Source: Halalkalirubrum salinum
Lineage (GTDB): Archaea > Halobacteriota > Halobacteria > Halobacteriales > Haloferacaceae
Direction of reading: 5' to 3'
Assembly: GCF_005543295.1 (NCBI RefSeq)
Contig: NZ_SRSG01000010.1
Coordinates: 130,362-194,361 of the forward strand
DNA: 64,000 bases
The number at the start of each line of letters is the position of its first letter. The stretch's first letter is position 1. This document shows, piece after piece, positions 1 through 64,000 of this stretch. Made by a program: the position numbers and the translations under genes. The notes beneath the pieces are model-generated. The model was not told the origin of the DNA and did no database searches. It worked only from the letters and a program-made list of their open reading frames with translations.

Positions 1-10
1 CAAGCTGGGA

Positions 11-871
11 TCACCGCAGCGTATCCGCGTCACCTACGAGATGCGCCCCCGCAGGATAACACCGACAGACAGCCGGATCGTAGCCAGCATCTGACAGCCC
101 CGTGCCGATCGCAAAGATGGTCCGTCCGAGCATCGCCATCGCGGCCTGTCCGCCGGCTTCCTCGACAGCCTCGATCGCCTGTTTGACCTCCGTACCCAGC
201 AGCCCCGCGTCTGTCGAGAACGTGCGTGCGCCATGCATGAGTTGTTCGATCGTCGGGGTCGCAACCAGCGCCGAGAGCGCTCGTTCGCCAGCGGTGGTTA
301 CGGCCTCCGTCTCCCCAGAGAGGACCGACTCCGTCGAGAGTTCGCCGAACGTGCAGTATTCGATCCGTGGCGACGCAGGGACGCCGTCGAGTTCACCAGA
401 GCCGGGTGCGCCCGGCTCCAGTCGAATCGGTACACCCCCACGGGCTTGCGCGACCACATCGCCGAGGCCGGTCCCCGCTTTGACTTCCGCGCGGTGGGCA
501 ATCGCGGTGAGTTCGTTGACAGACCGACCACAGTCGAAGTGCGCGTTCGCCACGAGGGCGGTGCCGAGCGCGATCGCACCGGAAACACCGAAGCCCGCCC
601 CGAGCGGGAGCGGAGTCTTCGCATGGACCTCCGCAGAGACGTTAAGCGATCGAAGCACCGACATAACAGGCTCGATCGACGTTGGCTCTCCGTTCAAAAT
701 GACAGTCGGGTCTGTGGCTGGCGAGATCGAAACCGAAACACCGTGGCTGAGCGCGATCCCAGCCCCGCGACTGCCAGCGACAAGCGGATCTGGGTCTGGC
801 TGTGGGCTGAAAAATGCCGTGATATGACCGGGAACGAACGCGGTCGGTGCCGGATCATCGCTGCCGTCCAT
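11..871 (-). CDS. Archaeal pantoate kinase (GHMP family)
   Basis: GHMP-superfamily kinase of 286 residues. It most resembles archaeal pantoate kinase, which phosphorylates pantoate for 4'-phosphopantothenate and coenzyme A synthesis in the cytoplasm. The start FVPGHITAFF followed by the glycine-rich phosphate-binding stretch PLPLGAGFGVSGA (about residues 88-100) is the GHMP ATP loop. A second conserved stretch, GTGLGDVVAQ (about 133-142), is typical of this archaeal branch. The ATG at 871 gives the family's normal length. The gene ends 11 nt from the window edge, so its downstream neighbour, often phosphopantothenate synthetase, cannot be seen. It runs away from the halorhodopsin gene. Substrate assignment is by family resemblance. 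Confidence 0.85.
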   Translation of the reverse strand: MDGSDDPAPTAFVPGHITAFFSPQPDPDPLVAGSRGAGIALSHGVSVSISPATDPTVILNGEPTSIEPVMSVLRSLNVSAEVHAKTPLPLGAGFGVSGAIALGTALVANAHFDCGRSVNELTAIAHRAEVKAGTGLGDVVAQARGGVPIRLEPGAPGSGELDGVPASPRIEYCTFGELSTESVLSGETEAVTTAGERALSALVATPTIEQLMHGARTFSTDAGLLGTEVKQAIEAVEEAGGQAAMAMLGRTIFAIGTGLSDAGYDPAVCRCYPAGAHLVGDADTLR

Positions 872-912
872 GTGTTCGTTTCGAACAGTGACACCGCAAT
901 GAACCCTTCTTT

Positions 913-924
913 TTGACTAGTCAA
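913..924. promoter_or_regulatory. 12-bp palindrome between pantoate kinase and hop
   Basis: TTGACTAGTCAA is a perfect palindrome in the intergenic region between two divergent genes. It contains the ACTAGT core found in the Bat-responsive upstream element of Halobacterium bop as I recall it, but the flanks do not match that consensus and it lies about 100 nt upstream of the hop start. It is a candidate operator only. Confidence 0.3.
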
Positions 925-990
925 ATGTTAGTCGGTTGTTGCTACCGAAGTTCGAACTGATGTATTACCTTACTGGTATGGATTGGACTT

Positions 991-1000
991 CATTATATCG
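991..1000 (+). promoter_or_regulatory. Probable TATA box of hop
   Basis: ATTATAT (992-998) lies about 30 nt before the ATG at 1026. That is the spacing expected for a leaderless haloarchaeal transcript and supports this start over the in-frame upstream codons. Confidence 0.5.
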
Positions 1001-1025
1001 CCCGTCATACTATAAAATGCAATTT

Positions 1026-1877
1026 ATGACATCGGCCAGTGCGTTATTGTTGGGTGCACAGGGCGGATTACTACAGTCTTCACAGACGCAAACTGAGATA
1101 TTCGAGTACATTCTGAGTGACTCGCTGCTAGCGAGTTCGTTCGTTGTCAACATCGCGCTCGCGGGGTTGACGATCGTCGCGATCGCATACCTCGCGAGAA
1201 ACGTGACTGATCCACGGGCGAAGCTCATCGTCATCTCGACGATGCTCATTTCAGTTGTTTCGATTTCAAGCTACACGGGGCTCGCGTCAGGGCTAACCGT
1301 GAGTTTCCTCGAAATGCCTGCTGGGCACGCCTTAGAAGGCCAAGAAGTGTTCACTATGTGGGGGCGGTATCTCACGTGGGCGCTTTCGACGCCGTTCATC
1401 CTGATCGCGTTGGGGCTGCTTGCAGGCTCTAACCTCACCAAGATCTCGACGTCGGTCGCGTTCACGATCGCAATGTGTGTCACGGGGCTTGCCGCAGCAC
1501 TCACCACCTCGTCTGTCGTCATGCGCTGGTGGTGGTTCGTGCTGAGTTCGATCTTCTTCCTCGTCATCATCTACATCCTGCTCGTCGAGTGGCCCGCAGA
1601 TGCACAGGCCGCAGGGACGACGGATATCTTCAACACGCTGAAGATCCTGACCGTCATCACCTGGTTCGGCTACCCACTGCTTTGGTTCCTCGGCGTTGAG
1701 GGAATCGCAGTGCTGGGAACGGGCATCACCTCGTGGGGCTACAGCCTCCTCGACGTGATCGCGAAGTACGGGGTGACGCTGCTCATCGTGACGTACGTCG
1801 CGAAGGAGCCAGACGAGGTCACCGCCGGGTCCAATTACGGTTCCAGCCTCTCGAAGGTCGTCCCGTCGGACGACTGA
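1026..1877 (+). CDS. hop: Halorhodopsin (light-driven chloride pump)
   Basis: Seven-helix retinal protein of 283 residues from ATG 1026. The helix C motif GRYLTWALSTPF carries Thr, Ser and Ala where bacteriorhodopsin has Asp85, Thr89 and Asp96, which is the chloride-pump signature. The helix B-C loop EMPAGHA and the stretch AMCVTGLAAALTTSS are typical halorhodopsin. The Schiff-base lysine is in helix G (LLDVIAKYG). An in-frame extension reaches 936, but homologous proteins begin near MTSASALL and the TATA spacing fits 1026. The protein imports chloride in the light, hyperpolarising the membrane. A Bat-like regulator follows on the same strand, suggesting control by oxygen or light. Confidence 0.95.
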   Translation: MTSASALLLGAQGGLLQSSQTQTEIFEYILSDSLLASSFVVNIALAGLTIVAIAYLARNVTDPRAKLIVISTMLISVVSISSYTGLASGLTVSFLEMPAGHALEGQEVFTMWGRYLTWALSTPFILIALGLLAGSNLTKISTSVAFTIAMCVTGLAAALTTSSVVMRWWWFVLSSIFFLVIIYILLVEWPADAQAAGTTDIFNTLKILTVITWFGYPLLWFLGVEGIAVLGTGITSWGYSLLDVIAKYGVTLLIVTYVAKEPDEVTAGSNYGSSLSKVVPSDD

Positions 1878-1929
1878 ACAGTCCGAACAATCAATTCCGG
1901 GTCGATCGCACGGTGCAGGCGATCGACGT

Positions 1930-1938
1930 CCTTTTTTA
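1930..1938 (+). terminator. T-tract terminator after hop
   Basis: A run of six T (1932-1937) follows a GC-rich stretch 53 nt after the hop stop codon. Archaeal transcription commonly ends at such T tracts. Confidence 0.45.
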
Positions 1939-1980
1939 AAAGAAATAAGAGGAATACTGATAGGCACATAGTGCGTAAGG

Positions 1981-4026
1981 GTGTGTGTGTCGGGGCATCA
2001 CGTACTCAGTGTCGTGCCGGAATGGAACGATCAAATCGCCACTGCGATAGCTGATCGTGGACATCGTGTCACAACTGCAGCAACACCGACGGAAGCGGTT
2101 GCAATCGCGCTGTCGGACCCGATTGACCGCGTCGTCGTTAGCGACGAACTCGGCGATGAACTCGAAACGCTCCAGAGCGTGCTGGCAGAACACTGTCCAA
2201 GGCTGCCCGTGGTATCGTTCTCTCCGAGATCAGCTAAATCTGTGGGCACAAAAGCTAATGAGCAGTCCGCGGCGCTTGTGCACGCAGATCGGACGGACGC
2301 ACTCGAAGATCTGGTCAGGGAACTCGAGACGGCCGAACCGCCGGTCCAAACGGACCCAACAGCACGATCGGATTCATCGCGTTCGTCTACGCGTAACTCG
2401 ACAGCAATAGAGGACGGAGATCCGACAGTCAGTGGGCTGAGCGACGACCAACTGTTTCGGGCGATCGACCACGCGCCCGTTGGAATCAGCCTGACTGATC
2501 CTTCCAAACCGGATAACCCACTCATATATGTCAATGACGCGTGGAAGGAGATCTGTGGCTACGAGCGCTCGGAGGTGATCGGAGAGAATCCTCGGCTGTT
2601 GCAAGGATTAGAGACCGATGAAGAAACAGTCGCTGAGATCCGCGAGGCGATCGAAAACGACGAGCCAATTACGACGCGAATTAAAAACTACACCGCCGAC
2701 GGCAGCCCCTTCTGGAATGAATTGACCGTCGCTCCTGTTCGCGACGAGATCGGTAGAGTTCGCCACTACGTCGGATTCCAAAACGACGTCACGCACCTAC
2801 ACGCGACAGAGGAACTCGCCGAACAGCGTCGGACCGATCTTGCTCATGAAGTTGCCGTGCTCGAACGGATCCTCTCACGAGTGAGCGGGCTCTTGTACAC
2901 CGTCACGCAGATACTTGTCACCGAAACCAATCGTCGCGCGGTCGAGTCACGGATCTGTGAGGTTGTCGCCGAAACTGACGGCTACATTGCTAGCTGGTTC
3001 GGTACAGTTGATGAGGATGATTCAACGCTGACAATTCGAACCGCACATGGGGTCTCAGTGAACCAATCAGAGCCCCTCGCACTCGAATCAGTACCCAGGG
3101 AACTCGTCGAAAGCCAAGTCGACGGGGCGGTACGCTCAATCGATCTCTCGGCTGTACAAGACGAACGTCTCGTTCCAGAGGCCGGCAACTCAGAGGCGCT
3201 GCTCGTCGTCCCGCTGCAGTACTCACCGAAGCGCTACGGACTATTTTGTGTGTACACCGATGACGCAGACATACTCGACAATCGCGAAAAGGAGCTGTTC
3301 GAATCGATCGGCAACACGATTGCGGCTGGGCTCCACGTGATCGAAACAGTTCGGATGCAAACCACAAAGCGGGTTCACGAGACGCGCTTTGAGATCGCAG
3401 ATCCGTCGTTCGTGCTTGCAGACATTGCAGCCCGGATGGAGACAGACATTGAGTACACGGGAATCACCGGCGGAGGAGAGGGATCTGGATACGAACTGTA
3501 CCTCCAAGCAAGCGGACCGATCGACCACGAAATCAACGGCCTCACCGGCTGTGAGTCCATCGAGTCCGCGCGGGTGATTACCGAATCTGAGACGTCGGTG
3601 ACGTTCTCGGTGACGGCGACGGCGCTTTCTCCGTTCGTCGAACTCTCGCAGTACGGCGCGTCGGTCGTCGACGCGGCGGCGAGCCCAGAGTGCGCAGAGA
3701 TTGTCGTTGAATCCCCGGCTGAACAAGACGTCAGATCAATTTTTGAACGACTCGAATCGATGTACGAGACGGTTCGACTAGTGTCCCAATGCGAGCGCGA
3801 TCGCCGCCGCAAGCCACAACAAGAGTTCAGCGCACAGCTAGATACAGAACTCACAAACAGACAGCAGACGGCGATCAAAAAAGCGTACTTCAACGGCTAC
3901 TTCGAGTGGCCGCGGCCAGTCGACGGGAGTGAGGTCGCCGAAACAATGGATATCTCAAGACAAACGTTCCACCAGCACCTCCGGGCCGCAGAAAAAAAGC
4001 TGATCGGAGCGTATCTCGGCGAGTGA
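1981..4026 (+). CDS. bat: Bat-like bacterio-opsin activator (receiver-like, PAS, GAF, HTH-10)
   Basis: Transcription factor of 681 residues with the full Bat layout. A degenerate receiver-like segment (1-90) is followed by a PAS domain (about 155-275, with GENPRLLQG), a helical linker, a GAF domain (about 300-450), the Bat-associated sensor region (about 455-610) and a C-terminal HTH-10 helix-turn-helix (about 615-681, DISRQTFHQHLRAAEKKL). In the PAS domain the residue corresponding to the LOV photoactive cysteine is proline, so flavin-adduct photochemistry is not expected. Bat controls bacterio-opsin synthesis in Halobacterium. Its position 104 nt after hop suggests that halorhodopsin is a target. 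The start codon is a GTG and is less certain than the frame. Confidence 0.88.
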   Translation: MCVSGHHVLSVVPEWNDQIATAIADRGHRVTTAATPTEAVAIALSDPIDRVVVSDELGDELETLQSVLAEHCPRLPVVSFSPRSAKSVGTKANEQSAALVHADRTDALEDLVRELETAEPPVQTDPTARSDSSRSSTRNSTAIEDGDPTVSGLSDDQLFRAIDHAPVGISLTDPSKPDNPLIYVNDAWKEICGYERSEVIGENPRLLQGLETDEETVAEIREAIENDEPITTRIKNYTADGSPFWNELTVAPVRDEIGRVRHYVGFQNDVTHLHATEELAEQRRTDLAHEVAVLERILSRVSGLLYTVTQILVTETNRRAVESRICEVVAETDGYIASWFGTVDEDDSTLTIRTAHGVSVNQSEPLALESVPRELVESQVDGAVRSIDLSAVQDERLVPEAGNSEALLVVPLQYSPKRYGLFCVYTDDADILDNREKELFESIGNTIAAGLHVIETVRMQTTKRVHETRFEIADPSFVLADIAARMETDIEYTGITGGGEGSGYELYLQASGPIDHEINGLTGCESIESARVITESETSVTFSVTATALSPFVELSQYGASVVDAAASPECAEIVVESPAEQDVRSIFERLESMYETVRLVSQCERDRRRKPQQEFSAQLDTELTNRQQTAIKKAYFNGYFEWPRPVDGSEVAETMDISRQTFHQHLRAAEKKLIGAYLGE

Positions 4027-4092
4027 CGCGTTTGGATTGTTGCAGCCACACCGCCGAGCGATCGCGTGTGAATTAAACTGTCGAAGCCGGGG

Positions 4093-5397
4093 TTACGGCG
4101 AAAGCCGCTGGCGATCGCGCGGGAACAACACGGCCTCGCGGATGTTCTCTAAGCCGAGAACGGTCATGACGAGCCGCTCGCCGCCGAGTCCGAAGCCGGC
4201 GTGTGGCGGCATCCCGTATTTGAACATCTTCGTGTAGTACTCGAACGCGTCGGGATCGAGGCCCTGTTGTTCGAATCCCTCGATCAGGTGCTCGTAACGG
4301 TGTTCGCGCTGACCACCCGAGACGAGTTCCATTCGCGGGTGCATCAGATCGAAGCCGGTCGACAGCGATTCATCGTCTTCGTGGTCCATAATGTAGAACG
4401 GCTTGATATCCGAGGGCCAGTCGGTGATGAAGTAGTGCTCGCCGACATCCTCGCCAAGGGCGTGTTCGCCCTCTGTCGGGAGGTCGTCGCCCCAGACGAG
4501 CTGTTCGTCGAGCGCGCCTGTGGCGTTGATCCGTTCGATCGCCTCCTCGTAGGTGAGCCGCGGAAAGTCACCCTCGGGGACCTCGAACTCGTCGGCAATA
4601 CCGAGCGCGTCGAGTTGGGCCTCGCAGTTCTCCGCAACCGCCTCGTAAACGGACTTGACGATCGCCTCGGCGACGTCCATCGCCTCGGTGTGGTCACAGA
4701 AGGCGCCCTCGAAGTCGATCGAGGTCGCCTCGTTGAGGTGTCGCGGCGTGTTGTGTTCTTCTGCGCGGAAGATCGGCCCGATCTCGAAGACGCGTTCGAT
4801 GCCCGAGCCCGCAATGAGCTGTTTGAAAAGCTGTGGGCTCTGGTTCATGAACGCCTCCTCGCCGAAGTAGGTGATCGGGAACAGCTCTGTGCCGCCCTCC
4901 GTACCGGTTGCGACGATCTTCGGGGTGTTGATCTCCGTGCAGTCGTGCTCACGGAACATCTCGCGGGCCGCACGCTGAATCTCGGAACGAATCTCAAAGA
5001 TCGCTTTTACTTCCGGTTTGCGGAGATCGAGCGTCCGGTTGTTGAGCCGCGTCGACAGCTCTGCGTCGACCTTCCCGGAGGGGTCAAGCGGGAGTTCGGT
5101 GTCGGCCGCAGCAACGACCTCAACTGCCGTCGGTGTGATCTCGACACCCGTCGGCGCGCGCGGCTCTTCGTCAACTGCGCCAGTCACTGAGATAACAGAT
5201 TCTCGGGAGACGCCGAGCCCAGTTTCGACGAGGTCGTCGTCCATCTCGTCTTTCTCGAATTTGACCTGGATCTTGCCCGTCCGATCGCGGAGAATGAGAA
5301 AGGCGATGCCGCCGAGGTCGCGGATCTCGTGGACCCATCCGGCGACGGTGACGTCTGCACCCGGCGCTGCGTCTTCGGTATACGTTCGGTTTCGCAT
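4093..5397 (-). CDS. aspS: Aspartyl-tRNA synthetase (archaeal, probably non-discriminating)
   Basis: Class II aminoacyl-tRNA synthetase of 434 residues from MRNRTYTED. An N-terminal OB fold ([21 protein letters not shown]) binds the anticodon. The catalytic core has motif 2 ([17 protein letters not shown]) and motif 3 ([15 protein letters not shown]). It charges tRNA-Asp. In archaea lacking asparaginyl-tRNA synthetase it also charges tRNA-Asn, but that cannot be decided here. The frame is open for 40 more codons upstream, but those residues are not family-like. An ATG two codons earlier (5403) is an equal alternative. It lies convergent to the bat gene. Confidence 0.95.
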
Positions 5398-5513
5398 ACT
5401 CATTGGTTGCCGTGGGATACGCATAAAAGACCCCGTTTCGATCCGATCGATCCGGCGACTAAAAAACAAGTAACCCGGGCGATCCGATCGGGAGTAAACG
5501 TGTCCCTGTGTCC

Positions 5514-6239
5514 TCACTCAGCCGACGGCGAGGTCGAGTGGGCGTCTTTGACCCCGTCGACAGTTTGTGCGACCGCGTCACAGCCTGCGTCGTGGAGCAG
5601 ATCGCCGACGACTACCACATCTGCGTGCTGACCCATCTCGTAGGCTGCATCGTAGTCGCGGATTCCCCCGCCGTAAAACAGCGTTGCATCGTCGAGTCCA
5701 TCCTGCGCAGCAGCGACGATCTCGGGGTCGCCAAACGTTCCAGAGTACTCGATGTAGACGATTTCCTGGCCGAACATCTTTTCGGCGACGCGGGCATAGG
5801 AGGCGACATCTTCGGGTGATTGATCGCAGTCAGCCTCGGTGTACTCCGCGACGGACGCATCGGGGTTCATCACGATGTACGCTTCTGTCGTGGTTCGGTC
5901 CCAATCGAGGCCGTTCTCGATGCGGACCCACTCTTTGTGTGCGCCCACGATCCAGAATGGATCTGTCGAATTGAATACCGTGGGAATGAGGTAGCCATCG
6001 AGCGCCGGCGAGTCGATGACGACGCTCGGGTTCGAAGGCTCTTGATACAGCGGCACGTCGTAGGCCGCACACGCATCGATCACCCGCTGCATCTTTTCTT
6101 CGGTCATCCCGAGGGTGCCGCCGATCTCGATCGCGTCTGTGCCAGTTTGACAGACGTCCTCGAACGTCTCACCGGCCAGCAGCTCTTTGTCGGGATCGAT
6201 CTTGAGGATGTGATCCCACGCCTCCCACGGATAGGTCAT
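5514..6239 (-). CDS. Phosphoglycerol geranylgeranyltransferase (GGGP synthase)
   Basis: TIM-barrel prenyltransferase of 241 residues. It joins sn-glycerol-1-phosphate and geranylgeranyl diphosphate, the first committed step of archaeal ether lipids. Family I motifs are visible: [12 protein letters not shown] near the start, [25 protein letters not shown] and the phosphate-binding end [14 protein letters not shown] followed by VVVGDLLHD. The start is ATG 6239 ([10 protein letters not shown]). The frame extends about 130 codons further upstream, but that part overlaps the neighbouring membrane gene and is shadow coding. The flippase-like gene lies 95 nt upstream on the same strand. Confidence 0.95.
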
Positions 6240-6334
6240 TACTGGTTGTTGTTCCGTGTGATAATAAAAAGCGTGCGATGGCGGATGGCAGCGGTATCTG
6301 TGCCGCAGTCGAAGGCCACAGCCGATCGAGAGCG

Positions 6335-7357
6335 TCAGCGATCGACAGCCCGCACCCCCAACACCGACGCAGATACCCCGCCGATCGCCGTCGGAAGCCA
6401 GAAGATCCCGCCGCGAAACACCAAGACTGCCGCGGTGATCGACGCGACAGCCACGCCGGTTGTCGGCACGAGTAGCCCAACGAGTGCGGCTTCGATGCCA
6501 CCGAGGCCACCGGGCAGCGGCGCGGCTCCTGCGAGGTACGAAAGCGGCACGACGAACAGTGGAACGTACAACGGGATCGGCTGCCCGATCGCCGCGAAGG
6601 CGGCCCCGAGCGCAGCAGCCTGACAGAGCCACCCAGCGAGAGAAAACCCAACAACACCCACGAGCGCGGTTCGATTCTCCCCGATCACCTCGATCCGATC
6701 AGTAAATCCCGACAGCCGATCGGCAATCGCCAGTTCGATTCCAGCGGGGTCGATCCCGAATCGTGAGAGCCGCCGAGCGATCCAGCCGACAGCCGGTGGG
6801 ACCCGATCGACGACGATCGCCCGATAGTGCCACAGGATCCACAGAACGAGCACCATCGTGGCGATGACCACCGCGGCTGATCCGACGGCCGTCTCGATCC
6901 GATCGCTGAGCGCGGTCGTTGTCGCGTGGTAGCTGACCCCAACAGCGATGAGCGAGACTGACGGCACCACGTTGAGTACGTCGACGGTGGCGATCCCGGC
7001 CAGTCCAGTTTCGTAGCGCGACCCAGAGACATTCGAGATGAGAAGGGCGGCGACCGGTTCCCCGCCGGCCTGTCCAAACGGGGTGACGTTGTTCGAAAAC
7101 ACGGCACCCGCGTAGACGAGCACCGCCGTTGGCACGGACATGTCGACGTCGAGTGTCAAGAGAACGGCACGAAGCATGAGACTCCACGCGAAGAGCCACC
7201 CAAGCGAGAAGGCGATCGTGACCGCGACCAGCCGCAAATCAGCCGAAACTAGCGCGTCAAGCACGCGTTGTGGCCCCACGATCGCAAAGAGCACAACGAG
7301 AATCGAGATTGCCCCGATCGCGCTGAAAACGGTGGCCCAGCTGCGCCTCGCTGTCAT
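6335..7357 (-). CDS. LPG-synthase-like flippase domain membrane protein (UPF0104)
   Basis: Integral membrane protein of about 340 residues with eight or so hydrophobic segments. It carries the signature of the lysylphosphatidylglycerol-synthase transmembrane family: [18 protein letters not shown] in the middle and [23 protein letters not shown] near the C terminus. It lacks the cytoplasmic aminoacyl-transferase half, as in the many family members thought to move lipids or lipid-linked sugars across the membrane. The start MTARRSW (7357) gives a compact N terminus, and an ATG at 7366 is also possible. Neighbours are a lipid synthase and two glycosyltransferases. Transport of a glycolipid or lipid-linked glycan is inferred from that context. 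Confidence 0.8.
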
Positions 7358-7485
7358 ACCGAACATCGGGGAAGGTATCGACTTGAAATGTCCGATACGA
7401 TGAGATACAGCAAAATATCTGGGCCAGTTCGCAGTCTTACCAGAGACCGACAAAAATAGGTGCTCGCCAAGTGACGTTCCCGTAG

Positions 7486-8340
7486 ATGGAGGACCAGCGC
7501 TTCCTCGAGTCTGAGTGGGATTACTGCATCGTCTTAGATGCGTGTCGGTATGATACGTTCGCGGAGGTGTACAATGAATACCTCGACGGAACCCTCGAAA
7601 AGCGTCGCAGTGTTGGGTCCTCGACGCCGGAGTGGGCGTTTCGGACCTTCACTGGCGAGCACGATATCGCGTATTTTTCAGCCAATCCGTTCATCAACAG
7701 CCTCGGAATCCCACTAAACGAACTCAAGTGGGGGGCGAGCTGTGACTACGACTGGACTGCAAGCGAGCACATCTCGACAGTGTTCGACGTGTGGAAGTCC
7801 GGATGGGACGACGACCTCGGAACCGTCCCGCCTGCGAGCATGATCGAGGCGTTCGACGCCAACACGGCGGCGATCGATCGCGCCGACAGAACAGTCGTAC
7901 ACTACATGCAGCCACATGCGCCGTACCTTGCACGCGAGAAGAGTGGAAAGCTCACCCAGATTCAAAAAGGAATCAAACGACAAGAAGACGCCGACGAAGG
8001 CGACGGTAGCGCGCTGTCGGGGCTTGCGGACACGATCCGCCCGAAGATCGAGGGGCGCCTCGACAACAGCACCCTGGCTCAAAAGGCCGGGCTGTGGCTC
8101 GAACTCGATCCGGCGGACGTGCTGAAAAACGGAACTCGCGAGGCGGCGCTGGCACTCTACGAGGAGAATCTCCGCATCGCGCTCGAATCGATCGCCGACC
8201 TCGTCGAGCGCCTCGACGGTCGCGTCGTCGTGACCGCCGACCACGGCGAGGCGTTCGGCGAACAGGGCGTCTGGGAGCACCACATCGAGACGCACATCCC
8301 GCCACTCATCGAGGTCCCGTGGCTCGAGATCAGCCGGTGA
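7486..8340 (+). CDS. AlkP-superfamily (sulfatase-like) hydrolase
   Basis: Cytoplasmic-looking protein of 284 residues without a signal peptide. The N-terminal VLDACRYDTF and C-terminal VVVTADHGEAFGE are the metal-binding blocks of the alkaline phosphatase/sulfatase superfamily. VVHYMQPHAPYL in the middle is also conserved in sulfatase-like proteins. A helical insert (about 160-215) separates the halves. Similar haloarchaeal proteins are often found among glycosyltransferase genes, but the substrate (a sulfate or phosphate ester) is unknown. It is followed 24 nt later by two overlapping GT4 genes, so it is probably the first gene of that operon. Confidence 0.75.
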   Translation: MEDQRFLESEWDYCIVLDACRYDTFAEVYNEYLDGTLEKRRSVGSSTPEWAFRTFTGEHDIAYFSANPFINSLGIPLNELKWGASCDYDWTASEHISTVFDVWKSGWDDDLGTVPPASMIEAFDANTAAIDRADRTVVHYMQPHAPYLAREKSGKLTQIQKGIKRQEDADEGDGSALSGLADTIRPKIEGRLDNSTLAQKAGLWLELDPADVLKNGTREAALALYEENLRIALESIADLVERLDGRVVVTADHGEAFGEQGVWEHHIETHIPPLIEVPWLEISR

Positions 8341-8364
8341 GGACACACAAGGAGAACTTCGAAC

Positions 8365-9390
8365 ATGAAGGTATCACACTACTTCGAGTTCGAAGAGCAC
8401 GTGACCGGCGGGATCCGCGAGTCCGTGATCCACCAGCGGAAACTTCTCGATCGGCTTGGAATGGAGTACACAACCGAGCCAACACTCGACGCGGACGTCT
8501 TCGAGTGCAACCTCGTCGGGCCGCGGTCGGTCTGGTACGCCCGACGGGCTCGAAAGCGCGGAATTCCAGTGATCGCCCACACCCACGTCACCGCCGAGGA
8601 TTTCGGTGACAGCTTTCGGTTCACGAACGCGCTCTCGCGACCGTTGCGGCCGTATCTTGAACGAGCCTACGGGCTCGCAGATCATCTCGTGTGTCCCTCC
8701 GAGTACAACCGAGACCTGATCAAATCCTACACAAATACCCCGACGACGGTGATTTCGAACGGTGTCGATCCTGAGAAGATCGATGGGCTTGAAGCGCTTG
8801 AGGCGACCTACCGCGATCGGTACGACCTCAACCCGCCAACGGTGTTCATGGTCGGCCACGTGATGAAGCGCAAAGGGCTGGAGACGTTCGTCGAACTGGC
8901 CCGCCGGATGCCGAACATCGACTTCGCGTGGTTCGGCCCGATCGATCGAGCCCTGAAAGGCAGAGAGACGAAACGGCTCATCGACAACGCGCCCGAGAAC
9001 TGCACGTTCACCGGCTATATTGAGGATATCCGGGGCGCGTACGCTGCCGGCGACATCTTCTGCTTCCCAACTCACGAAGAAAACGAAGGGATCGCCCTGT
9101 TGGAGGCGATGCTCACGGGCCACCCGGTCGTTGTCCGTGACATTGAGACGTTCTCGTGGCTCGCTGACGGCGAGGACTGTCTGAAGGTCGACGGCGGTGT
9201 ACAAGCGTTTGAGACTACAATCGAACGGCTCACCGACCCCGAGTTCCGCGACCGACTTGGGACAGCCGCCGCAGCGAGAGCGGAGGGGTTCACACTTGCG
9301 TCGATCGCCGACCAGTATCGATCGCTGTACGAAACGATCGTCGAATCGCACGCACAACCAATCGCCGATCAACACACCAAACTCGCATGA
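8365..9390 (+). CDS. Glycosyltransferase family 4
   Basis: GT-B fold glycosyltransferase of 341 residues. The C-terminal Rossmann half shows VGHVMKRKGLETFVELARRMP, AAGDIFCFPTHEENEGIALLEAML (the EX7E-type nucleotide-sugar block) and GHPVVVRDIETF. The N-terminal acceptor domain is short (EEHVTGGIRESVIHQRKLL). The stop overlaps the next GT4 start by four bases, so the two are probably co-translated. Neighbouring lipid genes point to glycolipid or lipid-linked glycan synthesis, but donor and acceptor cannot be read from the sequence. Confidence 0.85.
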   Translation: MKVSHYFEFEEHVTGGIRESVIHQRKLLDRLGMEYTTEPTLDADVFECNLVGPRSVWYARRARKRGIPVIAHTHVTAEDFGDSFRFTNALSRPLRPYLERAYGLADHLVCPSEYNRDLIKSYTNTPTTVISNGVDPEKIDGLEALEATYRDRYDLNPPTVFMVGHVMKRKGLETFVELARRMPNIDFAWFGPIDRALKGRETKRLIDNAPENCTFTGYIEDIRGAYAAGDIFCFPTHEENEGIALLEAMLTGHPVVVRDIETFSWLADGEDCLKVDGGVQAFETTIERLTDPEFRDRLGTAAAARAEGFTLASIADQYRSLYETIVESHAQPIADQHTKLA

Positions 9391-10481
9391 GAATTGGATT
9401 TTTTACTGATAGTTACTTCCCGGGGATCGATGGCGTCACGTACACGATCAAGCTGTGGCGTGAAAAACTCGAAGCGCGCGGCCACGAGGTGTACATCATC
9501 TACCCAGACGGGGACTACGAGCCGGGCGAACGGGAGATCCCGATCCGATCCCTCCCGAATCCCTTCTATCCGGGGTACCGCGTGCCGACGTTCAAGCCGC
9601 CATCATCGCTGCCCGAGTTGGATATCGTCCACTGTCATGGGCCGGCTCCTGCGAGCCTCCTCGGGCGATACTACGCACACGAACACGATCTGCCGGCGGT
9701 CTACACCCACCACACACCGATCGAGGCCTACCTGGACCAGAGTGTCGGCGTCGAATCAGTCGCTGAGGCGATCGGACGACTCTACGTTCCCCTCGAAAAC
9801 GTCTACCTCCGGAGCTTCGACGTCGTGACTGCCTCGACCGAGCGGATCGGCCGGCGCGTCGAACACATTCCGTTGCCGGTCGGGATCGACATGGACTTTT
9901 TCAAACCGACCGAAGAGCGGTGGTACCGTAATCGGACGGTGATCGGCTACAGCGGCCGGCTGAGCATGGAAAAACACGTCGCAGAGATCCTCAAGGCGGC
10001 ACACGAGCTCCCTGAATACGACTTTGTCATCGTCGGCGACGGCCCCCAGCGCGACAGGCTCGAACGAGAGGCGCCGGAGAATGTCGAGGTTCGTGGCTTT
10101 CTGCCGCGTGAGGAGTTGCCGATCTTCTACTCGTCGCTCGACGCGTTCGTCACCGCCTCAAAAGGCGATACACTCGGGTTGTCGACGCTCGAAGCCAACG
10201 CCTGTGGGACGCCCGTCGTCGCTGCCGACACGCCGCCGTTCGATCGGACGATCCAGGCCGGCAACGGCGAGCGGTTCGCTCACGGCGAAGTCGACGCCAT
10301 GCTTGAAGCGATCGAAACGGTCCTCCAGACCGATCGGGATACCCGGGCAGCGGTTGATCGCTTCGACGTCAGGCGGACGATGGAGGATCTCGAACACATC
10401 TACCGGCGATCGAAGAATCCGACGGGCGATCCGGCTCCCGCGGAGGTCGGCGTCAGCGCAGACGACCTTCCAAGAACATAA
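9387..10481 (+). CDS. Glycosyltransferase family 4 (SQD2/diglucosyl-lipid type)
   Basis: GT-B glycosyltransferase of 364 residues. The N terminus MRIGFFTDSYFPGIDGVTYTI and the block VYTHHTPIEAYL resemble the 1,2-diacylglycerol glucosyltransferase and sulfoquinovosyltransferase branch of GT4. YSGRLSMEKHV, ASKGDTLGLSTLEANACGTPVV and AADTPPF form the nucleotide-sugar site. The ATGA overlap with the upstream GT4 gene indicates translational coupling. In this branch the usual acceptor is a membrane lipid, which agrees with GGGP synthase and a flippase-like protein nearby. Glycosylation of an archaeol lipid is therefore a reasonable guess. The gene is convergent with 10488-11810 with a gap of only 6 nt. 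Confidence 0.85.
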   Translation: MRIGFFTDSYFPGIDGVTYTIKLWREKLEARGHEVYIIYPDGDYEPGEREIPIRSLPNPFYPGYRVPTFKPPSSLPELDIVHCHGPAPASLLGRYYAHEHDLPAVYTHHTPIEAYLDQSVGVESVAEAIGRLYVPLENVYLRSFDVVTASTERIGRRVEHIPLPVGIDMDFFKPTEERWYRNRTVIGYSGRLSMEKHVAEILKAAHELPEYDFVIVGDGPQRDRLEREAPENVEVRGFLPREELPIFYSSLDAFVTASKGDTLGLSTLEANACGTPVVAADTPPFDRTIQAGNGERFAHGEVDAMLEAIETVLQTDRDTRAAVDRFDVRRTMEDLEHIYRRSKNPTGDPAPAEVGVSADDLPRT

Positions 10482-10487
10482 CAGCGC

Positions 10488-11810
10488 TCACAGCAGTCCG
10501 AATAGCGTGCCGGTGAGGAGGATCGCCCACAGGACCACGCCGGCGACAGAGAGCTCGTTTAGCCGCGTCGATCGGGCCGCCCGTCGGGCCGCACCGGCCG
10601 CAAAGAGCCCGATCGCAACGACGACGAGCATTCGGTGAACGACGACGTCGACCGGCAGCGATTCGATTCCGAGATACCCGTAATCGAGCCACAGACCGAC
10701 TGCGAACGCGCCGCCAGCGACGACGGCAGCGTCCAACCGGCGTTCGAGCCCGGCGGCGATGAGATACGTCCCAACCGGGAGGCCGATCGCAATGAACGGG
10801 TACAGGAGTGCCGCGATTCCGTGCATCGAGATCCCGGTGTACTGTTCGAGCGCGATTCCAGCGAACCGGACGCTCAAAAGCAACGCGGGGATGAATCCAG
10901 CCAACAGCAGGTGTTCGAGTTCGATGCGATCGGCGGCCACAGCGAGGCGACGGCGATCGGCGGCGGACAGGTGCGTGCGAAGCCGATCGCGTACCTGACC
11001 GATCGAGCTGACGCCGACAGAGAACCCAAGGAGAACCCCGGCCGCGATCGTTCCGAGCAGATCGACAAAGGTCGCCCAGCCGTCGGCGTCCGAGCCGTTC
11101 TGGTTGCCGAGGTAGATCCGGCTTACGTCCGTCCTCGGCTCGATTCCCGGCAATCCCATCAGGTCAGACTCCACGCGGACCTGCGCTTCCTGTGAGCCAT
11201 CCACGCGGTGTCTGAGGGTAAACCAGTCGAAGTGTTCGCTGTGGGTCTGCATCGCGACCCATGGATCGTCTGGGTTCGGATTCTCGTACAGCCGGATGTG
11301 GTAGCGGTAGCCGTAGTACGTCCCGTCGTGGACCTGGGCGGTTTCGGTGATCCACCGGCCGCTGGAGCCATCACCAGGATTGACGTATGCATACCTCGTC
11401 GCCCCTGAGGTTCGCGACCACGTGATCTCTGTTGAGCCGATCGAGATTCCCTCGTCGACGCTGTCGTTCGAGCCGTTGAAGAGTGCGTGTGTCTCCGGAT
11501 CGGCTTCGAGTTCCTCTTCGTCGCTTTCGGTCCAGTCAGCGTCGCGAGCCTGCGTCAACAGCGTAAGTACCGAGTCGGCGTCGCCAACAACGACGACATT
11601 GACCGGACTGCGTCCCTCGAAGGATTGCTTCGAGTTCAGAAACGGCCAGAAGCCGCTCTCGCCGTCTGTCGGATGAATGAGTTCCGGTTCAGCGTCGGGC
11701 TGTTCAGGAGCCAACTCGTTCGTCGCCGGCGAAAATAACAGTGAGGGGCCGCCGACGAGGAGAAACGCGATCGAACATAGCGCGAGAACCACGACGATCG
11801 ATCGACGCAT
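10488..11810 (-). CDS. Membrane protein with LssY-C-like domain
   Basis: Protein of 440 residues. An N-terminal hydrophobic segment (about 5-27) is followed by an extracytoplasmic domain (about 35-250). That domain contains SPVNVVVVGDADSVLTLL, RDADWTES and HDGTYYGYRYHIRLYE, which resemble the LssY C-terminal domain usually found with PAP2 phosphatases. The C-terminal part (about 255-440) has six or so hydrophobic helices. No PAP2 catalytic motif is present. The function is unknown. Convergence with the GT4 operon and the envelope-type architecture suggest a role at the cell surface, but this is only context. Confidence 0.6.
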   Translation of the reverse strand: MRRSIVVVLALCSIAFLLVGGPSLLFSPATNELAPEQPDAEPELIHPTDGESGFWPFLNSKQSFEGRSPVNVVVVGDADSVLTLLTQARDADWTESDEEELEADPETHALFNGSNDSVDEGISIGSTEITWSRTSGATRYAYVNPGDGSSGRWITETAQVHDGTYYGYRYHIRLYENPNPDDPWVAMQTHSEHFDWFTLRHRVDGSQEAQVRVESDLMGLPGIEPRTDVSRIYLGNQNGSDADGWATFVDLLGTIAAGVLLGFSVGVSSIGQVRDRLRTHLSAADRRRLAVAADRIELEHLLLAGFIPALLLSVRFAGIALEQYTGISMHGIAALLYPFIAIGLPVGTYLIAAGLERRLDAAVVAGGAFAVGLWLDYGYLGIESLPVDVVVHRMLVVVAIGLFAAGAARRAARSTRLNELSVAGVVLWAILLTGTLFGLL

Positions 11811-11909
11811 GTGTCTGTCGTAGCATACGAGTGGACTTAATCTGTTGTGTCGGCGATCGTGACGTTCCTTGCTGTCGCGTTGTAGATCGTGACATGCTGT
11901 CGAGGCTGA

Positions 11910-13502
11910 TCACGGTATACCGTCGAGGTCGATCGCGCTGAGATCAGCGTGCTCGCGGAGTAGCGCTGCCGCGGCGGCGTAGGGATCGTGTGCGGCGTCT
12001 CCAGCGTCCCCGGAACCATCCAGGCAGTCCGGATCAGGACGCGATCGATCGGCTGACGCGTAGACCGCATCGACAAACGACTCTCTGACGCCCTCGTTTT
12101 CGAACAACCCATGGAGGTACGTTCCGAGTACCTGCCCGCGTCGATAGCCAAGCGAAGCCGATCGAGTTCCGTTGCGGACGAACGGCAGCGCCTCCCGGGT
12201 AGCCGCTGACTTGGCGTCGTCAACCAGCGTCGTTTCGCCGGTGTGGATCTCATAGCCCGAGACGGTCCCCGTCACGCCCGAAATCGGCCCCGTACCGTCG
12301 ATCGACAGCTCGATCGGCCGAACACGCTTTTCAGCTGAAAACACGGTCCGAACGGGAAGCAGCCCGATTCCAGTAACTGTCTCGTCGTCGATCGTCGTTT
12401 CGGTGGTTGCCTCCGCGGTGACGTTCTCCAGGCGCTCGCCGAGCATCTGGTAGCCGCCGCAGATCCCGACGATCGGTCCGTCGAACCGGCGGATTCGATC
12501 GGCCAGCCCGGATTCAATGAGCGCAAGAAGATCGTTGACAGTGTTCTTCGTGCCCGGCAAGACGATCGCGTCAGCGTCCGACAGGTCTGCTGAGAGCGGG
12601 ACGTACGCCACGCGGACACCGGGAACCATCGCGAGCGGTTCGAGGTCGGTGACGTTTGACGCCCGGGGGAATCGCGGGACGGCAACGGTAACAGTCTGTT
12701 CCGATGGAACCTCGTCGTTGCCGACGATCGCGCGATCGCCCGCTGCGGGCAGCGAGACGCTGTCTTCCTCTGGAAGGCCGGGGTCGTCGTACGGGAGCAC
12801 GCCGAGAACGGGGACGCCCGTCCGCTCCTCAAAGGTGTCGAGGCCGGGATCGAGCAGGGACGTGTCGCCGCGGAACTTGGTGATGAGTGCACCACAGACG
12901 CGAGCGCGGAGGTCCGCTGGCATCAACTCAAGCGTTCCCACGAGCGACGCGAAGACGCCGCCGCGTTCGATATCCGCCACAATCAGGATGTCAGCGTCAG
13001 CGAACCGGGCTGTCTCGACATTTGCGAGATCGCGGTGATGAAGATTGATTTCGGCAATCGACCCTGCGCCCTCGGCGACGATCACGTCGTGACGGTCAGC
13101 AAGACGGGCGTGGGCAGCGATCGCCGCCTCGCGGGCGTCCGTCCACCCGTTTTCGTAGTACGATCCCGCCTCGAAGTGACCGAGTCCGACGCCGTCGATC
13201 ACCAACTGAGACTCGCCATGGCCGCGTGGTTTCAACAGCACGGGATTCATTTCGGTCGTCGGTGGGACACGAGCGGCCCGCGCCTGAACGTACTGAGAGA
13301 TGCCGATCTCGCCGTAGGCGGGTCCGTCGGTCGTCGGTCGCGGGACCGCACGGGCATTGTTGCTCATGTTCTGGGCCTTGTACGGCGCGACCGATACGCC
13401 GCGATCGGCGAGCACCCGACACAGCCCCGCGGCGACGGTGCTTTTCCCGACGTGGCTCGCGGTACCGGCGACGAGGATCGTCCGGGCTGAATCCGACGCC
13501 AT
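11910..13502 (-). CDS. cbiP: Cobyric acid synthase (CbiP/CobQ)
   Basis: Glutamine-dependent amidase of 530 residues. It amidates four carboxylates of adenosylcobyrinic acid a,c-diamide. The N-terminal dethiobiotin-synthetase-like ATPase has [21 protein letters not shown]. The C-terminal triad-type glutaminase shows [15 protein letters not shown] with the nucleophilic cysteine (about residue 345) and the histidine in [10 protein letters not shown]. It precedes cobA by 6 nt in transcription order (cobA is upstream), so the two are probably co-transcribed. The C terminus carries an acidic haloarchaeal tail. Confidence 0.95.
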
Positions 13503-13508
13503 CGCCGC

Positions 13509-14189
13509 TCAGTACTCGGTGCCGCGGCGGGCGCGCTGGCCGGCGTCGATCGGGTGTTTGCGTTTCGTGACCTCGGTGACGAGATCCGCGGCGTCGTAGA
13601 CGTACTCGGGTGCCGCGTGACTACCAGTGAGCACGAGTTCAAGGCGATCGGGCGCGCGATCAATAACCTCGAGGACGTCCGAGTCGTCGATCAATTCCTG
13701 ATCGGCCGCGTAGAGGATTTCATCGAGGATGAGCATGTGGACCCCGTCCTCCGGTGGCGCGTCGAGGTCGATCGGCCCAGAGAGGTCCGCGTCGGCGCTC
13801 GCTTCGAGGAGCTCGAACGTCCGTTCCAGGGCCGCTTTGGCGTTGGCTTGGTGGGAATCGTCGTCGCTGCCGTCGGCGAGTCCGTGCCAGCCGTAGTGGC
13901 CGGTGTTCTCGTAGCTAAATCCGGGCATGGCTGCGATCGCGTTGTACTCGCCACGAACCGCCTCGACGCTGTCTGCGCCGCCTTTCATGAACTGCAGCAT
14001 GTGGACGCAATAACCGTGACCCGCCGCGCGAAAGCCCATTCCCATCGCCGCGGTTGTCTTACCTTTCCCATCACCCCACCACACCTGCACGAGTCCGAAC
14101 TCCTCGGGGGCATCCGGGGAGATTTCGTGGGCGGTTGGCGTGACACCGCGTCCGGGCGTATTTTTCCGTACCTCGGCTGGATCGGTCAT
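13509..14189 (-). CDS. cobA: Corrinoid adenosyltransferase (CobA/CobO/BtuR type)
   Basis: ATP:corrinoid adenosyltransferase of 226 residues. The P-loop VWWGDGKGKTTAAMGMGFRAAG (about 34-55) and the block MLILDEILYAADQ (about 152-164) are characteristic. It adenosylates cob(I)yrinic acid a,c-diamide or incoming corrinoids. Only 6 nt separate it from cbiP downstream, and cbiZ lies 71 nt upstream. About 30 N-terminal residues precede the P-loop, and a start a few codons downstream cannot be excluded. Confidence 0.93.
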   Translation of the reverse strand: MTDPAEVRKNTPGRGVTPTAHEISPDAPEEFGLVQVWWGDGKGKTTAAMGMGFRAAGHGYCVHMLQFMKGGADSVEAVRGEYNAIAAMPGFSYENTGHYGWHGLADGSDDDSHQANAKAALERTFELLEASADADLSGPIDLDAPPEDGVHMLILDEILYAADQELIDDSDVLEVIDRAPDRLELVLTGSHAAPEYVYDAADLVTEVTKRKHPIDAGQRARRGTEY

Positions 14190-14259
14190 GCTCGCAGTGA
14201 GGGAGGCGATCGATTAGTGTGTTGTGCTGTCTGGTGCGGTATGTCGGTGGCCTCGAGAC

Positions 14260-15006
14260 TCACCGATCGATCGAATCAACAGCGGCACGGGCCGTCGTTT
14301 CGACGCCGTACTCGGCTGTATCGACAGATTCTGGGATCGACTCGTCGGCGTATCGCGATCGGAGCGACGCACAAAGTGCATCTCGCACGCACGCGCGAGC
14401 GGCAGCACCGACGTCAGTCGCCGACCCCGAAAATTCGCACGCGTGGCCGTTTGGATCACAGCCGACGACGATCGCATCGCTCGTCGTCCCGGTAAATCCC
14501 GTCAGGGCGAGTAGCGTCGCCGTCTTGGCCTCTGTGACAACCGAGACGAGGTTTGCGAGCGCGCCAGGCGGCAGTGATGCCGTCGTTGTCAAGATGACGT
14601 TTACTGTTCCGGGCCTGTATTCCGATGGTTGATCGGGACACGATGGGCGATCAGACGCCGTCGATTGTGCGTCCGAATCAGCAACAGACATCGGCAGCGT
14701 TGCAGGGTTTGAGATGCCAGCGGTGACGATCGCTTCCACGCCGTCGAGACGAGCGCGCCGGGCGTGGACAAGGTCCACCCCTGTCAGGAGCGCCGGCCCA
14801 GGATCTTCGAAGCTGGCAGTCGAACAGCGACGATCGACGTACTGACGGAGATCAGTCCGCCCCCAGCCGTCCGGAACCGAGATGTTGTACGCCGCATTGG
14901 CACGCGTTCGACCGCCGTCGAACCCCGTCGAAAGCCACTCCGTTTCTGGCCGGCGGGCCTGTAAGACGCCCTCGCGGATCGCCGGTTCGAGGATCGCCTC
15001 AGACAT
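14260..15006 (-). CDS. cbiZ: Adenosylcobinamide amidohydrolase (CbiZ)
   Basis: Protein of 248 residues of the CbiZ family, which cleaves the aminopropanol from adenosylcobinamide to adenosylcobyric acid. This allows archaea to salvage incomplete or foreign corrinoids. The conserved block AIVTAGISNPATLP and the C-terminal GSATDVGAAARACVRDAL fit the family. The start overlaps the end of cobD by 8 bases, so the two should be translationally coupled. CobD and CbiB supply the following steps that rebuild the side chain. Confidence 0.88.
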   Translation of the reverse strand: MSEAILEPAIREGVLQARRPETEWLSTGFDGGRTRANAAYNISVPDGWGRTDLRQYVDRRCSTASFEDPGPALLTGVDLVHARRARLDGVEAIVTAGISNPATLPMSVADSDAQSTASDRPSCPDQPSEYRPGTVNVILTTTASLPPGALANLVSVVTEAKTATLLALTGFTGTTSDAIVVGCDPNGHACEFSGSATDVGAAARACVRDALCASLRSRYADESIPESVDTAEYGVETTARAAVDSIDR

Positions 15007-16063
15007 CCAGGGCCTCCAGCAGCCGATCGTTCTCCGATCGACGTTTTACGGCGACTCTGACGTGCGAATCAAGTCCACGGAACGATCGCGCGTCGCGAAT
15101 CGCCACGCCGTGTTCACGCGCGCGGTCGATGATGCGATCGACCGACACGTCTGGTACCTCCAACAACAAAAACGGCGCGTCCGACGGTAACACCTCGAAG
15201 CGATCGGCAAGCCGATCGGCCAGCCGCTCGCGCTCGTGTTCGACGCGATCGATCGTTTCCTCGACGAACACAGTCCGCCCGAGACAGTGCTCACCGACTG
15301 CGGCCGCAGGTGTAGACAGCCCCCACGTGGGTTGGGCAGTCACGAGACGCTCAGCCAATGAGTCGGTTGTCGCAAGAAACCCCGCCCGGAGTCCGGGGAG
15401 TCCGAAAATCTTGGTGAGTGATCGGGCAACCACCACGCCCTGTCGGTCGGCCATCGACGACTCACGGGTGAAGTCGAGAAACGCTTCATCGACGAGCAGC
15501 GTCGTGTCGGCGGCCGTACAGCGCGCCGCGAACTGTTCGAGCCGATCGCGATCGTACGTCTCCCCGGTCGGGTTGTTCGGGTTGCAAACGATCGCCAGCG
15601 CGTGGTCCGCCGGATCGATATCGAGCACGCGATTGTGGTCGACAAACGTTGGGGTTGCTCCCTGTAGGCGGACCTCTCGAGCGTATTCGCTGAAGCTCGG
15701 TGTCGGAACGATCGCCGAATCACCCGCCGAGAGTTCACACTCGAGGGCGAGTCGGATCCCGATCAGCCCGCCAGCGGTGGGGACGATCGTCGGCGAGGGC
15801 CCATCGTCGTGGGCTATCGAGTCACTGGTGGTTCCGTTCGCGGCCGCCGATCGTTCCCAGTCGAGATACGTCGCCGCAGCAGTCCGGAAGGCCGGATAGG
15901 CAGGGTCGGGATATCGGCGGGCGCGATCGAATGCTGCCTCGTAGACATTCCGTGTACCCGCCGGCGAGACCGGATTTGTGTTCGCGCTAAAATCGAGCAC
16001 GTCGGGATCTGTGTCGCCGCCGTGGACGACACGGCTGACGGTGTCGATCGCCTCGGAGTCCAT
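14999..16063 (-). CDS. cobD: L-threonine-O-3-phosphate decarboxylase / histidinol-phosphate-aminotransferase-like (CobD)
   Basis: PLP-dependent fold type I enzyme of 354 residues. It makes (R)-1-aminopropan-2-ol phosphate, the linker of the nucleotide loop. LDFSANTNPVSPAG at the N terminus, CNPNNPTGETY in the middle and the PLP-lysine motif VVARSLTKIFGLPGLRAGF (about residues 208-226) are clear. Position next to cbiZ, with cbiB and cobY nearby, favours CobD over histidinol-phosphate aminotransferase (HisC), which is a close relative. It is the promoter-proximal gene of the cobD-cbiZ-cobA-cbiP group. Confidence 0.88.
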   Translation of the reverse strand: MDSEAIDTVSRVVHGGDTDPDVLDFSANTNPVSPAGTRNVYEAAFDRARRYPDPAYPAFRTAAATYLDWERSAAANGTTSDSIAHDDGPSPTIVPTAGGLIGIRLALECELSAGDSAIVPTPSFSEYAREVRLQGATPTFVDHNRVLDIDPADHALAIVCNPNNPTGETYDRDRLEQFAARCTAADTTLLVDEAFLDFTRESSMADRQGVVVARSLTKIFGLPGLRAGFLATTDSLAERLVTAQPTWGLSTPAAAVGEHCLGRTVFVEETIDRVEHERERLADRLADRFEVLPSDAPFLLLEVPDVSVDRIIDRAREHGVAIRDARSFRGLDSHVRVAVKRRSENDRLLEALDV

Positions 16064-16108
16064 TGGCGTTCGTCGGCGCTGGACGTACTTAATCCTCCAG
16101 TTGCGCGC

Positions 16109-17374
16109 TTACTCTGGAATGAGCCGGACGATCGGCGCGTCGGCGTCGTCAACAGCCACGTACAGATGTCCCGCGTCAGGATCGACTTCGACGGCTCGGA
16201 CCCGCCAGCCGCGATCGGTCAGGATCGGATCGAGCGGCGTGACCGATCGGCCCTCTATCGCAAAGTGTCCCAGTTCCTGCCCTGCGAGGTTTCCCACGAA
16301 CAGATCGCCCTGCCACTCGGGGAACGCCTCGCCGTCGTAAAACGCCATGCCAGCGGGCGGAAAGCCTCCCGATTCGCAGGGCCAGTAGTACACCGGGTCG
16401 ACGATGTCATCCCGTTCGTGTGGATCGACGCCGATCGGCTCGCCGGAGTCGTACGTACAGGCGTAGGTCGCGATCGGCCAGCCGTAGTTGCCGCCGCGTT
16501 CGATGATCCGGATCGAGTCCCCGTCGTTCTCGCCGTGTTCGCTCTGCCAGAGATCGCCGGTCTCGGGGTGGACCGCCATCCCCTGGGCATTGCGGTGGCC
16601 GTAGCTGTAGATCGAATCGCGTGCGTCAGAATCATCAACGAACGGATTATTATCTGGGATCGATCCATCGGGTTCAAGCCGGAGGGTCGCGCCGAGTTCG
16701 TTCGTCAGGTCTTGGGAGACGTGGTCTGGCCCGAAATTTTTGAACTGTCTGTCACCGGTGGTCATGTAGACCATCTCGTCGGACCCGAAAGCGATCCGCG
16801 AGCCGTAGTGAGCCGTCGAGTCGACGAACGGTTCGGCGACGTGGAGCACTGACACGTCCCCGAGTTCCCAGGAGTCGCGATCGAGTTGGCCGCGACAGAG
16901 GTGTGTTGCTGTGTCTCCCGCCTCATTTCGGGCAGCATATGTGAGGTATACCCACGGTTCATCGGGAAATGCGGGGTGGATCTCGACGTCCAACAGCCCT
17001 CCCTGGCCGGCCGCGTACACGTCCGGGACCCCGTCGATCGACTCAGTCGTGCCGTCCTCGCGATCGACGGCGAGCAGCCGACCCGGGCGCTCGGTGACGA
17101 GAATCCGCGGGTCGTCCGGGAGAAACGCGATCGACCAGGGGTTTTCGAGACCGTCGACAACCGTCTCGGTGGCGTACGCGTGGTCATCACTATCGTCTGT
17201 TCCGCTCGTCTCGTCCGTCCCGCCCGTCCCGGTACCATCCGTCTCGTCGGGTGTGCCAGTCGGCGATCGCACACAGCCGGCGATCGACAGCGTGGCGGCT
17301 GTCGTGGCCGCCTCGAGGAGCGTTCGGCGATCTATCAACGTCGATGGGGTCCGGTTGCGATCTCGCTCATCCAC
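16109..17374 (-). CDS. Secreted PQQ-type glucose/sorbosone dehydrogenase
   Basis: Soluble quinoprotein glucose/sorbosone dehydrogenase-like beta-propeller of 421 residues. The N terminus carries a Tat motif and lipobox (DRRTLLEAATTAATLSIAGC), followed by a Thr/Gly/Asp-rich linker, so it is probably a lipoprotein on the outer face. Family blocks include LENPWSIAFLPDD, VTERPGRLLAV, YGHRNAQGMAVHPETG, SEHGENDGDSI and GGNYGWPIA. It oxidises sugars or related polyols, but the real substrate is unknown. It lies between the two halves of the cobalamin locus and has no functional link with them that I can see. Confidence 0.85.
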   Translation of the reverse strand: MDERDRNRTPSTLIDRRTLLEAATTAATLSIAGCVRSPTGTPDETDGTGTGGTDETSGTDDSDDHAYATETVVDGLENPWSIAFLPDDPRILVTERPGRLLAVDREDGTTESIDGVPDVYAAGQGGLLDVEIHPAFPDEPWVYLTYAARNEAGDTATHLCRGQLDRDSWELGDVSVLHVAEPFVDSTAHYGSRIAFGSDEMVYMTTGDRQFKNFGPDHVSQDLTNELGATLRLEPDGSIPDNNPFVDDSDARDSIYSYGHRNAQGMAVHPETGDLWQSEHGENDGDSIRIIERGGNYGWPIATYACTYDSGEPIGVDPHERDDIVDPVYYWPCESGGFPPAGMAFYDGEAFPEWQGDLFVGNLAGQELGHFAIEGRSVTPLDPILTDRGWRVRAVEVDPDAGHLYVAVDDADAPIVRLIPE

Positions 17375-17760
17375 GGTATAGGGCTACGTACGAGTGAGAA
17401 CCGTTTCACCGTTCCGGGACAATTATAGTAGCGTTTACAATTATTTTCTCACTTCGATTCAAGAACCGGTGATTCACGCACACGCAGACCGCTTTTCGAG
17501 GTACGTGGTGCAAAGCGTTGCAAACGTTACTTAGGTGATCATACGTTTTTGCTGAAGGATCGAGACACAGGGTCGGAGGATACTATCGAAGCCTCCGGAT
17601 GGCTACGATAATCGGTAAATGAGTTAGGATTGTTCTGAAACCAGTATAAAAAAGACCAGCGTGTGTGGGGAACGAACCGTGATATATGCACTTGATGAGA
17701 ATCGGCTCGGGTTTATATCCAGTATCCAGCCGTATCTGTATGTGTAAGAGGTGACAGACG
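17375..17760. other. 386-nt intergenic region, no gene seen
   Basis: AT-richer than the surroundings. I see TATA-like elements at about 17643-17652 and 17711-17718 and no convincing reading frame, tRNA or rRNA. The right end holds the doxX promoter. Confidence 0.5.
17711..17760 (+). promoter_or_regulatory. doxX promoter with Shine-Dalgarno sequence
   Basis: TTTATAT at about 17712-17718 is followed by GAGGTGA at 17748-17754, six bases before the ATG at 17761. A leader with a clear Shine-Dalgarno is less common than leaderless starts in this window and fixes the start. Confidence 0.6.
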
Positions 17761-18315
17761 ATGTCCACACAAGCACGTAACCAACTCGAAAGCCGCGTCG
17801 GTGGAATCACGCTCGAAGGAACGCCCCATGCTCTCTCAGCGTGGTTCGTTGTCGCACTGCGGTTCGTCATCGGCGGAATGATCCTGTTTGCAGGGATCGG
17901 CAAAATCCAGGAGTGGCCATTCGACGCTGCAGGCTACCTCGCGAACGTCGATCCAGCCAGCCCCGTTAGCGGCCTGTTCGCTGCGATGGCGTCCAGCCCA
18001 GCGTTGATGGAAGTCGTCAACGTGATCGTCCCGGTCACGCAGGTGTTGATCGGTGTCGCGCTGATCTTTGGCGGCTTCGTCCGCCTGGCTGCACTCGGCG
18101 GCGCGATGCAGATGATGCTGTTCTACCTCGGCGGGTGGAGCGGTGACTGGCTCGCGCTGTTCGACTCGACGCTCATCTACGCGATCGTCTTCCTGGCGGT
18201 CGCGGCGTTCGGCGCGGGTCGAATCCTCGGCGCGGACAAATACATCGAACAACTCGATGTCGGCGGCCAACCGCTGATCGATCGCTTCCCGAAGATGCAG
18301 TACCTCCTCGGCTGA
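17761..18315 (+). CDS. DoxX family membrane protein
   Basis: Small membrane protein of 184 residues with four predicted helices. It begins with a charged N-terminal stretch followed by FVVALRFVIGGMILFAGIGKIQEW, the DoxX/DoxD entry motif. TQVLIGVALIFGGFVRLAALGGAMQMMLF is the second typical block. DoxX proteins are associated with quinone-linked redox or stress functions, but the exact role is not known. It sits alone with its own promoter inside the stretch that splits the cobalamin genes. Confidence 0.8.
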   Translation: MSTQARNQLESRVGGITLEGTPHALSAWFVVALRFVIGGMILFAGIGKIQEWPFDAAGYLANVDPASPVSGLFAAMASSPALMEVVNVIVPVTQVLIGVALIFGGFVRLAALGGAMQMMLFYLGGWSGDWLALFDSTLIYAIVFLAVAAFGAGRILGADKYIEQLDVGGQPLIDRFPKMQYLLG

Positions 18316-18478
18316 ACAGTCGCAGGGAAATTTCGATCGTACCTTCTGTTTTGTCTGTTCGCCGTATCCTGAACTCCGCTGATTGAGGACGCCCAGCGTT
18401 CTTTTCGAAACCCATTCTCCAGCTGCTATCGAGATACTGAACGACGATGGAGAATTGGCATTCATATTAGGAACTAAG

Positions 18479-18508
18479 CTATTATAGTTCAAACTATTAT
18501 AGTTCAAA
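18479..18508. repeat. 15-bp perfect tandem duplication with twin TATA-like boxes
   Basis: CTATTATAGTTCAAA occurs twice head to tail (18479-18493 and 18494-18508). Each copy contains an ATTATA element, so the ATPase gene downstream may have duplicated core promoters or a repeated operator. Confidence 0.8.
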
Positions 18509-18553
18509 CTCTAACTTCGGAGCACATATGTATCTCCCACGACAACTGGAGAT

Positions 18554-19969
18554 ATGGACCAGTTCGTCAATCGTATTGATGAACTCGATCGACTACAGAC
18601 GCTCTATGAGAGTGACACTGCGGAACTCGCAATTATTTATGGGCGGCGGCAGATCGGCAAGAGCGAACTCGTTCGGCAATCGATTGCCGACCGCGACAGT
18701 GCCGTGTACTATCAGGCGGTGCAAGGAACAGCGACGACACAGCTCAGACGGTTCGTTGAGGCCGCAGCAACAACCTATCCAGACATTACGGCTATCAAAG
18801 AGGAGTGGGAACCACTGTTGAGATACCTCACCGACAGAGACGCCATCGTCGTCATCGACGAATTTCCGTACCTCATCGAATCGAACGAGGGGCTCCCGTC
18901 GATCATTCAACATCTATGGGATACAGCCGTTAGCGAGAGCCAGGCAACGCTCGTGCTCACAGGCTCTGCAATCGGCATGATTCATACCTACGTCCTCGAC
19001 GGCGGCGCGCCACTCTACGGCCGCGTGTCACAGACACCGAATGGCCGGCTGGAACTCACCCAATTGCCGTTTCGATCCATCCACGAGTTCGTGCCAACGT
19101 ACGATCCCGAAGAGCGGGTATTCGTCTATGGCGTCTTCGGCGGCACACCCCGATATCTCAATCCGCTCGATCCATCACGGAGCCTTGGGGAGAACATCTC
19201 GCGGCTGCTATGGGATCCGGATGGCCCACTCCACGACGAGCCCGAAACCGTGCTCCAAATGGAACTGAAGGAGGTGAACACGTATTTTTCGGTGCTGGAA
19301 TCGATGGCCAGCGGGAATCGGAGTCGGAACAAGATCGCCCAGGGAGCCGGCATCGAAAGCACAAATACGTCGTACTATTTCGATCGGCTGGAAACGCTCC
19401 AGATCATCGAGAAACACTACCCGGCACTTGCCGATCCGGCACGCAGCAAGCGCACGCGATACCAGATCCGAGATCCCGTATTTCGATTCTATTTCAGATA
19501 TCTCTACGGCCGTGAGGGACAGTACGAACTCTACGGCGAGAACGCCTACGAGGACCTCATCGAACCCGAATTACCTGACTTCGTCAGCGGAACGTTCGAA
19601 TCCCTCTGCCACCAAGCGGTGCCAGCGCTCTATGCAGACTACCAGCTCACACAGGTACCAAGCCAGTGGTGGTACAAGAGTCGGGAGGTGGACGTCGTTG
19701 CACCAACCAACGAATCAACACTGATTGCTGGCGAAGCGAAATTCACCAACACGCCCCTCGGTTATGACGTGCTCTCGGACCTCGAAGACGACGTGGAGTA
19801 CATCGATTGGACACCCTCCGAAGGTGGTGAACCGACGTACGAATTCGCCTTATTCAGCCGCTCTGGGTTCAAATCCTCTGTCGAGGAAGCCGCAGACGAG
19901 CGTGATAATCTTCGCCTCTTCGATCTGTCCGATATTGTTTCCGTTCTCGAAAGGAGCACCAAAAGCTGA
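18554..19969 (+). CDS. Archaeal AAA ATPase with C-terminal DUF234 PD-(D/E)XK nuclease-like domain
   Basis: Protein of 471 residues of the archaeal STAND-like ATPase family. Walker A is IIYGRRQIGKSELVRQ (about 27-42), Walker B is AIVVIDEFPYLIE (about 96-108), and a sensor-type VLTGSAIGM follows. A winged-helix region (about 250-310) leads to DUF234. There EVDVVAP and IAGEAKF supply the D...ExK arrangement of a PD-(D/E)XK nuclease. A GGAG motif lies just before the ATG. CGATCG is rare in the gene (two copies in 1.4 kb), in keeping with recent acquisition. Such proteins are widespread in archaeal mobile regions, and the biological role is not established. Confidence 0.8.
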   Translation: MDQFVNRIDELDRLQTLYESDTAELAIIYGRRQIGKSELVRQSIADRDSAVYYQAVQGTATTQLRRFVEAAATTYPDITAIKEEWEPLLRYLTDRDAIVVIDEFPYLIESNEGLPSIIQHLWDTAVSESQATLVLTGSAIGMIHTYVLDGGAPLYGRVSQTPNGRLELTQLPFRSIHEFVPTYDPEERVFVYGVFGGTPRYLNPLDPSRSLGENISRLLWDPDGPLHDEPETVLQMELKEVNTYFSVLESMASGNRSRNKIAQGAGIESTNTSYYFDRLETLQIIEKHYPALADPARSKRTRYQIRDPVFRFYFRYLYGREGQYELYGENAYEDLIEPELPDFVSGTFESLCHQAVPALYADYQLTQVPSQWWYKSREVDVVAPTNESTLIAGEAKFTNTPLGYDVLSDLEDDVEYIDWTPSEGGEPTYEFALFSRSGFKSSVEEAADERDNLRLFDLSDIVSVLERSTKS

Positions 19970-20001
19970 ATATAATCTCACTCTGCCAGTGACAGTCACA
20001 A

Positions 20002-20595
20002 TCACCGCTGACACCACACGTTTGCGATCTGCAGATCGCGCGGGCGGTTGACGTTCACCGCCAGCGCCCGATCGCGCCGAACCACGAATTCCTCTCCCGG
20101 CTCGGCCACGACGTTGAGACCGCAGGGTGCGAGCGGCCGGTCGTACTCCTCGGGTGTAAGCGACGTGTCAATGCTAACCCCGAGCGATCGTTTCGTCTCG
20201 ACTGGCACACAGACCGTCGTCGACTTTTTTGACTCAATCGAATCGAGAACTGAGTCGACGATCGACCCTGTAAGCAACGGCAGGTCTGCTGCCACGGTCA
20301 ATACAGGCGTCTCAACGCGATCGAGCACGAAGCCGAGATCCTCGACATAGCCGTTACCGGGCGTTTCGATGAGTTCGACATCGCCGGTCGATCGGCCCGA
20401 TCGGAGATACTTCTCGGTCTTGGGGGCGTGCGGCGACACGGCGGCGACAACGTGGTTGATTTCACTCGCAGCGAGTGCCGCACAGACGCGATCGACCATC
20501 GACCGACCACACACCTCGACGAGCGGTTTTTCGGTGTCAGTGCCGAGCCGGGTGCCACGACCGCCACAGAGGACGATCACCGTTTCAAGGCTCAC
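20002..20595 (-). CDS. cobY: GTP:adenosylcobinamide-phosphate guanylyltransferase (CobY)
   Basis: Archaeal nucleotidyltransferase of 197 residues that activates adenosylcobinamide phosphate with GTP, replacing bacterial CobU. The N-terminal VIVLCGGRGTRLGTDTEKPL is the NTP-binding signature, and ADLPLLTGSIVDSV is the metal-binding block. The start chosen is GTG 20595, overlapping the TGA of cobS (GTGA). The frame stays open for about 97 codons upstream, but this lies inside cobS and is not family-like. It is the last gene of the HAD-cbiB-cobS-cobY operon. Confidence 0.92.
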   Translation of the reverse strand: MSLETVIVLCGGRGTRLGTDTEKPLVEVCGRSMVDRVCAALAASEINHVVAAVSPHAPKTEKYLRSGRSTGDVELIETPGNGYVEDLGFVLDRVETPVLTVAADLPLLTGSIVDSVLDSIESKKSTTVCVPVETKRSLGVSIDTSLTPEEYDRPLAPCGLNVVAEPGEEFVVRRDRALAVNVNRPRDLQIANVWCQR

Positions 20596-21350
20596 AGGAA
20601 CACCCACCCGAGCATCCCGGCGTGAAGTGCGATCGCCCGGCCGAGTTCGTTCGTCGCGCCGATCACGTCGCCCGTGACGCCGCCCAGTTGGCGGTTCGCC
20701 CACCAGAGGAGAACGAGCGCGATCGCCAGCGGCGACAGGAGGGCCGCAAAGATCGCGCCCGAAGCGAACGCCGGCGGGTACAGCGCAACCGGCAGCGCCG
20801 CCAGCAGGGCGACCCCGAACGATCGCGGGCCGTTCACGTCGGTCAGCTGTGATCCTAACCCCTTGTGGGCCGCCTCGCCGTAACAAATCACAAAGACCAT
20901 CGCGAGTTTCGCGCCGACCTCCGCAGCCAACACGAGCCGGAAGGCAGTCAGTCCGGTCCCAACCCCACTTATTCCCGACGCACCAGTCAGGAGGACCAGA
21001 AGCATGACCGCGAGTGCGAGGGTGCCGCCAACGCCTAGTTGGGAATCGCTCATGACCGCCAGGCGATCGGCCGCATCACCGTGGACCACGGCGCCATCCC
21101 CGAGGTCTGCGAGTCCGTCGGCGTGGGTGATCCCCGACAGCAAGTAGATCGTGAGGAGATAGACCGCAACTGTGGTGTTGATCGGCAACGGCAAGACGAA
21201 CGCGAGCCCCGCGACCGCGCCGACGAGCGTGCCGACGATCGGGATCGTCACCGGGAGCCGGCGGAACGCCTCCCAGTCGTCTGTTGTTGTTTCGACGGGA
21301 ATCCGGGTGAAAAAGCCGATCGCAGCCCGCAGCGCCCCAATCATCTGCAA
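20592..21350 (-). CDS. cobS: Adenosylcobinamide-GDP ribazoletransferase (CobS)
   Basis: Polytopic membrane enzyme of 252 residues that joins alpha-ribazole (phosphate) to AdoCbi-GDP, the last step of nucleotide loop assembly. The metal-binding motif THADGLADLGDGAVVHG (about 76-92) is typical, and the remainder is largely hydrophobic helices. FTRIPV near the N terminus is conserved in the family. It lies 26 nt after cbiB and overlaps cobY by four bases, so the genes should be co-expressed. Confidence 0.93.
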   Translation of the reverse strand: MQMIGALRAAIGFFTRIPVETTTDDWEAFRRLPVTIPIVGTLVGAVAGLAFVLPLPINTTVAVYLLTIYLLSGITHADGLADLGDGAVVHGDAADRLAVMSDSQLGVGGTLALAVMLLVLLTGASGISGVGTGLTAFRLVLAAEVGAKLAMVFVICYGEAAHKGLGSQLTDVNGPRSFGVALLAALPVALYPPAFASGAIFAALLSPLAIALVLLWWANRQLGGVTGDVIGATNELGRAIALHAGMLGWVFL

Positions 21351-21376
21351 TCACCACACACAGCCGTCACAGACAT

Positions 21377-22411
21377 CTATATCGCCCCCGACGGCGTCCC
21401 AATCGCCGTGACGAGCACACACGCGCCAATAAACAACCATCCGGCCCGCGAGGCAAGGCTGACGCCGCGATCGGCCTCGTCGTGGGTCGGAAGCTGACCC
21501 AGATCGTTCAGGACGTACGCACCCGGCTTTTCGAGTTTGACGTGCAGCGCGGCGGCGATCGTCGCCATCGGCCAGCCAGAGTTCGGCGATGGCGGGCGAT
21601 TCGCCCAACGACGGCCAGCAAGCAGGGGATCCGGGCTCGGGACCGCCAGCGAGATAAACGCCGCAGCGATCCGCGCCGGAAACCACATAACGACATCATC
21701 GAGCCGGGCACTCGCGGTTCCGACCCGCTTTTCAGGGTATCCGAGCATCGAGTCCAAGGTGTTGACCGCCTTCACCCATGCAGCGGCGGCGATCCCTGCC
21801 GAAAGCGGGAGCACTCCGATCGCGATCGGGCCAGTGCCGATCGAACCGACGGCGTCGACTGCACCAACCGCATACCACTGCACGAGAAATCCGACGACGG
21901 CGAACGCCCCGAGCGGCGCGACAAGTCCGTCGGCGAGGTTTTCGGCGGCGCTTTCGATCGCCGCGCTGCGGAGTTCCCCAGCCGACAGTGTCTCCGCATC
22001 GCGTCCGGCTAACGCACGGAGTTCGACCCGCGCGGCATCGAGATCGTCATCGATCAGCCCGACCACCTCGGCGGCGGTGTCGATCAGCATCCGGTGGCTG
22101 AACAGTGAAAACAGGAGCACGCCGACGACGATCGGAGCCGCCACGGGCGAGACAGCTCCGACAACGGCCGTGGTGGCCACAAAGACGGTCGCAAAGCCGA
22201 TCGGCAGCACGATCGCCGCGAGTATCCCCACACTGAACGAGGATTGGTACTGATCGTCTATCGGCTCAATCACACGACCCAACAGCGCGATCGGGTGGAC
22301 CGCCACGGGCGGTTCGGCGACGGTTCGATCGAGAACGGCAGCCACGACGATCGCGATCGGCAGTGAGTACAACGCGATTCCCGATGCCGGGAGCGAGGCC
22401 GGGACTGTCAT
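21377..22411 (-). CDS. cbiB: Adenosylcobinamide-phosphate synthase (CbiB)
   Basis: Membrane protein of 344 residues of the CbiB family. It condenses adenosylcobyric acid with aminopropanol phosphate. Family blocks include EPPVAVHPIALLGRVIE, ALAGRDAETLSAGELRSAAIESAAENLADGLVAPL (given here in pieces of the same region, about 130-165), KAVNTLDSMLGYP and FPARIAAAF. Several hydrophobic helices are present. The ATG overlaps the stop of the HAD gene (ATGA), showing translational coupling to a putative phosphatase. Confidence 0.93.
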   Translation of the reverse strand: MTVPASLPASGIALYSLPIAIVVAAVLDRTVAEPPVAVHPIALLGRVIEPIDDQYQSSFSVGILAAIVLPIGFATVFVATTAVVGAVSPVAAPIVVGVLLFSLFSHRMLIDTAAEVVGLIDDDLDAARVELRALAGRDAETLSAGELRSAAIESAAENLADGLVAPLGAFAVVGFLVQWYAVGAVDAVGSIGTGPIAIGVLPLSAGIAAAAWVKAVNTLDSMLGYPEKRVGTASARLDDVVMWFPARIAAAFISLAVPSPDPLLAGRRWANRPPSPNSGWPMATIAAALHVKLEKPGAYVLNDLGQLPTHDEADRGVSLASRAGWLFIGACVLVTAIGTPSGAI

Positions 22412-23031
22412 ACGGACGCCTCAAAGCGATCGGCAAGCGCTGAAAGCGGTGTTTCGGTGACGTTTACAAAGCGACCACTGCAGGCAGTGATCCCGCCGTC
22501 GGTGGCTGGATTGTCGCCGACGTGGGTGATCGACTCGACCGGACAGCCGAGCCGAGATGCAACGGTTTCGAATGTCTTTGGGTGCGGCTTTCGCCACCCG
22601 CAGGCAACGCTCGTGACGATTGCGTCGAACGAGGCGCGATCGAGTTCGGATCGGATGAGCGTCCGGGAGACGAGTTCAGGGACCGAACAGTTCGAACAGA
22701 TCCCAACCGACCCACTGTTGGCGGCGGCGTCGACAGCAGCGACGGCCCCTGGACGCGTCTGGACCTCGGGATCGAACGCGTTTATCACCGCTCGTCTGAC
22801 GGCGCTGTCCTCGAAATCAACGCCGCGACTCGCAAGCGCGGCCGAGACGTGTGCCGGAAGCGGGACCTCAGCGCCGTCCGGTGCGTCGATATGCGGTTCG
22901 ACGTACGCGTCACTCCAGTCGGGCGGAACCGCCACGCCGAGCGATCGAAGCTCCTCGGCAACCACCGCCGCGGGCTCACTCGGGTACGTCGCGGTGACGA
23001 GCGTGTCGAACAGATCGAACGTAACTGCCAC
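22408..23031 (-). CDS. HAD-superfamily hydrolase linked to cobalamin genes
   Basis: HAD hydrolase of 207 residues. Motif I is FDLFDTLV (nucleophile and acid Asp near residues 5-9), motif II is ICSNCS, motif III is GWRKPHPKTFE and motif IV is HVGDNPATDGG. The helical cap lies between motifs I and II. It is the first gene of the operon and overlaps cbiB by four bases. No CobC- or CobZ-type alpha-ribazole phosphatase is visible in the window, so this protein is a candidate for that dephosphorylation (of alpha-ribazole phosphate or adenosylcobalamin phosphate). The general HAD assignment is firm. The substrate is an inference from gene order. Confidence 0.8.
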   Translation of the reverse strand: MAVTFDLFDTLVTATYPSEPAAVVAEELRSLGVAVPPDWSDAYVEPHIDAPDGAEVPLPAHVSAALASRGVDFEDSAVRRAVINAFDPEVQTRPGAVAAVDAAANSGSVGICSNCSVPELVSRTLIRSELDRASFDAIVTSVACGWRKPHPKTFETVASRLGCPVESITHVGDNPATDGGITACSGRFVNVTETPLSALADRFEASV

Positions 23032-23111
23032 GGTTGACCGTACGACAGCAGCCGCTTGAAAACATCGGTCCGCAGTGTCCCCGACCGCCTCCGCCAGCTC
23101 GGAGAGTTAGC

Positions 23112-24293
23112 TCATCGGATAACGTTCGACTCCAGATCCCGCGGGAAGTACGTCAGCATCTCGGTCCCTGACTCGGTAATCGCAACCGTATCAGAGTGGC
23201 GGTAGCCGGCGGTGTCTGTGTACAATCCGGGCTCAATCGTGTACACGTGACCAGGTGCCATCTCGACGTCTCCGTCGTCATCCTGTGTGTCGCCCCAGCC
23301 GCGATCGATATACGGCGGTTCGTGGCCGCCGAGCCCGATGTTGTGTCCGACGTGGTGTTGGGCGAGGTCAGTAACGCCCTGTTCCTCGAAGTACTCCCAG
23401 ACGAGCTGATCGACGTGGCTGACGGGGACGCCGGGACCGAGCGCATCGATCGCGATCGTCTGGGCCTCCAGCATGAGCTCGAAGTAGTGTTCGTCCTCAT
23501 CGGTGTACTCCTCGACGAACATCGTCCGTTCGAGCTCTGAGTAGTAGCCGTCAACGTTCGCGGTCGCGCCGGTGATGAGCACGTCACCCGCAGAAAGTCG
23601 CTCGTTCGGGGTGTGCCCGTGCGGGAGCGCGGTCTCACGCCCGGAGATGTATCCCGCGTGGACTGGGCCGTCGCCGCGGACCCGAACGGCGTAGCGATCG
23701 CCAAGCGTGTCCAACATCACCCGGGAGGCGTCCGTCGAGGCACGCTGGCTAACCGTCGCTGGATGTTCGCCGACTTCCGTATAATCAGTGAGATACTGAT
23801 GGCCGAGGTTCGCCCACTTCGCAGACTCGCGGATGAGATCGACCTCTGCGTCAGATTTCTCCCAGCGCATCCGAGTGACCCACGACTGCGTCTCGACGGC
23901 AACATACTCCGACAGCGCCGGCCCCTCGTAGCCCATCACGCCCGGCGCGCCGTCGCTGTCGGCGACGACGGACTCGACGCCGAGTTCAGCGAGCATTGAG
24001 GAGGCTGTCTCGATCGGCTTGCCGCCTGGATAGTCGAAGTAGTGGTGAACCACGTCGATTCGCGGGTTTGGCTCGACCCGTTCGACTTCGAGGCGGGGAA
24101 CCGTGATCTCGATCGCCTCTGGTGTCAGACAGAGTACCACCGGCCGTTCGGTCTGGATGTGGTGAAAGCCGGTGAGGTATTCGATGCTCGTCGCGTTGAA
24201 CCAGACCGCCGCGTCGGCGTCGGTCGCTGATAGTTTGTCACGCACGCGCGAGATGCGATCGTCGAACGCTTCGGGCGGGAGCTGTGTCGCCAT
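23112..24293 (-). CDS. M24 family peptidase-like protein (Xaa-Pro dipeptidase/creatinase fold)
   Basis: Pita-bread-fold protein of 393 residues with an N-terminal creatinase domain (about 1-150) and a C-terminal M24 domain. The later ligand blocks QHHVGHNIGLGGHEPP, YTIEPGLY and AITESGTEML are intact. At the first block, where metal enzymes have Asp...Asp, this protein reads VLITGATANVDGYYSELERT. The first Asp is replaced by Gly or Thr (depending on alignment) and the second by Glu. The catalytic-type PHGHTPNERL is kept. It may have altered metal use or be a creatinase-like hydrolase. The name Xaa-Pro dipeptidase is by fold only. Confidence 0.75.
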   Translation of the reverse strand: MATQLPPEAFDDRISRVRDKLSATDADAAVWFNATSIEYLTGFHHIQTERPVVLCLTPEAIEITVPRLEVERVEPNPRIDVVHHYFDYPGGKPIETASSMLAELGVESVVADSDGAPGVMGYEGPALSEYVAVETQSWVTRMRWEKSDAEVDLIRESAKWANLGHQYLTDYTEVGEHPATVSQRASTDASRVMLDTLGDRYAVRVRGDGPVHAGYISGRETALPHGHTPNERLSAGDVLITGATANVDGYYSELERTMFVEEYTDEDEHYFELMLEAQTIAIDALGPGVPVSHVDQLVWEYFEEQGVTDLAQHHVGHNIGLGGHEPPYIDRGWGDTQDDDGDVEMAPGHVYTIEPGLYTDTAGYRHSDTVAITESGTEMLTYFPRDLESNVIR

Positions 24294-24402
24294 AGCGGGC
24301 GATCGGACCGAACAAATATATGTCTCAGGGAACCGGCGGTTCGAGGTTCAACAACTGAGATTGAGACGGTGATCGAGAAGAAACGGTGCCGTCTTACCCG
24401 TC

Positions 24403-25011
24403 TTACGCGATCCGCGCGAACGCGAGGTTGCCGCTGATGTTTTTGATGTAGATCTCGACCTCGTCGCCTTTCTGTGCGCCGGGGACGAAGATCGTGTACT
24501 TGCCCTTCTCGGCGACGCCGTCACCCTTGCGGCCGGTGCCGGTGATCTTGACCTCGTAGGTCTTGCCCTCTTCGAGGTCCGGCACGTCGCGTTGGGCCTG
24601 TTTACGCCGGCGCTTTGCAACCGGACGGAATGCCCCACACGCCTCACAGCGGAGCATCTGGGTACGGTTCTCCATGACGAGGCGGGTATCCGGCAAGCCA
24701 CATTCCGAGCAGGTGACGTACTCCTCGATGTAGGCGTCGATCGCCGCGGAGAAATCCGACGGCGTGAACGTCCCGTTGTACCGCCCCCGGCCGTTTTCAA
24801 ACTGTCCGGCGGTCCCGAGCTCACGCTGGATCGTACTGTGGAGGTGCTCTGGATCCCGCGAGAGCGCGTCCGCGATCGCCGAGAGGTTCGTCAGCCGCGT
24901 AAACGCGCCGTCTTTCTGTGTTTCCGGGTCCGGAACCGACAGCCGCTCGTCAGAGCCGCTGAAGTCCGGGAGCTCATCCATCGCTCGATCGAGCCCTGCT
25001 TCGTAGTCCAT
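24403..25011 (-). CDS. eif2b: Translation initiation factor aIF2 subunit beta with TRAM domain
   Basis: Protein of 202 residues. The aIF2-beta/eIF5 core is followed by a C4 zinc ribbon (CSECG...CEACG, about 117-140) and a C-terminal TRAM domain (about 155-202, GRKGDGVAEKGKYTIFVPG). The TRAM tail is a haloarchaeal addition thought to bind RNA. It is the beta subunit of the factor that brings initiator tRNA to the ribosome. The start MDYEAGLDRAM (25011) fits the family, and the upstream in-frame 20 residues do not. Two stop codons, each within a GTAAGAC sequence, close the gene. Confidence 0.92.
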   Translation of the reverse strand: MDYEAGLDRAMDELPDFSGSDERLSVPDPETQKDGAFTRLTNLSAIADALSRDPEHLHSTIQRELGTAGQFENGRGRYNGTFTPSDFSAAIDAYIEEYVTCSECGLPDTRLVMENRTQMLRCEACGAFRPVAKRRRKQAQRDVPDLEEGKTYEVKITGTGRKGDGVAEKGKYTIFVPGAQKGDEVEIYIKNISGNLAFARIA

Positions 25012-25095
25012 ATACGAGGAAACGCCGGCGTGACGTATCAATTCTTGCATCTTCGTCTTCGCCGGCACCAACAGGAAATCACGTCGGGAGTGGAC

Positions 25096-26082
25096 TCACC
25101 ACCGGTGATGCACGTGCTCGCGAATATGCGTGTCATACACGTCAGAAACGGCCGCGCGTTCGGCGTCTGACAGCGATCGTTTGTCGGCGGCCGCGACGTT
25201 CGATCGGATATGGTCGGGGTTTGTCGATCCCGGAATCACCGTGCTCACTGCATCGTGATCAAGGATCCACCGCAGCGTAAACGTCGCCAGCGACCAGTCG
25301 TCAGGGGCGATCGCCGCGAGTTCGTCGGCGGCTTCAACGCCCGTTTCGAACGGAACGCCCGCAAATGTCTCGCCCACGTCGAAGGCCTCGCCGTCACGGT
25401 TGAAGCTGCGGTGATCGTTTTCGGGGAATTCTGTGTCTTTCGAAAGTGCACCGGTGAGGAGTCCAGAGGCGAGTGGAACCCGAACGATCACGCCGACGTC
25501 GTTGGCTTTTGCCTGTTCGAAAAACAGCTCAGCAGGTCGCTGTCGGAAGGGATTAAAGATGATCTGAACGGTCTCGACGCCGTCGTATTCGATCGCTTTG
25601 AGCCCTTCTTCGACACGTTCGACGCTCACGCCGTAATGGTCGAGACGTCCTTCCTCACAGAATCGATCGAGCGCCCCAAACGTTTCGGGCTCGTAATACA
25701 CGTCTGTCGGCGGACAGTGCAACTGGACTAAGTCGATGGTGTCGACCCCAAGGTTCTCGCGGCTGCGATCGAGAAATTCGCTGAGGTTTGCTTCGGTGTA
25801 CCGATCGGCCTCATGTGGCGTGAGTCGTCTGCCGATCTTCGTCGCCACGGTGACATCGTCATACGCGTCGCGTGTCTCAAGCACGTCGGCGATATGTTGT
25901 TCACTGCGACCGTCGCCGTACACGTCCGCGGTGTCGAGAAACGTAATACCCGCGTCAAGCGCAGCGTTGATCGCGGCACGCCCGGTTTCGTCGGAGACAT
26001 CACCCCAATCGGAGCCAATGTTCCACGTTCCGAGACCAATCTCCGTAACCTCACCGACAGCACCGAGTGATCGGGTATTCAT
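25096..26082 (-). CDS. Aldo/keto reductase
   Basis: TIM-barrel NAD(P)H-dependent oxidoreductase of 328 residues starting at MNTRSLG. The catalytic tetrad region shows FLDTADVYGDGRSE (Asp, Tyr), VATKIGRR (Lys) and VQLHCPP (His). The cofactor-binding end is STVIPGSTNPDHIRSNVAA. This AKR subgroup often acts on aldehydes or sugar ketones, and the substrate here is unknown. It lies 85 nt upstream of aIF2-beta on the same strand. Confidence 0.88.
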   Translation of the reverse strand: MNTRSLGAVGEVTEIGLGTWNIGSDWGDVSDETGRAAINAALDAGITFLDTADVYGDGRSEQHIADVLETRDAYDDVTVATKIGRRLTPHEADRYTEANLSEFLDRSRENLGVDTIDLVQLHCPPTDVYYEPETFGALDRFCEEGRLDHYGVSVERVEEGLKAIEYDGVETVQIIFNPFRQRPAELFFEQAKANDVGVIVRVPLASGLLTGALSKDTEFPENDHRSFNRDGEAFDVGETFAGVPFETGVEAADELAAIAPDDWSLATFTLRWILDHDAVSTVIPGSTNPDHIRSNVAAADKRSLSDAERAAVSDVYDTHIREHVHHRW

Positions 26083-26116
26083 ACTCGACGCTTGTGTGCC
26101 CACTCACAAAGGAATA

Positions 26117-26185
26117 CGGACACCGGCGATTGTCCACAGCGGACACCGGCGATCGCCCACAGCGGACACCGGCGATCGCCCACAG
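26117..26185. repeat. Three tandem copies of a 23-bp unit
   Basis: The unit begins CGGACACCGGCGAT and ends CCCACAG. Copies are at 26117-26139, 26140-26162 and 26163-26185. Copies 2 and 3 are identical and copy 1 differs at two bases. Copies 2 and 3 contain GGCGATCGCC. The array lies between the divergent aldo/keto reductase and cdrL genes. Confidence 0.95.
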
Positions 26186-26268
26186 CGTACGCCACGCGTC
26201 AGACATCGCGTCTCACAGTACGTCAAATAGGAGATAGATTAATGTAGAATGGGCCATATCACACGGTT

Positions 26269-26895
26269 ATGAGTAAGGTCACGTTCCGAGCCGACGACGA
26301 CCTCATCGATCGGCTCGACGCGCTCGAGGTCTCGAAAAGCGAGGCCATGCGCCGAGCGCTGCGCTCATACCTCGACGACGCAAAACGTGACGCGTCTACC
26401 AGACAGTCAGACGATCCGCCGTCGAACGTAAACGATCGGCCGTTTGGATCGTTCGACGCGATGCTGACCGATCGCATCGACGAACGGATCGATCGCCGTC
26501 TGTCTGCACTACTCGCTGACCACAATGGCCGAAAATCTGCTGAGACGCCGCCGGTAACAGTAAACGTGACTATCGATGAGGCAGGCGTGCGGACTGGCCG
26601 ATCGACCGAACACACGAGCGAGACCGACACAGCAGACACTGACGAACTGAATACGAATCTCGCCGACAGCGCGGCCGAACCGCGTAAGACACCACCAGCG
26701 CGGGCGGACAAATCGACCGAGTGTGGACAGTGCGGCGAGACGATCGCACCTGAGCACGTATTCTGTCCAAACTGCGGGCAGAAGGCCGTACACCGGCTGT
26801 TCTGTGAGTGTGGCGACGAGATCCGATCGGATTGGGCGTTCTGTCCAAGCTGCGGCCGACGGACACCAGCAGCAGATGTGTTACACAATGGCTGA
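26269..26895 (+). CDS. cdrL: CdrL-like ribbon-helix-helix regulator with double zinc ribbon
   Basis: Protein of 208 residues. An N-terminal ribbon-helix-helix DNA-binding domain (VTFRADDDLIDRLDALEVSKSEAMRRAL, about 4-45, given as a region) is joined by a long acidic linker to two zinc ribbons (CGQCG...CPNCG and CECG...CPSCG, about 150-200). This is the CdrL architecture of haloarchaea, encoded next to cdrS-ftsZ2 and reported to regulate that operon. A TATA-like TTAATG lies about 29 nt before the ATG, suggesting a leaderless mRNA. Direct control of the next promoter is supported by gene order and by the palindromes described below. Confidence 0.85.
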   Translation: MSKVTFRADDDLIDRLDALEVSKSEAMRRALRSYLDDAKRDASTRQSDDPPSNVNDRPFGSFDAMLTDRIDERIDRRLSALLADHNGRKSAETPPVTVNVTIDEAGVRTGRSTEHTSETDTADTDELNTNLADSAAEPRKTPPARADKSTECGQCGETIAPEHVFCPNCGQKAVHRLFCECGDEIRSDWAFCPSCGRRTPAADVLHNG

Positions 26896-26901
26896 GAGTG
26901 C

Positions 26902-26930
26902 GTAAGACAAACAGCGAGATTTTGTCTTAC
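26902..26930. promoter_or_regulatory. 10-bp inverted repeat downstream of cdrL
   Basis: GTAAGACAAA (26902-26911) and TTTGTCTTAC (26921-26930) are perfect inverted arms with a 9-nt spacer, starting 7 nt after the cdrL stop. The sequence could be a transcription-ending hairpin, but the same GTAAGAC/GTCTTAC half-sites recur at the cdrS promoter, which favours an operator. Confidence 0.6.
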
Positions 26931-26941
26931 ATCGCCGGTAG

Positions 26942-26992
26942 TTTTTTATCCTCTGCGGGTTAGGTTACCAATGCGTAAGACAGTCGTCTTAC
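26942..26992 (+). promoter_or_regulatory. cdrS-ftsZ2 promoter with palindromic operator
   Basis: A TATA-like TTTTTTATC (26942-26950) is followed at the expected transcription start by GTAAGAC-AGTC-GTCTTAC (26975-26992), a palindrome with perfect 7-bp arms. A further TGTCTTAC lies at 27063-27070 near the cdrS start. A regulator bound here would cover the initiation site. CdrL and CdrS are the obvious candidates. Confidence 0.6.
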
Positions 26993-27087
26993 ACCGGGGC
27001 CGATCGTGGATTCGATTGTGCGATCCGGCTCAGATTGTGAGACGATCACCGGCGATGTCGCCTGTCTTACCGGGGGAATACACAACT

Positions 27088-27270
27088 ATGGAGCGTGTGA
27101 CACTACGGATTCCGAAACAGCAGATCGAGGAGGTTGAACAGATGGTCGAAACCGGCCAGTTCCCGAACCGGAGCGAAGCGATCCGGTCGGCTGTCCGAGA
27201 GATGCTAAGCGAACAGAGCGAGACCGAGACGCGCCAACGGCCGACAGAGCGCAGCTGGGCGAAGGTGTAA
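27088..27270 (+). CDS. cdrS: CdrS ribbon-helix-helix cell-division regulator
   Basis: Short ribbon-helix-helix protein of 60 residues ([17 protein letters not shown]..., then SRSEAIRS-like [14 protein letters not shown]). CdrS is a known regulator of ftsZ2 and other division genes in haloarchaea. Its stop is 2 nt before the ftsZ2 ATG, so the two form one operon. The frame remains open upstream to an ATG at 26971, which lies exactly where a leaderless transcript would begin. The 60-residue form matches family size and is preferred, but the start is uncertain. Confidence 0.88.
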
Positions 27271-27272
27271 CT

Positions 27273-28454
27273 ATGCAGGATATTGTTCAAGAAGCCCTTG
27301 AGAACGCCGAAGCCGAAAAGCGCGAGATGGACATCGACAGCGAGGGTGATGAGTTCGGTGATCCACGGATCGTCATCGTCGGTGCTGGCGGTGCCGGAAA
27401 TAACACGATCAACAGGCTGTACAACATCGGTGTCGACGGCGCAGACACAGTGGCCATCAACACTGACAAACAACACCTCGAGATGATCGAGGCTGACACG
27501 AAGATTCTCGTCGGCAAGTCGCTGACGAATGGGCTCGGTGCCGGTGGCGATCCAAGTATGGGCGAGCGCGCCACCGAGATGGCACAGGGAACGATCAAAG
27601 AGGTGCTCGGCAAGGCAGACCTTGTCTTTGTCACTGCCGGAATGGGTGGTGGCACCGGCACAGGTGCAGCACCAGTCGTCTCGAAGATCGCCAAAGAACA
27701 GGGCGCAATCGTCGTTGGAATGGTTTCGACGCCGTTCAACGTCGAGCGAGCTCGGACCGTCAAAGCCGAAGAGGGGCTCGAACAGCTTCGCAACGCGGCA
27801 GATTCGATCATCGTGCTCGACAACAACCGCCTGCTCGATTACGTCCCGAACCTGCCGATCGGCAAGGCCTTCTCGGTGATGGACCAAATCATCGCCGAGA
27901 CAGTCAAAGGGATCTCCGAGACGATCACCCAACCGTCGCTCATCAATCTGGACTACGCAGATATGTCCACGATCATGAACCAGGGCGGCGTCGCCGTGAT
28001 GCTCGTCGGAGAAACCCAGGATAAAAACAAGACCCAAGAAGTGGTCAACGACGCGATGAACCACCCGCTGTTGGACGTCGACTATCGTGGTGCGTCTGGC
28101 GGACTCGTCCACATCACTGGCGGCCCCGACCTCACGCTCAAAGAGGCAGAGGGCATCGCCCACAACATCACCGAACGGCTCGAAGCGAGCGCGAACGTGA
28201 TCTGGGGTGCCCGAATCCAAGACGAGTACAAAGGCAAGGTGCGCGTCATGGCGATCATGACCGGCGTGCAGAGCGCACAGGTCCTCGGCCCCACGACCCA
28301 AAAGCAGGCCGACAAATCCCGTGCGAGCATCGACGGCATGTCCGAGCGCAACGCTGACGAGGCACGATCGGCGACTGCAAGTGACAATTCCTGGCAATCC
28401 GACGGCGGTCGTGACCAACTCGAAAAGAACAACGGCCTCGACGTAATCCGGTAG
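27273..28454 (+). CDS. ftsZ2: Cell division protein FtsZ2
   Basis: Tubulin/FtsZ GTPase of 393 residues. The N-terminal GTP-binding [17 protein letters not shown], the tubulin signature [14 protein letters not shown] (about 126-139) and the T7-loop region [13 protein letters not shown] (about 227-239) are intact. An acidic C-terminal tail with a terminal hydrophobic GLDVIR follows. Co-transcription with cdrS identifies it as FtsZ2, the paralogue that drives mid-cell constriction in haloarchaea, rather than FtsZ1 or CetZ. It is convergent with ncsA. Confidence 0.95.
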
Positions 28455-28479
28455 TCAGCCCGGCCGAGCGGCCCGATTT

Positions 28480-29445
28480 TTATACGGCGGTAATCGCATC
28501 GACGAGCTTGCACTTTCGACACCGCGTGCCACTCGTCTTCGCCCCACAATTCTCACAGTCGTTGAGGTCGGCCTCACCGGCACCGCGATACTCGTCAGCA
28601 GCGAGCTTTGCGAGTTCTTCGTAGCCGGCGACGATCGAATGTCTCGTTCCAGGGTGATTTTCTTCGAGGTCCCATAGCAACTGTTGGATCTCACCACGAT
28701 AGGCCTCACTGGCGTGGGGACATTCAGTGATGTGTGCCGGCAGATCCTTGAGATGGGCGTACAGCGCGACCTCTTTTTCAGGGATGTCTCGGAGCGGCTT
28801 CGCTCGCGGAACGAACTCGTTCTGTGTGTGGCGATCCTCAAAGCTCCCAAGACTCGCATCAAAGTGTTTTGCGACCTGTTTAACATCGCCCTCAAGGAAG
28901 TTCATCAGCGCAGTCTGAGCTTCGTCATCGAGGTTGTGGCCCGTCAGGAGTTTGTCTGCGCCGAACTCCTCGGCGTAGCGTTCGAGCAGGTCACGGCGGA
29001 ACACCCCGCAGTACGCACACGGGGCCATATTTAGTGGGTCCGATTCGGCTACGTCGTCCATGCGGACGCCAAACTCTTCGTCGTAAGACACGAGTTCGTG
29101 GCGCATGTCGAGATCGTCGGCGAGTTCGACGCACGCCTCAACGGACTTGTCTCGATATCCCTCGATCCCCTCGTGGATCGTCAACGCGAGCATCTCGATG
29201 CGAGGGTCCTTCCCGAACGTCTCATCAAGGATGTGAGTGAGCACGACGCTGTCTTTGCCGCCAGAGAGCCCTATTACCCAGCATTCAGGCTCATCTGGCG
29301 TCGCATCCTTCGGAATCAGCGCGTCCGATCGGATCCGGCGACGGGTCCGCTTTTCGACCGATCGACAAAAGTGGACCTCACAGAGGTGTGCGCCCGAATA
29401 CGCCGCGTTCATGACCGCCTCGCGGTCGCACTTGTCGCATTCCAT
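28480..29445 (-). CDS. ncsA: tRNA 2-thiolation protein NcsA (Ncs6/CTU1 homologue)
   Basis: PP-loop ATPase of 321 residues that thiolates the wobble uridine of tRNA using sulfur carried by a ubiquitin-like SAMP. An N-terminal zinc site (CDKC...CEVHF), the PP-loop GLSGGKDSVVL (about 54-64), the catalytic-type CAYCGVFRR (about 142-150) and a C-terminal zinc ribbon (CENCG...CRKC) are all present. The start MECDKCD (29445) puts the zinc site at the N terminus as in homologues. The SAMP-activating enzyme UbaA is encoded at 48245-49057. Confidence 0.93.
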   Translation of the reverse strand: MECDKCDREAVMNAAYSGAHLCEVHFCRSVEKRTRRRIRSDALIPKDATPDEPECWVIGLSGGKDSVVLTHILDETFGKDPRIEMLALTIHEGIEGYRDKSVEACVELADDLDMRHELVSYDEEFGVRMDDVAESDPLNMAPCAYCGVFRRDLLERYAEEFGADKLLTGHNLDDEAQTALMNFLEGDVKQVAKHFDASLGSFEDRHTQNEFVPRAKPLRDIPEKEVALYAHLKDLPAHITECPHASEAYRGEIQQLLWDLEENHPGTRHSIVAGYEELAKLAADEYRGAGEADLNDCENCGAKTSGTRCRKCKLVDAITAV

Positions 29446-29533
29446 TACTGGTGGTTGTGAAGCGAACGGCATACCCGTTTCGTCTGCGTTCGACAGCCGG
29501 CGATCACGACAGCCGCTTGTATGGACAGTCCCT

Positions 29534-30094
29534 ATGACCGATATCGATATGTCGCTTGCAGGGACGATCGCCGACGTGATTTCGACGGATCCTGATGAGT
29601 TCCGTACGCGCGTGCCCGAGCGGCTCCCGAACAGATACCACCCTGATCGGCTGGACGGGCCGATCGACGCAGCGCCGCTTCCGCCAGCGTCAGCTCTAGA
29701 GGGAATGGGCGGAGCCCTAGAGGACCGAGAGCGCACGCTCGTGTGGGAGCTTTGGACTCTCAATCCGGGTGTCGGCATGACGATCACCCGCCCAGCATAC
29801 CAGGATACGCCAATCCTCTACGTCAATCAGCGGTTTCGTGAGATCACGGGATACTCGATGGCCGAACTGCGTGGGCAGAACCCCCGAGTGTTACAGGGCC
29901 CAGACACAGATTCTGCGGCGATCGCCGCTCTCCGAGAAGCGGTGTCGATCTGGGAAGGTGTGACAGTGACGCTTCGAAACTACCGACGCGACGGGACGCC
30001 CTTCGAAAACCAGGTGACGCTGGTGCCGATCGCCGACGAAACGGGGACGATCGGAAACTGGCTCGGAATACAGGTACCGACCACAGATCGGTGA
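29534..30094 (+). CDS. Stand-alone PAS-domain protein
   Basis: Protein of 186 residues. About 75 N-terminal residues without a recognisable fold are followed by one PAS domain (about 80-182) with ILYVNQRFREITGYS and GQNPRVLQGPDTD. The sequence resembles the PAS domain of Bat and LOV-type proteins, but proline stands where LOV domains have their photoactive cysteine. No kinase or DNA-binding domain is attached, so it would act as a small sensor or as a partner of another regulator. The start is the ATG at 29534; the frame is open further upstream only over ncsA shadow sequence. Confidence 0.75.
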   Translation: MTDIDMSLAGTIADVISTDPDEFRTRVPERLPNRYHPDRLDGPIDAAPLPPASALEGMGGALEDRERTLVWELWTLNPGVGMTITRPAYQDTPILYVNQRFREITGYSMAELRGQNPRVLQGPDTDSAAIAALREAVSIWEGVTVTLRNYRRDGTPFENQVTLVPIADETGTIGNWLGIQVPTTDR

Positions 30095-30158
30095 CCACGA
30101 AACCGCTCGTTTTCTCGACCGTACGAACGTTGATTGCTCCAGCCGTTCACATAGGACC

Positions 30159-30581
30159 ATGGCCGAAATTCCAGATGAGCGACAACTCGTGCTCCGGGCG
30201 CGTTCCCGGTTGGACCAGTGGACGAAGCGGGCCCGAGTGGAGGCGTACGCTGAACTGTTCGACGGTGACGATCCCCTCCTTTCGACTGAAGAGATGCAAC
30301 TGCTCGACGCGCTCGACTCTGAACTCGAGCGAGAGGGTGGCGATGGAGTCTGGGGAACCGATCAGTACGGGATCCACACGGCAGGAACCTCGCGTTCAGA
30401 TAGGCCACTCGGCGTAGTCTGTGTGTACCACCCACAGATAACCAAAGACTCCGTCCTTCGTGGGGCCGACGACCTTGACGACGAGACCGAAGAACGGCTC
30501 AACACCGCACTCTGGCAGTATAGCGAGCGGGTTGCAACAATCATCGAAGCAAAACTCGACGAGTTTGTCCGTCAGAGCTAG
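30159..30581 (+). CDS. Conserved haloarchaeal hypothetical protein
   Basis: Acidic protein of 140 residues with no domain I recognise. It begins MAEIPDERQLVLRARS, contains predicted amphipathic helices (about 10-30 and 40-60), a central beta-like stretch PLGVVCVYHPQI and a C-terminal helix (about 110-138). No signal peptide or membrane segment is visible. Acidic composition and codon bias match the neighbours, so it is probably a real gene, and it is set between a PAS protein and an FAH enzyme. Confidence 0.65.
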   Translation: MAEIPDERQLVLRARSRLDQWTKRARVEAYAELFDGDDPLLSTEEMQLLDALDSELEREGGDGVWGTDQYGIHTAGTSRSDRPLGVVCVYHPQITKDSVLRGADDLDDETEERLNTALWQYSERVATIIEAKLDEFVRQS

Positions 30582-30725
30582 CGGTAAGCCTGGGCACCCG
30601 GCGGCGGGTTCGGTGTCGCCTTCGAGTACGATATCGAGTGCTCCGTCCGACAGACTCGGGTTCAGTATTTGGGACGAGTTCGCCTGATTCCCAACCGATA
30701 TGTGCCGAACCGCGCAACGGGGGAC

Positions 30726-31454
30726 ATGAAACAGATACGCTTCCGAGATGAGGCGGGCACGACGCGCATGGGTACGTTCGATGATGGGACGATTGCCGCG
30801 GCCGGGCGGACGTACGCGATCGACGAGGTCGAGGTGTTGCCGCCGTGTGAGCCGACAAAGATCGTCTGTATCGGCCGCAACTACGCGAAGCACGCGGAGG
30901 AACTCGGCAACGACGTGCCGGATCGTCCGCTCTTGTTCCTCAAGCCGCCGAACACGCTGTCGGCCCACGGCGACACGATCACACTGCCGGCGGGCAAACA
31001 GAAGGTCGAACACGAAGCCGAGCTGTGCGTGGTTATCGGCGAGCAGTGCAGAAACGTCGACGCCGAAGACGCCGAAGACGTGATCGCCGGCTACACCTGT
31101 ATGAACGACGTGTCAAACCGGGACGACCAACGCAAAGAGAAAAACTGGGTCCGGGGCAAGGCATTCGACAACGCCGCGCCGCTCGGCCCGGTGCTAGCGT
31201 CGCCTGAAGAGCTGCCCGACGACGCGACGGTCAGCGCGCGTATCAATGGAGAGACACGACAAGAATCCACGATCGACCACATGATTTTCAAGATCCCGGA
31301 GCTGATCGAGGAGATCACACAGTATCTCACGCTGGAGCCCGGCGACGTTATCGCAACGGGAACCCCAGAAGGCGTCGGCCCACTCGCAGACGGCGATAAC
31401 GTCGAGATTGAGGTCGAAGGCGTCGGCACGCTGGAACACGACGTCGCTGAGTAG
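30726..31454 (+). CDS. Fumarylacetoacetate hydrolase family protein
   Basis: FAH-fold enzyme of 242 residues. The entry block KIVCIGRNYAKHAEEL, the metal ligands in HEAELCVVIG (Glu) and TCMNDVSNRDDQ (Asp), and the C-terminal DVIATGTPEGVGPL are all typical. The short form without the FAH N-terminal SH3 domain matches acylpyruvases and 5-carboxymethyl-2-oxohex-3-ene-1,7-dioate decarboxylase/isomerases. The substrate is not determined by sequence. The start at MKQIRFRD is preferred over an in-frame extension from 30669. Confidence 0.85.
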   Translation: MKQIRFRDEAGTTRMGTFDDGTIAAAGRTYAIDEVEVLPPCEPTKIVCIGRNYAKHAEELGNDVPDRPLLFLKPPNTLSAHGDTITLPAGKQKVEHEAELCVVIGEQCRNVDAEDAEDVIAGYTCMNDVSNRDDQRKEKNWVRGKAFDNAAPLGPVLASPEELPDDATVSARINGETRQESTIDHMIFKIPELIEEITQYLTLEPGDVIATGTPEGVGPLADGDNVEIEVEGVGTLEHDVAE

Positions 31455-31470
31455 GCCCCGTCCGGTCGGC

Positions 31471-31668
31471 TTAGCGCCAGGGCTCAGGCGCGATACCGAG
31501 TCGTAATACAATTGGCCGGTACAGCGAGGCGATAATGATGACAACGCCGAGTTCAATCCAGAAGCCGAGATCACCGACCAGCGCATTTATTACCGAGAGC
31601 GCGCCCGCAATGATCAGCAACATCGCGATGTAGTGTGGAACTACTGCGATGACGTGGTCTAGGTCCAT
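31471..31668 (-). CDS. Small two-helix membrane protein
   Basis: Protein of 65 residues with two hydrophobic helices (about 4-26 and 34-56) separated by a short loop, ending in RLGIAPEPWR. No family is recognised. The composition (hydrophobic helices with haloarchaeal codon bias) supports coding rather than chance, and it is convergent with the FAH gene with a gap of 16 nt. Confidence 0.55.
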   Translation of the reverse strand: MDLDHVIAVVPHYIAMLLIIAGALSVINALVGDLGFWIELGVVIIIASLYRPIVLRLGIAPEPWR

Positions 31669-31867
31669 ACACGGTGTAGGAGGTCATCTCTCGTGAATCT
31701 TCGCTCCGCCGTCACAGAGACCCGACCAACGCATGCGCGAGCAGTTCGCTCGGCGTTTCGCATGAACCGTCCAAGCTGACAGAGCACGGAAACCGAATTG
31801 ATATATCGGTATGTGGTTTATTGGGTGACTCGTCGGGCTTTTACTGCCCGCTATCGGAGGTGGAGAC

Positions 31868-32779
31868 ATGGTACAGAACATCGCGGCGATCGTCCGCGAA
31901 CTTGAACCCGAGGACTTCTACCTGCTTTCGGGGGTCGAACAGGGGATGCGGTTCTCCGAGTGGGTCAACCGCGAGAAGCTCCCGAGCTACTCTCAGCTCA
32001 CCGCCGAGGAGATCGACTATCGGCTCGATCGCTGTATGCGCCACGAGTTAATCGAGCGCCGAACAATACAGTACGAGGGATATCAGCTCACCTTCGAGGG
32101 GTACGATGTCCTCGCGTTGCACACGTTCGCCGAGCGCGAAACCGTCGACGGCATCGGCGCACCCCTTGGCGTTGGCAAAGAAAGCGATGTCTACGAGGCG
32201 ATCTCCTACAAGCCGTTGGCGATTAAGTATCACCGCGAAGGATACACGAACTTCCGGGAAGTGCAAAAAGAGCGTGATTATACCTCGGATCACCACCACG
32301 TTTCGTGGCTGTACACCGCCCGAAAAGCGGCCGAACGCGAGCACGAGGCATTGCAAGCGGTGTACCCGGACGTGTCGGTGCCGCGTCCGATCGACCAGAA
32401 TCGCCACGCGATCGTGATGGAGAAGTTCGACGGCGTCGAACTCGCGCGCGCAAAACTCGAATCCGAGCAGGTCGTCGCCATACTCGATCTAATCCTCCGA
32501 GAGCTGGCAACCGCCTACCGCGAGGGCTACGTCCACGCGGACATCAGCGAGTACAACGTCGCGATCGCCGAAAGCGGGATTACGATCTTCGATTGGCCCC
32601 AGTCGGTGCCGACCGATCACGAAAACAGCGACGAACTCCTCGAACGCGACGTCCGAAACATCCACAAGTATTTCAAACGCAAGTACCCCGCCGAAACGCC
32701 ATCAATCGACATTTCGGGAGTTGCGGGGGCGATCGCCTCGAAATCATTCGATTCGATCCGTTCACACGAGAAGCAATAA
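31868..32779 (+). CDS. rio2: RIO2 atypical serine/threonine kinase
   Basis: RIO2 kinase/ATPase of 303 residues, a factor for late small-subunit ribosome maturation. The N-terminal winged helix (about 1-85) is followed by the glycine loop GVGKESDVYEA, the ATP lysine in LAIKYHREG, the catalytic loop GYVHADISEYNV and the metal loop IFDWPQS. The ATG at 31868 gives the family length. A TATA-like GATATATC lies upstream at about 31798. It is followed by an AT-richer stretch carrying vapBC. Confidence 0.93.
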   Translation: MVQNIAAIVRELEPEDFYLLSGVEQGMRFSEWVNREKLPSYSQLTAEEIDYRLDRCMRHELIERRTIQYEGYQLTFEGYDVLALHTFAERETVDGIGAPLGVGKESDVYEAISYKPLAIKYHREGYTNFREVQKERDYTSDHHHVSWLYTARKAAEREHEALQAVYPDVSVPRPIDQNRHAIVMEKFDGVELARAKLESEQVVAILDLILRELATAYREGYVHADISEYNVAIAESGITIFDWPQSVPTDHENSDELLERDVRNIHKYFKRKYPAETPSIDISGVAGAIASKSFDSIRSHEKQ

Positions 32780-32856
32780 ACTGAATTACGCGATATCAAA
32801 TATCTGTATCCAGATTTCTCTAACCGTTTGTGTTCGACCACTCGTTGCAAAATATT

Positions 32857-32904
32857 GATAAAATGTATCGGAAACGATTTTGTGTGTGTGTATGTACACA
32901 CAAA
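32857..32904 (+). promoter_or_regulatory. vapBC promoter and inverted-repeat operator
   Basis: A TATA-like GATAAAAT (32857-32864) precedes TTTGTGTGT (32879-32887) and ACACACAAA (32896-32904), perfect 9-bp inverted arms with an 8-nt spacer. The repeat ends 2 nt before the vapB ATG and covers the expected transcription start, as expected for autoregulation by the antitoxin or toxin-antitoxin complex. Confidence 0.6.
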
Positions 32905-32906
32905 CT

Positions 32907-33185
32907 ATGGGGACAAAGACGATCGGGCTCCGTAATGATGTGTATGAGCGGTTGAAGGCCCGGAAACGAGAGGACGAGAGTTTCACTGACCTGATGGATC
33001 GCCTCTTGGATGAAACAACGGTCAGTTGGCGAGAGGGATTTGGAACACTCTCCGAGCAGGATGCCGGCGAACTTGAAGAAATTGTTGCGAACTCCCGCAA
33101 TCAACTGGCAGAAGGACTGTCCACGCGACAACGAGCGGCACTGAGCGAGCTAGCAGAGAAAAATTCAGACAATGAAGCTCCTTGA
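32907..33185 (+). CDS. vapB: VapB-type antitoxin (DUF217/UPF0330)
   Basis: Antitoxin of 92 residues. The N terminus (TKTIGLRNDVYERLKARKRE, then SFTDLMDRLL) matches the archaeal VapB DUF217 family, with a DNA-binding N-terminal half and a C-terminal toxin-neutralising region. The start at MGTKTIG (32907) is preferred over an in-frame ATG at 32892 that lies inside the operator. Its 3' end overlaps vapC by 14 bases. The module is AT-richer than its surroundings and carries only about one CGATCG, which suggests acquisition. Confidence 0.85.
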   Translation: MGTKTIGLRNDVYERLKARKREDESFTDLMDRLLDETTVSWREGFGTLSEQDAGELEEIVANSRNQLAEGLSTRQRAALSELAEKNSDNEAP

Positions 33186-33573
33186 TACAACGTTTCTTAT
33201 TCACTACTGGGCCGGACGAGAAGCGGTGAGAGAGTATCTCAGAGCGCACGAAGAAGACGAGTTTGTGACGACAACACTGAATATCAAAGAAATCGCCGTT
33301 GGGCGAGCGATTCAAGAGAAACTTGATCCAGTCGAGATTCAAACCGTTTTTGAGTGGATAACAGTCATTCCGTTTCAGGAGGAACACGCGTTCGTTGCTG
33401 GCGAGTTAGAAGCGAAACTCCACCAGGATGAGCGCATCAATCAAGACAAAATCAACGCGCTTGCGGGTGATCTGTTGATCGCCGCGGTTGGGAAAGAAAC
33501 AGGTGCACCAATTGTCACACAGAATATAGAAGACTTCCAGATATTCGATGGAGTAACGGTAGATGTATACTGA
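33172..33573 (+). CDS. vapC: VapC-type PIN-domain ribonuclease toxin
   Basis: PIN-domain protein of 133 residues. Acidic active-site residues are visible in LLDTTFLIHY, NIKEIAVG, LAGDLLIAAVGKE and NIEDFQIF. VapC toxins cleave RNA, often initiator tRNA or rRNA, when released from VapB. The ATG lies within the end of vapB, so the pair is co-translated. The target is unknown. It inserts just before the cbiE-cbiA operon. Confidence 0.85.
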   Translation: MKLLDTTFLIHYWAGREAVREYLRAHEEDEFVTTTLNIKEIAVGRAIQEKLDPVEIQTVFEWITVIPFQEEHAFVAGELEAKLHQDERINQDKINALAGDLLIAAVGKETGAPIVTQNIEDFQIFDGVTVDVY

Positions 33574-33649
33574 TATTCATCACGGCGTAGAGGGTACAAT
33601 ATGCAGGTTTCGAGCAGCGAGTCCGAAAGCGAACAGCGTCCAAAACAAA

Positions 33650-34438
33650 ATGAGTAAGAATGATCCCTACAACCTCGATTCGGGGCCAGACCCAGCGACG
33701 TATGCGGCTGCCGAACCGGAGTCGACCACCGATGCCGACCGATCGGTCGCTGCGGTGGGCATTGGCCCGGGCAACCTGGAGTACCTGACACCGCGCGGAC
33801 GGCGAGCGGTCCAAGAAGCAGACGTCATCGTAGGCTTTCAGACAGTTGTTGACTACATTGCCGACGAAACTGACGCCGACCTGCTCACCTGTGGCTATGC
33901 TGATGAAGCAGACGCACTTGGTGAGTTCGCCACTCGAGTGCACGACAGCGCGATCGGGACGGCAGTCCTCATGGGCGATCCAAACTACTCGGGATATCAG
34001 TTCCTCGGGAAGGTCCAACGAGTCGTCGACACCCCGGTTACGGTGATTCCGGGTATCTCTGCGCTACAAATTGCTGCCAGCCGCGCCCGGACACCGATGG
34101 AGGACACCCAATTCGTCACGCTACATAAGAGTGGATCGATCGAGGCCGATCTGGATCGGCTTGCGGAGGCAGTCGGGGAGCGCCATCTGCTCGTGCTTCC
34201 GCGTCCGTTCGACTGGATGCCGGGGGACATCGCGGCGTTTCTTCTCGATGCGGGTGCCGACGAGAGCCTTGATGCGCTCGTCCTCGAGCGGCTGACGCAC
34301 GACGACGAGCAGATCACCCAGACCACACTCGGCGAGCTCAGTGTGTCTGCCGGCGGCAGTGGATCCGAGTCAACGCCGTACTCAGATCTCTCGGTTCTTG
34401 CCGTCCGAGCGCCGATCGAAGCGGAGGCCGATCGATGA
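33650..34438 (+). CDS. cbiE: Cobalt-precorrin-7 (C5)-methyltransferase (CbiE)
   Basis: SAM-dependent tetrapyrrole methylase of 262 residues. VAAVGIGPGNLEYLTPRGRRAV at the N terminus and ADVIVGFQTVVDYI are the CbiE-type start, and VIPGISALQIAASR is the family's central motif. LVLPRPFDWMPGDIAAFLLD also fits CbiE. It methylates C5 of the corrin ring. No CbiT fusion is present, so a separate CbiT is expected elsewhere. The start MSKNDPYN is ATG 33650. Its stop overlaps a 9-codon mini-ORF created by a small duplication before cbiA. Confidence 0.82.
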   Translation: MSKNDPYNLDSGPDPATYAAAEPESTTDADRSVAAVGIGPGNLEYLTPRGRRAVQEADVIVGFQTVVDYIADETDADLLTCGYADEADALGEFATRVHDSAIGTAVLMGDPNYSGYQFLGKVQRVVDTPVTVIPGISALQIAASRARTPMEDTQFVTLHKSGSIEADLDRLAEAVGERHLLVLPRPFDWMPGDIAAFLLDAGADESLDALVLERLTHDDEQITQTTLGELSVSAGGSGSESTPYSDLSVLAVRAPIEAEADR

Positions 34439-34467
34439 ACGAGAACACGGAGGCCGATCGATGAACG
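34422..34467. repeat. 20-bp direct repeat across the cbiE-cbiA junction
   Basis: CGGAGGCCGATCGATGAACG occurs at 34422-34441 and 34448-34467, offset by 26 bp. Each copy contains ATGA. The layout is that of a tandem duplication of the original overlapping stop/start junction. Confidence 0.95.
34435..34464 (+). CDS. Nine-codon mini-ORF coupling cbiE to cbiA
   Basis: ATG at 34435 overlaps the cbiE TGA as ATGA. Nine codons (MNENTEADR) follow, and the TGA at 34462-34464 overlaps the cbiA ATG, again as ATGA. It was probably produced by the 26-bp duplication. It may keep ribosomes moving from cbiE to cbiA, but whether it is translated is not known. Confidence 0.4.
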   Translation: MNENTEADR

Positions 34468-35756
34468 GCTTCGTCCTCGCCGGCACGAGTTCCGGCGTTG
34501 GCAAGACTGTCGCAACACTGGCGATCATTCAGGCACTCCAAGAGGACGGGTATAACGTCCAGCCAGCGAAAGCCGGGCCAGATTTCATCGACCCGAGCCA
34601 TCACGAACAGATCGCCGGACGACCGTCGCGGACGCTCGATCTGTGGCTCGAAGGTGAGGAGGGCCTGCGTCGCAACTACTATCGGGGCGAGGGAGACATC
34701 TGCGTCGTCGAAGGCGTGATGGGACTGTACGACGGCGACGGCTCCAGTACCGCCATGGTTGCTGAGGCACTTGGGCTGCCGGTCGTGTTGGTTGTCGACG
34801 CGAAAGCCGGCATGGAGAGTGTCGCGGCAACCGCTCACGGCTTCCGCGAATACGCGTCTCACGCCGGACGCGACATCGACGTGGCCGGGATCATCGCCCA
34901 GCGGGCCCACGGCGGACGCCACGAGCGTGGAATCAAGAACGCACTGCCCGAGGAAATGACATACTTCGGACGGATTCCGCCGCGATCGGCGCTGGAAATT
35001 CCCGATCGCCACCTCGGGTTGTACATGGGCGATGAGTCGCCGCTAGAGGTGGACGCACTTACCGATGCAGCTCAGCATATCAGCACCGATCGGCTGATCG
35101 AAGCTGCGGACACACCGTCGCGTCCGCCATCGCAAGCACCATCGACAGCGGTCGATGCACGGGTCGCCGTCGCCCGCGATGCTGCGTTCTGTTTTGTGTA
35201 TCCAGCAACAATCGAGCGATTACGAGAGCGGGCAGAAGTCGTGCTGTTTTCACCCCTCGCTGGCGAGGAACTGCCGGTGTGTGATGGCGTGTATCTGCCT
35301 GGTGGGTATCCCGAGTTGCACGCAGAAACACTGGCGGACAGTCCCGCACTCGACGACATTGCCGATCGTGCAGCCGACGGACTCCCAATCCTCGGTGAGT
35401 GTGGGGGACTAATGGCACTCACTGAGTCGTTAACGACCGACGAAGGAACCTTCCAGATGGCCGGCGTGTTGCCGGCAGCGGTGACAATGTGCGATCGATA
35501 CCAGGCGTTAGACCACGTCGAACTCGAAGCGAGAAGCGATACCCTCACCGCGGGTGCGGGAGCGACACTCCGAGGCCACGAGTTCCACTACTCCAGCGCC
35601 GACGTCGGTGGTGATGCCGGGTTCGCCTTCGACGTCGTGAGAGGCAGCGGGATCGCGGATCAGCGCGACGGGCTATCGGAGTACCAGACGCTCGGGACCT
35701 ACTGTCACGTGCACGCAGAAAGTGGGGCGTTTGATACGTTTATCGAACAGCTGTGA
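34461..35756 (+). CDS. cbiA: Cobyrinic acid a,c-diamide synthase (CbiA/CobB)
   Basis: Glutamine-dependent amidase of 431 residues acting on the a and c carboxylates of cobyrinic acid. The ATPase half begins VLAGTSSGVGKTVATLAI and has AKAGPDFIDPSHH and EGVMGLYDG. The glutaminase half has LPGGYPELHA, the nucleophile motif LGECGGLMALTE and the histidine in TYCHVHAES. The ATG at 34461 is chosen because family residues begin there. The frame is open 40 codons upstream across cbiE only. It ends at a perfect hairpin before convergent trmB. Confidence 0.93.
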   Translation: MNGFVLAGTSSGVGKTVATLAIIQALQEDGYNVQPAKAGPDFIDPSHHEQIAGRPSRTLDLWLEGEEGLRRNYYRGEGDICVVEGVMGLYDGDGSSTAMVAEALGLPVVLVVDAKAGMESVAATAHGFREYASHAGRDIDVAGIIAQRAHGGRHERGIKNALPEEMTYFGRIPPRSALEIPDRHLGLYMGDESPLEVDALTDAAQHISTDRLIEAADTPSRPPSQAPSTAVDARVAVARDAAFCFVYPATIERLRERAEVVLFSPLAGEELPVCDGVYLPGGYPELHAETLADSPALDDIADRAADGLPILGECGGLMALTESLTTDEGTFQMAGVLPAAVTMCDRYQALDHVELEARSDTLTAGAGATLRGHEFHYSSADVGGDAGFAFDVVRGSGIADQRDGLSEYQTLGTYCHVHAESGAFDTFIEQL

Positions 35757-35774
35757 AACGCCCGAACGGGCGTT
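35757..35774. terminator. Hairpin between convergent cbiA and trmB
   Basis: AACGCCCG-AA-CGGGCGTT is an 18-base perfect hairpin starting at the cbiA stop codon and ending 4 nt before the trmB stop. A two-way transcription barrier is plausible, although no long T tract follows. Confidence 0.5.
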
Positions 35775-35777
35775 GTG

Positions 35778-36824
35778 TTACGCCAGCCGCAGCGTGATCG
35801 ACTCGGCTTCGATGTCTTCGACGAACGCGCCCTGGCCACCGATCGCAACGGCGTCGCCGTCGTCGGTTTCGACCGTGAGGCTGTTTTCCACCGGAAACAT
35901 GTTGTTCGTTGGCGATACGAGCCCTTGGACGACTTCGACAACGCGGCCTTCCACGGTGACGGGTTCGTTCGTCTGAGTGTCGCGGCCAGTTACCTCTGCG
36001 CGGAGTTCTGATTCGGACCACAGCCACAGCGTCGACTGGAAGACAGCCCGCCGGAAGTCGGTGTACGTGGCGGGGAGCTCATTGGGTTCTGCAACTGAGA
36101 CCTCCTCAGCGACCGGCCAATAGTTCCCGAAGAACGAGCCGACGATCACCGGGCCGAGCTGTTCCTGTGCGAAGACGATTGCCTGTCGGCCGGTGTTCGA
36201 TCGGACGAGCATTTCGGCGGGCGCAACGAGCCCGAGGCGACGATCGACGGTGACGAGCGTCGGCATAAGCTCACGCCAGATTCGCGTGACGCTGGCGATC
36301 GAATCTGCGTGTTCGGGCGGCTCAGTTGTTCCTGAGACGATGAGCAACACGAGGACACCACGATCGACCGCACGTTCGAGGGCCGGCCGAATTACCTCAA
36401 GCATCGCTTTGGGCACCGAAATCGTGAGTTCGGCTTCGGCTTCGTCAATGAGTGTTTGGAGGCGTTTCTCGACGGTGACTTTTGATTTGATTACCTCGAA
36501 CTGCTCGATAGCCGGTTCGGTCCGCGAAAAGCGCGCCTCAAGGGCCGGCTGCATGGATTGAACATCGTCTGTCAGTTCGGCGACGACCTCCTCGGGGTCT
36601 CTGGCTCTGATGACGGTTGGCACCACGTGATCGTCCACGTCGACGAACCCGCGGGCTTCGAGCGTCTCGCTCACGCTGTACACGTAGCGTTTCGAGACGC
36701 CCGCAGCCTCTGCGATCGTACTCGCCTTCGCTTCGCCGTGTTCGAGCAGCGTCAGGTAGGTGTCGATCTCCTTCGCCGAAAAACCGAACCGGCCGAGGAG
36801 ATCCCGCAGCGTCGAATCGTCCAT
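35778..36824 (-). CDS. trmB: TrmB-family sugar-responsive transcription regulator
   Basis: Regulator of 348 residues. The N-terminal TrmB winged helix is FGFSAKEIDTYLTLLEHGEA followed by ASTIAEAAGVSKRYVYSVSETLEARGFV (about 12-65). A linker helix leads to the C-terminal TrmB sugar-binding domain (about 110-348). TrmB proteins bind maltose, trehalose or glucose and control sugar transporter and central-metabolism genes. It is divergent from GH15 and precedes malK, GH13 and malEFG, so it is the likely regulator of the maltodextrin set. A TATA box 28 nt upstream indicates a leaderless mRNA. Confidence 0.88.
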   Translation of the reverse strand: MDDSTLRDLLGRFGFSAKEIDTYLTLLEHGEAKASTIAEAAGVSKRYVYSVSETLEARGFVDVDDHVVPTVIRARDPEEVVAELTDDVQSMQPALEARFSRTEPAIEQFEVIKSKVTVEKRLQTLIDEAEAELTISVPKAMLEVIRPALERAVDRGVLVLLIVSGTTEPPEHADSIASVTRIWRELMPTLVTVDRRLGLVAPAEMLVRSNTGRQAIVFAQEQLGPVIVGSFFGNYWPVAEEVSVAEPNELPATYTDFRRAVFQSTLWLWSESELRAEVTGRDTQTNEPVTVEGRVVEVVQGLVSPTNNMFPVENSLTVETDDGDAVAIGGQGAFVEDIEAESITLRLA

Positions 36825-36848
36825 ATACCACAGAGCCCACGGAAGCTA

Positions 36849-36926
36849 TTTATATACCATGGTGATTGCCCACGTTTTTTGAAGTTATGAATAACAATTA
36901 CACCAATAATTTATACGTGCGGAGTA
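36849..36926. promoter_or_regulatory. Divergent trmB / GH15 promoter region
   Basis: TTTATATA (36849-36856) serves trmB on the minus strand. TTTATAC (36910-36916) lies about 27 nt before ATG 36941 of the GH15 gene. Immediately after it, TACGTGCGGAGTA (36914-36926) loosely resembles the TACT...GAGTA type of TrmB site known from Halobacterium, though the spacing is shorter. Confidence 0.45.
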
Positions 36927-36940
36927 CGCTGGATTCGGTA

Positions 36941-39004
36941 ATGCAGTTACGCGACGCGCTGGACGATTACAAGCGATTTCGGACAGACGAGCGGCGACTC
37001 CCGGGTGAACGTCGGACGACACGAGGGCGGTTTTCCGGCGACGAGGGACGGTTAGTACACGTCTCGCCTGACGGATCGATCCGCGACTTTGGCTATCCGC
37101 TGTCGGGATTGACTGGGATAACGCGATCGCGGTTCGGGATCCACGTCGCTGGGCAGACGAGGTGGTTCACTGCGCAAAAAGACACGCAACGATATGTGGC
37201 GGACTCCTCGATCGTCGAAACCACCCACAACACGTGCGTGGGGACCGTTGTGCAGCGCGATTTCACGGCCGGTGGCTGCCACCTGACCGGGTTCGAACTC
37301 AACGTTGATCCGACGCTCGCGGGCCCGATCGTCGACTCAATCAAACTCGTCGCTGCAGTGTCGCTGTCGCCCGACGGCCGAGACACCAGAATCGGAACGC
37401 TCACGCACGAGGCAGCGATCGAGGTGTACCACGGGACCGAACACGACTTTTTCGCAAGCGCAACCGCCGTTGAATCTGTCCGTGGACAGGTTCCCGGAGT
37501 GTTCGAAGAAATCCTCGCTGAAGCTCCGATGGAGTACCCGCTGCCCCCTGCGGATGGACGCTACGAGGAGGACAAACTCAGCGGTGATTTGGTCTGTCAC
37601 GTTCCGCTCGAGTCGGGCTCGACGGTCATTGGGACGCTGTTGACAGACCAGACAGAGACCGATCGCGAAGCTGCGGTAACCCAGCTCACCGAGCAGGTCG
37701 AATCCGGTCAGGCCTGGCTCTTCGATCCGGATCAACGGGAGGCCACCCAAATCGCCGGTGGTCCGACCGAAGCGAGTGCCCAGAGTGACCTCGTTCGAGA
37801 CGACCTCCACGTGCTGTCACTGTTGTCCGCCCCGTCGGGGCTGCGAATCGCCGGCCCAGATTTCGATCCGTACTATGTTCACTCGGGCGGGTACGGCTAT
37901 ACGTGGTTTCGCGACGACGCGGAGATTTCACGCTTTCTGTTGGACGCCGACGATCGGCTCGAACTTGGACTTGACAGCTGGCACGAACGGAGCGCGCGGG
38001 CGTACTGTCGGACCCAACGCGAGGACGGAAGCTGGCCGCATCGGGTGTGGCCACGAGACGGCTCACTCGCGCCCGGGTGGGCAAACGCCCGACTCGAAGC
38101 CGGCAGCGACGACGACTATCAGGCAGACCAGACCGCGAGCGTCATCTCGTTTTTGACGTCCTACCGTGGCAAAATCAACGACCGAACGCTGCGCGAGCAG
38201 GTAGACAGCACGCTCAGAGACGCCGTCGATAGTCTCGACGACACCCTCGAGACCGATGGGTTGCCGATGGTCTGTCAGAATGCGTGGGAAGACACGACTG
38301 GCCGGTTTGGCCACACCGCCGCGACTTTCCTCGAGGCCTACAGCACCCTCGCAGCAACAGACCTGTCAATCGCTGACCACGCCGCCATGCAGGCCGATCG
38401 CGTCTACGAGGCAATCGACCGGCTGTGGGTCCCCGAGCGAGGACAGTACGCGATGCGTGAGTGCCAGAGCCCTGTACGATCGGCTGGCACGTGGCTCGAC
38501 CCGCGGGCAGATTCGGCGACGCTCGCACTCGCAGGGGCACACAAGTCGTATGCAGCGATCGGTACTGTCGACGACCAGCGGCTCGATCGGTTAGTTGCGC
38601 ACATGGAGGCGATCGTCGATCGGCTGTACCGCGATCCGGACGGCACCCCTATCGAAGGCCTCGTTCGCTACGAGGGCGACGACTGGCGGACCGGCGAACA
38701 GGCCGGCGAGAAGATCTGGACGGTGTCGACCGCGTGGGGGGCAAACGCAGCCGCCCAGCTCGCAGTGCTGCTTGGGTCAGATCCCCGAGCCGAGGAGATG
38801 GACGCGCTCGCACGCCAACTGCTGGCACTCATCCGTCCTGACGGACCACTCTGTGCGCCGACGGGATATCTCCCTGAACAGTTTTTCGACGATGGAACCC
38901 CAGACAGCGCCACACCGCTTGGCTGGCCGCACGCGCTGCGGACGGCAACCGCAGTGTTGCTACGCGAGTCAGCAACGACGACAGGTATAGCAACGGGCGA
39001 GTAA
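36941..39004 (+). CDS. GH15 glucoamylase-like glycoside hydrolase
   Basis: Protein of 687 residues with no signal peptide, so presumably intracellular. An N-terminal beta-sandwich (about 1-290) precedes an alpha/alpha barrel typical of GH15. GYGYTWFRDDAE binds the substrate, QNAWEDTTGRFGHTAA supplies the likely general acid Glu, and GYLPEQFFDD the likely base Glu. It releases glucose from maltodextrins or trehalose-like glucans. ATG 36941 fits the TATA spacing and family N terminus (MQLRDALDDYKRF). An ATG at 36887 would add 18 non-family residues. Confidence 0.87.
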   Translation: MQLRDALDDYKRFRTDERRLPGERRTTRGRFSGDEGRLVHVSPDGSIRDFGYPLSGLTGITRSRFGIHVAGQTRWFTAQKDTQRYVADSSIVETTHNTCVGTVVQRDFTAGGCHLTGFELNVDPTLAGPIVDSIKLVAAVSLSPDGRDTRIGTLTHEAAIEVYHGTEHDFFASATAVESVRGQVPGVFEEILAEAPMEYPLPPADGRYEEDKLSGDLVCHVPLESGSTVIGTLLTDQTETDREAAVTQLTEQVESGQAWLFDPDQREATQIAGGPTEASAQSDLVRDDLHVLSLLSAPSGLRIAGPDFDPYYVHSGGYGYTWFRDDAEISRFLLDADDRLELGLDSWHERSARAYCRTQREDGSWPHRVWPRDGSLAPGWANARLEAGSDDDYQADQTASVISFLTSYRGKINDRTLREQVDSTLRDAVDSLDDTLETDGLPMVCQNAWEDTTGRFGHTAATFLEAYSTLAATDLSIADHAAMQADRVYEAIDRLWVPERGQYAMRECQSPVRSAGTWLDPRADSATLALAGAHKSYAAIGTVDDQRLDRLVAHMEAIVDRLYRDPDGTPIEGLVRYEGDDWRTGEQAGEKIWTVSTAWGANAAAQLAVLLGSDPRAEEMDALARQLLALIRPDGPLCAPTGYLPEQFFDDGTPDSATPLGWPHALRTATAVLLRESATTTGIATGE

Positions 39005-39016
39005 AACAAACGGACG

Positions 39017-40120
39017 TTACGCCAGTGCGGAGAGACGCTGTTCGTCAGCATTGACGACCTCACCGTCAGGGTCAAACAGGTGCAGATCGCGATCGTCGAA
39101 GTCGACGGTGATGCGATCGCCGATCGCAGGCTCCACGTGAGAGTCGACGCGGACGATGAAATCCGTCGCGAGATCGAGATGAATGTAGTTGTCGCTGCCG
39201 ACGGGTTCGACGACGTCGACGGTGGCGTCGATTCCATCGGTGTCGACCACGTGGACATCTTCGGGGCGGATCCCAGCGGTCAGTTGCGTCTCAGTGTCGA
39301 TCGTGGCCGAGTCAGTCTGGTAGCGGAACGAGCCATCCTCGCTTTCCAGTGCAACCGCGTCGCCAGCCGGTCGGGCGAGCACGTCGATGAAGTTCATGCT
39401 TGGCGAGCCGACAAAGCCACCGACGAACTCGTTGACGGGGTGTCTGTACACCTCTTTTGGGGCGCCGATTTGCTGGAGGACGCCGTCTTTCAGGATGGCC
39501 ATCCGATCGCCCATCGTCATCGCCTCCTCTTGATCGTGGGTGACGTAGATCGCCGTGATGTTCAACTCCTCCTGGAGCCGCTGGATCTCGGTACGCATCT
39601 CGACGCGGAGCTTCGCGTCAAGGTTCGACAACGGCTCGTCGAAGAGGAATACGTCGGGCTCGCGGACGATCGCCCGCCCGAGCGCAACGCGCTGTTTTTG
39701 TCCGCCTGAGAGCTCGTCGGGCTTTTGCTCGAGTAACTCGCCGATCCCCATCATATCAGCGGCCCACTCGACCTTCTCGCGGCGTTCGGACTCTGAGAGG
39801 TCAGTTGACATCCGTAGCCCAAACGCCATGTTCTGGAACACGGTTTTGTGCGGGTACAGCGCGTAGTTTTGAAACACCATTGCCACGTCGCGCTTGCGTG
39901 CGGACTGGTCGGTCACATCTTTTTCACCGATGTACACCCGCCCGTTTGTTGCGCGCTCGAGGCCGGCGACCATCCGCAGCGTTGTCGATTTGCCACACCC
40001 CGACGGGCCGACAACGGTGAGAAACTCGCCGTCCTCGACGGTGATCGACACGTCGTCCACCGCGACGATATCGCCCGCGTCGAACTCCTTTCGGAGGTTT
40101 TCGAGCCGTACAGTTGCCAT
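39017..40120 (-). CDS. malK: Sugar ABC transporter ATP-binding protein (MalK/UgpC type)
   Basis: ABC ATPase of 367 residues. Walker A GPSGCGKSTTLRMVAG (about 38-53), the signature LSGGQKQRVALGRA, Walker B VFLFDEPLSNLD and the H-loop VTHDQEEAM are intact. A C-terminal TOBE/OB regulatory region (about 240-367) marks the carbohydrate-uptake CUT1 subfamily. It should energise MalFG encoded at 43553-45630. It is on the opposite strand to malEFG and not in their operon. A TATA-like GTTATACC lies upstream at about 40146. Confidence 0.92.
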   Translation of the reverse strand: MATVRLENLRKEFDAGDIVAVDDVSITVEDGEFLTVVGPSGCGKSTTLRMVAGLERATNGRVYIGEKDVTDQSARKRDVAMVFQNYALYPHKTVFQNMAFGLRMSTDLSESERREKVEWAADMMGIGELLEQKPDELSGGQKQRVALGRAIVREPDVFLFDEPLSNLDAKLRVEMRTEIQRLQEELNITAIYVTHDQEEAMTMGDRMAILKDGVLQQIGAPKEVYRHPVNEFVGGFVGSPSMNFIDVLARPAGDAVALESEDGSFRYQTDSATIDTETQLTAGIRPEDVHVVDTDGIDATVDVVEPVGSDNYIHLDLATDFIVRVDSHVEPAIGDRITVDFDDRDLHLFDPDGEVVNADEQRLSALA

Positions 40121-40228
40121 ATACTCTGTGTGGGGGTGTGTCAGGGTATAACTCTTTTCCTTCTGGAGAGATTTGTGATGCGATAATTCATCGTGAATTT
40201 AGAAGTGGGATGAAACGGTGGACGACAG

Positions 40229-42016
40229 CTACGAGTCTGATTCGTGCCAGACTGCGGCGGAAACGGGCGGAAGTGTGATCTCACATCCCGTCGCGCCTGT
40301 TTTGACACCGTCTGTAGAAATGAGGACATCGACAGCGGATCCGGTGGTAGCACTGTCTGTGCGGCCAACGGGAATCGAAACAGAATCAGCGCCGCGGTTG
40401 AGTCCTACCACGGTGTCCGGATCCCCAAGCCGCCGATAGATGAGCAGATCGCCGGCAGATCGATCGCGATCGAAGCGAACCCGACCGTTGCGGAGTGCAT
40501 CATCCGCTGTTCGGGTCGCAATGAGTTCGCGAACAAACGCACGAAGGTCGAGATCCTGCTCGGTGCGGTCCCAGATCATCGGTCGGCGGCAGTCGGGATC
40601 GTCCCCGCCGGTCATTGCGATTTCGTCGCCGTAGTACAGACACGGCGCGCCGCGGAAGGTCAAAAGCAGTGTCAGCGCGAGTCGGAGGCGATCGCGATCG
40701 CCATCGAGGCGGTATAAGAGTCGGGGCGTGTCGTGGCTGCCGAGGAGGTTGAACATGACGTCGTTGACCCGATCGGGATACCGCGCGAGGAACCGATCCA
40801 TTCGGTTTGCGAACCCGGCGGCGTCGATTTCCTCGTCAACGAGGAAGCCGTAGACAGCGTAGCTGAACGGATAGTTCATCGCGGCGTCGAACTGATCGCC
40901 CTCCAGCCACGGCTGGGCGTTGTGCCACACCTCGCCGAGGATGTACGCGTCGGGTTTGATGCGTTTCACTTCCCGGCGGAACTCCCGCCAGAAATCGTGA
41001 TCGACCTCGTTGGCGACGTCGAGCCGCCAGCCGTCGATGTCGACGGTCTCAATCCAGTAGGTCGCCACGTCGAGAAGGTACTCGCGGACTTCGGGGTGTT
41101 CGGTGTTTAATTTCGGCATATACGGCTCGAAGGCGAACGCGTCGTACGTCGGTCGAGGCTTCTCGCGGATCGGGAACTCACGGATGTGAAACCAGTCTGC
41201 ATACTCGGAGTCCGCGCCGTGTTCGAGGACGTCTTGGAACGGCTCGAACCCACGTCCACAGTGATTGAATACCGCGTCGAGTACCACGCGGATGTCCCGA
41301 TCGTGAGCTGCGTCCACGAGCTGTGAAAGCGTTTCTTCATCACCGAAGGCAGGGTCGACGCTCATGTAGTCAGTGGTGTTGTACTTGTGATTCGATGGGG
41401 ACTCGAACACCGGCGTCAAGTACAGCGCGGTTGCGCCGAGATCGTCCACGTAGTCGAGGCGGTCGATGATGCCCTGGATGTCGCCGCCGAAGAAGTTCGA
41501 TCGGGTCGGTGCGTCTTCCCAGTCGGCGACATCGTCTGGATTGCGCGAGGGGTCACCGTTTTCGAACCGTTCGGGAAAAATCTGATAGAACACCGCGTCG
41601 GCGGCCCACGCAGGAGGGCCTGCGATATCGATCGGATTGATGAAGGGATACTCAAAGTAGTGTAGTGCCCGCTCAGTCCCCTTCGTGGGAAGGTCGGTTA
41701 CCGACCCCGGTTCGAAGCCCCACTCGGTGAGCCACAACGACTCCTCGCCGTCTGCGAGGTAGAAGGCATAACAGAGCCGCCGATGGGGCGGTTCGATCGC
41801 GACCTGCCAGTAGTCGTGGGTGTCATCTCGGCCGATCCGCTCCATTGGCACGCGAGTCGCGCTTTCGGGAAAGTCGTACTTGTCGGCTGCGAGCAGTTGC
41901 ACCCGTTCGACGTCACCTCTGGCTGTTTTAATCCGGATGTGGACCGTCGTCTCCGTGTGTGCGTACGCCTGATTGCTCTTTGGGCGATGAGAAACCGCCC
42001 CGCGACAGATCGTCAT
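40229..42016 (-). CDS. GH13 alpha-amylase family (cyclomaltodextrinase/neopullulanase type)
   Basis: Enzyme of 595 residues. An N-terminal CBM34-like beta domain (about 1-125) is followed by a GH13 barrel and a C-terminal beta domain. Catalytic blocks are DGWRLDVANEV (nucleophile Asp), ILGEVWHNAQPW (acid/base Glu) and LLGSHDTPR (stabilising Asp). VVLDAVFNHCGRGF is region I. Without a signal peptide it would act inside the cell on imported maltodextrins or cyclodextrins. CBM34 and the motifs place it in subfamily 20. The start at 42016 is the first Met in frame, and its N-terminal 20 residues are not strongly family-like, so a downstream non-ATG start is possible. Confidence 0.88.
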   Translation of the reverse strand: MTICRGAVSHRPKSNQAYAHTETTVHIRIKTARGDVERVQLLAADKYDFPESATRVPMERIGRDDTHDYWQVAIEPPHRRLCYAFYLADGEESLWLTEWGFEPGSVTDLPTKGTERALHYFEYPFINPIDIAGPPAWAADAVFYQIFPERFENGDPSRNPDDVADWEDAPTRSNFFGGDIQGIIDRLDYVDDLGATALYLTPVFESPSNHKYNTTDYMSVDPAFGDEETLSQLVDAAHDRDIRVVLDAVFNHCGRGFEPFQDVLEHGADSEYADWFHIREFPIREKPRPTYDAFAFEPYMPKLNTEHPEVREYLLDVATYWIETVDIDGWRLDVANEVDHDFWREFRREVKRIKPDAYILGEVWHNAQPWLEGDQFDAAMNYPFSYAVYGFLVDEEIDAAGFANRMDRFLARYPDRVNDVMFNLLGSHDTPRLLYRLDGDRDRLRLALTLLLTFRGAPCLYYGDEIAMTGGDDPDCRRPMIWDRTEQDLDLRAFVRELIATRTADDALRNGRVRFDRDRSAGDLLIYRRLGDPDTVVGLNRGADSVSIPVGRTDSATTGSAVDVLISTDGVKTGATGCEITLPPVSAAVWHESDS

Positions 42017-42278
42017 AGTGGGAATGTGACGGAGTCTCCGGGCTAATCCACGTTGCCACGCCTGGATCGATCACTCGAAGATACACCGTCTTGTGTTTCG
42101 TAAAGATCCAACACGGGTGCTTTATACTTGTGGTGTACAATTACATCATATGTATACCAGTGTTTGAGCGGTCCTAAACTCTGTTTTCGCCGTTTTTAGA
42201 AATTCGAACAATAACTATCACGAACGTCTATCCCCAACCTTTAAATCATTGAATTTATTATTCATCATAGATTCACGC
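42017..42278. promoter_or_regulatory. Divergent GH13 / malE control region
   Basis: AT-rich region. TTTATTA (42254-42260) about 22 nt before the malE ATG suggests a leaderless mRNA. GGTGTAC (42132-42138) and GTATACC (42152-42158) form 7-bp inverted arms with one mismatch and a 13-nt spacer, a candidate operator between the divergent genes. Confidence 0.45.
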
Positions 42279-43553
42279 ATGACCTGGAAGCGACGAAAAC
42301 TGCTGACGACACTGGGTGGAACAGGCGCGGTCGCACTGGCTGGCTGTGCGAGCGTCGAAGAAGACGGCAACGGTGGGAACGGCGGCAACGGTAACGGTGG
42401 AAACGGAAATGGCGGCAATGGTGACGACGGGAACGGAAACGGCGATGAGACTGTCGCCGGTGAAGCCGAGATTTGGTACGATCTCTCAGAGAGCGAACTA
42501 GAGATTATGGAAGGCTCGATCGAGGAGTACAATGCTTCGACGGACTTCGAGATCGAAGGCGTCGACGTCGCAGAAATGCAGGATCGGTTAACAAGCGCGA
42601 TCCCAACGGGTGAGGGGCCAGATGTGTTCATCTGGGCACACGACTTGGCAGGTGATTTCTCCGACAGTCAGTTCCTCTCCGCACAGACGGGCAACTTTGA
42701 TTTGGACGTGTTCACGCCAGCGGCGCAAGACGCCGTCGAGTTCGAAGGAGAGGTGTACGGGTTGCCGTTCGGCGCAGAGACCGTCGCGCTGTTGTACAAC
42801 CGCGAAATAGTCGATGAGCCCCCAGAGACGATCGAAGAGATGCAGTCGATCATGGACGAGTACCACGATCCGGCGAACAACCAGTACGGCCTGTCGTACC
42901 CAATCGATGCGTACTTTGTGAGCGGGTACGCCCACGCCTTGGGCGGATTCTATTATCAGACAGACGGCCACGAACTGGGGCTCACAAATCAGGAAACAGT
43001 CGACGGACTCAATATTGTGATCGAAGAACTCTATCCGTACTCGCCGGATGATCCAGAATACGACCCACAGATGGCCGTGTTCACCGAGGGGAACGCACCG
43101 TTCGCGATCAACGGTCCGTGGGAGCTCGGGAATTTCGACTTCGACACTGGCGTGACAAAGCTGCCGGCACCAGACGGAGGCACGGCGTCACCGTACACGG
43201 GCGTGCAGATGTTTTATTTCGCCGACGGCGTGGAGGATGAAGATTCGACGGCCGAGGCCGCGCGTGACTTCACAGAGTGGTATACGACGAATACCGACGT
43301 GTCGAGAGAACTGGCCGAACAGCAGGGATTGATACCGGTACTCGATGAGCTTGCTGGGACAGACGATCTCTCTGATGCAGTCCAAGGATTCACCGCTTCG
43401 CTTGCGGACGGGACACCGATGCCAGCACATCCACGGATGAACGACGTCTGGGGGCCCGTTGAGGACGCAGTTGGCAATACACTAAGTGGGGAAATGTCTC
43501 TTGAAGATGCGCTCGCAGATGCCGAAGAGCGCGTCCGGGACAACTGGGAGTAA
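42279..43553 (+). CDS. malE: Maltodextrin-type ABC substrate-binding lipoprotein
   Basis: Extracytoplasmic solute-binding protein of 424 residues. The N terminus WKRRKLLTTLGGTGAVALAGC carries a twin-arginine motif and lipobox and is followed by a Gly/Asn-rich linker (about 30-58). SBP family 1 features follow (EIWYDLSESELEIMEGSIEEYN, AEMQDRLTSAIPTGEGPDVFIWAHD, and GNAPFAINGPWEL, the last typical of maltose-binding proteins). It overlaps malF by one base. Maltodextrin is inferred from the adjoining amylase genes and the TrmB regulator. Confidence 0.88.
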   Translation: MTWKRRKLLTTLGGTGAVALAGCASVEEDGNGGNGGNGNGGNGNGGNGDDGNGNGDETVAGEAEIWYDLSESELEIMEGSIEEYNASTDFEIEGVDVAEMQDRLTSAIPTGEGPDVFIWAHDLAGDFSDSQFLSAQTGNFDLDVFTPAAQDAVEFEGEVYGLPFGAETVALLYNREIVDEPPETIEEMQSIMDEYHDPANNQYGLSYPIDAYFVSGYAHALGGFYYQTDGHELGLTNQETVDGLNIVIEELYPYSPDDPEYDPQMAVFTEGNAPFAINGPWELGNFDFDTGVTKLPAPDGGTASPYTGVQMFYFADGVEDEDSTAEAARDFTEWYTTNTDVSRELAEQQGLIPVLDELAGTDDLSDAVQGFTASLADGTPMPAHPRMNDVWGPVEDAVGNTLSGEMSLEDALADAEERVRDNWE

Positions 43554-44518
43554 TGGCAACGAGCGACGTCACCCGTCGGGTCGCCGCGATCGAACCGCCT
43601 CGGTGGGTGAGTGACAACGTCGGGCTGTTTTTGGTGCTACCAGGGCTGTTTTTCTTCCTGTCGTTCGTGGCGATCCCGCTTGTGTATCTGATCGGGCTCT
43701 CTGTGACGGACGCGACACTCGGGACGATGTTTCGCGACGCACCCGGGTTGTGGGGCACGGTCTTCGGCGAGGCGCAGTTCGTTGGAGTCGAAAACTACGC
43801 CTCACTTTTGACTGATTCGCAATTCTACCGATCGTTCGGAATCACGTGGCTGTTCGTCGCCACAAGTGTCGTCGGCAAGGTGCTCCTCGGCGTTGGGCTG
43901 GCGATGTCGTTAACGCATTCGTGGGTCCGCGGCAAGCGCGCGATGCGTGCACTCGTCATTCTCCCGATGGGACTACCCGCAATCTTCACCATCACTGTGT
44001 GGCGCGGGGTGTTCTCTTCGGCGCAGTTCGGACTCGCAAACCAGCTGCTCGGGGCGTTCGGCATCGGATCGATCGCGTGGTTCAACAGCCGGTGGCTCGC
44101 GTTTGCGACGTACAACGTCGCAGAGATGTGGCTTGCGTATCCGTTCATGGTCATAATCACCGTCAGCGCGCTACAGAACGTTCCCACGGAGCTACACGAG
44201 GCCGCGAAGGTCGACGGCGCGGGATTCTTCCACCGGTTTTGGCACGTCACCGTGCCAGCGATCAAGCGGCCGGTGCTGTTTGCGTCGATCCTCACTGCCG
44301 CCGCGTCGTTCCAGCAGTTTTTGATCCCGTTCATCTTCAACCGGGGCGGACCCGCGCGGGCGAACGAGCTCATGCTCCTGTATGGCTACCGTGAAGCGTT
44401 CACCTCTGGCGAGATCGGCGAGGGGTCAGCAATCATGCTGACCGCGGTCGCCATCATCGGCCTGTTCATGATCGTTGCCGCAACGAAAGGCGAACTCGCG
44501 GAGGGAGCACACGGATGA
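43553..44518 (+). CDS. malF: Sugar ABC transporter permease (MalF type)
   Basis: Membrane permease of 321 residues with about six helices. The EAA loop HEAAKVDGAGFFHRFWHVTVP (about 213-233, the coupling segment to MalK) is clear. It pairs with MalG. The start overlaps the malE stop (TAATG) and the stop overlaps the malG start (ATGA), showing a tightly coupled operon. Confidence 0.9.
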   Translation: MATSDVTRRVAAIEPPRWVSDNVGLFLVLPGLFFFLSFVAIPLVYLIGLSVTDATLGTMFRDAPGLWGTVFGEAQFVGVENYASLLTDSQFYRSFGITWLFVATSVVGKVLLGVGLAMSLTHSWVRGKRAMRALVILPMGLPAIFTITVWRGVFSSAQFGLANQLLGAFGIGSIAWFNSRWLAFATYNVAEMWLAYPFMVIITVSALQNVPTELHEAAKVDGAGFFHRFWHVTVPAIKRPVLFASILTAAASFQQFLIPFIFNRGGPARANELMLLYGYREAFTSGEIGEGSAIMLTAVAIIGLFMIVAATKGELAEGAHG

Positions 44519-45630
44519 CGCTGCTTTCGTCTATCGCCCAGAAGATACGGGCGGATCTCCGGGCGATTCCGGAGGCGATCGCCGACTGGGGCAAAAAATC
44601 GCGGTACAAGATCGATCTGTATCGGCGCGGCAAGATCGGGGCACTCCAGCTCATCGCCCCGGTACTCGCGACTGCAGGCGCACTCGTGCTCGTCACCGCA
44701 CTGTTGTTCCCGGTGTACTGGATCGCGCTGGCGGCGCTGTCGGGCGACGGCGGCTCGCTGTACTCCGCGAGTGGATTCAAGCTGCTCCCGGATGGATTCA
44801 ATCCTACGCTGCTCATAACTGAGGGCGATCTCTGGATGGGAATGGATCTCTCGGCGTTCGTGTGGGTGATTGGGGACCTCGTGATCCCGAGTCTCCGGAT
44901 CAGCATTCCGCTGACAGGGCTCAGTATCGTCACAAACGAGATTGTGTTGTTCGAGGCCGCGAACTACGGCGTCGACAATCCCTCACAGTTCACCCACTAC
45001 GCGTGGAACTCGCTGACGGTCGCGATCCCAACGGTGATTCTCGCGATGGCTGTCGTGGTTCCGGCGTCGTACGCACTTTCGCGGCGTGAGTTCCTCATGC
45101 GAAGGAAGGTGCTGTATGGCTACATCCTCTTTACCCAGGTCGGCGGCGGGCTCGGACTCGCGATGCTCATCGCTGTTTTCGCGATTTTTGCGGAGCTCGG
45201 GCTGACGAACGACAAGTTCGCGCTGGCAGTCTACTATGCGGCAATGGCGGTGCCGTTCAACACCTGGCTGTTGAAGACGTTCATGGACTCGATCCCGGCG
45301 TCCTACGAGGAGGCCGCGGTGATGGACGGCGCGCCGCCGTGGCGGGTGGTTTGGGAGATCATTCTCCCGCTGTCGAAGGCCGGCCTCGCGGCTGTGTTCA
45401 TTTTCGTGTTCCTCACCGGGTGGATGGAGTTCATCGTCGCCCAGACCGTGCTGCGGCCCGAAAACTACACACTGCCGGTTGGGCTGTTCGCGTTGATCGA
45501 CGAATACACCGTGCCGTGGGCGCGATTTTCGGCGTTCGCGCTGACGTTCGCCGCACCGCTGATGTTCATCTACCTCTTCGCGCAGCGGTACATCGAGTCG
45601 GGGTTATCTTTCGGCGGAATGGAAGGATAG
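44515..45630 (+). CDS. malG: Sugar ABC transporter permease (MalG type)
   Basis: Permease of 371 residues with about six helices and an N-terminal cytoplasmic extension of 45 residues. The EAA motif EEAAVMDGAPPWRVVWEIILP (about 264-284) and the end FSAFALTFAAPLMFIYLFAQRYIESG followed by LSFGGMEG are typical of CUT1 MalG proteins. It forms the channel with MalF. An insert of about 60 residues between the first two helices is longer than in bacterial MalG. Confidence 0.9.
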   Translation: MTLLSSIAQKIRADLRAIPEAIADWGKKSRYKIDLYRRGKIGALQLIAPVLATAGALVLVTALLFPVYWIALAALSGDGGSLYSASGFKLLPDGFNPTLLITEGDLWMGMDLSAFVWVIGDLVIPSLRISIPLTGLSIVTNEIVLFEAANYGVDNPSQFTHYAWNSLTVAIPTVILAMAVVVPASYALSRREFLMRRKVLYGYILFTQVGGGLGLAMLIAVFAIFAELGLTNDKFALAVYYAAMAVPFNTWLLKTFMDSIPASYEEAAVMDGAPPWRVVWEIILPLSKAGLAAVFIFVFLTGWMEFIVAQTVLRPENYTLPVGLFALIDEYTVPWARFSAFALTFAAPLMFIYLFAQRYIESGLSFGGMEG

Positions 45631-45739
45631 CTGCCCCGACGCGAGTTTTCCCAGCGGCAACGCGGTGGCTTTCGAAGCCCTTAATTGACCCACGAGGGTA
45701 AATCATACAACTCGCTGGTGTGCGGGCTTCCAGTGGGCA

Positions 45740-45776
45740 CCCGAACAGTCGGGACGATATGTGGCGGTCTGACCGC
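45740..45776 (+). promoter_or_regulatory. Two small hairpins in the L15e leader
   Basis: CCCGA-ACAG-TCGGG (45740-45753) and GCGGT-CTG-ACCGC (45764-45776) are perfect 5-bp stems ahead of the L15e ATG at 45805. A TATA-like TTAATT near 45681 would give a leader of roughly 95 nt, unusual in a window of mostly leaderless genes. Confidence 0.35.
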
Positions 45777-45804
45777 TGAATCATCAATCGCCCGCGGTGA
45801 AACA

Positions 45805-46395
45805 ATGGCACGAAGCTTCTACTCACACATCAAGGAGGCGTGGCGAAACCCCAAGGAGGGGAAACTCGCCGAACTGCAGTGGCAACGAAAACAAGAGTGG
45901 CGCAAGCAGGGCGCGATCGAGCGGATCGATCGCCCGACCCGGCTTGACAAAGCTCGCGAACTTGGCTACAAGGCCAAACAGGGCGTCATCGTCGCTCGCG
46001 TGTCCGTCCGCAAAGGCGGCGCACGGAAAGAGCGCTTTACCGCCGGGCGACGATCGAAGCGCCAGGGCGTCAACCGGATCGGTCGCCGCAAGTCGATCCA
46101 GCGGATCGCCGAAGAGCGCGCGACGCGCAAGTACCCGAACCTCCGCGTGCTGAACTCCTACTGGGTCGGCGAAGACGGCTCCCAGAAGTGGCACGAGGTC
46201 ATCCTCGTGGATCCGAGCCACCCGGCGATCGAAAACGACAGCGACCTCTCGTGGATCTGTGAGAGCCAGCACACCGATCGCGCGCTCCGTGGGCTGACGA
46301 GCGCGGGCACAAAAGGTCGCGGCATGCGAAAGCGCGGCAAAGGGACCGAGCACGTGCGCCCCTCTGTCAACGCGAACAGCAACCGCGGCAAATAA
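45805..46395 (+). CDS. rpl15e: Ribosomal protein L15e
   Basis: Large-subunit ribosomal protein of 196 residues, archaeal/eukaryotic type. MARSFYSHIKEAWRNPKEG at the N terminus, the basic ERIDRPTRLDKARELGYKAKQG region and the C-terminal GLTSAGTKGRGMRKRGKGTEH are characteristic. It is far more basic than its neighbours, as expected for an RNA-binding protein. The ATG at 45805 is the family start, and the frame is open for 40 irrelevant codons upstream. A T6 tract at 46414-46419 follows. Confidence 0.96.
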   Translation: MARSFYSHIKEAWRNPKEGKLAELQWQRKQEWRKQGAIERIDRPTRLDKARELGYKAKQGVIVARVSVRKGGARKERFTAGRRSKRQGVNRIGRRKSIQRIAEERATRKYPNLRVLNSYWVGEDGSQKWHEVILVDPSHPAIENDSDLSWICESQHTDRALRGLTSAGTKGRGMRKRGKGTEHVRPSVNANSNRGK

Positions 46396-46413
46396 CGCGT
46401 CTCGAAACTCTCG

Positions 46414-46419
46414 TTTTTT
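46414..46419 (+). terminator. T6 tract after L15e
   Basis: Six T residues 19 nt after the L15e stop, preceded by CTCTCG. A likely archaeal termination site. Confidence 0.45.
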
Positions 46420-46504
46420 GTCGACCAACACCCCTAGCGACGCAATTATCAGAGGTCGAGAATTTCGGCCGTGGATTTAGTATTCGACAGAAGAACGTCT
46501 GCGC

Positions 46505-48175
46505 ATGCAGTCATCGCTTCGAGACGGATACGAGTCTCTGCTATGGAAAACGATGGACGTACTCAGGGTGACAGAATCCGTCGAGCGGAAGATCCTCGTC
46601 GCAGTCGGCATTCAATTCAGCGTGTCGATCGGGATGTTCCTCGCGCCGCTCATGGTTTCGGGCACCACGCTCTTAGTAACGCAAGGCGGGCTCTTTTTTG
46701 CGGCCGGTGTCGCGTTCGTCAATACAACGCTGATCGCCCGCCGCGATCTGGTCACTCCACTCGACCGTATCGCGGCTGCGATGGATTCGATGGCTCGCGG
46801 GCACGTCGACACCGATCCCATCGAAACCAGCCAACGCGATGAGGTTGGCGCGCTCGCCCAGTCGTTCAACGGCCTCCAGTCGTATCTGCGGACGGTCGGC
46901 GGACAGGCCGACGCGCTCGCCGAACAGTCCTTCGACGATCCGGTGCTCGAAGAGCCAGTGCCGGGACCGTTCGGCGAATCGATCACGACGATGGCCGAGC
47001 GGTTAGAAGCGCACACCACCGAACTCAAAGCTCGCTCTGCGCGGCTCGAAGGGCTCGTCGCTGCGTTCGAGTCGTCAACGGCGGCAGCTGGTGACGGCGA
47101 TCTGACAGCGACGATCGACGCCGATCTCGGCGGTGATGGGACGTACCGACAGGTAATCGGCGGCTACAACGAGCTGCTGGGTCGCCTCGGCGGATCGATC
47201 GGCGACGCTAGCCGGTTCGGCCGGACCGTCGCAGCGTCGGCCGACGACGTGGCCGACCGGGTGGGTGAACTCGATCGCGCGGGCACGGAGATTGCCACAG
47301 CAACCGACGATATCGCCGCGGGTGCAGAAACACAGCGCGATCGGCTCGAATCGGTGTCTTCGGAGGTAAATACCCTCTCGGCGACCGTCGAGGAGATCGC
47401 CGCAACCGCTGATGCCACAAGCGACACTGCGACGACCGCAAACGAGATCGCTCGGACGGGACAGACAGAAGCAACGGAGACGCTTGCGGATCTCTCTGCG
47501 ATCGAGTCAGCCATTGAAGACGTGTCTGCGTCCGTTGAGGCGCTGAGCGGCCGGATCGACGAGGTCGACGAGATCGTCGCGCTGATCGAAGAGATTGCCG
47601 AGGAGACGAACTTGCTCGCGCTCAACGCGTCGATCGAAGCCGCGCGCGCCGACGGAGGCGACGGCTTTGCGGTCGTCGCGGATGAGGTCAAATCGCTCGC
47701 CGAGGAGGCTCGCGAATCCGCCGAGGAGATCGCGACACTGCTGTCTGAGATACAACAGCGTTCCGACGAGTCGGTTTCGGAGGTCCAGACCACAAAAGAC
47801 AGCGTCGCCGAGAGTATCGACTCCGTCGAGTCGTCGTTGGAACGATTCGACGAACTCGCCGCGGTCGTGACTGACGTGACCGACAGCGTCCACGAGATTA
47901 GCGACGCGACCGATCAGCAGGCGCGATCGGCTGAGGACGTCGCTACGCTCGTCGAGGAAGTGACCGAGATCAGCTACTCGACGGCCGACGACGCCGAGGC
48001 CGCCGCAGCGGCCGCAGAAGAGCAGACGACCGCGCTATCTGGTGTCGCCGAAACCGTCGAAGAACTCTCCACTGGCGCGACGGAACTGGCCACGATGTTG
48101 GGACGCTACGAGACGCCCAGAGAGCGCGAGGAGGCGGCAATCGAAGAGTCGGCGGCGGTGCCAACCGTAGACTGA
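46505..48175 (+). CDS. Methyl-accepting transducer protein (Htr family)
   Basis: Chemo- or phototaxis transducer of 556 residues. Two membrane helices (about 29-54 and 58-78) are joined by a very short outer loop, so there is no extracellular sensor domain. A HAMP domain (about 82-135, [14 protein letters not shown]), an inter-HAMP linker and the long coiled-coil signalling domain follow. Its hairpin tip is [20 protein letters not shown] (about 360-380). This layout resembles HtrI/HtrII, which partner sensory rhodopsins, or MpcT-type transducers. No sensory rhodopsin gene is adjacent. Output would be through CheA/CheW to the archaellum. Confidence 0.88.
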
Positions 48176-48244
48176 GCGGCCCGCTGTGAGCGTGACCACG
48201 GTGGCCGGCGAAGGCTTATTTCGGACGCTGTCGAACCAGACGGT

Positions 48245-49057
48245 ATGACACTCTCACTCAATTCGACACAGCTCGATCGATACTCCAGACACATCATCAT
48301 GGACGAGGTCGGACCCGAGGGCCAAGCGCGCCTGCTGTCGGGATCGGCGCTGGTCATCGGCGCGGGCGGGCTGGGCGCGCCGGTAATTCAGTATCTCGCC
48401 GCAGCAGGCGTCGGGACGATCGGGATCGCCGACGATGACATCGTCGAACGGTCGAATCTCCAGCGGCAGATAATTCATACTGACGCGAACATCGGCACCC
48501 CAAAGGTCGACAGCGCGGCGGCGTTTGTCGAAGCGCTCAACCCCGACGTGGCCGTGGAGACCTACGAAACCCGTGTGACCGCCGGCAACGTTGAATCGTT
48601 GCTCAACGGCTACGACGTGGTCGTCGACACCTCCGACAATTTCCCGACGCGATATCTCGTCAACGACGCCGCGCGGCTCGCGGGTGTGCCGGTGAGCCAC
48701 GGCGCGATCTACAAGTTCGAGGGACAGGTGACGACACTCGCTCCGGACGGGCCGTGCTACCGATGCCTGTTCCGTGAGCCACCCGAGCCTGGTGCCGTAC
48801 CGGACTGTGCGACTACCGGGGTGTTAGGAGTGTTGCCCGGAACCGTCGGGTGTATTCAGGCGACAGAAACGGTGAAGTTGCTGTTGGACGCCGGCGAGCC
48901 GCTCGTTGGCCGACTGCTGTTCTATGACGCGATGGACATGAGTTTCGAGACGATCGACTACCAAGCGAACCCCTCGTGTCCAATCTGTGGGGACGATCCG
49001 ATCGAGTCGATTGAGGGAATCGAGTACGAGAGCGGCTGTCAGGTCCGCGCTGACTGA
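48245..49057 (+). CDS. ubaA: E1-like SAMP-activating enzyme UbaA (ThiF/MoeB/HesA family)
   Basis: E1-like adenylating enzyme of 270 residues. The ATP site is VIGAGGLGAPVIQYLAAAGVG (about 37-57, seen in the N-terminal Rossmann fold). RSNLQRQIIH and VDTSDNFPTRYLVND follow. Zinc-binding CYRC and CPICG pairs are present, and the catalytic-type cysteine is in DCATTGVLGVLPG. In Haloferax the single UbaA activates ubiquitin-like SAMPs for protein conjugation, tRNA thiolation (with NcsA) and molybdopterin synthesis. The same roles are expected here. Confidence 0.9.
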   Translation: MTLSLNSTQLDRYSRHIIMDEVGPEGQARLLSGSALVIGAGGLGAPVIQYLAAAGVGTIGIADDDIVERSNLQRQIIHTDANIGTPKVDSAAAFVEALNPDVAVETYETRVTAGNVESLLNGYDVVVDTSDNFPTRYLVNDAARLAGVPVSHGAIYKFEGQVTTLAPDGPCYRCLFREPPEPGAVPDCATTGVLGVLPGTVGCIQATETVKLLLDAGEPLVGRLLFYDAMDMSFETIDYQANPSCPICGDDPIESIEGIEYESGCQVRAD

Positions 49058-49157
49058 CCTGACGCTCGGTTTGTCGGTAGCTCTCCAGGCAAAACAACCG
49101 CTTGTCCGATTGTTTCGGTTCACGGACATTTTTGAAATCGGTTGTCGAGTAGAGAGT

Positions 49158-49631
49158 ATGGACGGGCTCGCAGAGCTGTTGAATGACACCCCATTCGTGG
49201 CAGACATGGGAATCGAGGTACTCGAAGCGGCCGACGGAACGGCGATCGGTCGGCTCGAACTGGCTGAGAGACACTCATCGGTTCCGGGCGGCGGTGTCGC
49301 TCATGGCGGAGTCACGTACGCACTCGCAGATACCGTCGGCGGCGCGGCGGCAATTTCGCTGGCCGGCGAACCAACGCCGACGATCGACATGCGGATCGAC
49401 TACCTCGCACCCGCAAAAAGCGACCTCCGAGCGGAGGCGACAGTCGTTCGTGCCGGTGGAACCGTGACCACCGTCTCGGTTCGGATTACCGACGCAGACG
49501 ACACACACGTCGCCGACGCACAGGGAACATTCAAATCAGCCGGCGGAACCGAGACCTCTGTGTGGGGAACGCCAACCGCCACGGAGTCAGCCGATCGAAC
49601 CGCAGACAACTCCCGGCAGGACAGAGGGTGA
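49158..49631 (+). CDS. PaaI-type hotdog thioesterase
   Basis: Hotdog-fold acyl-CoA thioesterase-like protein of 157 residues. The active-site block GGGVAHGGVTYALADTVGGAA (about 40-60) and PTIDMRIDYLAPAKSDLRAEA are typical of the PaaI family. An acidic C-terminal tail (about 130-157) extends beyond the usual fold. The start is ATG 49158 (MDGLAELLND), and the frame continues upstream only across the end of ubaA. The acyl substrate is unknown. Confidence 0.82.
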   Translation: MDGLAELLNDTPFVADMGIEVLEAADGTAIGRLELAERHSSVPGGGVAHGGVTYALADTVGGAAAISLAGEPTPTIDMRIDYLAPAKSDLRAEATVVRAGGTVTTVSVRITDADDTHVADAQGTFKSAGGTETSVWGTPTATESADRTADNSRQDRG

Positions 49632-49669
49632 TGCTAAGGGTTATTACTTTTAGGGTATCTTATTAATAT

Positions 49670-50152
49670 ATGACTGTTGTCAGCGTCTCGATGCCCGAGG
49701 AACTTCTCGAACGGATCGATCGCTTTGCGGACGAACACGGCTATACCGGCCGCAGCGAGGTCGTTCGTGAGTCCGCACGGAACCTACTTGGGGAGTTCGA
49801 GGACAAACGCCTCGAGGATCGAGACCTGATCGCAATCGTGACGGTTCTTTTCAATTACGAGACGACGAGCGTCGAAGAGCGGATGATTCGGCTCCGACAC
49901 GAACACGAAGGACTTGTCGTTTCGAACTTCCACAGCCACGTCGGGAATCACTACTGTATGGAGCTTTTTGTTCTCGAAGGCGGACTCGAGGATATCTCGA
50001 CGTTTGTCGGAAAGGTACGGGCGACCCAAGAAACACTCACCGTCGATTATTCGGTGATGCCGGTCGACGATTTCGGTCCGTTTGCGTCTGAGATGAACAG
50101 CACACACGGCCACGATCACGATACCGCAGACCAATCGACACAAACAGAGTGA
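49670..50152 (+). CDS. nikR: NikR nickel-responsive regulator
   Basis: Protein of 160 residues. An N-terminal ribbon-helix-helix domain ([20 protein letters not shown], then [16 protein letters not shown]) is followed by an ACT-like metal domain. The nickel ligands of NikR are present with exact spacing in [11 protein letters not shown] (His, His and Cys corresponding to E. coli 87, 89 and 95). A His-rich tail (HGHDHD) may add metal affinity. A TATA-like element about 24 nt upstream suggests a leaderless mRNA. Nickel uptake genes are not adjacent, but an SBP of the family that includes NikA lies 0.9 kb away. Confidence 0.88.
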
Positions 50153-50158
50153 GACCGA

Positions 50159-51004
50159 TCAAGAGCGGGCTTCGGCTGGCTCGTCTGCAGTCGACGAACG
50201 GCCGATGAACGAACCAGTCTTTACGTAGCGCCGAGCGCCCTCGACTGAGACGACCGCGAGGACGATTCCGGCGATCACATCGAGTAGCCAGTGGATACCG
50301 AGATACATCGTCGAAATGAAGACGCTGACCGCCAGCACGATCGAGATCCACAGCCAGATCGGATACTCTCGTCGGGTATGAAATGCTAACAGCGCGACAG
50401 TCGCTGACAGTGACGTGTGCAGTGAAGGAAACACATTCGTTGGGACGTTGACCGACCGCGTGAGGAACTGAAACTGCGGATACGTATCGAACAGCAACGA
50501 CTCGACGAGACCTGGGCCAAACGAGTTTCGCGGACCGTACGCAATGAATATCAGATAGCATATCAGTCCGAGGCCGTAATTCAGCGTGTACGCGAGGACC
50601 AGGCTTCGAAAGTGCGTCTGGTCAGACAACGAAAGGTACGCCAGAAACGGGAAAATCAGCAAAAACCCGTAACCAAACACGTAGATGTATGAAAAGTACG
50701 CAGTAAGCAGTGGCGTCGCAAGCGACTGAATGTAGATGACGACGCCGCCCTCAATCTGCCTGATGAGCGGTGTGATGTTCCAACCGAACACCCACGAGAG
50801 GTTTTGCGTCGCGTCGCGAATCAACCCATTGGTTACGAGCACGACGAGAAGGACAGCGATGAGATGCTTCGCATCGAGCAGTCGGGGAATGGCCTCTTTT
50901 CGGAGTTCGAGCAGTCGCGCAGGACCGATAAACGCGATCGAAGCAACGAGACACGCTGAGACGATGACGATCGCGACCTGAGTGAGTACAGATACTAATC
51001 CCAT
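50159..51004 (-). CDS. PAP2-superfamily membrane phosphatase/transferase (Aur1-like)
   Basis: Polytopic membrane protein of 281 residues with about seven helices. The PAP2 catalytic blocks are NVFPSLHTSLSATVALLAFH (about 190-209) and TMYLGIHWLLDVIAGIVLA (about 233-251). The wider arrangement resembles inositolphosphorylceramide synthase-like PAP2 proteins, which act on lipid phosphates or transfer lipid head groups. Its ATG overlaps the stop of the upstream SBP gene by one base, so the two are co-transcribed. Its substrate is unknown. Confidence 0.82.
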   Translation of the reverse strand: MGLVSVLTQVAIVIVSACLVASIAFIGPARLLELRKEAIPRLLDAKHLIAVLLVVLVTNGLIRDATQNLSWVFGWNITPLIRQIEGGVVIYIQSLATPLLTAYFSYIYVFGYGFLLIFPFLAYLSLSDQTHFRSLVLAYTLNYGLGLICYLIFIAYGPRNSFGPGLVESLLFDTYPQFQFLTRSVNVPTNVFPSLHTSLSATVALLAFHTRREYPIWLWISIVLAVSVFISTMYLGIHWLLDVIAGIVLAVVSVEGARRYVKTGSFIGRSSTADEPAEARS

Positions 51005-52797
51005 TAGCGATTCCTCACGACGAGTTCGTCCTCATCGTTGAACTGAAAGCCGTGTTCAGTAAACTGTTCTCTGGCCATCGTGACGTTTAGTTCACCGGAC
51101 CCGTCGTCGAAGAAGGGAACGATGGGATCGCGTCCATCCCACTCAAGCGACGGCGCGAGCCACTCGGTTCCAGCAACCGGACTTGTGATCGGCTCTCCAA
51201 AATCATCGGTCACATCCGCAACGAGTGCAGCCTTGTCAAGCAGTTGTGCAACGGTACGTCGAAAGTGGGGATTGCCAAGCGGCGATCGACGCGTATTGAA
51301 TCCGAGATGGTAGAATCCGTGTGATGGGCTGACGATGAGGTCGAGCGCAGATTCTTCCCTGATCCGAGGGATAACGCCAGGACCGAGTGTCGAAAGCGTC
51401 GCGTCTGCATCGCCGATCGAGACCAACTCAACCGCGCTGCTGTCTGTACCTGCCAGTTGAATCTCCAATCGATCAAACGCAGGCCCAGACCCATACGGCT
51501 CAGGTATTGTTGTTTCGCGGCCGTCAACGAGAAAATGTTCGTCGAACAGTTCGAATGCGGCGCGTTCGCCATCAGTCGCCGATTCGAATCGAAGCGGACC
51601 ACTTCCGACGGGTTCGGGGTTGTTCCACACAACTGCTTCGGTTGTTTCGCTGTTGACTTCAATCCCGGCGATCGTCGCAGGGCCAGTCTTGTCAGCCCAG
51701 ACGTGTTCGGGGAGTAGTGGGACGGTGAGCGCAGTCGGCGCGATCTCACGACTCACATCGTCGAAGGAAATTCTGGCTGACCTATCAGATTCAACGACGA
51801 CATCGGAAACAAGCGAGGAGCGCCCACGGTATTTTGATGTCGGGATCGGATCCTCGGCATTTCCAAGCGACGTGTCCGTGAGGAACTGGTAGGTAAACGC
51901 GATATCATCAGCGGTGATCTCGGTCCCATCGTGCCACGAGAGATCCGGGCGAACGCTAACAGTCGCTTCGACCCCGTCGTCACGCCGATCCCAGTCAACA
52001 GATTGGGCGAGCCACGGGATCAGTTCGTCGCCATCGCGCCTAGTGAGTGGATCGTAGAGCAGTCCGATAATCGCGCCGTGCCGTCGGAACTCCGCGGCGA
52101 TCGGGTTCCGGTTGACCGTAATCCGTTGGTCATTACTCGCCAGCCGGAGGGTGTCTGTCTCATCGTCAACACGGGTAATCCCCAATAACCCGAGCGGAGC
52201 GGTTGGCCGGACTGGATTCCACTCATCAAATTGGTCGGTCCGAATTGCCGTCAGTTGATCAATGAGTGCGATCGGAACGAACGGCGCAGTCCGTGCGAGA
52301 TGTTCTTGCAGGTCGAAGACAGTCTCACGGCGTTGGCCACCGCTCTGTGCGCGTTGGGCCTCAAGGAGATCGTTACATTCGAGATTGGTGAATCCGAATG
52401 GATTCTGCCACCCGGGCTCAGCGTCGAACATTGAGTGCGACAACGGGTAGAGTGCGTCGGGATCGAACTCAAACTGTTCGGGAAATTGGCCGACGTAGAT
52501 ATCGAAATTGTGGTTGATGAGGACCTGTCGGTAGAACTCCTCGGGTTCCAGTGGCGTGAGCTGCGCGTCAATGCCGACCGCATTCAGTGACTCAACGAGT
52601 CGGTTCGCAGTCGCGAGCCCAAAGGGAGCGGCGTCACCAGGGATCGTCTTGACGTCGAGTGAGAGCTGTTCAGGACGGTCGCGGCCGGCAACATTTCGAG
52701 CTTGGCGGACGCAGCCAGCGCTTGCGAGTACGCCGAACGCACCGCCGGCTGCGAGGAGCGATCGGCGAGTCAGCGTGGAGGATAGTGCGTTCGACAT
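51004..52797 (-). CDS. Oligopeptide/nickel-family substrate-binding lipoprotein with apparently permuted lobes
   Basis: SBP family 5 lipoprotein of 597 residues. The N-terminal RRSLLAAGGAFGVLASAGC is a Tat signal with a lipobox. Residues about 45-205 look like the end of a normal family 5 protein: NRLVESLNAVGIDAQLTPL, NFDIYVGQFPEQFEFDPDAL, LECNDLLEAQR and ARTAPFVPIALIDQLTAIR. Residues about 215-597 look like its beginning and middle: IIGLLYDPLTRRDGDELIPW, VRPDLSWHDGTEITADDIAF, VTVPLLPEHVW-like and GFYHLGFNTRRSPLGNPHFR. They stop where the first segment would normally follow. This is a circular permutation in outline. No permease or ATPase genes adjoin. It overlaps the PAP2 gene by one base. 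Confidence 0.8.
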   Translation of the reverse strand: MSNALSSTLTRRSLLAAGGAFGVLASAGCVRQARNVAGRDRPEQLSLDVKTIPGDAAPFGLATANRLVESLNAVGIDAQLTPLEPEEFYRQVLINHNFDIYVGQFPEQFEFDPDALYPLSHSMFDAEPGWQNPFGFTNLECNDLLEAQRAQSGGQRRETVFDLQEHLARTAPFVPIALIDQLTAIRTDQFDEWNPVRPTAPLGLLGITRVDDETDTLRLASNDQRITVNRNPIAAEFRRHGAIIGLLYDPLTRRDGDELIPWLAQSVDWDRRDDGVEATVSVRPDLSWHDGTEITADDIAFTYQFLTDTSLGNAEDPIPTSKYRGRSSLVSDVVVESDRSARISFDDVSREIAPTALTVPLLPEHVWADKTGPATIAGIEVNSETTEAVVWNNPEPVGSGPLRFESATDGERAAFELFDEHFLVDGRETTIPEPYGSGPAFDRLEIQLAGTDSSAVELVSIGDADATLSTLGPGVIPRIREESALDLIVSPSHGFYHLGFNTRRSPLGNPHFRRTVAQLLDKAALVADVTDDFGEPITSPVAGTEWLAPSLEWDGRDPIVPFFDDGSGELNVTMAREQFTEHGFQFNDEDELVVRNR

Positions 52798-52884
52798 TCG
52801 TTGTTCTCTGTAAAATATTGCGTGCTACATATAACAGTACTGCGATCGGCCGTCAACTATCGGCGTCGGTACGAACGTTGGTGG

Positions 52885-53559
52885 TTAGCGGCCTTCGACG
52901 AGTCGGCGGAGCTGTTCTGGTGGCACAGCCCCCCGAGCGGCGTATCCGTCGTAGGCGAACGTCGGAACGCCCGTAATCCCGTGGCGCTGGGCGTCAGTGA
53001 ATCGCTGTCTGACGTCCTCACGGAGCGTTTCGTCGTCCAGGGCCGATCGAACGTCCTCGCCGTCGACGCCAGCGTCGGTCGCGAATTTGACTAACAGCTC
53101 GGTATCGCCGATGTCGCGGCCCTCTTCCCACAGCGCCGCAAAAATAGCCTCGTCGAAGGCAAGCCACGTCTCGTAGTCGTAGTGTTCGTGCACATAATAA
53201 GAGGCGATCTGGGCGGGTAGTGAGTCGATGTCGGTCGCGATGTCGAGGTCCATGTCGACGTCATATTTCTCTGCGAGGCGGCGGACGTTTTGTTTCGCCT
53301 GCTGGAAGTACGCGTCGTCTTTGCCGTCGTCGATCGAATGATCCATCGTCCCGTCCGGCCGGCGCTTCTGGCTGCGAAGATCGAACGGATGCCACTCGAT
53401 CTGGAGTTCGTCTTCGCGTGTCTCCTGATACTGGTCGAGAGATGTCCGGCCCAGATAACAGAATGGGCAGACGTAATCGGAGTAGACGGTGATCACTGCT
53501 GGGTCCGCGTCAGCCGATCTGTCCGTCGCCGTAGATGAATCGTTTTGATTGTGGCTCAT
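52885..53559 (-). CDS. DsbA/FrnE-family thiol oxidoreductase-like protein
   Basis: Thioredoxin-fold protein of 224 residues without a signal peptide. DYVCPFCYLGR (about 29-39) contains the CxxC redox pair, GITGVPTFAYDGYAARGA near the C terminus is the cis-proline block, and a helical insert lies between. It resembles the FrnE branch of DsbA-like proteins, which are cytoplasmic disulfide oxidoreductases linked to stress in other organisms. The start is ATG 53559, and an upstream frame of 50 codons lacks family residues. Confidence 0.83.
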   Translation of the reverse strand: MSHNQNDSSTATDRSADADPAVITVYSDYVCPFCYLGRTSLDQYQETREDELQIEWHPFDLRSQKRRPDGTMDHSIDDGKDDAYFQQAKQNVRRLAEKYDVDMDLDIATDIDSLPAQIASYYVHEHYDYETWLAFDEAIFAALWEEGRDIGDTELLVKFATDAGVDGEDVRSALDDETLREDVRQRFTDAQRHGITGVPTFAYDGYAARGAVPPEQLRRLVEGR

Positions 53560-53718
53560 GGTAGTCTGAAGTCGTTCGACAGGGAAGAACGTACGGTGGT
53601 TTTCGTGCCAGCCTGCACAGCCGGTCACGCCCAACCAACTGACGCTATCGAGAGTAGCGACGATCACGTCAACAGCGCGATCGACATACGTATGATTATC
53701 GAGTAGTATCACCTACGT

Positions 53719-54537
53719 ATGATCTCGTACGAACCACGATCGCCGCCAGTTGCGGCGACGATCGCCGGCAGCGACAGCGGTGGCGGCGCAGGCATTCAGG
53801 CGGATCTGAAGACGATGGCGGCCCACGGCGTCTTCGGCACCTCGATCGTGACCGCAGTGACCGCCCAGAATACCCGTGGCGTCGAAGGGTCGTATCCGCT
53901 CGACACCGAGCAAGTCCGAGCCCAGTACAAGGCTGTTGTCGATGATTTCGACGTTGGAGCGATCAAAACTGGCATGCTCGCGACCGCGCCGATCGTCGAG
54001 ACCGTCACCGCGTCGGTTCGGTCCTTTGAAGGGCCAGTCGTTGTCGATCCAGTGATGATCGCTGCGACGGGCGATCGACTGTTGAGCGAAGCCGCCGAGG
54101 ACGCCTACGGCGAACTCATCGCCGAGTCGACGCTCGTCACCCCGAACGCCGACGAGGCGACAGCGCTGACCGGAATGCACATCCGAACGGCGGCGGATGC
54201 AGCCGCAGCGGGACGAGCACTCGTCGATCGCGGGGCGGACGCGGCGCTCGTGAAAGGCGGGCATATCGACGGCGAGACCGTCGTCGACACGCTGGTGCGT
54301 CGGAAGAGAGACGCCGTGGCGGTCGATCGCTTCGAACACGAGCGCGTCGACACCGACGCGACCCACGGTTCGGGCTGTACGCTCTCGAGTGCGATCGCGG
54401 CGCGGCTGGCGCGCGGAGCGGCTCTCGACTCGGCGGTCGAATTGAGCGTCGAGTTCATGGGTCGTGCGGTCCGCTATGGCGTCGACGTCGGTGGCGGCCC
54501 CGGAGCGGTCAATCCACTCGTCGACAGCAGAGAGTAA
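53719..54537 (+). CDS. thiD: Hydroxymethylpyrimidine/phosphomethylpyrimidine kinase (ThiD)
   Basis: Ribokinase-fold kinase of 272 residues in thiamine synthesis. IAGSDSGGGAGIQADLKT (about 14-31), PVMIAATGDRLL and THGSGCTLSSAIAA (the catalytic Asp region) are typical. Many archaeal ThiD proteins are fused to a ThiN domain. This one ends after the kinase, so thiamine phosphate synthesis must be provided elsewhere. A TATA-like element about 27 nt upstream suggests a leaderless mRNA. It is convergent with the CPBP gene with a gap of 2 nt. Confidence 0.92.
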   Translation: MISYEPRSPPVAATIAGSDSGGGAGIQADLKTMAAHGVFGTSIVTAVTAQNTRGVEGSYPLDTEQVRAQYKAVVDDFDVGAIKTGMLATAPIVETVTASVRSFEGPVVVDPVMIAATGDRLLSEAAEDAYGELIAESTLVTPNADEATALTGMHIRTAADAAAAGRALVDRGADAALVKGGHIDGETVVDTLVRRKRDAVAVDRFEHERVDTDATHGSGCTLSSAIAARLARGAALDSAVELSVEFMGRAVRYGVDVGGGPGAVNPLVDSRE

Positions 54538-54539
54538 CG

Positions 54540-55445
54540 TCAGATCGAGAACGGATCGGCCCCGAATCCTTCATGGACGACAAATTCGAACGCATTGACG
54601 ATGTAGTGTGCGAGGAAGACCGCCACAAGGCTATCGGTCACGATGAACAGCCACGCCAACGCGAATCCAAGCGAGCCCGTAACCGCGATCCCGGCTTTGC
54701 CCTGGGCGCCGTGGCCGAGCCCGAACGCGACCGAAGAGCCGATCGCCAACAGCCACGGCGAGACGCCGAATCCGGTGTGCATCGCCCCAATCAATACCCC
54801 GCGGAACAACAGCTCTTCGAATCCCGCGATGACCGGAAGCACAACGACGAGCAGGACGATCCAGCCGCCGATCGATTCCGGGGCGAGCAGCGTTCGAAGC
54901 CGTTCAGATCCAGAGAGCCCCCACTTTTCGGCGTGGCTCGCACCCATCTCGTTGAGCACATAGAGCACAACCCCGGTTGCGGTCCCGAGTGCGAGCGCAC
55001 TCGGTGAGAGGCCTGCGGGATCGACCCCAATCGCCGACAGGGGGATCGCCGCGAGCCAGATGGCCGAAACGAGCAAGCCGGCAAAAAGCCCGTGCGTGAA
55101 CAGCACGTTTGCGAGCAACAGCCACGAGGGAATATCGTCAGACCCCGAGGCGACCCTCTCCTCCGGTGCCGGTGGCCCGATTGCAGCGGGATCTTCAGAG
55201 GACGATTCAGGTGGGGCTGGCTCGGACCGATCGTCCACGGCGGACTGTAGATCGGACTGATTATCCACAGTCGAGGCTGGCTTAGATCGGTCGTCCGCGA
55301 TCGGGGTCGACTCAGATCGATCGTCTGCGATCGTCGGCGTCAGTTCTTCACTGCGGGTAACCGCCGGGCTCGAAGCACGCGCTAAGCCAAGCAACAAAAG
55401 CAAAAGAACAAGCGAGACGGCTGTAAACGCCGTCCACGCTGTCAT
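54540..55445 (-). CDS. CPBP-family intramembrane metalloprotease-like protein
   Basis: Membrane protein of 301 residues. The N-terminal helix (about 5-25) is followed by an acidic low-complexity linker (about 30-80) with repeated DDRSE-type units. About seven helices follow. The CPBP/CAAX-protease motifs are present: EELLFRGVLIG (EExxxR) and FGLGHGAQGKAG (second His motif), then NAFEF. Such proteins cleave within membranes or mature prenylated substrates. The target is unknown. It lies 3 nt after lonB, so the two proteases may be co-expressed. Confidence 0.82.
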   Translation of the reverse strand: MTAWTAFTAVSLVLLLLLLGLARASSPAVTRSEELTPTIADDRSESTPIADDRSKPASTVDNQSDLQSAVDDRSEPAPPESSSEDPAAIGPPAPEERVASGSDDIPSWLLLANVLFTHGLFAGLLVSAIWLAAIPLSAIGVDPAGLSPSALALGTATGVVLYVLNEMGASHAEKWGLSGSERLRTLLAPESIGGWIVLLVVVLPVIAGFEELLFRGVLIGAMHTGFGVSPWLLAIGSSVAFGLGHGAQGKAGIAVTGSLGFALAWLFIVTDSLVAVFLAHYIVNAFEFVVHEGFGADPFSI

Positions 55446-55448
55446 CGT

Positions 55449-57659
55449 CTACTGCGGACTCGGACTCTTCGGGCCGGCGACGGCCTGGTTGTCCGCGAGC
55501 GCAGAGCCGGTGATGCTTTTCAGCCGCGAGACGAGCGAGTCCTTGTCGCCCTCGCTTTCGAGCGCGATGTCGAGTACCTCGCTGATATGGCTGACCGGCC
55601 GAATATCGACCATCTCATCGTACTCGTCTTCGATCATCACGTCCTGTTCGTTCGCCTTCGGGATAATGACCGTATCACAGCCAGCCTTTGCGGCGGCCTC
55701 GATCTTGTGAGTCACCCCACCGACGGGAAGCACGTCGCCGCGGACCGACAGCGAGCCGGTCATCGCCAGCGATTGGCGCACGCCGACATTCTCAAGCGCG
55801 GAGATGACCGCCGTGGCGACGGTGATCGACGCGGAGTCGCCGTCGACACCCTGCTGGCCGGTCTGAACGAACTGGATGTGAACGTCTTTTTCGGCCAGAT
55901 CCTGATCGGAGAACTTCTTGATGATTGCCGAAACGTTCTGGACAGACTCTTCGGCCATCTCTTTGAGTTGTCCGGTCGCGATCACTTTTCCGGGCCCCTG
56001 TGAGGGCGTGACCTCCGCCATCACGGGAAGCATAATGCCTGAATCTTCGCCCATCACGGCCAGCCCGTTGACGCGGCCGACCTCGTAGCCGTCCGAGACC
56101 TGCAGTTCGTAGTCCTTGCGGCGCTCGATGAACTCGTCGGCTAGCTGCTGTTCGATCGATCGCGAGCGCTGTTTGGCCTGTAGGACGTGGTCACGGGTAG
56201 TGTATTCGGCACCCTCGCCGCGAGCGATGTCGCCGGCGACCCGAACCAGCCCACCGAGGTTCCGGAAGTGAAGCGTCAGATGACCCTTCCGACCAGCCCG
56301 GCGCTTGGCTTCGAGGATAACCTCCTCGATTGCCTCGGCCTCGAACTCCGGCAGCCGACCGTCGTTTGAGACCTCTTGGGCAACGAACCGTGCGTACTTG
56401 CGGCGCATATCGGGGGTGTCGTCGATCGTGTCGTCCATGTACACCTCGTAGCCGTATCCCTTGATCCGGCTGCGCAGTGCCGGGTGCATGTTCTCCATGG
56501 CGTCGAGGTTCCCCGCTGCGATCATGATGAAGTCCGTCGGGACCGGTTCGGTCTGGACCATCGCACCCGAGGAGCGCTCGCTCTGGCCGGTGATCGAGAA
56601 CTCGCCCTCCTGGATGGCTGTCATGAGGTGCTGCTGGCTGCGGATGTCGAGGGTGTTGATCTCGTCGATGAACAACACGCCCTTGTTGGCTTTGTGGATC
56701 GCACCGGCCTCGACGCGGTCGTGGCTCGGCGTCTCCATGCCACCGGACTGGAAGGGGTCGTGGCGGACGTCACCGAGCAGTGCACCCGCGTGCGCGCCGG
56801 TTGCGTCGCGGAACGGCGCGGACTTGGTGTCGGCGTTGTTCACGAGCAGGTTCGGCACCATCGCGTCGCCGCCACGGGAGGCGTAGCGGAACGCGAGGTA
56901 GATGATACCCGCCGCGAGGATGCCAAGGAGGATCTGCCCGGCGATGATGAGCGCGTAGCCGAGCACCACCGCGATGATGATCCACATGAGGAACGTCCGC
57001 ATCTGGTTGCGCTTTCTGGCCTCCTCTTTGTGGGCCTCGACGATCTGTTCGCCCTTGCCCGCAGGGACCGTCCGAACTTTCGGCTTGTTGCCGTCGTCAG
57101 GGTTGTGGTAGACGAGAACGTCCTGCAACTCCTCTTTCGGGAGCAGTTCGGTCATCGCCTTTGCGAGCATCGACTTGCCGGTCCCCGGCGAGCCGATCAT
57201 CATCACGTGGCGGCGCTGCTTTGCGGCCTTGATGATGACGTCGCGGGCATGTTCTTGTCCGATTACCTGATCGACAAGCCGATCGGGGATGTCGATTCCC
57301 TCGGTTGACTCGATTTTGAGGCCCCCAAGCAGGTCATCTTCGTCGATCTCATCGGCAATTTCCGCGTTTACTTCAACATCACTGCCGAGGTCGTCGATCG
57401 ACGGGAGATCCTCGTCGGCTTCGTCTTCGGCTCCATTGTCGGACGCCTGTCCGGTGTCGTCACCAGCGCCATTCTCGTGGATCGGTTCGAAGATTTTGTC
57501 GTCGGTATCGGCCTGATCAGGCTCGGATGCCGACGGCTCACGGGGGACGTCCGTGTCAGTCCCCTCAGTGCGGCCCGATGGGTCGCCCGAACCGTCAGCG
57601 AGATCCGACGAACGCCCGTCTTCTATCGGGCTGTCGTCGTTGTCGGTTTGATTGCTCAT
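55449..57659 (-). CDS. lonB: Membrane-anchored archaeal Lon protease (LonB)
   Basis: ATP-dependent protease of 736 residues. A very acidic N-terminal region (1-115) precedes an AAA module with Walker [15 protein letters not shown] (about 155-168). Two membrane helices (about 222-262) are inserted in the module, and Walker B is [10 protein letters not shown] (about 330). The C-terminal Ser-Lys protease domain has [14 protein letters not shown] (Ser) and [10 protein letters not shown] (Lys). LonB is essential in haloarchaea and controls membrane composition, including carotenoid synthesis. The acidic N terminus is longer than in most LonB proteins. Confidence 0.95.
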
Positions 57660-57825
57660 AGAATCTTTTCGCTACATGAAATCACGTGCTGTCGACTGAT
57701 ATACTTTCTCCCACTCGCCGCGTTTGCCGTTTCGGTATAAAATGCCGGTAGCCGCGTTCTACGTCCAATTGAGCGGATCTACCTCGACTCGCGGGCTTTA
57801 TAAATAATCCGTTTGAAATACCAGT

Positions 57826-58341
57826 ATGCGTGGGTTCTACATCGGCCGGTTCCAGCCGTACCACCACGGCCACCACCACATGGTCGAAGAGATCGCCGAA
57901 CAGGTCGACGAACTCGTTCTTGGAATCGGCAGCGCGGGCGACTCACACTCCCCGCGAAATCCGTTCACCGCCGGTGAGCGGGTGATGATGGTGACGAAAT
58001 CAGTCGCGGAGTTCGATATGACGACGTACGTCGTCCCGATTGAAGACCTCGATCGAAACTCCGTGTGGGTGAGCCACGTCGAGAGCATGTCGCCGGCGTT
58101 CGATGTTGCGTTCTCAAATAATCCGCTCGTCGTCCAACTGTTCACGGAGGCCGGCGTCGAGGTGCGTCAGTCGCCGATGTTCAAACGTGAGATCCTTGAG
58201 GGCACCGAGCTTCGACAACGAATGATCGACGGAGACGAATGGCGCGACCTCGTGCCCGGGCCGGTAGTAGACGTGATCAACGAAATCGGCGGCATCGAAC
58301 GGATCCAACGGGTGAGCGACACCGACGCAGACAGCGTATGA
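57826..58341 (+). CDS. nadM: Nicotinamide-nucleotide adenylyltransferase (NadM)
   Basis: Archaeal NMN adenylyltransferase of 171 residues completing NAD synthesis. The nucleotidyltransferase motif GRFQPYHHGHHHMVEEI (HxGH) is at residues 7-23, and IGSAGDSHSPRNPFTAGERVMM and PMFKRE(ILEG)TELRQRM complete the site. Its stop overlaps the next gene's start by four bases (ATGA). A TATA-like TTTATAAATA about 25 nt upstream gives a leaderless mRNA. Confidence 0.94.
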   Translation: MRGFYIGRFQPYHHGHHHMVEEIAEQVDELVLGIGSAGDSHSPRNPFTAGERVMMVTKSVAEFDMTTYVVPIEDLDRNSVWVSHVESMSPAFDVAFSNNPLVVQLFTEAGVEVRQSPMFKREILEGTELRQRMIDGDEWRDLVPGPVVDVINEIGGIERIQRVSDTDADSV

Positions 58342-59105
58342 TCACGATCGCCTCCGATTTTGGTTCGGTGTATCCGGCCGCGATGAAAGGCGTGATTCTG
58401 CGGGAGACAGATGCGAGGCTCGTGGACATCGCGCACGATCTCCCTCGTCAGGACCCACGGGGAGCGGCGTTTTGGCTTCGATTTGCGCTTGTCGAGTTCC
58501 CGCCGGCAGTCCACCTCGCGGTTGTTGATCCGGGCGTGGGGACCGATCGCCGGCCGATCGTCCTCCGTGCGGGCGAACACGCGCTCGTCGGTCCAGACAA
58601 CGGCTCGCTTGTGCCAGCCGCGCGAGCGCTTTCGGACGGCGCGATCGACGCGTACGAGATCGAGAGTCCGGATCCAGCCTCCGCGACGTTTCACGGTCGA
58701 GATGTGTTCGCGCCCGCAGCTGCGTGGGTTAACGAGCAGGGTGTCGATGCGATTGAATCGATCGACCAACTCTCGGCGATCGAGCGCTACGTCGATCTCA
58801 CACTTCCAGAGCCCGACGTTTCGGGCACACAGATCGACGGGACGGTGCTCGTCGTCGACAGCTTCGGGAACGTAATCACAGACATTCCGGGGTCGGCGAT
58901 CGATGCGGTTGATCGCTGTCTGGTCAACGGCGAGTCGGTTCTGGTCGTCGAGACGTTCGAGGCGGTCGATCGTGGTTCGGCGCTCGTTACTGTCGGGAGC
59001 CACGGCTACGTCGAATTGGACGTAAACCACGGCCGCGGCGACGAGCGCTTCGGAATCGATGCGGGAGATTCGATCGAGCTAGTGCTCGTCGACTGCAACG
59101 AGTAA
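58338..59105 (+). CDS. SAM hydroxide adenosyltransferase (DUF62 family)
   Basis: Protein of 255 residues of the DUF62 family. Members studied in archaea and bacteria hydrolyse S-adenosylmethionine to adenosine and methionine, and the relatives fluorinase and chlorinase use halide. TIASDFGSVYPAAMKGVI at the N terminus, DPGVGTDRRPIVLRAG and FHGRDVFAPAAAW are family blocks, and VLVVDSFGNVITDIP is the C-terminal domain motif. It is translationally coupled to nadM. Whether halide use occurs cannot be judged from sequence alone. Confidence 0.88.
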   Translation: MITIASDFGSVYPAAMKGVILRETDARLVDIAHDLPRQDPRGAAFWLRFALVEFPPAVHLAVVDPGVGTDRRPIVLRAGEHALVGPDNGSLVPAARALSDGAIDAYEIESPDPASATFHGRDVFAPAAAWVNEQGVDAIESIDQLSAIERYVDLTLPEPDVSGTQIDGTVLVVDSFGNVITDIPGSAIDAVDRCLVNGESVLVVETFEAVDRGSALVTVGSHGYVELDVNHGRGDERFGIDAGDSIELVLVDCNE

Positions 59106-59133
59106 TAAAAAGGGGAATTGGGCGAAGCGGCGT

Positions 59134-60699
59134 TTACTCGGCGGCGATCACGTCGTCGATCCGGAGGATCATCGTCGCAGACTCGGTGGCAGACTCGACC
59201 GCCTCGCGTTTGACCGCAGCGGGGTCGAGGATACCCGCGTCGATCGGGTTGCCGATCTCACCTTTTTGTCCGGTTGCGATAACGCCGGCGATGCCCTCGC
59301 TGTCGTAGCGAGCGCGGAGGTCGACGAGCGCGTCGATCGGGTCCATGCCGGTGTTCTCCGCCAGCGTGCGCGGAAGCGCGTCGACTGCGTCGGCAAACGC
59401 CTCGATGGCGAGCTGTTTGCGGCCTTCGACACCAGCGGAGCTGCTGCGGACGTGTTCGGCGATCCCGACCTCGGTCGCGCCTGCACCGGGAACGACGCCG
59501 CCGTCTTCGAGCGAGTCGATGACGACGTCGATCGCGTCGTTGAGCGCGCGTTCGAGCTCGTCAACGATGTGTTCGGAACTCCCCCGAACGAACAGCGTGA
59601 CGTTCTTGGCGTCGCTGCCGCCCTCAACGAACGTGAGGTCGTCGTCGCTGAACGTCTCGACAGAGATCGAGGCCGCTGAGCCGAGATCGGACGCTTCGAT
59701 GTCCTCGAGCGTGCCGAGGCGCTTTGCGCCGGTCGCGCCTGCAAGCGCCTTTGCGTCCTTTGATTTGACGCTCTTGAACGCGAGGATGCCCGCGTCCGCG
59801 AGGTAGCCGGCGACGCGGTCTTCGATCTTTTTCGTACAGAATAACACGTCGACGCCAGCCTCCGAGAGTGCCTCCGCGTAGCCGCGGAGCTCGCCCTCTT
59901 CGGCTTCGATCGCCGCGTTGAGCTGATCGACAGAGGTGATGTTATACTCGGCGTCAGCCTCGCCGGTCCGGACATCGAGTTTCGAGTCCAGAATGGCGAC
60001 GGTTGCGTCTTCGACCGATCGCGGCATGTTGTCGCTGACAGGCGCTTTGTCGATAATAACCCCTTCGACCAGCTCCGTTGCACTCGTCGATGCGCCGGTA
60101 CGGGTGTGGATGCGGATCTGCTCGCGTGGGGCGTCCGCGCCGGCGACCTGCTGGACCGCGCTGACGACCTGCTCGGCGAGGACATCGGCGGTCACGTCGC
60201 CGGTTCCCTTGCCCGTCATGCTCGATTCGGCGACCTGTTTGAGGACCTCGTCGTCAAGATCGACATCGAGAACCTGACTGTCGATCGCCTCCTGGGCGAT
60301 CCGAGCAGCCTCGTAGTAGCCTTCGACAATGACTGTGGGGTGAATATCCTGTTCGAGCAGATCCTCGGCCTGCGCTAATAGTTCGCCGGCGAGCACGGCA
60401 GCAGTCGTGGTACCATCGCCGACCTCGACCTCCTGTGTTTCTGAGACCTCGACGATCATCTGTGCAGCGGGGTGTTCGATGTCCATCTCGTTGAGGATCG
60501 TCGCGCCGTCGTTCGTGATGACGACGTCCCCAGACGAGTCGACGAGCATTTTGTCCATCCCGCGCGGACCGAGCGTGGTTCGTACGGCGTTCGCGACGGC
60601 TCGTCCAGCCCGAATATTCGAGTCTTGGGCCTCCTGGCCGCGCGTTCGTTGACTACCCTCCGAGAGGATGAACAGTGGTTGCTGCATTCGTGATGCCAT
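59134..60699 (-). CDS. Thermosome (group II chaperonin) subunit, Cct3-like
   Basis: Group II chaperonin of 521 residues. [29 protein letters not shown] (in the region of residues 41-70) and [18 protein letters not shown] (about 90-107) form the ATP site, and [15 protein letters not shown] is near 400. The protein ends at IDDVIAAE without the Gly-Met-rich tail of most thermosomes, as in the third, shorter subunit of Haloferax. A strong TATA box (TTTATATA, 60736-60743) with a leader of about 14 nt lies upstream. ATG at 60687 is an alternative start. Confidence 0.93.
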
Positions 60700-60735
60700 G
60701 ATGAGTAACCTCGTTAGGGAGATGGTTTGCGGTTC

Positions 60736-60743
60736 TATATAAA
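60736..60743 (-). promoter_or_regulatory. Thermosome gene TATA box
   Basis: TTTATATA on the minus strand, about 40 nt before the ATG at 60699, predicts transcription start near 60713. Confidence 0.55.
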
Positions 60744-60876
60744 TATTTCTAATTCAATCGAGGAAATCGCCATACTCCGGCACGATACGGTGTGTCACAC
60801 ACCGGATCAATGAGGTGTCGATCGGGTCAATACCAAGCCGTGAAACCCATGTATCCCGCCCGTATGAGTACACACG

Positions 60877-61704
60877 ATGTTGGAGCTCGAACACGGCTTT
60901 CGCATCGTCGATGTGCACGCACACCTCGACGCTGATGCGGTTGCCGTGGAAGTACACGGTCGAGATATCACACCGGAACGGCTGGAACGAGAGCTCCACC
61001 AGGCAGGAATCGTCCGATCAGTGGTCGCACCAAGTCCCAGCGCCCCAGAGAAAGGATATCTCCGAGCCAACAACGCCGTCGCACGGCTGAGCGTCGATCG
61101 GCCATTCCTCGCATTTGCCCGGTTAAACGGTCCACGAAGACCCATTGTCGGGACCGGCTCGCGGCTTCGGAACACCGTCTCTCGGCCGGACGATCACCAC
61201 ACAAACCCAGACGACGTCGAACAGTACGCCTACGACGATCGCTTTCATGGATTCGTCGTTGATCCCGCCGCTGATGGGGTTCCAACACCTGCGGTAATAG
61301 AAACATTACGACAGGTCAAATCGCCCGTGTTGGCGTTTGCGCGCCCGGAGAGCCCGCCAAGTGCGATCGTGGAGGCGCTCTTGCCAGCCCCGTACCCGGT
61401 GATCGTGACTGGCTTTGGGGGCTACCCGATGGATCGCGATCGGATGGAACAATCGATCGAACTCCTTGGAGAGTTCGATTCACTGTATCTGGATACCTGG
61501 GCGGTGCGGTACCGCGATTTACTGAAACGCGGGTTGTTAGAGCACCCTGATCGAATCCTATTTGCGAGCGGAACGCCAGAGATTCATCCGAACGTCGCAG
61601 TCATGGAAATCCTCACGCTCGACGTCTCTGAAGACGCGATGCACCGTGTGTTCGATAAGAATCCGAGACGTGTGATACCTGGACTCGGCCCCGGTACCGT
61701 GTGA
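60877..61704 (+). CDS. Amidohydrolase-like TIM-barrel protein
   Basis: Protein of 275 residues of the metal-dependent hydrolase superfamily. FRIVDVHAHLDADAV (HxH metal motif, about 8-22) opens the barrel. VIVTGFGGYPMDRDRME and LDTWAVRY resemble the later His/Asp blocks of the amidohydrolase-2 family, and RILFASGTPEIHPNVAVMEI the C-terminal Asp region (here Gly-Thr-Pro-Glu). Some canonical ligand His residues are not evident, so activity is uncertain. The function is unknown. Confidence 0.7.
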   Translation: MLELEHGFRIVDVHAHLDADAVAVEVHGRDITPERLERELHQAGIVRSVVAPSPSAPEKGYLRANNAVARLSVDRPFLAFARLNGPRRPIVGTGSRLRNTVSRPDDHHTNPDDVEQYAYDDRFHGFVVDPAADGVPTPAVIETLRQVKSPVLAFARPESPPSAIVEALLPAPYPVIVTGFGGYPMDRDRMEQSIELLGEFDSLYLDTWAVRYRDLLKRGLLEHPDRILFASGTPEIHPNVAVMEILTLDVSEDAMHRVFDKNPRRVIPGLGPGTV

Positions 61705-61755
61705 CCGCGGCCGCCAAATTGTCGATCAGCCAGTGATCGGTCAGTCGCTTGGCGG

Positions 61756-62667
61756 TCACTCGGTCGACAGCTCAACGCCACGCCAGTCGTATCGCGCGAC
61801 CGCTCGGTCGGCCCGTTTCGAAATCCCGTGCGGGTTTCGGGTCGCGGATCGATCGCGGGCGCGGGCGACCAGGCCATCTGAGAATCCCGTTGCCATCCCG
61901 CCCATCACTCGCCAGCCGGAACCGAACCATGCGGTCGGGCGGTTGTCGCCGTGGAGGACGTCACGGGCGGCCGCGAGGCTATCGCTGGTGGCGTGTGACA
62001 ACGTCCGTCGAAGGACCGTCGGACGGATTCCGTAGTTCTTTGCGAGCCGATATGCGAGTGCGCGGTACTTCCAACCCCAGTCGCGCTCAGGAGGAGACGC
62101 ACCCGGCTCGGGCGTGGCCGCCATCGCAGGCTCGTAGGCGACCGGCTCGTCCATGCCTGCGAGGCGGTGGGAAAGATCTCGGGTTCCGCCAGTTGCGAGA
62201 TACTCATCGTAGCCATCCGCAGCAAGGAGCGTATCCGCGTCGAAGACCACGTTGCCACGCTCGAGGTAAACGACTTCTCTGCCGGCAATCGACCGCCGCT
62301 CAGGCCCACTCGTCGAGGTATCTGCTTCGGCTGCGACGGGCCCAGTGACGACTTTCGCCTCCGCGAGCCCGGCTTCGATGCCTGCAAGCCAGTGAGGTGT
62401 GGCCCGCAGATCGTACCCTAAAAGCGCGATCACGTCGCCGGAGGCGACCTCAATACCGGCATTTCGGGCAACGTTGACCGTTCGATCGGAAATCTCGACG
62501 AGCACATCGACATCGTCTCGATCGCGGATCATCCCGGTCGTCCCGTCCGCAGAGGGGCCGTTGACGACGATCGTCTCGGCGGCAGGCGCGACAGCCGTCA
62601 ACGCGTCCAGACAGCCGGCGAGTTGGTCGCGGCCGTTGAGCGTCGGGACGACCACCGACAGATCCAT
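61756..62667 (-). CDS. Glycosyltransferase family 2
   Basis: GT-A fold glycosyltransferase of 303 residues. MDLSVVVPTLNGRDQLAGCL, ETIVVNGPSADGTTGMI and ARNAGIEVASGDVIALLGYD form the nucleotide-sugar domain. In the last, the usual DxD position is GYD, leaving one Asp. The C-terminal 120 residues are amphipathic rather than membrane helices. The gene stands alone, so the glycan product cannot be guessed. Confidence 0.85.
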   Translation of the reverse strand: MDLSVVVPTLNGRDQLAGCLDALTAVAPAAETIVVNGPSADGTTGMIRDRDDVDVLVEISDRTVNVARNAGIEVASGDVIALLGYDLRATPHWLAGIEAGLAEAKVVTGPVAAEADTSTSGPERRSIAGREVVYLERGNVVFDADTLLAADGYDEYLATGGTRDLSHRLAGMDEPVAYEPAMAATPEPGASPPERDWGWKYRALAYRLAKNYGIRPTVLRRTLSHATSDSLAAARDVLHGDNRPTAWFGSGWRVMGGMATGFSDGLVARARDRSATRNPHGISKRADRAVARYDWRGVELSTE

Positions 62668-62760
62668 AGTTGGTACTCGACGAGCGACTACATAAAAGGC
62701 CGGATGGCAGACGGCGGGTCAGTCAACGCCGTCAACCAGCGGCTGAAAAATGAATTCCTC

Positions 62761-63042
62761 TCAGGTGTTGAGGTAGTACACCTGTTTGCGGGCGTCTTTG
62801 AAGCTGTACCGCGAGCCGATGAGCCCGGATTCATCGAGGCGGTTCAACGCGTACCGGACAGTGCGATCCGGTAACAACGATTCCTCGGCGAGTTGGCCCT
62901 GTGAGAGTGGCGCATCGGTTTCGAGTACTTTTGCGACGAGCTTGGCGCTCGGTGGGAGTTCGCGGAGCCGATCGCGAAACTCCGACTCTGAGAGGTGTTC
63001 CTGGCGGTTCGCCTCGACTGGACTAGTGCTCATACTATCCAT
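62761..63042 (-). CDS. Winged-helix (MarR-like) transcription regulator
   Basis: Small DNA-binding protein of 93 residues. The helix-turn-helix region LSQGQLAEESLLPDRTVRYALNRL (about 46-69) is followed by the wing SRYSFKDARKQVYYLNT. Haloarchaea encode several such single-domain winged-helix proteins. ATG 63033 (MSTSPVEA) is an alternative start. Direct repeats overlap its promoter, consistent with autoregulation. Confidence 0.8.
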   Translation of the reverse strand: MDSMSTSPVEANRQEHLSESEFRDRLRELPPSAKLVAKVLETDAPLSQGQLAEESLLPDRTVRYALNRLDESGLIGSRYSFKDARKQVYYLNT

Positions 63043-63050
63043 GAGTCAGA

Positions 63051-63075
63051 GCTACATGGTAAAGGTTAGCTACAT
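63051..63075. promoter_or_regulatory. Direct repeats at the winged-helix gene promoter
   Basis: GCTACAT occurs at 63051-63057 and 63069-63075, 18 bp apart. They flank the expected transcription start, with a TATA-like CCTATATG overlapping the second copy (minus strand). Confidence 0.4.
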
Positions 63076-63228
63076 ATAGGCCCAACAGATCAATATAATA
63101 TAATGTGCTAATATCACACTAAATTTGTATGGTAGTTTGTGATGATAATTCGATTATAAATCACACAGCGATGAGAAGTGGGAGTCATCAGTACGGTTTT
63201 ACTCCTTCGGCGTGCAGAACGTGATACC

Positions 63229-63936
63229 GTGAAAGGAAAGGAGTGGTATCAGGCCGACGAGGTAGCCGAGGAGTACGATAACAAGCGATTCTCGGAGGGC
63301 GGCCGGCTGATCGACCGTCGTGAGAAGGCCGCGGTTCTGTCGGCGCTCGGACCCGTCGAAGGCAAACAGATCCTCGAAGTCGCCTGTGGAACGGGTCGAT
63401 TCACCGTCATGCTCGCCGATCGCGGCGCGGACATTGTTGGACTAGACATCTCACCGGCGATGATGGCAAAAGGACGACAAAAAGCCAAGGATGCGGACGT
63501 CGCCGATCACGTCGAGTTCATGCGCGGGGACGCCGCCCGGTTGCCGTTTCCGGACGATCACTTCGACGCAGTGTTTGCAATGCGGTTTTTCCACCTGGCA
63601 GATACCCCAGTCACCTTCCTCCGAGAGCTGCGCCGCGTCTCGAAGTCACAGGTGTTTTTCGACACCTTTCGGCGGCCGAGCACCAGAGTGTTATACAACT
63701 GGCTGTTGCCGATGGGTTCACGCCTCTACTCGAACCGAGACGTCGAGAGTCTCTTGGCCGACGCAGAGTTACGGCTCGAAAACGCAAGCTACGACTTCGT
63801 GTTGCCGTACGGGTTTTATCGGAGCCTCCCGGGATCGATCGCGCGGCCGTTTCGCTCGATTGACACCGCAATCGGGGCGACAGAAATTGGCGATGCGATC
63901 GCCTCAGTCTCGTATTGGGACACTCGCGTCGAGTGA
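63229..63936 (+). CDS. Class I SAM-dependent methyltransferase
   Basis: Rossmann-fold methyltransferase of 235 residues from GTG 63229. Motif I is LEVACGTGRFTVMLADRGADIVGLDIS (about 47-73) and the post-I block is RGDAARLPFPDDHFDAVFAMRFFHL. It resembles the UbiE/methyltransferase-11 family. The C-terminal third is unusual for that family and may bind the acceptor. Another GTG at 63178 is in frame but adds 17 residues without family character. A TATA-like TTATAA lies at about 63153-63158. The substrate is unknown. Confidence 0.8.
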   Translation: MKGKEWYQADEVAEEYDNKRFSEGGRLIDRREKAAVLSALGPVEGKQILEVACGTGRFTVMLADRGADIVGLDISPAMMAKGRQKAKDADVADHVEFMRGDAARLPFPDDHFDAVFAMRFFHLADTPVTFLRELRRVSKSQVFFDTFRRPSTRVLYNWLLPMGSRLYSNRDVESLLADAELRLENASYDFVLPYGFYRSLPGSIARPFRSIDTAIGATEIGDAIASVSYWDTRVE

Positions 63937-64000
63937 GCAGGGCGCTTCGTTGTAGCGCTATATTTCTTCGTCGACGATTTCGCCGACCGCAAAGTTCGAT

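Follow-up and report, generated by a model that had tools for sequence, protein, structure and literature searches.

Which protein controls the division operon cdrS-ftsZ2 in haloarchaea, and through which element? In the 64,000-nucleotide stretch of Halalkalirubrum salinum DNA analysed here (the window), cdrL, cdrS and ftsZ2 lie on one strand in that order, and the heptamer GTAAGAC, or its complement GTCTTAC, recurs between the first two genes. ChIP-seq of CdrL in Hbt. salinarum yielded a single reproducible site, upstream of cdrS-ftsZ2 only (Darnell 2020, PMC7439475), and ChIP-seq of CdrS in H. volcanii yielded 18 sites with a symmetric motif (Liao 2021, PMC8406309). Archaeal division control has so far been described by ChIP regions, phenotypes and a CdrS motif from one species, and the cis-site of CdrL is undescribed. 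A search of the main texts of open-access journal papers returned no description of CdrL cis-sites, of the specificity split or of the leader RNA reported below; for the letters GTAAGAC in literature text, the matches listed were all unrelated.

The cdrL-cdrS intergenic region

The features of the locus are the following (window coordinates).

26269..26895, plus strand: cdrL, encoding a ribbon-helix-helix (RHH) domain, a CdrL middle region and a double zinc ribbon; candidate reader of the half-sites
26902..26908, minus strand: GTAAGAC, outer half-site of the site A pair, with 10-bp arms together with 26921-26930 (direct reading)
26924..26930, plus strand: GTCTTAC, site A, directly 5' of the TATA box
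26942..26949, plus strand: TTTTTTAT, T-rich, probable TATA box between the site A pair and the palindrome
26975..26992, no strand: GTAAGAC-AGTC-GTCTTAC, core palindrome (site B), on the presumed transcription start; 5' strands of leader-RNA helices P1 and P2
26993..27036, plus strand: leader stem-loop M (P2 hairpin), variable in sequence and conserved in structure
27037..27043, no strand: GTGAGAC, degenerate left partner of the start-proximal site (D-left), from direct reading and relatives
27064..27070, plus strand: GTCTTAC, start-proximal half-site (D-right), beside CGGGGGAAT; 3' strand of RNA helix P1
27088..27270, plus strand: cdrS, a 60-aa RHH protein with an R3-T5-R7 recognition strand
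27273..28454, plus strand: ftsZ2, second gene of the operon, used for the FtsZ2 tree

Direct reading places the half-sites between cdrL and cdrS where the first-pass annotation had put them, including the pair at 26902-26930 with its 10-bp arms, GTAAGACAAA/TTTGTCTTAC. The site at 27063, which had been taken as single, is actually the right half of a pair, with GTGAGAC (27037-27043) as its left partner. It is part of TGTCTTAC (27063-27070), located 17 nt 5' of the cdrS ATG (27088), and this octamer occurs 7 times in the 64-kb window against 0.73 expected from shuffling. The exact 18-bp palindrome is found once in the organism's own 3.4-Mb genome. With up to two mismatches it matches 4 places, against 4 for the control pattern, so that only the exact site stands out. 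In the Pfam search, the CdrL of the window scored 1.6e-5 for RHH_1, 1e-7 for DZR and 7.2e-6 for CdrL_M, the last at 26.6 bits, slightly below the 27-bit cut-off. Elsewhere in the window, two tandem GTCTTAC copies with a 9-bp step (24391-24406) lie at the 3' end of a minus-strand gene that ends at 24403; they are non-palindromic.

Conservation of the palindrome and its satellites

The pattern GTAAGAC-N3..6-GTCTTAC was searched for in 392 genomes of the Halobacteriales, the order to which the window belongs, with the reversed pattern as control. It is present in 365 of the 392, representing 87 of 95 genera, and the control in 7. Among the genomes of good quality the figure is 334 of 345. The pattern is single-copy in every positive genome but G370, which has two, and in all 59 genomes that could be checked (both coordinates listed) the palindrome lies at most 260 bp from cdrS or cdrL. 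Most of the negatives of family f14 are accounted for by spacing, since this family keeps both heptamers at N2 or N3.

A closer comparison was based on 109 cdrS loci: 79 named loci, the window and 29 loci from hand-picked genomes, palindrome-negative ones included. Eighty named loci had been fetched, of which L080 was dropped (its contig begins 6 bases before cdrS); L144, a weak non-cdrS match, was not used. The set holds near-duplicates, as L005 is from the same genus as the window and L037 and L042 are from the same genome. In every one of the 109 promoters (170 bp 5' of the ATG) GTAAGAC is the commonest 7-mer, and the 409 copies in total compare with a shuffle mean of 3.2; the half-sites are thus conserved among the relatives. 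Ninety-nine loci have the core palindrome without mismatch, 83 of them with the one-turn spacing of 11 bp from start to start. Site A reads exactly GTCTTAC in 62/109 loci and GTCATAC in 15/109, while the start-proximal GTCTTAC is exact in 102/109. D-left is an exact GTAAGAC in 59 of the 94 loci that have both palindrome and start-proximal site.

Two peculiar cases can be mentioned. In Haloquadratum walsbyi (L084) and in L120, an f1 relative whose promoter is nearly identical, an oppositely oriented GTATGAC stands in for the right half of the palindrome, so that the two heptamers form a direct repeat at a 10-bp step. L037 and L042 (CP132292.1, 61534-67707 and 2891770-2897202) are near-identical cdrS promoters near both ends of the chromosome record of Haloferacaceae archaeon XH8, and represent either a duplication or an assembly overlap.

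The sites also have a fixed place in the promoter with respect to the TATA box and the ATG. Among the 96 loci where a TTTAW box was found, 82 have it starting exactly 32 nt 5' of the palindrome (3 further loci had no match to the pattern). The nearest upstream half-site has the GTCTTAC orientation in 60 loci, and 50 of these have site A 52 bp 5' of the palindrome. For H. volcanii, the legend to Fig. 2A of Liao 2021 (PMC8406309) indicates that TATA, +1 and 5' UTR of cdrS are drawn. The box position and the legend lend only indirect support to the earlier placement of the palindrome on the expected transcription start. If transcription begins 3' of the TATA box, site A is outside the cdrS transcript. 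We read the GTAAGAC palindrome as a candidate for a dedicated DNA operator in the cdrS-ftsZ2 promoter and, taken as comparative genomics, the case for such a putative operator is strong.

Two letterings, proposed for two regulators

The recognition strand is K-[IV]-T-F-R in all 101 CdrL proteins extracted and M-x-R-[VI]-T-[LI]-R in CdrS, the main difference being R3 in CdrS versus K3 in CdrL. RHH strands read bases via these alternate residues. The R3/K3 exchange is a candidate specificity switch. AlphaFold models (mean pLDDT 77.7 for CdrS and 56.2 for CdrL) are too weak for arguing DNA contacts.

A second lettering of the half-site, GTCAGAC, occurs at the promoters of ftsZ1, dacZ and psmB in five Haloferax genomes (psmB in four of the five), with ftsZ1 having the full GTCAGAC-N4-GTCTGAC or a near form (sequences listed). 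All three genes are among the listed CdrS targets (Liao 2021, PMC8406309). The perfect GTCAGAC-N4-GTCTGAC palindrome is present in 34 of 117 genomes, against none for the reversed-pattern control; the genes near it include ftsZ1 (L246, L268, L269), one for an archaellum FlaD/E-type protein and, as named by eye, a RadA-like and a ParA-like gene. Often 35 nt separate a GTCAGAC-type site from the start codon. The organism's own genome has a one-mismatch site of this type before ftsZ1 (L236). A scan of that genome with up to two mismatches gave 17 matches for GTCAGAC versus 9 for the control, so that single weak matches are not trusted.

Only 5 of the 109 haloarchaeal cdrS promoters contain GTCAGAC, and that of the window has GTAAGAC instead, which indicates that the two letterings are held separate. 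Two half-site letterings that differ at position 3 are kept apart within the same genomes. CdrS probably reads GTCAGAC, its motif being derived here from the target promoters.

GTCAGAC-type sites also precede the gene of a conserved protein of 70-80 aa with the motif PLTAREI (G000:C1:38327-38344, or L002; L247, L252, L261, L270, L271). L002, in the organism's own genome, is a hybrid site; the spacing to the gene is 35 nt in L002, L247 and L252 and smaller in L261, L270 and L271. One of these proteins was compared with Pfam and had no match. The PLTAREI protein is likely to be a CdrS target.

Genomes without CdrL and the origin of the element

Three genomes that are 99% complete (G003, G012, G039) have no CdrL match among all their scored candidates, nor one at the locus, and their palindrome is intact. 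Three others (G104, G227, G390) likewise keep the palindrome with no cdrL at the locus; genome-wide absence is less sure here, as the wider scan mostly scored 8 candidates per genome. Families f2, f13 and f15 lack CdrL and have a degenerate palindrome, but the genomes concerned are 58-78% complete. Over the locus set, leaving out L057 (whose contig starts 779 bp 5' of cdrS), the exact palindrome is found in 96 of 102 loci with CdrL versus 2 of 6 without it (L132, L135-L138, L140). Its persistence in the absence of CdrL suggests that the element is not maintained by CdrL alone. The loss of CdrL had been considered as a proof of a site for CdrL only, and was rejected as such because the palindrome is retained. 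CdrS is the obvious candidate for a second reader, with the H. volcanii ChIP data pointing against it. In G104, the gene 5' of the intact cdrS operator (L155) is aldo/keto-reductase-like, like the upstream neighbour of cdrL in the window.

Outside the haloarchaea, 20 hand-picked cdrS loci from 11 families were examined. None of the 20 has a CdrL-like gene directly 5' of cdrS, and GTCAGAC is the top 7-mer in 19 of the promoters. Half-sites with at most one mismatch are spaced by 11, 22, 33, 44 and 55 bp in 24, 26, 20, 13 and 18 pairs, respectively, and no other spacing in these loci reaches 4 pairs. Some arrays include long inverted repeats directly 5' of the start codon (L173, with arms of about 18 bp). 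This 11-bp grid suggests an ancestral CdrS autoregulation that would later have been taken over.

In the FtsZ2 tree the haloarchaea form one clade, of which the deepest branch (f9, f11) already has both CdrL and GTAAGAC, while the outgroups, f18 included, have GTCAGAC and no adjacent CdrL. The lineages without CdrL are scattered inside the haloarchaea. Therefore, CdrL and GTAAGAC appear to have arisen together on the haloarchaeal stem, and CdrL to have been lost later, several times.

A structured leader RNA spelled by the same heptamers

The heptamers of sites B and D also have a part in the predicted fold of the leader RNA, which the first-pass annotation had missed. An RNA reading was taken up after the leader fold was first seen, and was evaluated in the 98 of 109 loci having a palindrome with at most one mismatch and a start-proximal site, thinned to 69 non-redundant loci. 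In the predicted RNA each half of the palindrome pairs with a half of site D, not with its palindromic partner: over the 98 loci the mean probability is 0.81 for B-left/D-right and 0.75 for B-right/D-left. The whole leader has a mean fold z of -5.7 (98 loci). For stem-loop M the mean z is -2.13 in the 98 loci versus -0.29 and +0.53 in two control stretches and, after thinning, -2.06 in 69 loci versus -0.27 in 345 control stretches. Its sense strand is more stable than its antisense strand (-2.06 vs -1.52, Wilcoxon p=1.3e-4), with a twofold share of G-U pairs (119/1035 vs 57/963). The shorter hairpin 5' of D-right gives a weaker signal (-1.30 vs -1.06, p=0.05). Genus- and family-level alignments contain, in each of six sets, 2 to 9 pairs that are kept via double changes.

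Further evidence for the long-range helix comes from the bases flanking the heptamers, namely the one after the first palindrome heptamer and the one before the start-proximal GTCTTAC. They match in 63 of 69 loci against 45.8 expected, and their mutual information of 0.41 exceeds the maximum of 500 permutations (0.10), although this covariation rests on few independent events, perhaps about five. The other nine site pairs in the 69 loci, including the DNA-palindrome partners B-left and B-right, remain within the permutation range. At the next base inward, GA/TC replaces GG/CC in Halorubrum, Halobaculum and a Salinarchaeum MAG. Covariation between B-left and D-right is expected from RNA pairing, unlike from a DNA half-site preference.

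RNAalifold, applied to a MAFFT alignment of 76 sequences, proposed only a local palindrome hairpin, with zero compensatory pairs. This purely local hairpin was not adopted, and per-sequence folding, strand comparison and genus-level alignments were preferred. The RNAalifold result is in our view no disproof, since sequence alignment fails to bring the inner hairpins into register. A covariance-model search of 26850-27150 against Rfam gave 0 matches at E<=1. In the outgroup cdrS leaders the two strands fold equally well (-2.95 and -2.94), which amounts to plain DNA symmetry. By computation, the haloarchaeal cdrS leader is a conserved structured RNA with strand-specific folding and long-range covariation.

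The heptamer letters themselves behave differently from the stems. The substitute heptamer GTCATAC/GTATGAC is found at site A (15 loci), D-left (5) and B-right (4, flipped in two); its use at A, 5' of the TATA box, as well as at B and D, together with the flipped orientation in two loci, favours DNA recognition. Eight of the 15 single-mismatch variants of D-left break the RNA pair, and in the 109 loci no compensating paired changes were found within the heptamer letters.

Which reading fits best?

Together, these elements probably make up a composite control region for cdrS-ftsZ2, consisting of an RHH operator and a structured leader RNA. The identity of the reader is supported by the published ChIP, from one species; which protein would occupy which site we infer.

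The simplest alternative, that the sites serve CdrL alone and regulate just cdrS-ftsZ2, seems rather unlikely to us. One palindrome per genome fits the single reproducible CdrL ChIP-seq site, CdrL and GTAAGAC arise on the same branch, and the palindrome is degenerate in the CdrL-less f2, f13 and f15; set against this are the intact palindromes of G003, G012 and G039 and, at locus level, of G104, G227 and G390, as well as the two exact palindromes among the six CdrL-less loci. The retention of the palindrome after CdrL loss is instead in line with autoregulation by CdrS, the universal RHH protein, on its own promoter with CdrL as an accessory, as are the 11-bp GTCAGAC arrays of outgroup promoters without adjacent cdrL and the close likeness of the two recognition strands, which differ chiefly at R3 versus K3. 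Nevertheless, we hold this reading to be unlikely, because none of the 18 CdrS sites in Table 1 of Liao 2021 (PMC8406309) is located 5' of cdrS and GTCAGAC is so rare in haloarchaeal cdrS promoters. The proposal of the first-pass annotation, a specific control site for CdrL and CdrS, is thus borne out in its conservation, its single copy beside two RHH genes and the CdrL ChIP region (PMC7439475), while the part concerning CdrS finds no support in that table, from the one CdrS ChIP-seq study found, or in the GTCAGAC of the CdrS targets, and CdrL falls short as sole reader given the palindromes kept without it.

Conservation of the heptamers solely as stems of the 5' leader would explain the leader structure, its strand asymmetry and the long-range covariation, and it would agree with a comparison of RNA-seq and Ribo-seq in Hbt. 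salinarum that hints at post-transcriptional control of cdrS-ftsZ2 (PMC8303175). It is made very unlikely by heptamer letters that lack compensating drift, by the same heptamer and the same variant 5' of the TATA box, by the D-left variants that disrupt the pair and by the strand equality of the outgroup leaders. Equally improbable is a third RHH or NikR-like protein as reader. CdrS does resemble NikR in sequence (E. coli NikR, E 0.026), and the NikR operator GTATGA-N16-TCATAC (PMC7055735) shares with the present element an RHH reader and a half-site GTATGA(C) close to the GTATGAC variants. The NikR spacing, however, is N16 and its genes are nickel genes, whereas the element of the window has an N4 core and division genes, occurs once per genome adjoining cdrS and cdrL, and lies in a promoter bound by CdrL in ChIP.

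A probable composite control region and its comparison with known systems

In the composite region that we favour, RHH dimers would occupy several GTAAGAC half-sites: a pair at the transcription start, separated by one helical turn, and others immediately 5' of the TATA box and of the start codon. Binding is expected to block initiation and presumably to damp cdrS-ftsZ2 transcription; given the high transcription of cdrS in H. volcanii (Liao 2021, PMC8406309), however, repression is not obvious. CdrL would be the main reader where it is present, and CdrS or another RHH protein where it is absent, with CdrS normally preferring GTCAGAC at its own targets, for example ftsZ1. The ancestral CdrS array, one GTCAGAC per 11 bp, was probably re-lettered upon the gain of CdrL on the haloarchaeal stem. 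In the mRNA, base-pairing of the heptamers across about 100 nt would give a closed, structured 5' leader immediately 5' of the ribosome-binding stretch, and the leader may in this way contribute a further level of control, on translation.

It could even be imagined that GTAAGAC does double duty, as CdrL/CdrS operator half-site and as closing strand of the leader stems. Transcription and, after it, translation could in that case be governed by one set of regulators, or by the division state that they report. The re-lettering from GTCAGAC would then have occurred as CdrL took over the CdrS feedback, with R3 versus K3 as the switch. This extended scheme is a tentative one, which we consider possible and no further.

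With the CdrL binding region of Hbt. salinarum (PMC7439475) the element shares the locus, the promoter and the single site per genome. That paper gives a ChIP region, and the word "motif" does not occur in its main text; half-site, palindrome, satellites, TATA geometry and leader RNA come from the present analysis. The CdrS sites of H. volcanii (PMC8406309) have in common with it a symmetric motif, an RHH protein and a partner gene, but their targets are ftsZ1, dacZ, psmB and others, and the target promoters examined carry GTCAGAC rather than GTAAGAC. Autogenously regulated structured mRNA leaders share the conserved 5' UTR fold beside the ribosome-binding stretch. Unlike them, the cdrS leader is spelled in its stems by operator half-sites, is without an Rfam match and has no known ligand.

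Implications

We regard the element as genuinely involved in the control of a known network; its cis-sites, the proposed specificity split and the leader RNA are new with respect to the open-access literature searched. Exact candidate sites are now available for mutation and gel shift. Furthermore, the two sister regulators offer a testable one-base split, GTAAGAC vs GTCAGAC, which can be set beside K3 vs R3, and the proposed change of regulator is dated to the haloarchaeal stem. Finally, the structured leader provides a possible explanation for the disagreement between mRNA level and ribosome occupancy of cdrS-ftsZ2 in Hbt. salinarum, which it could account for.

Follow-up and report, generated by a model that had tools for sequence, protein, structure and literature searches.

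The question raised by this locus is whether a haloarchaeon, Halalkalirubrum salinum, encodes a solute-binding lipoprotein whose N- and C-terminal parts have changed places within one gene and, if so, what such a protein would do. The gene lies in a stretch of 64,000 nucleotides, referred to here as the window, and is read as one intact open reading frame (ORF) from position 52797 to 51004 on the minus strand, a strand not given in the earlier note that had claimed a swapped order within an intact frame. The product, P0001 (window 51004-52797), is 597 amino acids long and is almost certainly a natural circular permutant of the ABC-type solute-binding protein family 5 (cluster C, which includes DppA, OppA, and NikA). 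The reading that best accounts for all observations, to which a probability of roughly 0.6 is assigned, combines this permutation with the usual two-lobe fold and with a role as partner of a PAP2-type membrane enzyme encoded by the adjoining gene.

Order of the family 5 segments in P0001

P0001 begins with a Tat-type lipoprotein signal peptide (TRRSLLAAGGAFGVLASAGC; residues 1-29, window 52711-52797, minus strand) that ends in the lipobox Cys29. Its residues R11, R12, G28, and C29 are invariant or nearly so across 31 homologues, bearing out the Tat lipobox that had been noticed earlier in the translation. Membership in family 5 is indicated by the Pfam model PF00496, which the protein matches with 135.7 bits (gathering cut-off, 32.4; E 2.9e-39 for the whole protein). 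Residues 258-591 correspond to positions 1-285 of that model, while the N-terminal segment alone corresponds to positions 302-363 (E 1e-3); the two segments have permuted (302-363 before 1-285) and not normal coordinates.

Because PF00496 spans just the middle of family 5 proteins, a longer profile of 545 positions was built from 21 archaeal and bacterial family 5 proteins of normal order, none of them permuted. Residues 62-196 of P0001 aligned with profile positions 393-528 (47.6 bits) and residues 240-593 with positions 65-372 (154.9 bits). The usual succession of N-terminal, middle, and C-terminal parts is thus replaced by one in which the C-terminal part comes first. On the minus strand of the window, the normal C-terminal part (residues ~46-196, profile ~377-528) now occupies positions 52210-52662 at the N-terminal side, and the normal N-terminal and middle part (residues ~240-593; PF00496 1-285, profile 65-372) occupies positions 51019-52080 at the C-terminal side. 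The gap between the two profile stretches (residues ~197-239, window 52081-52209) represents the joint of the old C-terminus with the old N-terminus. The assignment of residues 45-205 to the normal C-terminal portion in the earlier note was upheld by the profile match, although the match is clearest at about 46-196 and residues 197-239 belong to the joint; residues from about 215 to 597 do correspond to the normal N-terminal and middle portions, as had been claimed. The second segment ends at profile position 372, where the first would continue, and the remainder of the profile is found only in front of it.

If P0001 is a permutant, rotating its sequence should restore a continuous match to the normal family, and such a rotation scan was performed on the mature protein. 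The score rose from 155.1 bits in the natural order to a peak of 210.9 bits for start residues ~204-222, with a continuous match to profile positions 66-528. Comparable increases were obtained for P0002, a second permuted protein of the same genome (214 to 261 bits), and for proteins from Nitratireductor (200 to 282 bits) and Ketogulonicigenium (190 to 254 bits). Rotation gained 47-82 bits across these four permuted proteins; a normal-order control peaked unrotated, and the swapped signal was absent from every normal-order protein tested. Chance similarity of the N-terminal segment was ruled out, as that segment alone scored 52.3 bits against a maximum of 8.0 bits among 659 scored shuffles. 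Together, the profile coordinates, the rotation scan, and the shuffle test establish the permutation at the level of sequence.

The weak E value of the N-terminal segment in Pfam alone (1e-3) might suggest instead a complete family 5 protein of normal order with an additional N-terminal domain, perhaps derived by duplication, that resembles the C-terminal part. This is very improbable: the match behind residue ~215 stops at about position 372 of 545 rather than completing a family 5 fold, no second copy of profile 377-528 follows the main part in any of 73 permuted proteins, and the total length corresponds to just one family 5 protein. More remote still is an assembly, frame, or pseudogene artefact in which two gene pieces were joined by chance, since the same order and cut recur in intact frames in many independently sequenced archaeal and bacterial genomes.

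Cut site, predicted fold, and probable position of the lipid anchor

A survey of homologues found the permuted order in 73 distinct proteins, all of which have the same cut. The cut falls after the helix with the pattern A..LL.EAGY ('AEAGY') and before the next strand. Relative to the normal-order profile, permuted homologues run from ~377 to 528 and then from ~62 to 372: the first stretch starts at position 381 (median; range 346-423; n=73), the second ends at position 372 (median; range 338-380; n=73), and about 45 residues (median of the 73 proteins) separate the two.

Aligned with OppA (1b05), the permuted profile has its break near residue 356. Domain III of OppA comprises residues 270-486, and domain I contains the two natural termini (PMC6305025), in agreement with the earlier statement that family 5 termini share one lobe. 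Because the break falls inside domain III, the new termini would be in lobe 2 and the old termini, in lobe 1, would be joined by the linker. The alignment and the published domain limits thus suggest that the lipid anchor has been shifted from lobe 1 to lobe 2.

AlphaFold2 modeled P0001 with a pLDDT of 85.9 and a pTM of 0.83 (31 aligned sequences), with residues 40-597 mostly confident; values for P0002 were 77.3 and 0.77 (14 aligned sequences). The 50 best Foldseek matches of the PDB were family 5 type proteins, including NikZ, TM1223, AppA, and DppA, with alignments of ~400 columns to targets of ~500 residues and TM-scores of 0.4-0.5, values that come from a sequential aligner and are not proof of permutation. 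Such modest scores are to be expected when a sequential alignment can span only one of the two swapped pieces, and also from lobe movement. The model is consistent with P0001 folding as the usual two-lobe flytrap. Profile searches with either branch of the permuted proteins gave no solved structure of permuted order among their 60 best matches.

P0001 therefore resembles DppA, OppA, AppA, and NikA (PF00496, cluster C) in homology over nearly its whole length, in its lipoprotein anchor, and in its predicted flytrap, and differs from them in the exchange of its N- and C-terminal parts and in the probable placement of the anchor on lobe 2. The earlier note knew of no described case. This stands for family 5, for which no permutant was found in the literature searched, a scope with most subscription journals outside it; for solute-binding proteins at large it does not, since Tp0684 (TpMglB-2) of Treponema pallidum, a glucose-binding protein, has been described as a circularly permuted member of cluster B ('Cluster Bc') (PMC4990184). 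Like P0001, Tp0684 is a natural permutant tethered as a lipoprotein, but it is a type I, cluster B protein with another cut, and the Pfam and PDB matches of P0001 are to family 5 and cluster C. The difference in family and cut marks an independent permutation event. Tp0684 is predicted to be the binding protein of a glucose importer, and no lipid-enzyme partner is mentioned in the text consulted.

Distribution and origin of the permuted proteins

Strong P0001-type matches (E below 1e-35) were detected in 96 of 146 genomes of the host's class, about two thirds; among the matches listed, most are colinear over nearly the full length, and the others appear as a front or a back portion because the search divided them. 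Three P0001-type copies contain one in-frame stop each and may be decaying (G124:C13:58212-60005, G166:C1:2805546-2807279, and G259:C1:448170-449900). Outside the class but within the phylum, the P0002 matches listed begin near residue 215-275, where those of normal-order proteins should begin, and the proteins fetched from there do have normal order. In bacteria, colinear matches of the permuted type were found in 10 of 289 Alphaproteobacteria genomes sampled (a further match is a contig-edge fragment), in 2 of 199 Actinomycetota, and in 1 of 201 Chloroflexota, with the order checked on fetched loci. Plasmid records of Nitratireductor, Microvirga, Neorhizobium, Roseomonas, Maritalea, and Ketogulonicigenium also display this permuted order. 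Public annotation gives these proteins no name more specific than 'ABC transporter substrate-binding protein'.

A tree of 98 proteins, calculated with the pieces restored to normal order, placed the permuted proteins on one side of a single branch with moderate support (SH-aLRT 88), and the permuted state required 1 change versus 28.7 in shuffles. A weakly supported tree of the N-terminal and middle part by itself likewise required 1 change. With just the short C-terminal piece (133 columns), 6 changes were required and the single clade was not resolved, but a test did not reject the one-clade tree (p-AU 0.66). The tree and the common cut site are most simply explained by one permutation event; the patchy spread among bacteria suggests later horizontal transfer.

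The permuted clade comprises two branches, an importer-type branch (29 rows of the tree) and a branch detected solely in haloarchaea that includes P0001 (34 rows; support 100) on a stem of 0.93 changes per column. The importer-type branch is present in haloarchaea and thinly scattered over Alphaproteobacteria, Actinomycetota, and Chloroflexota. Like DppA and OppA, its members sit in dpp-type operons: a DppB-type permease gene lies directly downstream in 27 of 33 cases, P0002 among them, and in each of the 6 remaining loci the downstream sequence examined extends 1.5 kb at most. In the annotated operons of this branch, genes for two permeases and two ATPases are accompanied by genes for a hydantoinase/oxoprolinase, an M20 peptidase, or a creatininase in the vicinity. 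P0002 (L088:8350-10092; contig C17:82349-84091) heads a complete operon of this kind with two permeases and two ATPases. Based on the adjoining DppB-type permease and the operon layout, the permuted proteins of this branch are probably working importer components. Genes for enolase-superfamily, luciferase-like, and peptidase proteins are located near the P0002 operon. In haloarchaea, a deep sub-branch (L078, L081) has longer permuted importer-type proteins, in frames of ~650-660 residues, that adjoin DppB.

The PAP2 partner gene and the proposed role of P0001

The P0001 gene and the next gene share one base, at the stop codon of the former and the start codon of the latter (TAATG), and because of this overlap the two are probably translated together. 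The downstream gene (window 50159-51004, minus strand) encodes a 281-residue membrane enzyme of the PAP2 group of lipid phosphatases and phosphotransferases, of the PAP2_3 or inositol-phosphorylceramide-synthase-like type, with matches to PF14378 (PAP2_3; E 2.9e-18) and PF01569 (E 3.9e-12), and its relatives are annotated as inositol phosphorylceramide synthase. With PSLH at 193, GIHWLLD (in LGIHWLLD) at 236-242, and several hydrophobic stretches, the protein displays the PSxH and HxxxD motifs and the multi-pass membrane character of the PAP2 superfamily. On its far side lies a convergent CopG/NikR-type regulator gene (window 49670-50152, plus strand), with its end 7 bases away from that of the PAP2 gene. 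Two near relatives (L126, L142) have this neighbor too, but it was not found in the other regions examined, leaving a link to nickel unsupported.

Association with PAP2 extends across the P0001 branch. A PAP2 gene on the same strand adjoins 38 of 40 branch members, whereas none of the 40 has a same-strand DppB neighbor; in the wider regions, PAP2 is present in 17 of 18, and a dpp operon is arranged with the gene in 0 of 18. Unlike DppA, OppA, AppA, and NikA, P0001 and its branch do not have the linked permease and ATPase genes of family 5 systems. Among the 146 genomes, 95 have both PAP2 and a P0001-type protein, 1 has the binding protein alone, and 1 has PAP2 alone (Fisher p 1.2e-36, a statistic that ignores shared ancestry). 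This pairing shows functional linkage, not physical contact.

Several loci of the branch depart from the common layout. PAP2 was not found in the examined DNA of two of them (L020 and L022, in genomes G148 and G177), and a second P0001-type copy is present elsewhere in each of these genomes. In one haloarchaeal family, tandem arrays occur (L134, L135) as binding protein, PAP2, binding protein or as the binding protein-PAP2 pair twice. In G181 (L034/L143), the P0001-type gene is flanked by a divergent DppB-like gene and a convergent DppC-like gene, the sole case of permease-like neighbors seen in the branch.

A precedent for a family 5-like protein acting outside transport is LpqW of mycobacteria (PDB 2grv), a lipoprotein suggested to regulate membrane lipid synthesis (PMC3229680). 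Residues 57-103 of P0001 show a weak local similarity to residues 420-466 of LpqW, where, unlike in P0001, the matching stretch is C-terminal, as in the normal order. LpqW has been linked to PIM/LAM mannosyl transfer, whereas the P0001 branch is paired with a PAP2 gene; this gene pairing may at most hint at an LpqW-like regulation of a lipid enzyme by P0001.

The conserved pairing, the lack of a linked permease, and the LpqW precedent make it likeliest, at about even odds, that P0001 is a partner of the PAP2 enzyme in ligand binding or regulation. Under this proposal, the haloarchaeal branch would no longer feed an ABC permease; P0001 would have an extracellular ligand, either a polar solute or a lipid head group, and would serve or regulate the adjoining PAP2-type enzyme as a substrate-presenting or sensing subunit. 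A fuller scenario, in which the permutation moved the anchor to the opposite lobe and one branch then became the extracellular ligand-binding subunit of a PAP2 enzyme, is put forward more tentatively.

The next likeliest role, though a distinctly less probable one, is that of an orphan importer component with the same permuted fold, which would dock on ABC permeases encoded elsewhere while PAP2 removes a phosphate from the ligand at the surface of the cell, ahead of uptake. Family 5 proteins without a permease of their own can share one, the same genome has several dpp-type operons (L088, L089, L090), and the sister branch shares operons with DppB/C/D-type genes; however, the PAP2 pairing is conserved across haloarchaeal families with no permease linked, and the long stem of the branch suggests changed constraints. 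Haloarchaeal binding lipoproteins such as BasB and CosB act as chemotaxis receptors, and P0001 could likewise be a lipoprotein sensor, of chemotactic signals or envelope stress for instance, with PAP2 as no more than a co-regulated neighbor, but the regularity of the PAP2 pairing makes this improbable.

Circular permutants are uncommon in nature, and few known transport proteins are as common as the family 5 binding proteins. P0001 is no single oddity but belongs to a clade spanning two domains of life with one cut site, which amounts to a natural experiment on which of the two lobes has to bear the anchor and on the tolerance of the flytrap for new termini. Some two thirds of the haloarchaeal genomes surveyed (96 of 146) encode a member of the PAP2-linked branch, which points to a surface function that can be tested directly in culturable haloarchaea. 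If P0001 does act as the partner of the PAP2 enzyme, the pair would constitute a two-part lipid-head-group system of a new kind in haloarchaea.
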